Below are positions 1 through 17,181 of a stretch of 17,181 nucleotides of DNA, piece by piece (positions within the stretch are counted from its first letter, which is position 1; each line of letters begins with the position of its first letter). Both the position numbers and the translations under genes were made by a program. A model generated the notes under the pieces. It was not told the origin of the DNA. It saw only the letters and a program-made list of their open reading frames with translations, and did not search any database. The stretch is taken from contig JAFWNO010000056.1 of NCBI GenBank assembly GCA_017510305.1, positions 1-17,181 of the forward strand, read 5' to 3'. The stretch is from Candidatus Saccharimonadota bacterium. Its GTDB lineage: Bacteria > Patescibacteriota > Saccharimonadia > Saccharimonadales > Saccharimonadaceae.

Positions 1-300
1 GCGAGAGCCATCCTTGCGGAGGCTAAAATTGAGCCTACCACTCGGGTGAAAGATCTCACCGAGGCTGAGGAACAGAAAATCAACGACATTATTTCCAGTA
101 GATATACCGTTGAGGGTGATCTCCGTCGCCTCGTTACAAATAATATCAAGCGCATTAAGGATATCAATTCTTACAAGGGTATCCGCCACAAGGCTAAATT
201 ACCAGTCAACGGCCAGCGTACTCGTACGAACGCACGCACTCGTAAGGGTAAGGCGATCGCTGTCGGTGGAGCGCAACCTAAAGCAGCAAGCAAGACTTAA
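1..300 (+). CDS. rpsM: 30S ribosomal protein S13, 5' partial
   Basis: Small-subunit head protein that contacts tRNA and 23S rRNA. The reading frame is open from base 1 and the N-terminal part lies outside the window; 99 codons are visible before TAA. The diagnostic C-terminal block [20 protein letters not shown], followed by NARTRKG, matches the S13 signature, and the upstream [10 protein letters not shown] segment matches the S13 helix region. A short tail rich in Ala, Lys and Gly follows NARTRKG, slightly longer than in many bacteria. It is the first visible gene of the alpha operon. The rpsK ribosome binding site overlaps its stop codon, so translation of the two is probably coupled. Identification is secure. 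Confidence 0.96.
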
Positions 301-312
301 GGAGATAGATAA

Positions 313-777
313 ATGGCAGAAGAAGAAGTTAAAACCGCTCCTGAGGCAGCAGCCGAAGCAAAAGCAGAAGCTACCGAAACCTCAGTTGAAGCAAAAGCCA
401 CCAAGCGTGGTAAAAAAGGCAAAAGAATTGTTACCTCTGGCGAGGTGCATATTCAAGCCACTTTTAATAATACCATTGTCAGCATCACCGACAAGCAAGG
501 TCAAGTGCTTTCTGCATCATCTGCAGGTGCCAATGGCTTCCGCGGTGGCAAGAAGGGTACAGCTTACGCAGCCCAAGTCGCCGCTGAGAAAGCCGCTGAG
601 ATTGCCAAGAAAGATCACGGCCTAAACAGCGTAGACGTCTACGTTAAGGGTATTGGTCTTGGCCGCGACAGCGCTATTCGCGCCGTATCTGGCCTTGGCA
701 TTAAAATCGACAGCATTACAGATGTTACCCCAATTGCTCATGGTGGTGTCAGACCTAAGGGAGAAAGGAAACCATAA
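313..777 (+). CDS. rpsK: 30S ribosomal protein S11
   Basis: Platform protein of the 30S subunit that helps form the mRNA exit region. The core starts near residue 38 with IVTSGEVHIQATFNNTIVSI and ends with the conserved GLGIKIDSITDVTPIAHGG and RPKGERKP, the normal S11 C-terminus. At 154 residues it is about 25 longer than the usual 128; the extra length is an N-terminal extension (about residues 1-37) rich in Glu, Ala and Lys, which looks disordered. The start at 313 is supported by AAGGAG at about 299-304, eight bases upstream. Its TAA stop overlaps the rpsD start (TAATG), which implies translational coupling. Confidence 0.96.
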   Translation: MAEEEVKTAPEAAAEAKAEATETSVEAKATKRGKKGKRIVTSGEVHIQATFNNTIVSITDKQGQVLSASSAGANGFRGGKKGTAYAAQVAAEKAAEIAKKDHGLNSVDVYVKGIGLGRDSAIRAVSGLGIKIDSITDVTPIAHGGVRPKGERKP

Positions 778-1394
778 TGGCACGAGATAGATCCCCAATT
801 GGAAAACAGAGCCGCAGAGAGAGTTATGCTCTCGCGCCAAAGGCTCACAAAGTAATGGCAAAGAAGCAGGGCATTCCAGGCGAGCACGCTGATATGCGCC
901 GCCGTGGTGGTAGCCTCTACCTCACCCAGCTTCGTGAAAAGCAAAAAGTCCGCCACACCTACGGCCTTCTTGAAAAGCAATTTGCTAAACTCATGAAGGA
1001 GGCCAGCCGCGCAGAAGGCCTAGCAGGTGAAAACTTGCTTCAATTCCTCGAGCGCCGCGCCGACAACGTAGTATACCGTGCAGGATTTGCTCTAACTCGT
1101 CGCCAGGCTCGCCAGTTAGTTTCGCATGGCCACTTTGTCTTAAATGGTCGCAGAGTAGATATTCCATCTATTCGCCTGAAACCAGGTGATGTCCTAGAAG
1201 TACGTCCTAAATCTCAAAAGTCTGAATATTTCAAGGGTTTGGCCGATATTGCCGCAGCATCCTCTCAAAGTCCCCTCAGTTGGCTAAAAGCAGATGCTAA
1301 AAAAATGAAAATTGAAATCACTGGACTGCCAAAGCGTGAAGAAGCCGAGGCGGGCATTAACGAACAATTAATCGTTGAGTACTACTCACGCTAA
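777..1394 (+). CDS. rpsD: 30S ribosomal protein S4
   Basis: Primary 16S rRNA-binding assembly protein of the 30S body. It has 205 residues, the usual length. The N-terminal domain carries the MRRRGGSLYLTQLREKQKVR block (residues 40-59), and the S4 RNA-binding domain covers about residues 91-150 (FLERRADNVVYRAGFALTRR then QARQLVSHGHFVLNGRRVDI). There is no cysteine anywhere in the protein, so this is the zinc-free form of S4. The ATG overlaps the rpsK stop codon (TAATG), with an AAGGAAACC run just upstream as ribosome binding site. In many bacteria S4 represses this operon translationally; nothing visible here shows such a site. Confidence 0.96.
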   Translation: MARDRSPIGKQSRRESYALAPKAHKVMAKKQGIPGEHADMRRRGGSLYLTQLREKQKVRHTYGLLEKQFAKLMKEASRAEGLAGENLLQFLERRADNVVYRAGFALTRRQARQLVSHGHFVLNGRRVDIPSIRLKPGDVLEVRPKSQKSEYFKGLADIAAASSQSPLSWLKADAKKMKIEITGLPKREEAEAGINEQLIVEYYSR

Positions 1395-1406
1395 AGGAGG
1401 AAATAT

Positions 1407-2357
1407 ATGACAACAAAAGTAATTCACGAAGCAAACCTCGCCGAAGTTAATCAAATCGGAGAAAACAGTACAGAGTTTGTAATTAAGCCACTTTACTATG
1501 GCTATGGCAACACTCTTGGTAATTCCATCCGCCGCGTACTTCTCTCAAGCATCAAAGGCGCAGCTATTACCAGCTTCTCCATCGAGGGTTCCACTCACGA
1601 ATTTACCGCTATCCCAGGTATCCGTGAAGATGTTGTGGATATTATGCTTAATCTCAAGAATGTTAAGCTAAAGTGTCACACTGACGCCCCAGTTGAGCTA
1701 ACTTTGGAAATCAAAGGTAAAGATCAGAGCGAAAAAGATGGCGACAAGCGTGTGGTCGCTGGCGATATCTCCCTCCCAGCCGATGTAGAGATTGCCAATC
1801 CAAACCAAACCATCTGCCACATTGACGATCCAAATTACACCTTAAAGATGCATATGGTCGTCGAAACTGGCCGCGGTTATCTTACTATCGAACAAAGCAG
1901 CGAAGATCGTGTCCATTCTGATATGATTGCGCTCGATGCAGTATTTTCACCTGTCCTCCGCGTTCGTTACAATGTTGAAAATACACGTGTCGGTCAAGAC
2001 ACCAATCTTCAGCAGCTAACTATCACAGTTGATACTGATGGCACTATTACTCCTGAAGAAGCCTTCAAGGAGGCAAATGCTATCCTTGTCAATCAATACA
2101 CTGCTCTCGCCGGTGGCACCACAGTCGAAAGTGCACCAGCCCCAGGCAGCACAGAGGAGGAAGAAGATGCCGGTCTTATGCTTCCAATTGAGGAGCTCGG
2201 CCTTTCTGCTCGCACCGCCAATGCGCTTATCAATAACGAGATCAAAACCATTCGTGACCTTGTCATGCTATCTGATAGCGACCTCAAGGAGCTAAAAGGT
2301 TTTGGTACTAAAGCGCTTGACGAAGTTAAGGAAAAATTAACGGAGTTAAACATTTAA
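1407..2357 (+). CDS. rpoA: DNA-directed RNA polymerase subunit alpha
   Basis: Alpha subunit, which dimerises to scaffold RNA polymerase assembly. It has 316 residues, the standard length. The N-terminal dimerisation domain (about 1-230) shows NSIRRVLLSSIKGAAITSF and the HEFTAIPGIREDV block. A flexible linker rich in Pro, Ala and Glu lies around 240-255. The C-terminal domain (about 258-316) has LGLSARTANALINNEIKTIR and the helix-hairpin-helix LKGFGTKALDEVKEKL; the Arg in SARTAN corresponds to the UP-element and activator-contacting Arg. AAAGGAGG lies about six bases before the ATG. It sits between rpsD and rplQ, as in most bacteria. Confidence 0.97.
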   Translation: MTTKVIHEANLAEVNQIGENSTEFVIKPLYYGYGNTLGNSIRRVLLSSIKGAAITSFSIEGSTHEFTAIPGIREDVVDIMLNLKNVKLKCHTDAPVELTLEIKGKDQSEKDGDKRVVAGDISLPADVEIANPNQTICHIDDPNYTLKMHMVVETGRGYLTIEQSSEDRVHSDMIALDAVFSPVLRVRYNVENTRVGQDTNLQQLTITVDTDGTITPEEAFKEANAILVNQYTALAGGTTVESAPAPGSTEEEEDAGLMLPIEELGLSARTANALINNEIKTIRDLVMLSDSDLKELKGFGTKALDEVKEKLTELNI

Positions 2358-2358
2358 T

Positions 2359-2745
2359 ATGCACCGCCACGGATATAAAGGCCGCAAATTCGGCCGCGAA
2401 ACCGATCAGAGGTTAGCACTGCGGCGTAGCCTAATGTGCTCTCTGATTAAAGAGCAGTCCATCACGACTACTCTTGCCCGCGCAAAAGAAATGCGCCGTT
2501 ACACCGAGAAGTTGATTACTATCGCCAAAAAAGGTGGTCTAGCTAATCGCCGCTTACTCATCGCTCGCTTAAACAGTGTAGAGTGCGCAAACCTTCTTAT
2601 GGATGTAATTGCTCCGCAGATTACCCGCGATTCTGGCTATCTTCATATCGAACATGCCGGCTACCGCAAGGGTGACAATGCTGAGCTTGGCACCATCTCA
2701 TTTGTAGATGATATCAACATGGAAGTTAAAAAGGAGGATAAATAA
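2359..2745 (+). CDS. rplQ: 50S ribosomal protein L17
   Basis: Large-subunit protein near the exit tunnel. It has 128 residues, close to the family norm. The N-terminus MHRHGYKGRKFGRETDQRLA followed by LRRSLMCSLIKEQSITTTLA is the L17 signature (Leu-rich helix then TT.ARAKE). The start codon lies one base after the rpoA stop. Only a weak ribosome binding site is visible (GGAGTTAAACATTTA inside the end of rpoA), which suggests coupling to rpoA translation. Its TAA overlaps the rplM ATG. Confidence 0.96.
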   Translation: MHRHGYKGRKFGRETDQRLALRRSLMCSLIKEQSITTTLARAKEMRRYTEKLITIAKKGGLANRRLLIARLNSVECANLLMDVIAPQITRDSGYLHIEHAGYRKGDNAELGTISFVDDINMEVKKEDK

Positions 2746-3170
2746 TGAAAACTTATTCCCAGAAATCTTCCGAAATCAAGCGTGAATGGTATATCATCGA
2801 TGCCAATACCCTTCCACTAGGTAAATTAGCAGTAGTAATTGCTGATAAACTAATGGGCAAGTCTAAAGTTACCTATACCCCACACACTGATAATGGCGAT
2901 TATGTCGTAGTTATTAATGCCAAAGACCTCAAAGTCACCGGCAACAAGATGACAGACAAACTCTACCATCATCACAGTGGTTTCCCAGGTGGCCTCAAGA
3001 CTTTGAAACTCGAAGAAGTCATCGAGAAAGATCCATCCCGCGATATTAAACAGGCAGTTAAAGGTATGCTTCCAAAGAATAAGCTCGCCGCAGATCGTAT
3101 GGCAAGATTACGCATCTTCGACGGTGCTGAGCACGCCCACACCGCCCAAAGCCCAAAGGAGATTAAATAA
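2745..3170 (+). CDS. rplM: 50S ribosomal protein L13
   Basis: Early-assembly protein of the 50S subunit. It has 141 residues, the usual length. The conserved segments are WYIIDANTLPLGKLA near the N-terminus, YTPHTDNGDYVVVINA, YHHHSGFPGGLK in the middle, and AVKGMLPKNKL toward the end. The start overlaps the rplQ stop (TAATG), and AAGGAGG lies seven bases before it, inside rplQ. rplM and rpsI are joined to the alpha operon here, a common arrangement in Gram-positive and CPR genomes. Confidence 0.96.
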   Translation: MKTYSQKSSEIKREWYIIDANTLPLGKLAVVIADKLMGKSKVTYTPHTDNGDYVVVINAKDLKVTGNKMTDKLYHHHSGFPGGLKTLKLEEVIEKDPSRDIKQAVKGMLPKNKLAADRMARLRIFDGAEHAHTAQSPKEIK

Positions 3171-3568
3171 TGGCAGAAGCTAAATATACCTACGGGCTTG
3201 GCCGCCGAAAGAGCGCCACTGCCCGCGCCCGCCTCTATAAAGGCAAGGGCAACATTACTATCAACGACAAACCAGCCCTAGAGTATTTCTGTGGCGACAA
3301 GTCTAAGCTTGCCGAGATCACCGATCCTCTAGCCCTAGTCCAGAAACAGGCTGATTACGACATTACAATCAGAGTATCTGGCGGTGGCTTAGCTGGCCAA
3401 GTTGATGCTATCAAACTCGCTATTTCTAAAGCGATCACTGCTGAAGCAGCCGATCTTCGCCCAGTACTTAAGAAAGCCGGCTTCGTCAAGCGTGATCCAC
3501 GCGAGAAAGAGCGCAAGAAATACGGTCTCCGCTCTGCAAGAAAGAAAGAGCAGTTCTCCAAGCGTTAA
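3170..3568 (+). CDS. rpsI: 30S ribosomal protein S9
   Basis: 30S head protein whose C-terminal tail reaches the P-site tRNA. It has 132 residues. It shows the S9 N-terminal signature YTYGLGRRKSATARARLYKG, the glycine-rich SGGGLAGQVDAIKLAISKA, and the conserved basic C-terminus KKYGLRSARKKEQFSKR ending in the invariant SKR. The start overlaps the rplM stop (TAATG), with AAGGAG a few bases upstream. It is the last gene of the operon; a strong terminator follows 21 bases after the stop. Confidence 0.97.
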   Translation: MAEAKYTYGLGRRKSATARARLYKGKGNITINDKPALEYFCGDKSKLAEITDPLALVQKQADYDITIRVSGGGLAGQVDAIKLAISKAITAEAADLRPVLKKAGFVKRDPREKERKKYGLRSARKKEQFSKR

Positions 3569-3589
3569 TTCGCAAGAAAAAAGACCATC

Positions 3590-3622
3590 AAAATACCTCC
3601 CCGAAAAGGGAGGTATTTTTTT
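3590..3622. terminator. Bidirectional intrinsic terminator
   Basis: A perfect 12-bp stem, AAAATACCTCCC (3590-3601) with GGGAGGTATTTT (3608-3619), closes a six-base loop CGAAAA and is followed by T residues to 3622. The A-run at the left foot gives a short U-tract on the other strand. It therefore ends the ribosomal operon from the left and the membrane-protein gene at 3635 from the right. Confidence 0.93.
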
Positions 3623-3634
3623 ATGCTACCCTAA

Positions 3635-4165
3635 CTATTTCTCAATATATTTAGCACTCTTGTCGTATTTAGCAGAGCCAAAGCCAATTACCATCGCCAT
3701 AATATTCTGGAAGAAGATGAATAAGATAGCAGTACCAATGCCACGTTTGAAAGCTTTTGAAACCTTAAAGCACCAAACAATGCTAATAACAATAGCAGCA
3801 ATACTAACTACAGCATAGAGAATTATGCCAATCACATTCGGCGTAGTCATCTGGATGCTACTAAAATTAGCATTATTAATCTGTGTTGTAGTTGTTGGAA
3901 AGAAAACACTCACAACTATTGCAGCACAAATCACAGAAACTGGCCACCAAGGGGACATTCCGGCAATCTTATATGCTATACAGTAGTTATAAATAGGGAT
4001 TATGGCCTTCCACCCCTTCTCCCCAGCTTTTTCAAACATTTTCCACCAACCTATAATTAATAATATAAACCAAACGACGGCAATAATTGCGAAAGCCGCA
4101 AACATCCCGCCGAATATTCCGCCGGCTACCAATGCTTCATTAGTTGTTAATGTATTCGTTTCCAT
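3635..4165 (-). CDS. Small multi-pass membrane protein, DUF5684-like
   Basis: Integral membrane protein of 176 residues with no known reaction. Hydrophobic segments lie at about 11-40, 73-90, 110-133 and 143-163, so four membrane passes are likely. The block just after the first segment, WWKMFEKAGEKGWKAIIPIY, followed by NYCIAYKIAG, resembles the cytosolic loop of DUF5684 proteins as I recall them; such proteins are frequent in Saccharibacteria and some Gram-positive bacteria. The start at 4165 is supported by AAGGAG six bases upstream. It is transcribed toward the ribosomal operon and shares that operon's terminator. It is divergent from the lipase-like gene. The family call rests on memory of the motif, not on a search. 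Confidence 0.8.
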   Translation of the reverse strand: METNTLTTNEALVAGGIFGGMFAAFAIIAVVWFILLIIGWWKMFEKAGEKGWKAIIPIYNYCIAYKIAGMSPWWPVSVICAAIVVSVFFPTTTTQINNANFSSIQMTTPNVIGIILYAVVSIAAIVISIVWCFKVSKAFKRGIGTAILFIFFQNIMAMVIGFGSAKYDKSAKYIEK

Positions 4166-4198
4166 TGAAACTCCTTATGTTAATAATTATTTACCTTA

Positions 4199-4227
4199 AT
4201 TATACCTAAAAATATTTCAATATGCAA
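4199..4227 (-). promoter_or_regulatory. Promoter of the DUF5684-like gene
   Basis: On the minus strand, TATAAT (4204 to 4199) lies 17 bases after TTGCAT (4227 to 4222), which shares only the TTG of a -35 box. This -10 is preceded by AGG, not TG-N, so it differs from most promoters in the window. The expected RNA start is near 4192, giving a 27-base leader. Confidence 0.6.
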
Positions 4228-4278
4228 GAATAAGCAACAAAGTTAGCACAAATTACCGTTCCATTTTAGAAATGTTTA

Positions 4279-4287
4279 TGCTATAAT
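4279..4287 (+). promoter_or_regulatory. Extended -10 promoter of the lipase-like gene
   Basis: TGC-TATAAT at 4279-4287 is a perfect extended -10 element; no convincing -35 lies 17 bases upstream. The expected start is near 4294, leaving a leader of about 55 bases with AGAGG at about 4336-4340 as ribosome binding site. The octamer AATGTTTA (4271-4278) directly abuts it; the same octamer is repeated before the gene at 17033. Confidence 0.65.
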
Positions 4288-4348
4288 CAAACAAACAGGT
4301 CATATTATAAAAATCAAAAGAAATGTATCAAAAAAGAGGTTTAGCAAA

Positions 4349-6145
4349 ATGTCAAAATCAAGCAAACTAAACAACTATCTCATTGCCACCATAGGTCTGG
4401 CTGTTAGCATTGCCGCATTTAGCCCATTTACACATATCGTAAGTGCAGCAGAGCCAGAAAAAATCACTACTACTTACCCATACTATGCATTTGTCGAAGA
4501 TCCAGAGAATCCTTGGCAGACAGATTATGATGCGCTAGATGCGACAGATACTATAGAATATAGCGACGCATTCTTTTCGGAGCCATCTCCAGGCGACCAT
4601 CCAGGGCTTCGTGCCGTTTCCTATGCTCTAGCGCTAGCCGGCTACGAGAATGAGGCGGATGGCTACCCTTCCACATCTGAAACTCCAAATCCAAAGTTAT
4701 ATAACTTCCTCAATCAACTTGGCTTTTCCGATTACCAAAGTTGGGATACGTCATCCGAAGAAGACGGTCACTCTATGGGTACTACCATCGGTCATAAAAC
4801 ATTAGCTAGTGGGCAAGAGCTAGTTGTTGTCGCCCCTAGAAACTATAACTACATGACAGAGTGGCTATCAAATTTCAATATTGGTGCTAATGGCGACCAC
4901 GCCGGCTTTTCTGAATCAGCCAATTTCATCACAGATAGATTTAATCAGTATGTAAATAACCGCAATCTTTCTGATTATAAATTATGGGTAGTTGGCTACT
5001 CTCGTGGTGGCGCTGTTGTTGATTTATTTGCCAAGCAGCTTAATGCTAATATTGCAGATTATAGTTTTTCACCAGACAATCTTTACGCATATACTTTTGG
5101 CGCTCCACGCGCAAGTATTACCGAGACAAACTACACAAACATCCACGATGTTAAAGATGGCAATGATCTCTTGCTTGGCTATATCTTCCCAGAGCTATGG
5201 GGATTCTATAATACCGGCACCTATGAAGAGATTCACCCTGCTGATTTAGAAATTACCACATCTGTCGTAAATATCTCCGATTTTGTGGACAGTTCTAGGG
5301 CATTTAGTATCCTCTCGTCCAATGAGGGGATGACAGAAGAAGTCGGCACGATGAATGGCAAAGCCTATATGGATTCGTGGCTTCAATTCGTCATCAGTAA
5401 TGGCCTCACGCGTGAATATTTCAATACAGAAGTCAAGCAGCCACTTTCCGCCATTATGAAAGCATATCAACTAAGGACTTTAGACAAACAGAGTGAATTT
5501 CTTGATTTTATTAAGAGTACCGATAAAGGTCTAGCCAGCATGGTGGCTGCTAATGCCTTTATGGATTTGATGAGTGGAGCATACGGCCCAACTCTAGAGG
5601 AGGCCCTAAGTAATTTTCCTCCATACCAAGACCTAATTAAGGTTCTTAAAGGTACGGCCGTAGACGCCGATATTGATGAGTTTCTGACCTATCTCGATAC
5701 GTATATTGGCAACTATAGTGATTATGAGGCTGCCTTTGGTGAAGATCTCCATGTCACCGAAGCTGAGTTTACTATTATCAAAGATAATCTCCCACAATTG
5801 ATCAAGGCTCTTGCCCCACTCATCGTAGCTGATGCCGCATACACTCAGGCTACTTTTGGCGAAGATTACTCTCTGTTTTATACCTATACCCTAGTTTCTA
5901 ATGCTAAAAACCTCGTCATTGGCCACATCCCAGAAAGTATCATGCCAATCCTAAAGAGCTTAATTCCAACCGGTGGGGGAGATGAACCTGCCCCAGGCTT
6001 GCCAAATACTGGCGTCTTTACGAACACTAATACAAACTATAGTAGCGAATCCATACTACTGCCACTAGTTATCATCATATCAATCACTACTATTACCTCG
6101 TTATATACAATCATCAAAGCAAAAAAATATCTCTCAATGAGATAA
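4349..6145 (+). CDS. Secreted class 3 lipase-like protein with LPNTG anchor
   Basis: Predicted cell-surface serine hydrolase of 598 residues. A signal peptide covers about 1-34 (Lys-containing start, hydrophobic core, VSAA before Glu35). The nucleophile elbow is G216-Y-S218-R-G220, preceded by the strand DYKLWVV; TFGAPR at 249-254 is the strand typical of class 3 lipases. D273 and H296 are candidates for the other catalytic residues. The long region 300-540 is helical and unassigned. The C-terminus carries L551-P-N-T-G555, then a hydrophobic segment at about 568-590 and a basic tail (KAKKYLSMR), a classic sortase sorting signal. No sortase gene is in the window. Substrate is unknown; it could act on host lipids or esters. 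Catalytic Asp and His are inferred. Confidence 0.82.
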   Translation: MSKSSKLNNYLIATIGLAVSIAAFSPFTHIVSAAEPEKITTTYPYYAFVEDPENPWQTDYDALDATDTIEYSDAFFSEPSPGDHPGLRAVSYALALAGYENEADGYPSTSETPNPKLYNFLNQLGFSDYQSWDTSSEEDGHSMGTTIGHKTLASGQELVVVAPRNYNYMTEWLSNFNIGANGDHAGFSESANFITDRFNQYVNNRNLSDYKLWVVGYSRGGAVVDLFAKQLNANIADYSFSPDNLYAYTFGAPRASITETNYTNIHDVKDGNDLLLGYIFPELWGFYNTGTYEEIHPADLEITTSVVNISDFVDSSRAFSILSSNEGMTEEVGTMNGKAYMDSWLQFVISNGLTREYFNTEVKQPLSAIMKAYQLRTLDKQSEFLDFIKSTDKGLASMVAANAFMDLMSGAYGPTLEEALSNFPPYQDLIKVLKGTAVDADIDEFLTYLDTYIGNYSDYEAAFGEDLHVTEAEFTIIKDNLPQLIKALAPLIVADAAYTQATFGEDYSLFYTYTLVSNAKNLVIGHIPESIMPILKSLIPTGGGDEPAPGLPNTGVFTNTNTNYSSESILLPLVIIISITTITSLYTIIKAKKYLSMR

Positions 6146-6258
6146 TTGTGGTGGAGACGATGGGAGTCAAACCCACGTTTACCCCTTGGGACGTTCCGTG
6201 GGTTTGACGCTAATAAATTATAAAGCTTGTGGTGGAGACGATGGGAGTCAAACCCACG
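6146..6258. repeat. Duplicated 3' end of tRNA-Ala, att-like
   Basis: A 32-bp sequence occurs twice as an exact direct repeat, at 6146-6177 and 6227-6258, offset by 81 bp. The right copy is the 3' end of tRNA-Ala(CGC) (T-arm, acceptor strand and CCA) plus three flanking bases. The left copy lies downstream of the tRNA with no tRNA body. Part of the unit, CGTGGGTTTGAC, recurs in the opposite orientation at 6197-6208, making a 12-bp inverted repeat with 6166-6177. The arrangement resembles attachment-site duplication at a tRNA 3' end, but the interval is too short to hold an element. Confidence 0.8.
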
Positions 6259-6305
6259 ACCTCCGCAATGCGAATGCGGCGCTCTATCAACTGAGCTACG
6301 TCCCC
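6230..6305 (-). tRNA. tRNA-Ala, anticodon CGC
   Basis: A complete 76-base cloverleaf including an encoded CCA (complement of 6230-6232). Acceptor GGGGACG pairs with CGTCTCC, and the third pair is G3-U70, the identity element of alanine tRNA. The D-stem is GCTC/GAGC; the anticodon stem CCGCA/TGCGG encloses TTCGCAT with anticodon CGC (6270-6272 on the complement), reading GCG; the T-stem is GTGGG/CCCAT with one G-U pair. The loop TTTGACT departs from the usual TTCRANT at its third position. Confidence 0.96.
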
Positions 6306-6313
6306 ATACCACA

Positions 6314-6322
6314 ATTATACCA
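6314..6322 (-). promoter_or_regulatory. Extended -10 promoter of tRNA-Ala(CGC)
   Basis: On the minus strand TGG-TATAAT runs from 6322 to 6314, just downstream of the glyA stop. Eight bases separate its last T from tRNA base G1, so the expected RNA start is about two bases before the mature 5' end. I see no -35 box. Confidence 0.65.
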
Positions 6323-6325
6323 TAT

Positions 6326-7705
6326 TTACCCTATTGCCGGAACAGGGAATTTGAGTGCCAAATCTTTTACTTCTTGGCGTATCTGCTCAAGCCCAGCCCT
6401 GTATTCATCTAATCCTTCCTCGGTCTTAGCCTTTACGCAAATATCCATTACTTCCTTCATCCAGTCTGCAATCTTCACCATTTCATCTGTACCCATCCCC
6501 CGCGTAGTAATCGCCGGCGTCCCTAGCCGCACGCCACCTGGACGAAATGCTCCACCTTTATCGCCAGGCAATGCATTTGCATTCAGCGTCAAGCCAACCA
6601 TATCTAGTGCTCTTTCATAGAATTTACCATCTATTCCAAAGGCTTCCTCGCACTTTACAAGCACCAGATGATTATCTGTACCACCACCTTGCAAAACAAA
6701 GCCATTTTCCGCAAGTCTCGCAGCCAGCGCCTTTGCGTTTTCTACAATTTTTACCGCATAATCTTTAAACTCTGGCTGCAAAGCTTCACCAAAGGCCACT
6801 GCCTTTGCTGCGATTATATGTTCTAGCGGCCCACCTTGCGTTCCAGGGAACACCGCTTTATCAATCAAAATCGGAATATTCTCCAGTTTCTTCTCCGGAG
6901 CCTTCTTTAGCGGCGATCCGACATTGCCCATAGATAGAATCAAACCGCCACGTGGCCCACGCAAAGTCTTATGAGTAGTAGTGGTCATTACGTGGAAGCC
7001 ATGCTCCAAAGGATTTGGATGCACACCTCCAGCAATCAGTCCAGCCACATGTGCCATATCCGCCATCAAAAGCGCACCGATTTTATTGCCAATCTTCGCC
7101 ACCCTATCAAAATCTGGAATCTTCATAAAGGCAGAATAGCCAATCAAGATAATCTTTGGCTTCTCCTCTAGGGCTAGTCTCTCTAGCTCATCATAATCAA
7201 TATCTCCTTCTGGCGTAGTGCCATAAGCAATAAAATTGTAGATATGTGCAGAGCGCGTCACTGGCGAGCCGTGCGTTAAATGGCCACCATGCCCAAGATT
7301 CATCGCCAGAATCTTATCGCCAGGCTCGCACCAAGCCCAATACACCGCCTCGTTAGCATTGGCGCCAGAATGTGGCTGCACATTTGCATGATCCGCATGG
7401 AATAATTCCATCGCTCTCGCAATCGCTAGTCGTTCAATTCTATCCACATTCCTCTGGCCACCATAGTAGCGATAATTTGGCAGCACCTCCGAAGCAATTT
7501 TAGCTTCATCCATCTCTAATTTATCGCCATCAAACTTCAAGCCCTCAAAAGAAGGATAGCCTTCGCTATATTTATTGGTCAAAATCGACCCCATTGCTAT
7601 CAAGACATTCTCCGAGACATAGTTCTCGCTCGGAATTAATTCCAACCCTTCACTTTGCCGCACCTTTTCCGCACCAATCAAATCAAATACTGGATCGTTT
7701 TTCAT
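6326..7705 (-). CDS. glyA: Serine hydroxymethyltransferase
   Basis: PLP enzyme that converts serine and tetrahydrofolate to glycine and 5,10-methylene-tetrahydrofolate, the carbon donor for thymidylate synthesis. The PLP lysine is K246 in TTTTHK, followed by TLRGPRGG. Other family blocks are LIPSENYVS (23-31), NVQPHSGANANEAVY, MADMAHVAGLIAGG and FPGTQGGPLEH. It has 459 residues, about 40 more than most bacterial forms. The extra length includes an insertion at about 52-76 between SEGYP and NYRYYGG, which are nearly contiguous in canonical enzymes, and a smaller one before DKAVFPG. AAAGGAG ends six bases before the ATG. It is the last gene of thyA-folA-glyA, 17 bases after folA. Confidence 0.95.
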   Translation of the reverse strand: MKNDPVFDLIGAEKVRQSEGLELIPSENYVSENVLIAMGSILTNKYSEGYPSFEGLKFDGDKLEMDEAKIASEVLPNYRYYGGQRNVDRIERLAIARAMELFHADHANVQPHSGANANEAVYWAWCEPGDKILAMNLGHGGHLTHGSPVTRSAHIYNFIAYGTTPEGDIDYDELERLALEEKPKIILIGYSAFMKIPDFDRVAKIGNKIGALLMADMAHVAGLIAGGVHPNPLEHGFHVMTTTTHKTLRGPRGGLILSMGNVGSPLKKAPEKKLENIPILIDKAVFPGTQGGPLEHIIAAKAVAFGEALQPEFKDYAVKIVENAKALAARLAENGFVLQGGGTDNHLVLVKCEEAFGIDGKFYERALDMVGLTLNANALPGDKGGAFRPGGVRLGTPAITTRGMGTDEMVKIADWMKEVMDICVKAKTEEGLDEYRAGLEQIRQEVKDLALKFPVPAIG

Positions 7706-7722
7706 ATTGTCTCCTTTAGTTA

Positions 7723-8208
7723 TTATTTTCTAGTGTACAGCACATGCGAATAGGTTAGATCATGGTCGCCTCCTTCTCTTATGATTTCCTTATTCCATTC
7801 TGATTTATCGAATTCTGGAAAAAACACCTCGGCCTCAGCATCACTTGCATGTACTTCTGTTAAATACATTTTTGAAGCGTGTGGCAACATTTGCTTGTAT
7901 ACCATTCCGCCACCAATCACAAAGATTTCAGTATCAGAATCCTTCCATTCCGATATAAACCCATCTAAATCTGTCACCGCATTTACGCCTTCCCCCTCGA
8001 CGTCTTTAGCGTCAAATACCAATACATAATGCTCCCTACCAGGTAGTTTCCCCGGCAGACTCCGCCATGTATTCAGCCCCATAAATACCGGATGCCCCAT
8101 TGTCACCTCTTTAAAGAATTTCAAATCACCTGGTATATCAAAGCAAAGCCCTCCCTTTTTGCCAAGTTCATTTTTTTCTCCTATTGCTGCAATTATTGAA
8201 AAACTCAT
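7723..8208 (-). CDS. folA: Dihydrofolate reductase
   Basis: Reduces the dihydrofolate made by ThyA back to tetrahydrofolate. It has 161 residues, the normal size. It shows the N-terminal strand SIIAAIGEKNELG, the catalytic acid D28 in IPGDLKFFK (equivalent to Asp27 of the E. coli enzyme), MGLNTW (43-48) and the glycine-rich cofactor loop VIGGGMVYKQ (97-106). Several usually conserved residues differ: the LPW motif before the catalytic Asp reads L21-C22-F23; MGRxTW has Leu45 instead of Arg; and the position that usually carries Ser/Thr near the cofactor phosphate reads V64-F65-D66. AGGAGG, overlapping the thyA stop, lies five bases before the ATG. It is between thyA (8-base gap) and glyA. Confidence 0.93.
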   Translation of the reverse strand: MSFSIIAAIGEKNELGKKGGLCFDIPGDLKFFKEVTMGHPVFMGLNTWRSLPGKLPGREHYVLVFDAKDVEGEGVNAVTDLDGFISEWKDSDTEIFVIGGGMVYKQMLPHASKMYLTEVHASDAEAEVFFPEFDKSEWNKEIIREGGDHDLTYSHVLYTRK

Positions 8209-8216
8209 TTTTCCTC

Positions 8217-9155
8217 CTATGCTGTTACATCCATTTTAATAGAGCCTTGATGTTGATAATTTTCCAGTCTCACATCTTTTAGCGCCTTAGAATTATCAAA
8301 CTTAAAGAAATCTTTCACCTCTGGATTTAGCCATAATTTTGGCGCATCAAATAATTTTCCATCGGCCTTAATCTTCTCATCTCTCCGCCTTAGCTGCTCC
8401 TCTATTCCAGCAATTTGATTCTCATAAATATGTGCGTCGTTAATCGTATAGGTAAACTTACCGGGCTTCAACCCTACGCACTGTGCCACCATCGCACAAA
8501 ATACCGCATACTGCGTAATATTAAATGGTAGCCCCAGTGGCACATCATTAGACCGACAATGCACCATCAAATTCAATTTGTCATCCGATATAATCCACTC
8601 ATTACTCCATACGCAACTAGGCAAAGCCGCCGTCGGCAGCCACTCATTCTGCCATAAGCTCATCACCATCCGGCGATTGCCCGGATCATTTTTCAAAGTC
8701 TCAATTAATCCTTGTGTCAGCTGATATCTATTAGCAATCCAGCCATACGCTGTGCCAATCGTGCCAGCATATTCCTTCCCGATATGTCTCCCCATATAGT
8801 CGCCATTTTTATCAATTTCCCATTCGTCCCAGATAGTGATGCCGCGTTCTCTCAACCAAGACACATCATTGCTCTGCACCTGCCAAATCCACATCATCTC
8901 AAGTATTGCCCACCTCCAAGCCACAAATTTAGTAGTAAGAATTGGGAATTCCTCAGAAAGGTCAAACTCTAATATATAATGCGGTATCCTAATCGTCGCA
9001 TCGCTAGCCTTCGCCATACTAATATGATTTGGCATCGTCAAATTAGCCTGCTCACCCCTAGCGGAATTAGTCTTATCCTTATAATTCACCACCCTCTTGC
9101 CATCGCGCAAAATCTTCTCGCAAAGCTCCAGATATTGCTCATCAAATTTGCTCAT
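8217..9155 (-). CDS. thyA: Thymidylate synthase, ThyA type
   Basis: Methylates dUMP to dTMP using methylene-tetrahydrofolate, which is oxidised to dihydrofolate. It has 312 residues, against about 264 for the E. coli enzyme. Recognisable blocks are FPILTTK, ITIWDEW, NRRMVMSLW, the active-site Cys181 in LPSC, RSNDVPLGLPFNITQYA, and the dUMP-binding NDAHIYENQ. The residue after the catalytic Cys is Val, where most family members have His, and the N-terminal region between DGK and FPILTTK is longer than usual, so this is a diverged branch. GAGAGG lies six bases before the ATG. It heads an operon with folA and glyA, which supply and recycle its cofactor. Confidence 0.94.
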   Translation of the reverse strand: MSKFDEQYLELCEKILRDGKRVVNYKDKTNSARGEQANLTMPNHISMAKASDATIRIPHYILEFDLSEEFPILTTKFVAWRWAILEMMWIWQVQSNDVSWLRERGITIWDEWEIDKNGDYMGRHIGKEYAGTIGTAYGWIANRYQLTQGLIETLKNDPGNRRMVMSLWQNEWLPTAALPSCVWSNEWIISDDKLNLMVHCRSNDVPLGLPFNITQYAVFCAMVAQCVGLKPGKFTYTINDAHIYENQIAGIEEQLRRRDEKIKADGKLFDAPKLWLNPEVKDFFKFDNSKALKDVRLENYQHQGSIKMDVTA

Positions 9156-9182
9156 GGGTTACCTCTCTTTTATCTTATTCTC

Positions 9183-9191
9183 ATTATATCA
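9183..9191 (-). promoter_or_regulatory. Extended -10 promoter of thyA-folA-glyA
   Basis: On the minus strand TGA-TATAAT runs from 9191 to 9183, directly after the U-tract of the preceding terminator. The expected start is near 9176, giving a leader of about 20 bases. No -35 box is evident; the equivalent position lies inside the terminator. Confidence 0.65.
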
Positions 9192-9194
9192 TAC

Positions 9195-9228
9195 AAAAAA
9201 CAAAAACCCCAGCCTTTTTCAGCTGGGG
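9195..9228 (-). terminator. Intrinsic terminator of the HD-domain gene
   Basis: CCCCAGC (9207-9213) and GCTGGGG (9222-9228) form a 7-bp GC-rich stem with an 8-base loop. On the minus strand it is followed by TTTTTGTTTTTT (complement of 9195-9206). Confidence 0.92.
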
Positions 9229-9253
9229 CAAAAAGGAGTTTAATGGCAAAGAG

Positions 9254-10060
9254 TTATAGCTTCCACCAATCAAAGAATTTACCACGCACATCCATTGCTG
9301 CAACACACAGTATCTCCTCAAATACCCGCACAATATCTTCCGGAAACTCACGAGATATCAAATAAGTATTATACCCCCATGCGTCTGTGCAATTCCCGGT
9401 GCCAACGATTTTTGCATGCTCCTTATCTCTTTTTGACATTTTTCTAACGTAGACATTGCCGTACAAGCCCTTATTTTCAAAGTATAATAATTTTAAAATC
9501 GCCTGTACTTTATCTGCCATCTTCAGGAAAATCCCTTCGCGCGTACTACAAGCATCCATCTCGAGAAACAAGCTATAAGCGCATTCGCCAACACCTTTCG
9601 GCATTCTCTCTGTGTACTCTTTCATTAGCCTACGTTCAATAATCACCTTCTCCTCGTGAGCCTTACTACCATTATCTGGGATATCGTGTAAAATACCCTC
9701 AATAATATCGTGAATTTGCGCCACCTTTGTAATCAAAAGCGGGCTATATCCCTTACACATCTCTGGGTACGCCAAGAGTAAATCAGACACCAAACTCGCC
9801 ATCGCGCCACTAAGCTCCCCGACAGATTCATATCGAATAATCATATCGATATATTTCTTTATTTGCTTCTTGTTACCCTTAGATAGTTTCTTCCACTTCT
9901 TTAAATTCCGCTTCTTAACATACTTAGTCACGATTCTACTTACTATCTTTGGCCTCATATATAAGTCGCATTCGTAGAATCCCGCTCTCGGCTCATAGGC
10001 GATATTCATCATCATCTTCTGGTTTTCCCATATATCCATAGCAACATTATTCTCATCCAT
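9254..10060 (-). CDS. Diverged HD-domain protein
   Basis: 268 residues; function unknown. The segment Q115-I-H117-D118-I-I-E-G, then HDIPD (125-129), resembles the HD motif of YfbR/HDDC2-type phosphohydrolases, and K180-M-A-D183 fits the distal metal-binding Asp. In those enzymes an earlier E-H-S supplies the first metal ligand; here the matching stretch YESVGELSG (77-85) has Leu83 in place of His. So either metal binding is altered or the similarity is only of fold. About 75 residues precede the domain, including a very basic stretch (46-69, KKRNLKKWKKL). The start at 10060 is supported by GAGGAGGAG upstream. It is a single-gene unit with its own promoter and terminator, upstream of thyA. 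The HD assignment is by eye. Confidence 0.65.
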   Translation of the reverse strand: MDENNVAMDIWENQKMMMNIAYEPRAGFYECDLYMRPKIVSRIVTKYVKKRNLKKWKKLSKGNKKQIKKYIDMIIRYESVGELSGAMASLVSDLLLAYPEMCKGYSPLLITKVAQIHDIIEGILHDIPDNGSKAHEEKVIIERRLMKEYTERMPKGVGECAYSLFLEMDACSTREGIFLKMADKVQAILKLLYFENKGLYGNVYVRKMSKRDKEHAKIVGTGNCTDAWGYNTYLISREFPEDIVRVFEEILCVAAMDVRGKFFDWWKL

Positions 10061-10100
10061 AACAACTCCTCCTCTCGTAAAGAACTCCCGCCACAGAAAT

Positions 10101-10109
10101 AGTATAGCA
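10101..10109 (-). promoter_or_regulatory. Extended -10 promoter of the HD-domain gene
   Basis: On the minus strand TGC-TATACT runs from 10109 to 10101, two bases past the U-tract of the upstream terminator. The expected start is near 10094, giving a leader of about 34 bases. Confidence 0.55.
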
Positions 10110-10110
10110 T

Positions 10111-10140
10111 AAAAAAGCGCCCAAACAAACCTTGAGCGCT
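10111..10140 (-). terminator. Intrinsic terminator of the hydrolase-like gene
   Basis: On the minus strand AGCGCTC (10140 to 10134) pairs with GGGCGCT (10122 to 10116) through six Watson-Crick pairs and one G-U pair, followed by TTTTT. On the plus strand the same position is a C-A mismatch, so it works in the minus direction only. Confidence 0.85.
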
Positions 10141-10158
10141 TAGTGGTGGTAGTTTTAA

Positions 10159-10887
10159 TTACCTTACTTCATCCATTACCTTAAACAATGCTTCCGCCGG
10201 CATCATACTATATAGACTGAATCCATCCCCAGGCTGATTAGTATAAAATACGCCATGTTTCAGCCACTCGATTTTTGCTAATTTATTGTCGTAAGTGTTG
10301 TTCCACCACGATGGAAACGGCGCTTTGCCGTTTGGCACAAAATAGGCCTCCGTGCCACTTCGCACTTCCCAATCATCTGGTATTATCCAGCGACCAATCG
10401 TAATCAGTTGCTTATAGTATAATTCCGGATTTGCACGCATACTTGCCGTCGACGACACCTTAATCGATTCGATTATAGGGTCCTTATGCGGATTCGGATC
10501 ATCTGCAAAAAATTCAAACGGGCTCCTATACCACCAAGTCACAAAAACACGATGGAAAAATCTTGCGATCCCCGTCATTGCATTGCACGGTGCTCCCCCT
10601 ACAAAGAATACACGTCGTATTCTCGTCGGGTATCTACATAACAACAGGTATGCTATATATGCCCCAAACCCTGCCTGAGCGTGAATTTCCCAGTTATTCT
10701 CAAGAGGATATCTCTCAAAAAATAGGCCATCCGCAGCATCAAATATCTCCAAAGGAAGAATACGCTCAGCGCCATAATCAAAGACTTCTATATTCTTCAA
10801 GGGAATATCGTAATGCTTTTTTAGTGCCATCACATACCACCGTTCTGTTGACACGGAATCACCCTCCGCTGGTATCACCAGCACCAT
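10159..10887 (-). CDS. Alpha/beta-hydrolase-like protein, apparently inactive
   Basis: 242 residues from the preferred start. The start VLVIPAEGD, the central AGFGAYIAYLLLCRYP with the following RIRRVFFVGGAP, and the C-terminal layout resemble the alpha/beta-hydrolase fold. At the nucleophile elbow (usually G-x-S-x-G before YIA) the sequence is QAGFG, with no Ser; near the C-terminus the usual catalytic His region reads PGDGFSL. It may be a pseudo-enzyme, or the resemblance may be superficial. A GTG start at 10938 would add 17 residues, but it lies about two bases after the expected RNA start and lacks a ribosome binding site. The ATG at 10887 has AAAGGA seven bases upstream, so I chose it. 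It is monocistronic. Confidence 0.6.
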   Translation of the reverse strand: MVLVIPAEGDSVSTERWYVMALKKHYDIPLKNIEVFDYGAERILPLEIFDAADGLFFERYPLENNWEIHAQAGFGAYIAYLLLCRYPTRIRRVFFVGGAPCNAMTGIARFFHRVFVTWWYRSPFEFFADDPNPHKDPIIESIKVSSTASMRANPELYYKQLITIGRWIIPDDWEVRSGTEAYFVPNGKAPFPSWWNNTYDNKLAKIEWLKHGVFYTNQPGDGFSLYSMMPAEALFKVMDEVR

Positions 10888-10946
10888 GTTATCTTCCTTT
10901 AACAAACTATCACCTCTTTCTAAATGTACTTCCACCACAAAGTACT

Positions 10947-10975
10947 ATTATATACCAAATCTTGCATTTTGTAAA
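10947..10975 (-). promoter_or_regulatory. Promoter with -35 and -10, hydrolase-like gene
   Basis: On the minus strand TTTACA (10975 to 10970), a 17-base spacer and TATAAT (10952 to 10947) form a near-consensus sigma-70-type promoter. The expected start is near 10940, giving a leader of about 53 bases to the ATG at 10887. It is one of the few promoters here with a good -35. Confidence 0.72.
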
Positions 10976-10984
10976 TACTAGCGC

Positions 10985-11013
10985 TTTATAAATCTTTATG
11001 CTATTATTATAAT
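10985..11013 (+). promoter_or_regulatory. Promoter of the 149-residue membrane protein
   Basis: TTTATA (10985-10990), a 17-base spacer and TATAAT (11008-11013). It is back to back with the minus-strand promoter at 10947-10975, nine bases away, so the two may compete or share a regulator. The ribosome binding site AAGGAG (11027-11032) follows. Confidence 0.65.
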
Positions 11014-11041
11014 AATAACTTACCATAAGGAGCAATATTTA

Positions 11042-11491
11042 ATGGCCATAAAAACAGCTAAAACAACTAAAGCGCCAGCAAAGTCAACCAAGACTACCAA
11101 AAAGAATAGCAGCATCATAATGCCAATCATCGGCGGCGTCATTGCATCACTCGTCATTGTCGGTATTGTCATTGGCGCAACTGTCATCGTCGACAACATT
11201 AGCAAAAGCAAGCGCGTAGGCATGTATAAACTATCAAGTCTCTATCTTAACGGCGAGCAAGAAAATTCCGTCTCATTATTAGATTCTCTTGGTCTATCTG
11301 CTAATATTGAACTACGCAGTGATGGTACCTGTACCACTAATATTTTCGGCGAAAAGCGCGACTGTACTTACGACGATAAAGAATTACATATGTCCGATAC
11401 TAACACAAATACCCCATACACTTACGAAAGAGATTCTATCACCTTTGAAAATAATGGTAACAGGATGACTTTCACTCGCGTTACAGAGTAA
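11042..11491 (+). CDS. Membrane-anchored protein with extracytoplasmic beta domain
   Basis: 149 residues. The N-terminus (1-22) is rich in Lys, Thr and Ala and should lie in the cytoplasm. One hydrophobic segment (about 25-50) is followed by KSKR and an exported domain (60-149). This domain resembles a small beta-rich module seen in lipoproteins of Gram-positive bacteria: it opens with G-MYKL, has SLLDSLGLSANIELRSDGTC, then a Cys-containing FGEKRDCTYDD, and ends GNRMTFTR. Cys residues in DGTC and RDC may form a disulfide. AAGGAG is nine bases before the ATG. The stop is 22 bases before cls. Molecular function is unknown; the domain comparison is from memory. Confidence 0.72.
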   Translation: MAIKTAKTTKAPAKSTKTTKKNSSIIMPIIGGVIASLVIVGIVIGATVIVDNISKSKRVGMYKLSSLYLNGEQENSVSLLDSLGLSANIELRSDGTCTTNIFGEKRDCTYDDKELHMSDTNTNTPYTYERDSITFENNGNRMTFTRVTE

Positions 11492-11495
11492 AATA

Positions 11496-11504
11496 TGGTA
11501 TAAT
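11496..11504 (+). promoter_or_regulatory. Extended -10 promoter of cls
   Basis: TGG-TATAAT occupies most of the 22-base gap between the preceding gene and cls. The expected start is near 11511, about three bases before the ATG at 11514, so the transcript would be practically leaderless. Read-through from the preceding gene is also possible, since no terminator lies between. Confidence 0.6.
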
Positions 11505-11513
11505 AATGACAAG

Positions 11514-13028
11514 ATGTTAATGACAATTATCAGGATTGCACTTGTCGCATTCGGCGTAATAGCCCAACTATTTGTCTGGTTGTGGCTATTACTTTTTCTT
11601 GGCAATGAATTCATCGTTTTTGAATTAGTCTATATGCTTATTGAGGTGGCCTTAGTCCTCACCATCATTAAAAATACTCATAGTATTAGCAAAGATCTCC
11701 CTTGGCTAATCATCATCCTGATTTTTCCAGTCGCAGGGGCGCTGTTCTATTTAATTGTCCGCGCCAGCCTTAACCGCAGCCCGCTCATCAAGAAAATCGA
11801 TAAAAGTATCAAAGAAAGCAAAAATCACCTTAAAAAAGACCCGAAAATTACCAATATTATCAAAAATCAACACCTAGGAGATTTATATTATCTCACAGAA
11901 GTTATTGGTTTTCCCGCTTATGCTAAAAACAAAGTAGATTATTATTCGCTCGGCGATTACGTCTATCCTGAAATGCTAAAAGCCTTAAAAAGCGCCAAAA
12001 AATACATCTTCATAGAGTATTACATTATCGCTCCAGATAGTTCCATGTGGCAAGAAATTCTCGCCATATTAGAGCAGAAAGTAAAAGAAGGCCTAGATGT
12101 CCGTGTAATGTATGACGGCTGGGGGAGTATCTCCATGGAGCATAAATACCCGCCCAATCGCCTCCGCGAAAAGGGAATTAAATGCATTACCTTTAATAAA
12201 ATCTCCAATATTCTTGGCTCGCTCGTTTTAAACAACCGCGACCATCGCAAAATGATGATTATCGATGGTGTCGTCGCCTTTTCTGGCGGCATCAATCTAG
12301 ACGATAATTACATCAACCGCCGCCATCCTCACGGCGAGTGGAAAGATAACGGCATCAAAATCGAAGGCGAAGCCGCCTGGAGTTTCACTGCACAATTTCT
12401 CTCCCTCTGGCACGTCTACGATGATGAAAACGAAAAATATACCAAGTTCCTTCCAGATATGTCCTTTAAAAATCTAAAAGATAACGGCCTTACCGTCCCA
12501 TACAGCACCAGCCCCTTTGAAAAGGAGTATGTCGGCGAAAATATCTATCTCAACATCATCAACGGCGCCAAAGAATACGTCTATATGTACACGCCGTACT
12601 TAATCTTAGACGAGTCAATGATAATCGCGCTAACTCTCGCCGCCAAACGTGGCGTCGACGTGCGCATCATCGTACCTAGCGACCCAGACTATAAGATTAT
12701 CTTTGATGTTACTTGCTCATATTTTGAAAGATTAATTAAAAACGGCGTCAAAATCTATCGCTATCTCCCCGGTTTTATCCACAGCAAAGTCTTCATCGCC
12801 GACGACAAAGTCGCTACTGTCGGCAGTATCAACATGGATTATCGCAGCCTCTATCACCATTTCGAGTGTGGCGTCTATCTTTACGACGTATCCGCCCTGT
12901 CCGAAATCAAAAAAGACCTCTGCGAGGCCTGCAACAAATCCCGCCCGGTTTCCCTAAAAGAAGCCACCCCTTCGCTCCCTAAATCCATCTATCAAGCCAT
13001 CCTCCGTTTCTTCGCCCCAATGCTCTAG
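11514..13028 (+). CDS. cls: Cardiolipin synthase, phospholipase D superfamily
   Basis: Membrane enzyme that joins two phosphatidylglycerols (or related lipids) to make cardiolipin. It has 504 residues, normal for bacterial Cls. Hydrophobic segments at about 4-30, 33-52 and 62-84 match the usual N-terminal region; the third includes PWLIIILIFPVAGALFYLIV, typical of the PLDc_N domain. Two HKD motifs are intact: H244-R-K246 with D251 and GGINLD, and H423-S-K425 with D430 and GSINMD. Both halves needed for the active site are therefore present. The ATG has no ribosome binding site and sits about three bases after the expected RNA start; an alternative ATG follows at 11520. Substrate specificity cannot be read from sequence. 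Confidence 0.92.
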   Translation: MLMTIIRIALVAFGVIAQLFVWLWLLLFLGNEFIVFELVYMLIEVALVLTIIKNTHSISKDLPWLIIILIFPVAGALFYLIVRASLNRSPLIKKIDKSIKESKNHLKKDPKITNIIKNQHLGDLYYLTEVIGFPAYAKNKVDYYSLGDYVYPEMLKALKSAKKYIFIEYYIIAPDSSMWQEILAILEQKVKEGLDVRVMYDGWGSISMEHKYPPNRLREKGIKCITFNKISNILGSLVLNNRDHRKMMIIDGVVAFSGGINLDDNYINRRHPHGEWKDNGIKIEGEAAWSFTAQFLSLWHVYDDENEKYTKFLPDMSFKNLKDNGLTVPYSTSPFEKEYVGENIYLNIINGAKEYVYMYTPYLILDESMIIALTLAAKRGVDVRIIVPSDPDYKIIFDVTCSYFERLIKNGVKIYRYLPGFIHSKVFIADDKVATVGSINMDYRSLYHHFECGVYLYDVSALSEIKKDLCEACNKSRPVSLKEATPSLPKSIYQAILRFFAPML

Positions 13029-13045
13029 TATTTTGGACAGAAGTG

Positions 13046-13054
13046 TGATACAAT
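13046..13054 (+). promoter_or_regulatory. Extended -10 promoter of tRNA-Ala(GGC)
   Basis: TGA-TACAAT, one base from consensus. Eight bases separate it from tRNA base G1, exactly as at the other tRNA-Ala gene, and both tRNAs are preceded by GGTAT. No -35 is visible at the proper distance. Confidence 0.6.
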
Positions 13055-13062
13055 AAAGGTAT

Positions 13063-13138
13063 GGGGTGTTAGCTCATCCGGTAGAGCGCAGCTATGGCAT
13101 AGCTGAGGTGGCGAGTTCGAGTCTCGCACACTCCACCA
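13063..13138 (+). tRNA. tRNA-Ala, anticodon GGC
   Basis: A complete 76-base cloverleaf with encoded CCA (13136-13138). Acceptor GGGGTGT pairs with ACACTCC, including the G3-U70 alanine identity pair. The D-stem is GCTC/GAGC; the anticodon stem CAGCT/AGCTG encloses ATGGCAT with anticodon GGC (13096-13098), reading GCC and GCU; the T-arm is GCGAG TTCGAGT CTCGC. Confidence 0.97.
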
Positions 13139-13158
13139 AGTAAAGAATTACGTAAATG

Positions 13159-13178
13159 GAGAGCTTGCTCTCTTTTTT
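13159..13178 (+). terminator. Intrinsic terminator of tRNA-Ala(GGC)
   Basis: GAGAG (13159-13163) pairs with CTCTC (13168-13172) around a CTTG loop, followed by six T. The U-tract ends one base before the trpS extended -10 element. Confidence 0.85.
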
Positions 13179-13179
13179 G

Positions 13180-13188
13180 TGATATAAT
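13180..13188 (+). promoter_or_regulatory. Extended -10 promoter of trpS
   Basis: TGA-TATAAT directly follows the tRNA terminator. The expected start is 13195 or 13196, and the trpS ATG begins at 13196, so the mRNA should be leaderless. Confidence 0.68.
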
Positions 13189-13195
13189 TAAAAGT

Positions 13196-14206
13196 ATGAA
13201 AACGATTTTAACCGGCCTCCGTGTCAACAGCGAACTTACTCTTGGCAATTATCTCGGCGCACTTCTGCCAATGGTCCGCCTTGCTAATCAGCACAGCAAA
13301 GATTACAATATCAACATTTTCGTCCCAGATCTTCACTCTATTATCAGTGATATTGATGGCGATTTCCAGTCTAATATCGCCCGCAGCCTCAAATATTACC
13401 TCGCCTCCGGCCTAGAGTTAAATGATAACGTCCACATCTACCGCCAGTCCTACGTCCCCGCTCATAGTGAGCTTTGCTGGATTTTAAACTGTACCGCCAC
13501 CATGGGCGAAACTAGTCGTATGACGCAGTACAAGGAAAAGGGCGAAGGTAAATCTTCTGTCAATGTCGGCATTTTTGACTACCCTATCCTTATGGCCGCC
13601 GACATCCTACTCTACGATGCTACCTATGTCCCCGTTGGCGAGGACCAATTCCAGCATCTCGAGCTTGCCCGTAACTTGGCCGAGCGTTTTAATCATAAAC
13701 ATGGCGAAATTTTCACCCTTCCTGCCAAGACTAAAGAGCAAGCTGAATTTATGGGGGCTAGCGATGGTATTCGCATCCGCGACTTGCAAAATCCCGAAAA
13801 GAAAATGAGCAAATCTACCCATGCCGAAAATTCTAAAATCATGCTTTCTGATACTCCCGAGCAAGCCAAGAAAAAAATCATGTCTGCTACTACCGATAGC
13901 CTTGCCAACATTAAGTTTGACATGATAAACCAGCCCGGCATTTCCAATCTTCTGCAAATAGAGGCTCTCGTCAATGACCTTCCACTCCAAGACGTAATCA
14001 GTACTTGGGCTGGCGAGTCCAAATATGGCGACTTAAAACAAAAGGTTGCCAGCTCCGTCGCTACACTTCTGGAGTCTTTCCAGTCTAAATATGCCGAGAT
14101 TTCCGACGATATCATCATCAATGAGTTAGAAAAAGGCGAGATTTACGCTAATAAAGTCGCTAACGCCAAGCTACTAGAGGCTCAAAAAGCCCTCCACCTC
14201 AGATAA
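13196..14206 (+). CDS. trpS: Tryptophanyl-tRNA synthetase
   Basis: Class I aminoacyl-tRNA synthetase that charges tRNA-Trp. It has 336 residues, the normal length. The N-terminal TGL (6-8) and ELTLGNYLGALLP (13-25) correspond to the TG-x-PTG-x-HLGNY region, with T15-L-G-N18 as the HIGH-motif variant; the usual PTG stretch reads RVNSE. Other blocks are NCTATMGETSRMTQYK, GIFDYPILMAADILLYDA, VPVGEDQFQHLELARNLAER, and the KMSKS motif at 203-207. The conserved GxDQ (GEDQ here) binds the tryptophan amino group. The start at 13196 has no ribosome binding site, but coincides with the expected RNA start. No Trp-sensing leader is visible, and none would fit. Confidence 0.95.
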   Translation: MKTILTGLRVNSELTLGNYLGALLPMVRLANQHSKDYNINIFVPDLHSIISDIDGDFQSNIARSLKYYLASGLELNDNVHIYRQSYVPAHSELCWILNCTATMGETSRMTQYKEKGEGKSSVNVGIFDYPILMAADILLYDATYVPVGEDQFQHLELARNLAERFNHKHGEIFTLPAKTKEQAEFMGASDGIRIRDLQNPEKKMSKSTHAENSKIMLSDTPEQAKKKIMSATTDSLANIKFDMINQPGISNLLQIEALVNDLPLQDVISTWAGESKYGDLKQKVASSVATLLESFQSKYAEISDDIIINELEKGEIYANKVANAKLLEAQKALHLR

Positions 14207-14216
14207 ATACCACATG

Positions 14217-14243
14217 AAAAAGGGCCGCAATTCCTTGCGACCC
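14217..14243 (-). terminator. Intrinsic terminator of the orphan gene at 14252
   Basis: On the minus strand GGGTCGCAA and TTGCGGCCC form a 9-bp stem (one G-T pair) with a GGAA tetraloop, followed by TTTTT (complement of 14217-14221). On the plus strand there is no T-run, so trpS is not terminated here by the same signal. Confidence 0.88.
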
Positions 14244-14251
14244 CAGTAGGC

Positions 14252-14806
14252 TTACCTCTCTAAAGGCAGGTATTCCACTTCGCTATAAAGGAGTGGTCTG
14301 CCGATAGCTAGCATCATTTCCTCGTATTTGCCATGGTACAGCGAGAGCGGTATCCCACTCCCCATCATGCAACATCCATGTGCGTATTCAGAGCCCTTCA
14401 CGACAAAGATGCGGTTTGCCCACTTCGGCTTTACTGCCAAGAGGCATTCTGGTTCCTCCAGATGCGTCTGCCGATATTCCGTCAGCATCGCATCCATATC
14501 GCAGGCCCGATACGCTATCGCGTTAAAGGTTCGCGGCTTATCTGTATCCCTGCGATACTTCTGAGCCACCAGATTGAGTGTCCGGCCTCTCGGCACACCG
14601 CCCAACGGCAGCAATTCATATGCGGAGTCGATAGCATCCATTCCTGCTATCTTCGCTGCCAGTACCTTGTCACGCGTTTCTCTGTCGCCAAGTACATAAT
14701 ACTCAGCCATCAGATTACTCTCAAAGGGAATCAATTCCTCCTTGATGGCAATCGTCAGAATTGTCGTTGCCGGTGCCTTGCCATTTGTTGCAGTTAAGTA
14801 TTCCAT
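14252..14806 (-). CDS. Unrecognised protein, 184 residues
   Basis: I do not recognise the family. The ATG at 14806 is preferred because GGGAGGG lies six bases upstream; an upstream in-frame ATG at 14821 overlaps that site. There is no signal peptide or membrane segment, so it should be cytoplasmic. Noticeable stretches are NGKAPATTILTIAIKEELIP near the N-terminus, LPLGGVPRGRTLNLVAQKYR, an aromatic and acidic middle, and HGCCMMGSGIPLSLYHG near the C-terminus, with a Cys pair flanked by His and Met that could bind metal, although nothing else supports that. It has its own extended -10 promoter and terminator and stands alone between trpS and the pseudouridine synthase gene, so context gives no clue. 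A horizontally acquired or lineage-specific gene is possible. Confidence 0.75.
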   Translation of the reverse strand: MEYLTATNGKAPATTILTIAIKEELIPFESNLMAEYYVLGDRETRDKVLAAKIAGMDAIDSAYELLPLGGVPRGRTLNLVAQKYRRDTDKPRTFNAIAYRACDMDAMLTEYRQTHLEEPECLLAVKPKWANRIFVVKGSEYAHGCCMMGSGIPLSLYHGKYEEMMLAIGRPLLYSEVEYLPLER

Positions 14807-14854
14807 TTCTATCCCTCCCATAGAAAAATAAATTAATAATGTGCCTATCTTCTA

Positions 14855-14863
14855 ATTATATCA
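14855..14863 (-). promoter_or_regulatory. Extended -10 promoter of the orphan gene
   Basis: On the minus strand TGA-TATAAT runs from 14863 to 14855. The expected start is near 14848, giving a leader of about 42 bases before the ATG at 14806. It is divergent from the promoter at 14890. Confidence 0.65.
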
Positions 14864-14889
14864 CAAATCTACCAAAAAAGCAATGGCTA

Positions 14890-14898
14890 TGTTATAAT
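14890..14898 (+). promoter_or_regulatory. Extended -10 promoter of the pseudouridine synthase gene
   Basis: TGT-TATAAT. The seventh base after it is the A of the ATG at 14905, so transcription and translation should begin at the same base (leaderless mRNA). The -10 elements of this and the divergent promoter are 26 bases apart. Confidence 0.68.
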
Positions 14899-14904
14899 AA
14901 AGGT

Positions 14905-15798
14905 ATGATTATTACCGGCAAGAAGTTCAGCAAGCCCGAAATGTCCCGCGTTATCAATGGCGACAAGATTATTTCTGATACTCCAGAAAAGCCCAAGACT
15001 ACTCGCCTAGACCATTATCTCGTTAAAAACTACCCAGACATCAACCGTTCCAATATCCAAAAATTCATCAAAGCTGGCCTTGCTACCGTTAATGACAAAA
15101 TCGTCACAAAGCCCAATTATCAGATTACCGAACAAGACAAAATCACCTTCACCCCCCCAGAAATCAAGGCTAAAAATCTACCAAATCTCGAAACAATCTA
15201 CGAAGATGAAAATGTCCTTGTCGTCAACAAACCTGCTGGCCTGCTTTCTATGAGTAAAGGCGAATACAACCCCGAGCCAACACTAGAAGATTACGGCCTG
15301 CTCGTCCATCGCTTAGATCGCGACACTTCTGGCGTCGTCATCCTCGCTAAAAATGAGCCTACGCAAAAACTCCTCAGAAAGCAGTTCCAAGACCGAAAGG
15401 CTCACAAGACATACCTCGCCGTAGTTGCCGGCCATCCCGAAAATGACGAAGCCAACATCGACCTTCCCATCGCCAGAAACTACAAGCACCCCACCACCTT
15501 TCTCGTCCAGGCTGGCGGCAAAGAGTCGCAGACTTATTACAAAGTTCTAGAAAAATCCGAGCACTACTCTCTCCTAGAATTAAAACCCACCACTGGCCGC
15601 ACCCACCAATTGCGCGTCCACCTTAAATACATTGGCACGCCCATCCTCGGAGACCGCGTCTATGGCGATGAATCTTCCGCCTCCCGCCTCATGCTCCACG
15701 CTAAAGAGCTAGAAATCACCATCCCTGATGGCCAACGCAAAGTATTTTCCGCCAAAATCCCGCCGCTTTTTACCAAAATCCTCAAGGAAGATACCTAA
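14905..15798 (+). CDS. RluA-family rRNA pseudouridine synthase
   Basis: Converts specific uridines in rRNA to pseudouridine. It has 297 residues from the chosen start. An S4-like RNA-binding domain covers about 33-82 (TRLDHYLVKNYPDINRSNIQ and KFIKAGLATVND). The catalytic domain opens with IYEDENVLVVNKPAGLLSM; the active-site motif is H-R-L-D138-R-D-T-S-G, with D138 the nucleophile; later ELKPTTGRTHQLRVHLKYIG and PILGDRVYG are classic RluA blocks. An in-frame ATG at 14839 would add 22 residues, but it lies upstream of the promoter and has no ribosome binding site, so I reject it. The S4 domain suggests RluC/RluD-type substrates (23S rRNA), but the exact target is not readable. The next gene starts directly after its stop. 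Confidence 0.92.
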   Translation: MIITGKKFSKPEMSRVINGDKIISDTPEKPKTTRLDHYLVKNYPDINRSNIQKFIKAGLATVNDKIVTKPNYQITEQDKITFTPPEIKAKNLPNLETIYEDENVLVVNKPAGLLSMSKGEYNPEPTLEDYGLLVHRLDRDTSGVVILAKNEPTQKLLRKQFQDRKAHKTYLAVVAGHPENDEANIDLPIARNYKHPTTFLVQAGGKESQTYYKVLEKSEHYSLLELKPTTGRTHQLRVHLKYIGTPILGDRVYGDESSASRLMLHAKELEITIPDGQRKVFSAKIPPLFTKILKEDT

Positions 15799-16464
15799 AT
15801 GTTCATCGATAGCCTAGAAAATATTGCTAATATCGCCAAAAATGCCGACACCTGCATCATCGCCACGTCCGCCCCAGATATCGAAACACTAAAGATAAAG
15901 CCATTTTTCGTCCTCGAGCCAGACGACAAGGGCAAAATACCCATAGAGGCCACTAGGGAGCTAATACAGGCTTGTTCTCTAAAACAAGCCACTGATGCCT
16001 ACATTATAATCAAAGGCGCTGAAACGATGACTCTAGAGGCCGAAAACGCCCTTCTCAAACTTCTCGAAGAGCCAAGGAATAACTATCATTTTATCTTGTT
16101 CGCCAAGGATCCAACTAGTCTCCTCCCTACCATCCTCTCGCGCGCTGAAATCTATTATATAACAAAGGCAAATCCACTTTCCGCCCCTGTAGAAGCCAGC
16201 AAAAAGGCTAAGGATCTAGCCCATCAATTACTCACTACCCCAGAGCGCGACCTTCCAGACTTTGTCGATGCTATCACAAAAAAGAAGCTCACCCGCCCCG
16301 AAATCCTCGAAATCCTCAGTGCTGCCATCGAAATCTCTTATAAATCCTACTTCGCCACAGGCCGCCCCGCCTTCCTTAAAAAACTACCCAACCTCCTCGC
16401 CGCTTACAACAATATCAGCAAAAACGGACATATCAAACTCCACCTTATCGCAGATTTGCTCTAA
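15799..16464 (+). CDS. holB: DNA polymerase III delta-prime-like subunit
   Basis: Clamp-loader component that helps place the sliding clamp on DNA. It has 221 residues, well below the usual 300 or more. AENALLKLLEEPRNNYHFIL (81-100) followed by FAKDPTSLLPTILSRAE is the clamp-loader AAA+ core around sensor 1; S114-R115 is the arginine-finger motif, reading SRA instead of the usual SRC. The N-terminal part containing the P-loop and the zinc-binding Cys residues of many delta-prime and gamma/tau proteins is missing, so it cannot bind ATP conventionally; delta-prime does not need to. The ATG follows the rluA-type stop without a gap. A role as stator in a minimal clamp loader is inferred. Confidence 0.82.
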   Translation: MFIDSLENIANIAKNADTCIIATSAPDIETLKIKPFFVLEPDDKGKIPIEATRELIQACSLKQATDAYIIIKGAETMTLEAENALLKLLEEPRNNYHFILFAKDPTSLLPTILSRAEIYYITKANPLSAPVEASKKAKDLAHQLLTTPERDLPDFVDAITKKKLTRPEILEILSAAIEISYKSYFATGRPAFLKKLPNLLAAYNNISKNGHIKLHLIADLL

Positions 16465-16516
16465 TATGTCACTCTATATAGCTGCCAAACTCTCGATATT
16501 TCCCAAATTGTTAATG

Positions 16517-16595
16517 TATAATCAAATCATAAGAGCATAGCTCTAGGAACTATACTCGTTGGGTGCCCCTAGCCACCAGATGGTTAGGGGCTTTT
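16517..16595 (+). terminator. Terminator after holB, with an upstream -10-like box
   Basis: GCCCCTAGCC (16565-16574) and GGTTAGGGGC (16582-16591) form a 10-bp stem with one G-T pair and a 7-base loop, followed by TTTTGGTT. It lies 101 bases after the holB stop. A TATAAT at 16517-16522 could start a separate RNA of about 67 bases ending here; this contains a small hairpin AGAGC-ATA-GCTCT (16532-16544). CTAGG (16543-16547) could instead pair with CCTAG (16568-16572) and break the terminator stem. Confidence 0.7.
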
Positions 16596-16608
16596 GGTTA
16601 AAACTAGC

Positions 16609-16856
16609 CTAGAAACTCCACCGCAGAAGGAGGCGAACATAAAGAGAGTTTACTCTCTTTTGTGAACCGACGCCCTGCGGAAGGCTTATGCCTACACTAA
16701 TGACGAGTCTCAAGATTTGTATTCTGATTTTCACCATTAGAGTTTCCTTTCTCGGGTCATCTTAAATCTCACCTAGAATTGATCACCGTTAGATAATACG
16801 GTTGAATCCCCGCGAGATAGCTCGCTCACAGTAGAAACTTCCTCGCGGAGATTCTC
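16609..16856. ncRNA. Candidate structured RNA of unknown family
   Basis: This gene-free stretch can fold into: GAAACTC (16612-16618) with GAGTTTC (16740-16746), enclosing CCGCAG/CTGCGG (16621-16626, 16675-16680) extended by GGCG/CGCC and AAAGAGAG/CTCTCTTT (16641-16660), hairpin AGGC-TTAT-GCCT (16682-16693), and CTAATG/CATTAG (16697-16740, competing for one base). Downstream are ACCGT/ACGGT (16785-16802) and a 13-bp stem GAATCCCCGCGAG/CTCGCGGAGATTC (16804-16854, one mismatch). Read as minus-strand RNA the loops are A-rich, which favours that strand. I looked for RNase P, tmRNA, SRP and 6S signatures and found no convincing match. No clear promoter marks the ends. Confidence 0.45.
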
Positions 16857-16880
16857 TCCATTTTACCATCAGCGTGTTTC

Positions 16881-17015
16881 AATGTTTACTAAGTCGTTAA
16901 TGTTTATTTTTATCTCTGTCAATCTAAACATTAACGAAATTATTATGAATATGGCTAATTTTCGCACAAAATCTTTCCCAAAATCAAAAATCTATGCTAC
17001 AATAGAATAAACATT
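16881..17015. repeat. Four copies of AATGTTTA / TAAACATT, possible operator
   Basis: The octamer occurs at 16881-16888 and 16899-16906, and as its reverse complement at 16925-16932 and 17008-17015. The inner pair is part of a 12-bp perfect inverted repeat, CGTTAATGTTTA (16895-16906) and TAAACATTAACG (16925-16936), with an 18-base spacer. The last copy lies between the -10 element and the ribosome binding site of the gene at 17033, a position suited to a repressor. Confidence 0.55.
16995..17003 (+). promoter_or_regulatory. Extended -10 promoter of the gene at 17033
   Basis: TGC-TACAAT, one base from consensus, inside CTATGCTACAAT. The expected start is near 17010, giving a leader of about 23 bases with AGGAG (17016-17020), 12 bases before the ATG; that spacing is longer than optimal. 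Confidence 0.6.
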
Positions 17016-17032
17016 AGGAGAATAGTATCATC

Positions 17033-17181
17033 ATGATAAAACAGCTTTTAAAGGGGGGGGGCGAACTCTCTGTAGAGTAAGCATTATTAGTCTTTCATCA
17101 TTTTTGTTTGCCTATGTAGTAGGCAATTTTTTAGCCCCAGTCTCTAACTCTTCTGCTGTTACTTGCGAGAACGGTATGGTA
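17033..17181 (+). CDS. Exported protein, 3' partial, frameshifted at G9
   Basis: As written, the ATG opens only 15 codons and stops at TAA (17078-17080). If the nine-G tract (17053-17061) gained one G or lost two, the same ATG would read on to the end of the window as a typical signal peptide: MIKQLLKGGG, then RTLCRVSIISLSSFLFAYVV and GNFLAPVSNSSAVTCENGMV, with cleavage likely after SSA. In the frame carrying that signal peptide there is no ATG, GTG or TTG between an upstream TAG (17023-17025) and the tract. So the gene is off in this sequence, through phase variation or a homopolymer sequencing error. The function of the mature protein is outside the window. Confidence 0.7.
17053..17061 (+). 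repeat. Nine-G homopolymer in the start of an exported protein
   Basis: An uninterrupted run of nine G, preceded by AAA, at codons 7-10 of the gene at 17033. It is the longest G or C run I noticed in the window, and unusual in this moderately AT-rich sequence. Its length decides the reading frame of the signal peptide. Confidence 0.9.

Follow-up and report, generated by a model that had tools for sequence, protein, structure and literature searches.

It is probable (roughly five in six, by our estimate) that the window, i.e. the whole 17,181-nucleotide stretch of DNA analysed here, ends in a member of a predicted secreted surface-protein family, the expression of which is switched by the length of a poly-G tract that separates the start codon from the signal peptide. 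The window represents contig C53 of G000, a 58% complete assembly of 457 kb in 60 contigs. On its forward strand, an ATG start codon (17033-17035) is followed, at a distance of 20 nt counted from the start of the ATG, by a tract of nine Gs (17053-17061), the proposed switch, which was delineated by sequence reading and by comparison with homologous leaders. Read from this start codon in the G9 state, a short leader frame (MIKQLLKGGGELSVE, forward strand, 17033-17080) comprises 15 codons and terminates at a TAA (17078-17080). The signal-peptide-like frame of the surface protein (RTLCRVSIISLSSFLFAYVVGNFLAPVSNSSAVTCENGMV), which is out of frame with the ATG, is open on the same strand from 17062 to the contig end at 17181, corresponding to 40 codons past the tract. 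Direct reading of this frame upstream of the tract identified no ATG, GTG or TTG back to a TAG at 17023, and a single TTG is present inside its hydrophobic core. The sequence-only reading of this DNA had placed the start codon out of frame with a signal peptide, with the two frames meeting at the G9 run, and both the coordinates and the arithmetic were confirmed.

The G9 run is located inside a frame near its start codon and falls within the range of about eight or more bases considered for such tracts. No other homopolymer in the window, of whichever base, is as long, and a dinucleotide model predicts ~0.003 G-runs of at least nine on the given strand (0.077 when C-runs are added). Throughout the 457-kb assembly, six G or C runs of at least eight bases were found, five of which are family tracts at a gene start. 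In ten family frames, GGG encodes 48 of the 456 glycines (10.5%), so that a pure G tract does not reflect a codon habit.

The start region of the gene was shown to carry an AGGAG sequence on the forward strand (17016-17020, direct reading), 12 nt before the ATG and identical in two paralogs of the same assembly (contigs C20 and C7) and in contig C60 of G064, in agreement with the ribosome binding site that had been proposed. The evidence for the gene having its own promoter, as had also been claimed, is weaker: a promoter-like site (TTCCCA, 17 nt, TACAAT; forward strand, 16975-17003) matches the consensus at 9 of 12 positions, a score that by itself is not above chance (four such sites against 2.0, sd 1.6, in shuffled sequence), but its second hexamer (TACAAT or TATAAT) and the stretch that follows, ATAGAATAAACATTAGGAG, are retained in C20 and C7, whose DNA further upstream does not align. 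As for the purported cluster of inverted repeats, a scan detected one that is terminator-like (16565-16591), and none could be tied to the window gene. A terminator-like hairpin followed by six Ts was identified within the signal-peptide codons (forward strand, 17108-17132), past the OFF stop codon. It was found only in three near-identical copies, i.e. the window and its two paralogs, and is therefore not a general part of the switch.

Four further genes with a layout resembling that of the window are present in G000, two of them in frame (ON) and two out of frame (OFF), so that both states coexist in one genome. The end of the window matches C20 and C7 at 93-95% over 183-195 bases. The C20 copy has a G10 tract and is in frame, with 336 codons open to the contig end. 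The C7 copy (L006:411, minus strand) is likely a relic, as its tract is interrupted (G8-T-GGG) and followed closely by a TGA in the signal frame. Similarity to the window begins ~46 (C20) and ~31 (C7) bases before the ATG, which suggests that each copy is a single gene, has its own start region and occupies a separate site. On contig C15, a further leader type (MRTKIRL, then YKSYL) is represented by two copies: the first has a G10 tract and is in frame and complete (601 codons), while the second, designated here C15b, has a G12 tract and is out of frame, its downstream frame remaining open for 191 codons beyond the tract, where the contig ends. These two genes (L028:40 and 16510) lie at either end of their contig.

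The likely decay of C7 raises the question of whether the window copy alone is a relic, i.e. a decaying duplicate within a family that does switch, a reading compatible with the proposed switch and one to which the mere 40 readable codons of the window copy lend some weight. We regard this as unlikely: across these 40 codons the window and the in-frame C20 protein are 95% identical, their five silent and two replacement changes correspond to a dN/dS of 0.12 (a value based on few changes), the frame is open and the tract is pure.

To examine the genus, 174 genomes were scanned for an ATG followed at fixed spacing by a G tract (ATG-N17-G8), with the reversed pattern as control. The pattern was observed at 49 places in 21 of the 174 genomes, against 19 places for the reversed control (two columns summed). 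All places except that in G171 (48 of 49) were inspected and assigned by leader and downstream protein. Family leaders were identified at 30 of the 49 places, in eight genomes (G064, 12; G135, six; G000, five; G047, three; G020, G019, G111 and G022, one each), some of these assignments being based on the little sequence left before the contig stops. Of the remaining places, three are promoter-spacer-like and, on inspection, 15 showed no such layout. With three additional family tracts that have a 23-nt leader, all from G135, a total of 33 tracts was tabulated.

These 33 tracts comprise six ON and 26 OFF copies and one whose contig ends at the tract; each length is a single consensus value per tract per genome, and homopolymer lengths in assemblies may be wrong. 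Pure tracts range from 9 to 13 Gs and represent all three phases, indicating that homologous copies vary in tract length and that this length determines the frame. For 20-nt leaders, G10 directly before the conserved codons is ON, and G9, G11 and G12 are OFF. The ON copies are those of G000 C20 and C15, G064 C60 (minus strand), C23 and C44, and G135 C49, and represent only six of the 30 determinable copies, a low share that weighs against the switch; five of the 30 have at most 20 bases after the tract, and their frame was assigned from the first bases matching paralogs. Leaders of one type vary in tract length: the three leaders homologous to that of the window carry G10, G11 and the interrupted G8-T-GGG, and two tracts of different length, G9 in G064:C43 and G11 in G020:C24, precede signal sequences that are almost identical (one difference in 26 residues). 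Such differences between paralogs reflect past change and not a present rate. The central proposal of the sequence-only reading, a phase-variation switch, is thus supported by paralogs and by seven other genomes, with lengths on both sides of the in-frame value; the comparison of related genomes that it had suggested revealed variable tracts and an in-frame state in 6 of 33.

Certain tracts adjoin or resemble those of the family. At L065:1418 (G064:C26), an extra G10 tract is located ~120 bases upstream of the family tract in a different frame context. The three promoter-spacer-like tracts (L083:1540 in G047:C3; L086:8050 and 6423, minus strand, in G074:C17) are runs of G10 to G12 between TTGACA and TATTAT or TAATAT, giving spacers of 19-21 nt, and are followed downstream by another ATG, which in L083 opens a secreted-type N-terminus. 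The two G074 copies differ from each other (G10 versus G11). These tracts possibly constitute a promoter-spacer switch of the kind found at Neisseria porA.

In OFF copies that could be read far, the frames were found to be intact. Five are complete, extending for 846, 595, 507, 491 and 491 codons after the tract, and contig ends truncate most of the rest; the exceptions are the likely relic C7 and G064:C37, in which the downstream frame is lost. Among 13 chosen pairs, dN/dS was 0.15-0.28 for OFF-OFF (n=4), 0.12-0.44 for ON-OFF (n=8) and 0.29 for the single ON-ON comparison, values that are rough, dS being greater than 1 for 8 of the 13. The five complete copies, together with purifying selection in the OFF frames compared, argue that OFF copies are not relics. 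A long open frame downstream of the tract is accordingly established for the family, the window copy being readable to the contig end; likewise, the description of a live gene holds for relatives with intact and conserved OFF frames, and is accompanied in the window copy by a pure tract and 40 open codons.

With regard to the encoded proteins, each of the seven complete family members has a hydrophobic segment close to its N-terminus, and neither an LPXTG motif (LPxT[GAS]) nor a hydrophobic C-terminal segment was detected in any of the seven. From these sequence features the family proteins are predicted to be secreted. The PF09603 (Fib_succ_major) model scored above the Pfam cut-off in six of ten proteins scanned, corresponding to six of the seven complete leader-family proteins among them, in each of which it represents the C-terminal domain. 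Two of the four negative proteins are cut by contig ends, that of G064 C60 is complete without the domain, and that of L083 falls outside the leader family. The contigs carrying the window copy and C20 (its nearest paralog) both end before the PF09603 region. Elsewhere in the window (4349-6145), a secreted-type protein was noted by eye that contains a lipase-like motif, GYSRG, and a C-terminal LPNTG with a hydrophobic tail.

Proteins resembling P0115, a relative of the G135 type, are present in 172 of the 174 genomes of the genus, indicating a protein family that is general in the genus, of which a subset carries the tract. Among 36 inspected loci, several of whose genes are cut or fail the motif filter, three passed it with a G-run of at least eight near the gene start; one of these, L129 (G022), lies at a contig start and was left out of the 33 tabulated tracts. 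The best-listed 120 of 2911 database matches to P0115, judged from protein rather than DNA records, include 29 with a leader and a Gly run (12 with two Gly, 14 with three and 3 with four) and 73 that start in or after the signal core, in addition to four starting M-Gly, six with another leader and eight others. A shortened start can serve as a reasonable though indirect indicator of the OFF state, as public records for G064 divide by state: the ON copy C60 (P0034) starts at the leader, and the OFF copies C43 and C21 (P0025 and P0030) start within the signal core or further downstream. In some close relatives no Gly run is present at the start, which makes fixed-on versions probable. As a point against the proposed switch, the strong matches among 25 database matches to the C20 protein include no other protein with its Gly-run leader.

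The distribution of phases bears on whether the tract might instead operate during transcription or translation: the gene would be kept out of frame, and RNA polymerase slippage or ribosomal frameshifting would provide a constant in-frame minority of product, with no heritable switch. Leaving out C7 and G064:C37, 24 clean OFF copies remain, of which 20 have one base too many and four have two (the window, C15b, and G064 C43 and C46). This one-phase excess is what a programmed system might show, as is purifying selection on OFF frames, and it counts against purely free drift; copies within a genome are not independent, and shared leader ancestry within a genome may explain part of it (in G135, eight of nine tracts are in the one-base-too-many phase). 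However, the six ON copies need no shift, and four OFF copies differ in phase from the rest, such that one fixed shift cannot serve all. Moreover, several tract lengths occur within one leader type, and the leaders of database relatives, among the best 120 of 2911 matches, have two, three or four Gly. We therefore consider a purely RNA- or ribosome-level mechanism quite improbable. RNA slippage could add leaky expression on top of a DNA switch, and the unexplained part of the one-phase excess leaves room for it.

That all true lengths are in frame, with Gs miscounted or paralogs mixed during sequencing or assembly, is very improbable: a contig end does lie within 600 bases downstream of 20 of the 33 tracts, and, according to PMC9187656, the annotation may give a G-tract length other than that present in the population, but every one of the eight genomes and several leader types include out-of-frame lengths, and protein-database relatives (best 120 of 2911 P0115 matches) divide likewise.

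Under the DNA-level switch favoured here, replication slippage would add Gs to or remove them from the tract, and tract length would be expected to change within a population. Where the stretch running from the ATG through the last G becomes a multiple of three in length (20 nt plus G10 in the commonest leaders), translation would proceed through Gly-Gly-Gly into the signal peptide, leading to export. At other tract lengths, translation would end after ~10-19 codons and the copy would presumably be silent. Independent switching of several dispersed copies could then generate cells with different combinations of surface proteins.

A search with one domain model (MutS_V) detected MutS in none of 20 genomes, whereas 11 of 14 controls were positive. 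The set consisted of G000, 11 further members of its genus and eight genomes from other families of the order, 13 being of good quality; G064 and G135, which carry most of the tracts, are outside it. In the absence of MutS, homopolymer slippage errors would go uncorrected, and loss of mutS and mutL has been linked to higher switching rates in other bacteria (PMC5084427).

Taken further, and with somewhat less than even confidence, these data raise the possibility that ultrasmall, MutS-lacking Saccharibacteria possess an independently switching set of surface proteins, perhaps lectin-like, that share poly-G leaders and provide a clone with a changing repertoire for host attachment or phage avoidance. 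If true, the candidate phyla radiation would include a surface repertoire subject to phase variation, in which most genes are OFF with one base too many and few are ON. To our knowledge, how Saccharibacteria choose and keep their hosts is an open question; randomly switching surface proteins, with a possible role in attachment or surface variation, would imply bet-hedging in a genome of ~1 Mb or smaller. Gene callers would be misled by such genes, consistent with the 73 shortened starts among the best 120 P0115 relatives. The family also seems to break assemblies, and may be one reason why they break, given the 20 of 33 tracts near contig ends and the tract genes at both ends of C15.

The switch mechanism itself is of a known kind, and comparable simple-repeat contingency loci are present in Campylobacter. 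Our searches of one open-access library retrieved no report of poly-G phase variation in Saccharibacteria. Within the candidate phyla radiation, Gracilibacterium BD1-5 offers a likeness in a variable repeat in a predicted extracellular protein, for which slipped-strand mispairing is discussed; however, as far as the accessible text of PMC6851277 describes them, its 9-base coding repeats vary by silent substitutions and do not switch a frame.

The nearest worked example is that of the G-tract sortase-dependent pilus genes of Bifidobacterium breve UCC2003 (PMC9187656). At two loci, a G tract joins or splits a short first frame and the remainder of a secreted surface protein. Its default resembles that of most OFF copies described here, in that the frames are split at the annotated lengths and joined when one G is lost. 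Switching was measured in B. breve, with the joined state enriched in mice, whereas here it is proposed from tract lengths. The B. breve product is an LPXTG pilin encoded in a cluster with its own sortase; in contrast, the seven complete family proteins lack the C-terminal LPXTG of such pilins, six of them carry PF09603, and up to 12 tract copies occur per assembly. The contingency loci of Neisseria meningitidis are similar in consisting of simple-repeat homopolymer tracts of at least eight bases in surface genes, most of which are variable, with G/C tracts the commonest type among the strong candidates (PMC5084427). The tracts described here differ from those in belonging to another phylum and to other protein families, and in that one leader type is common to many paralogs.
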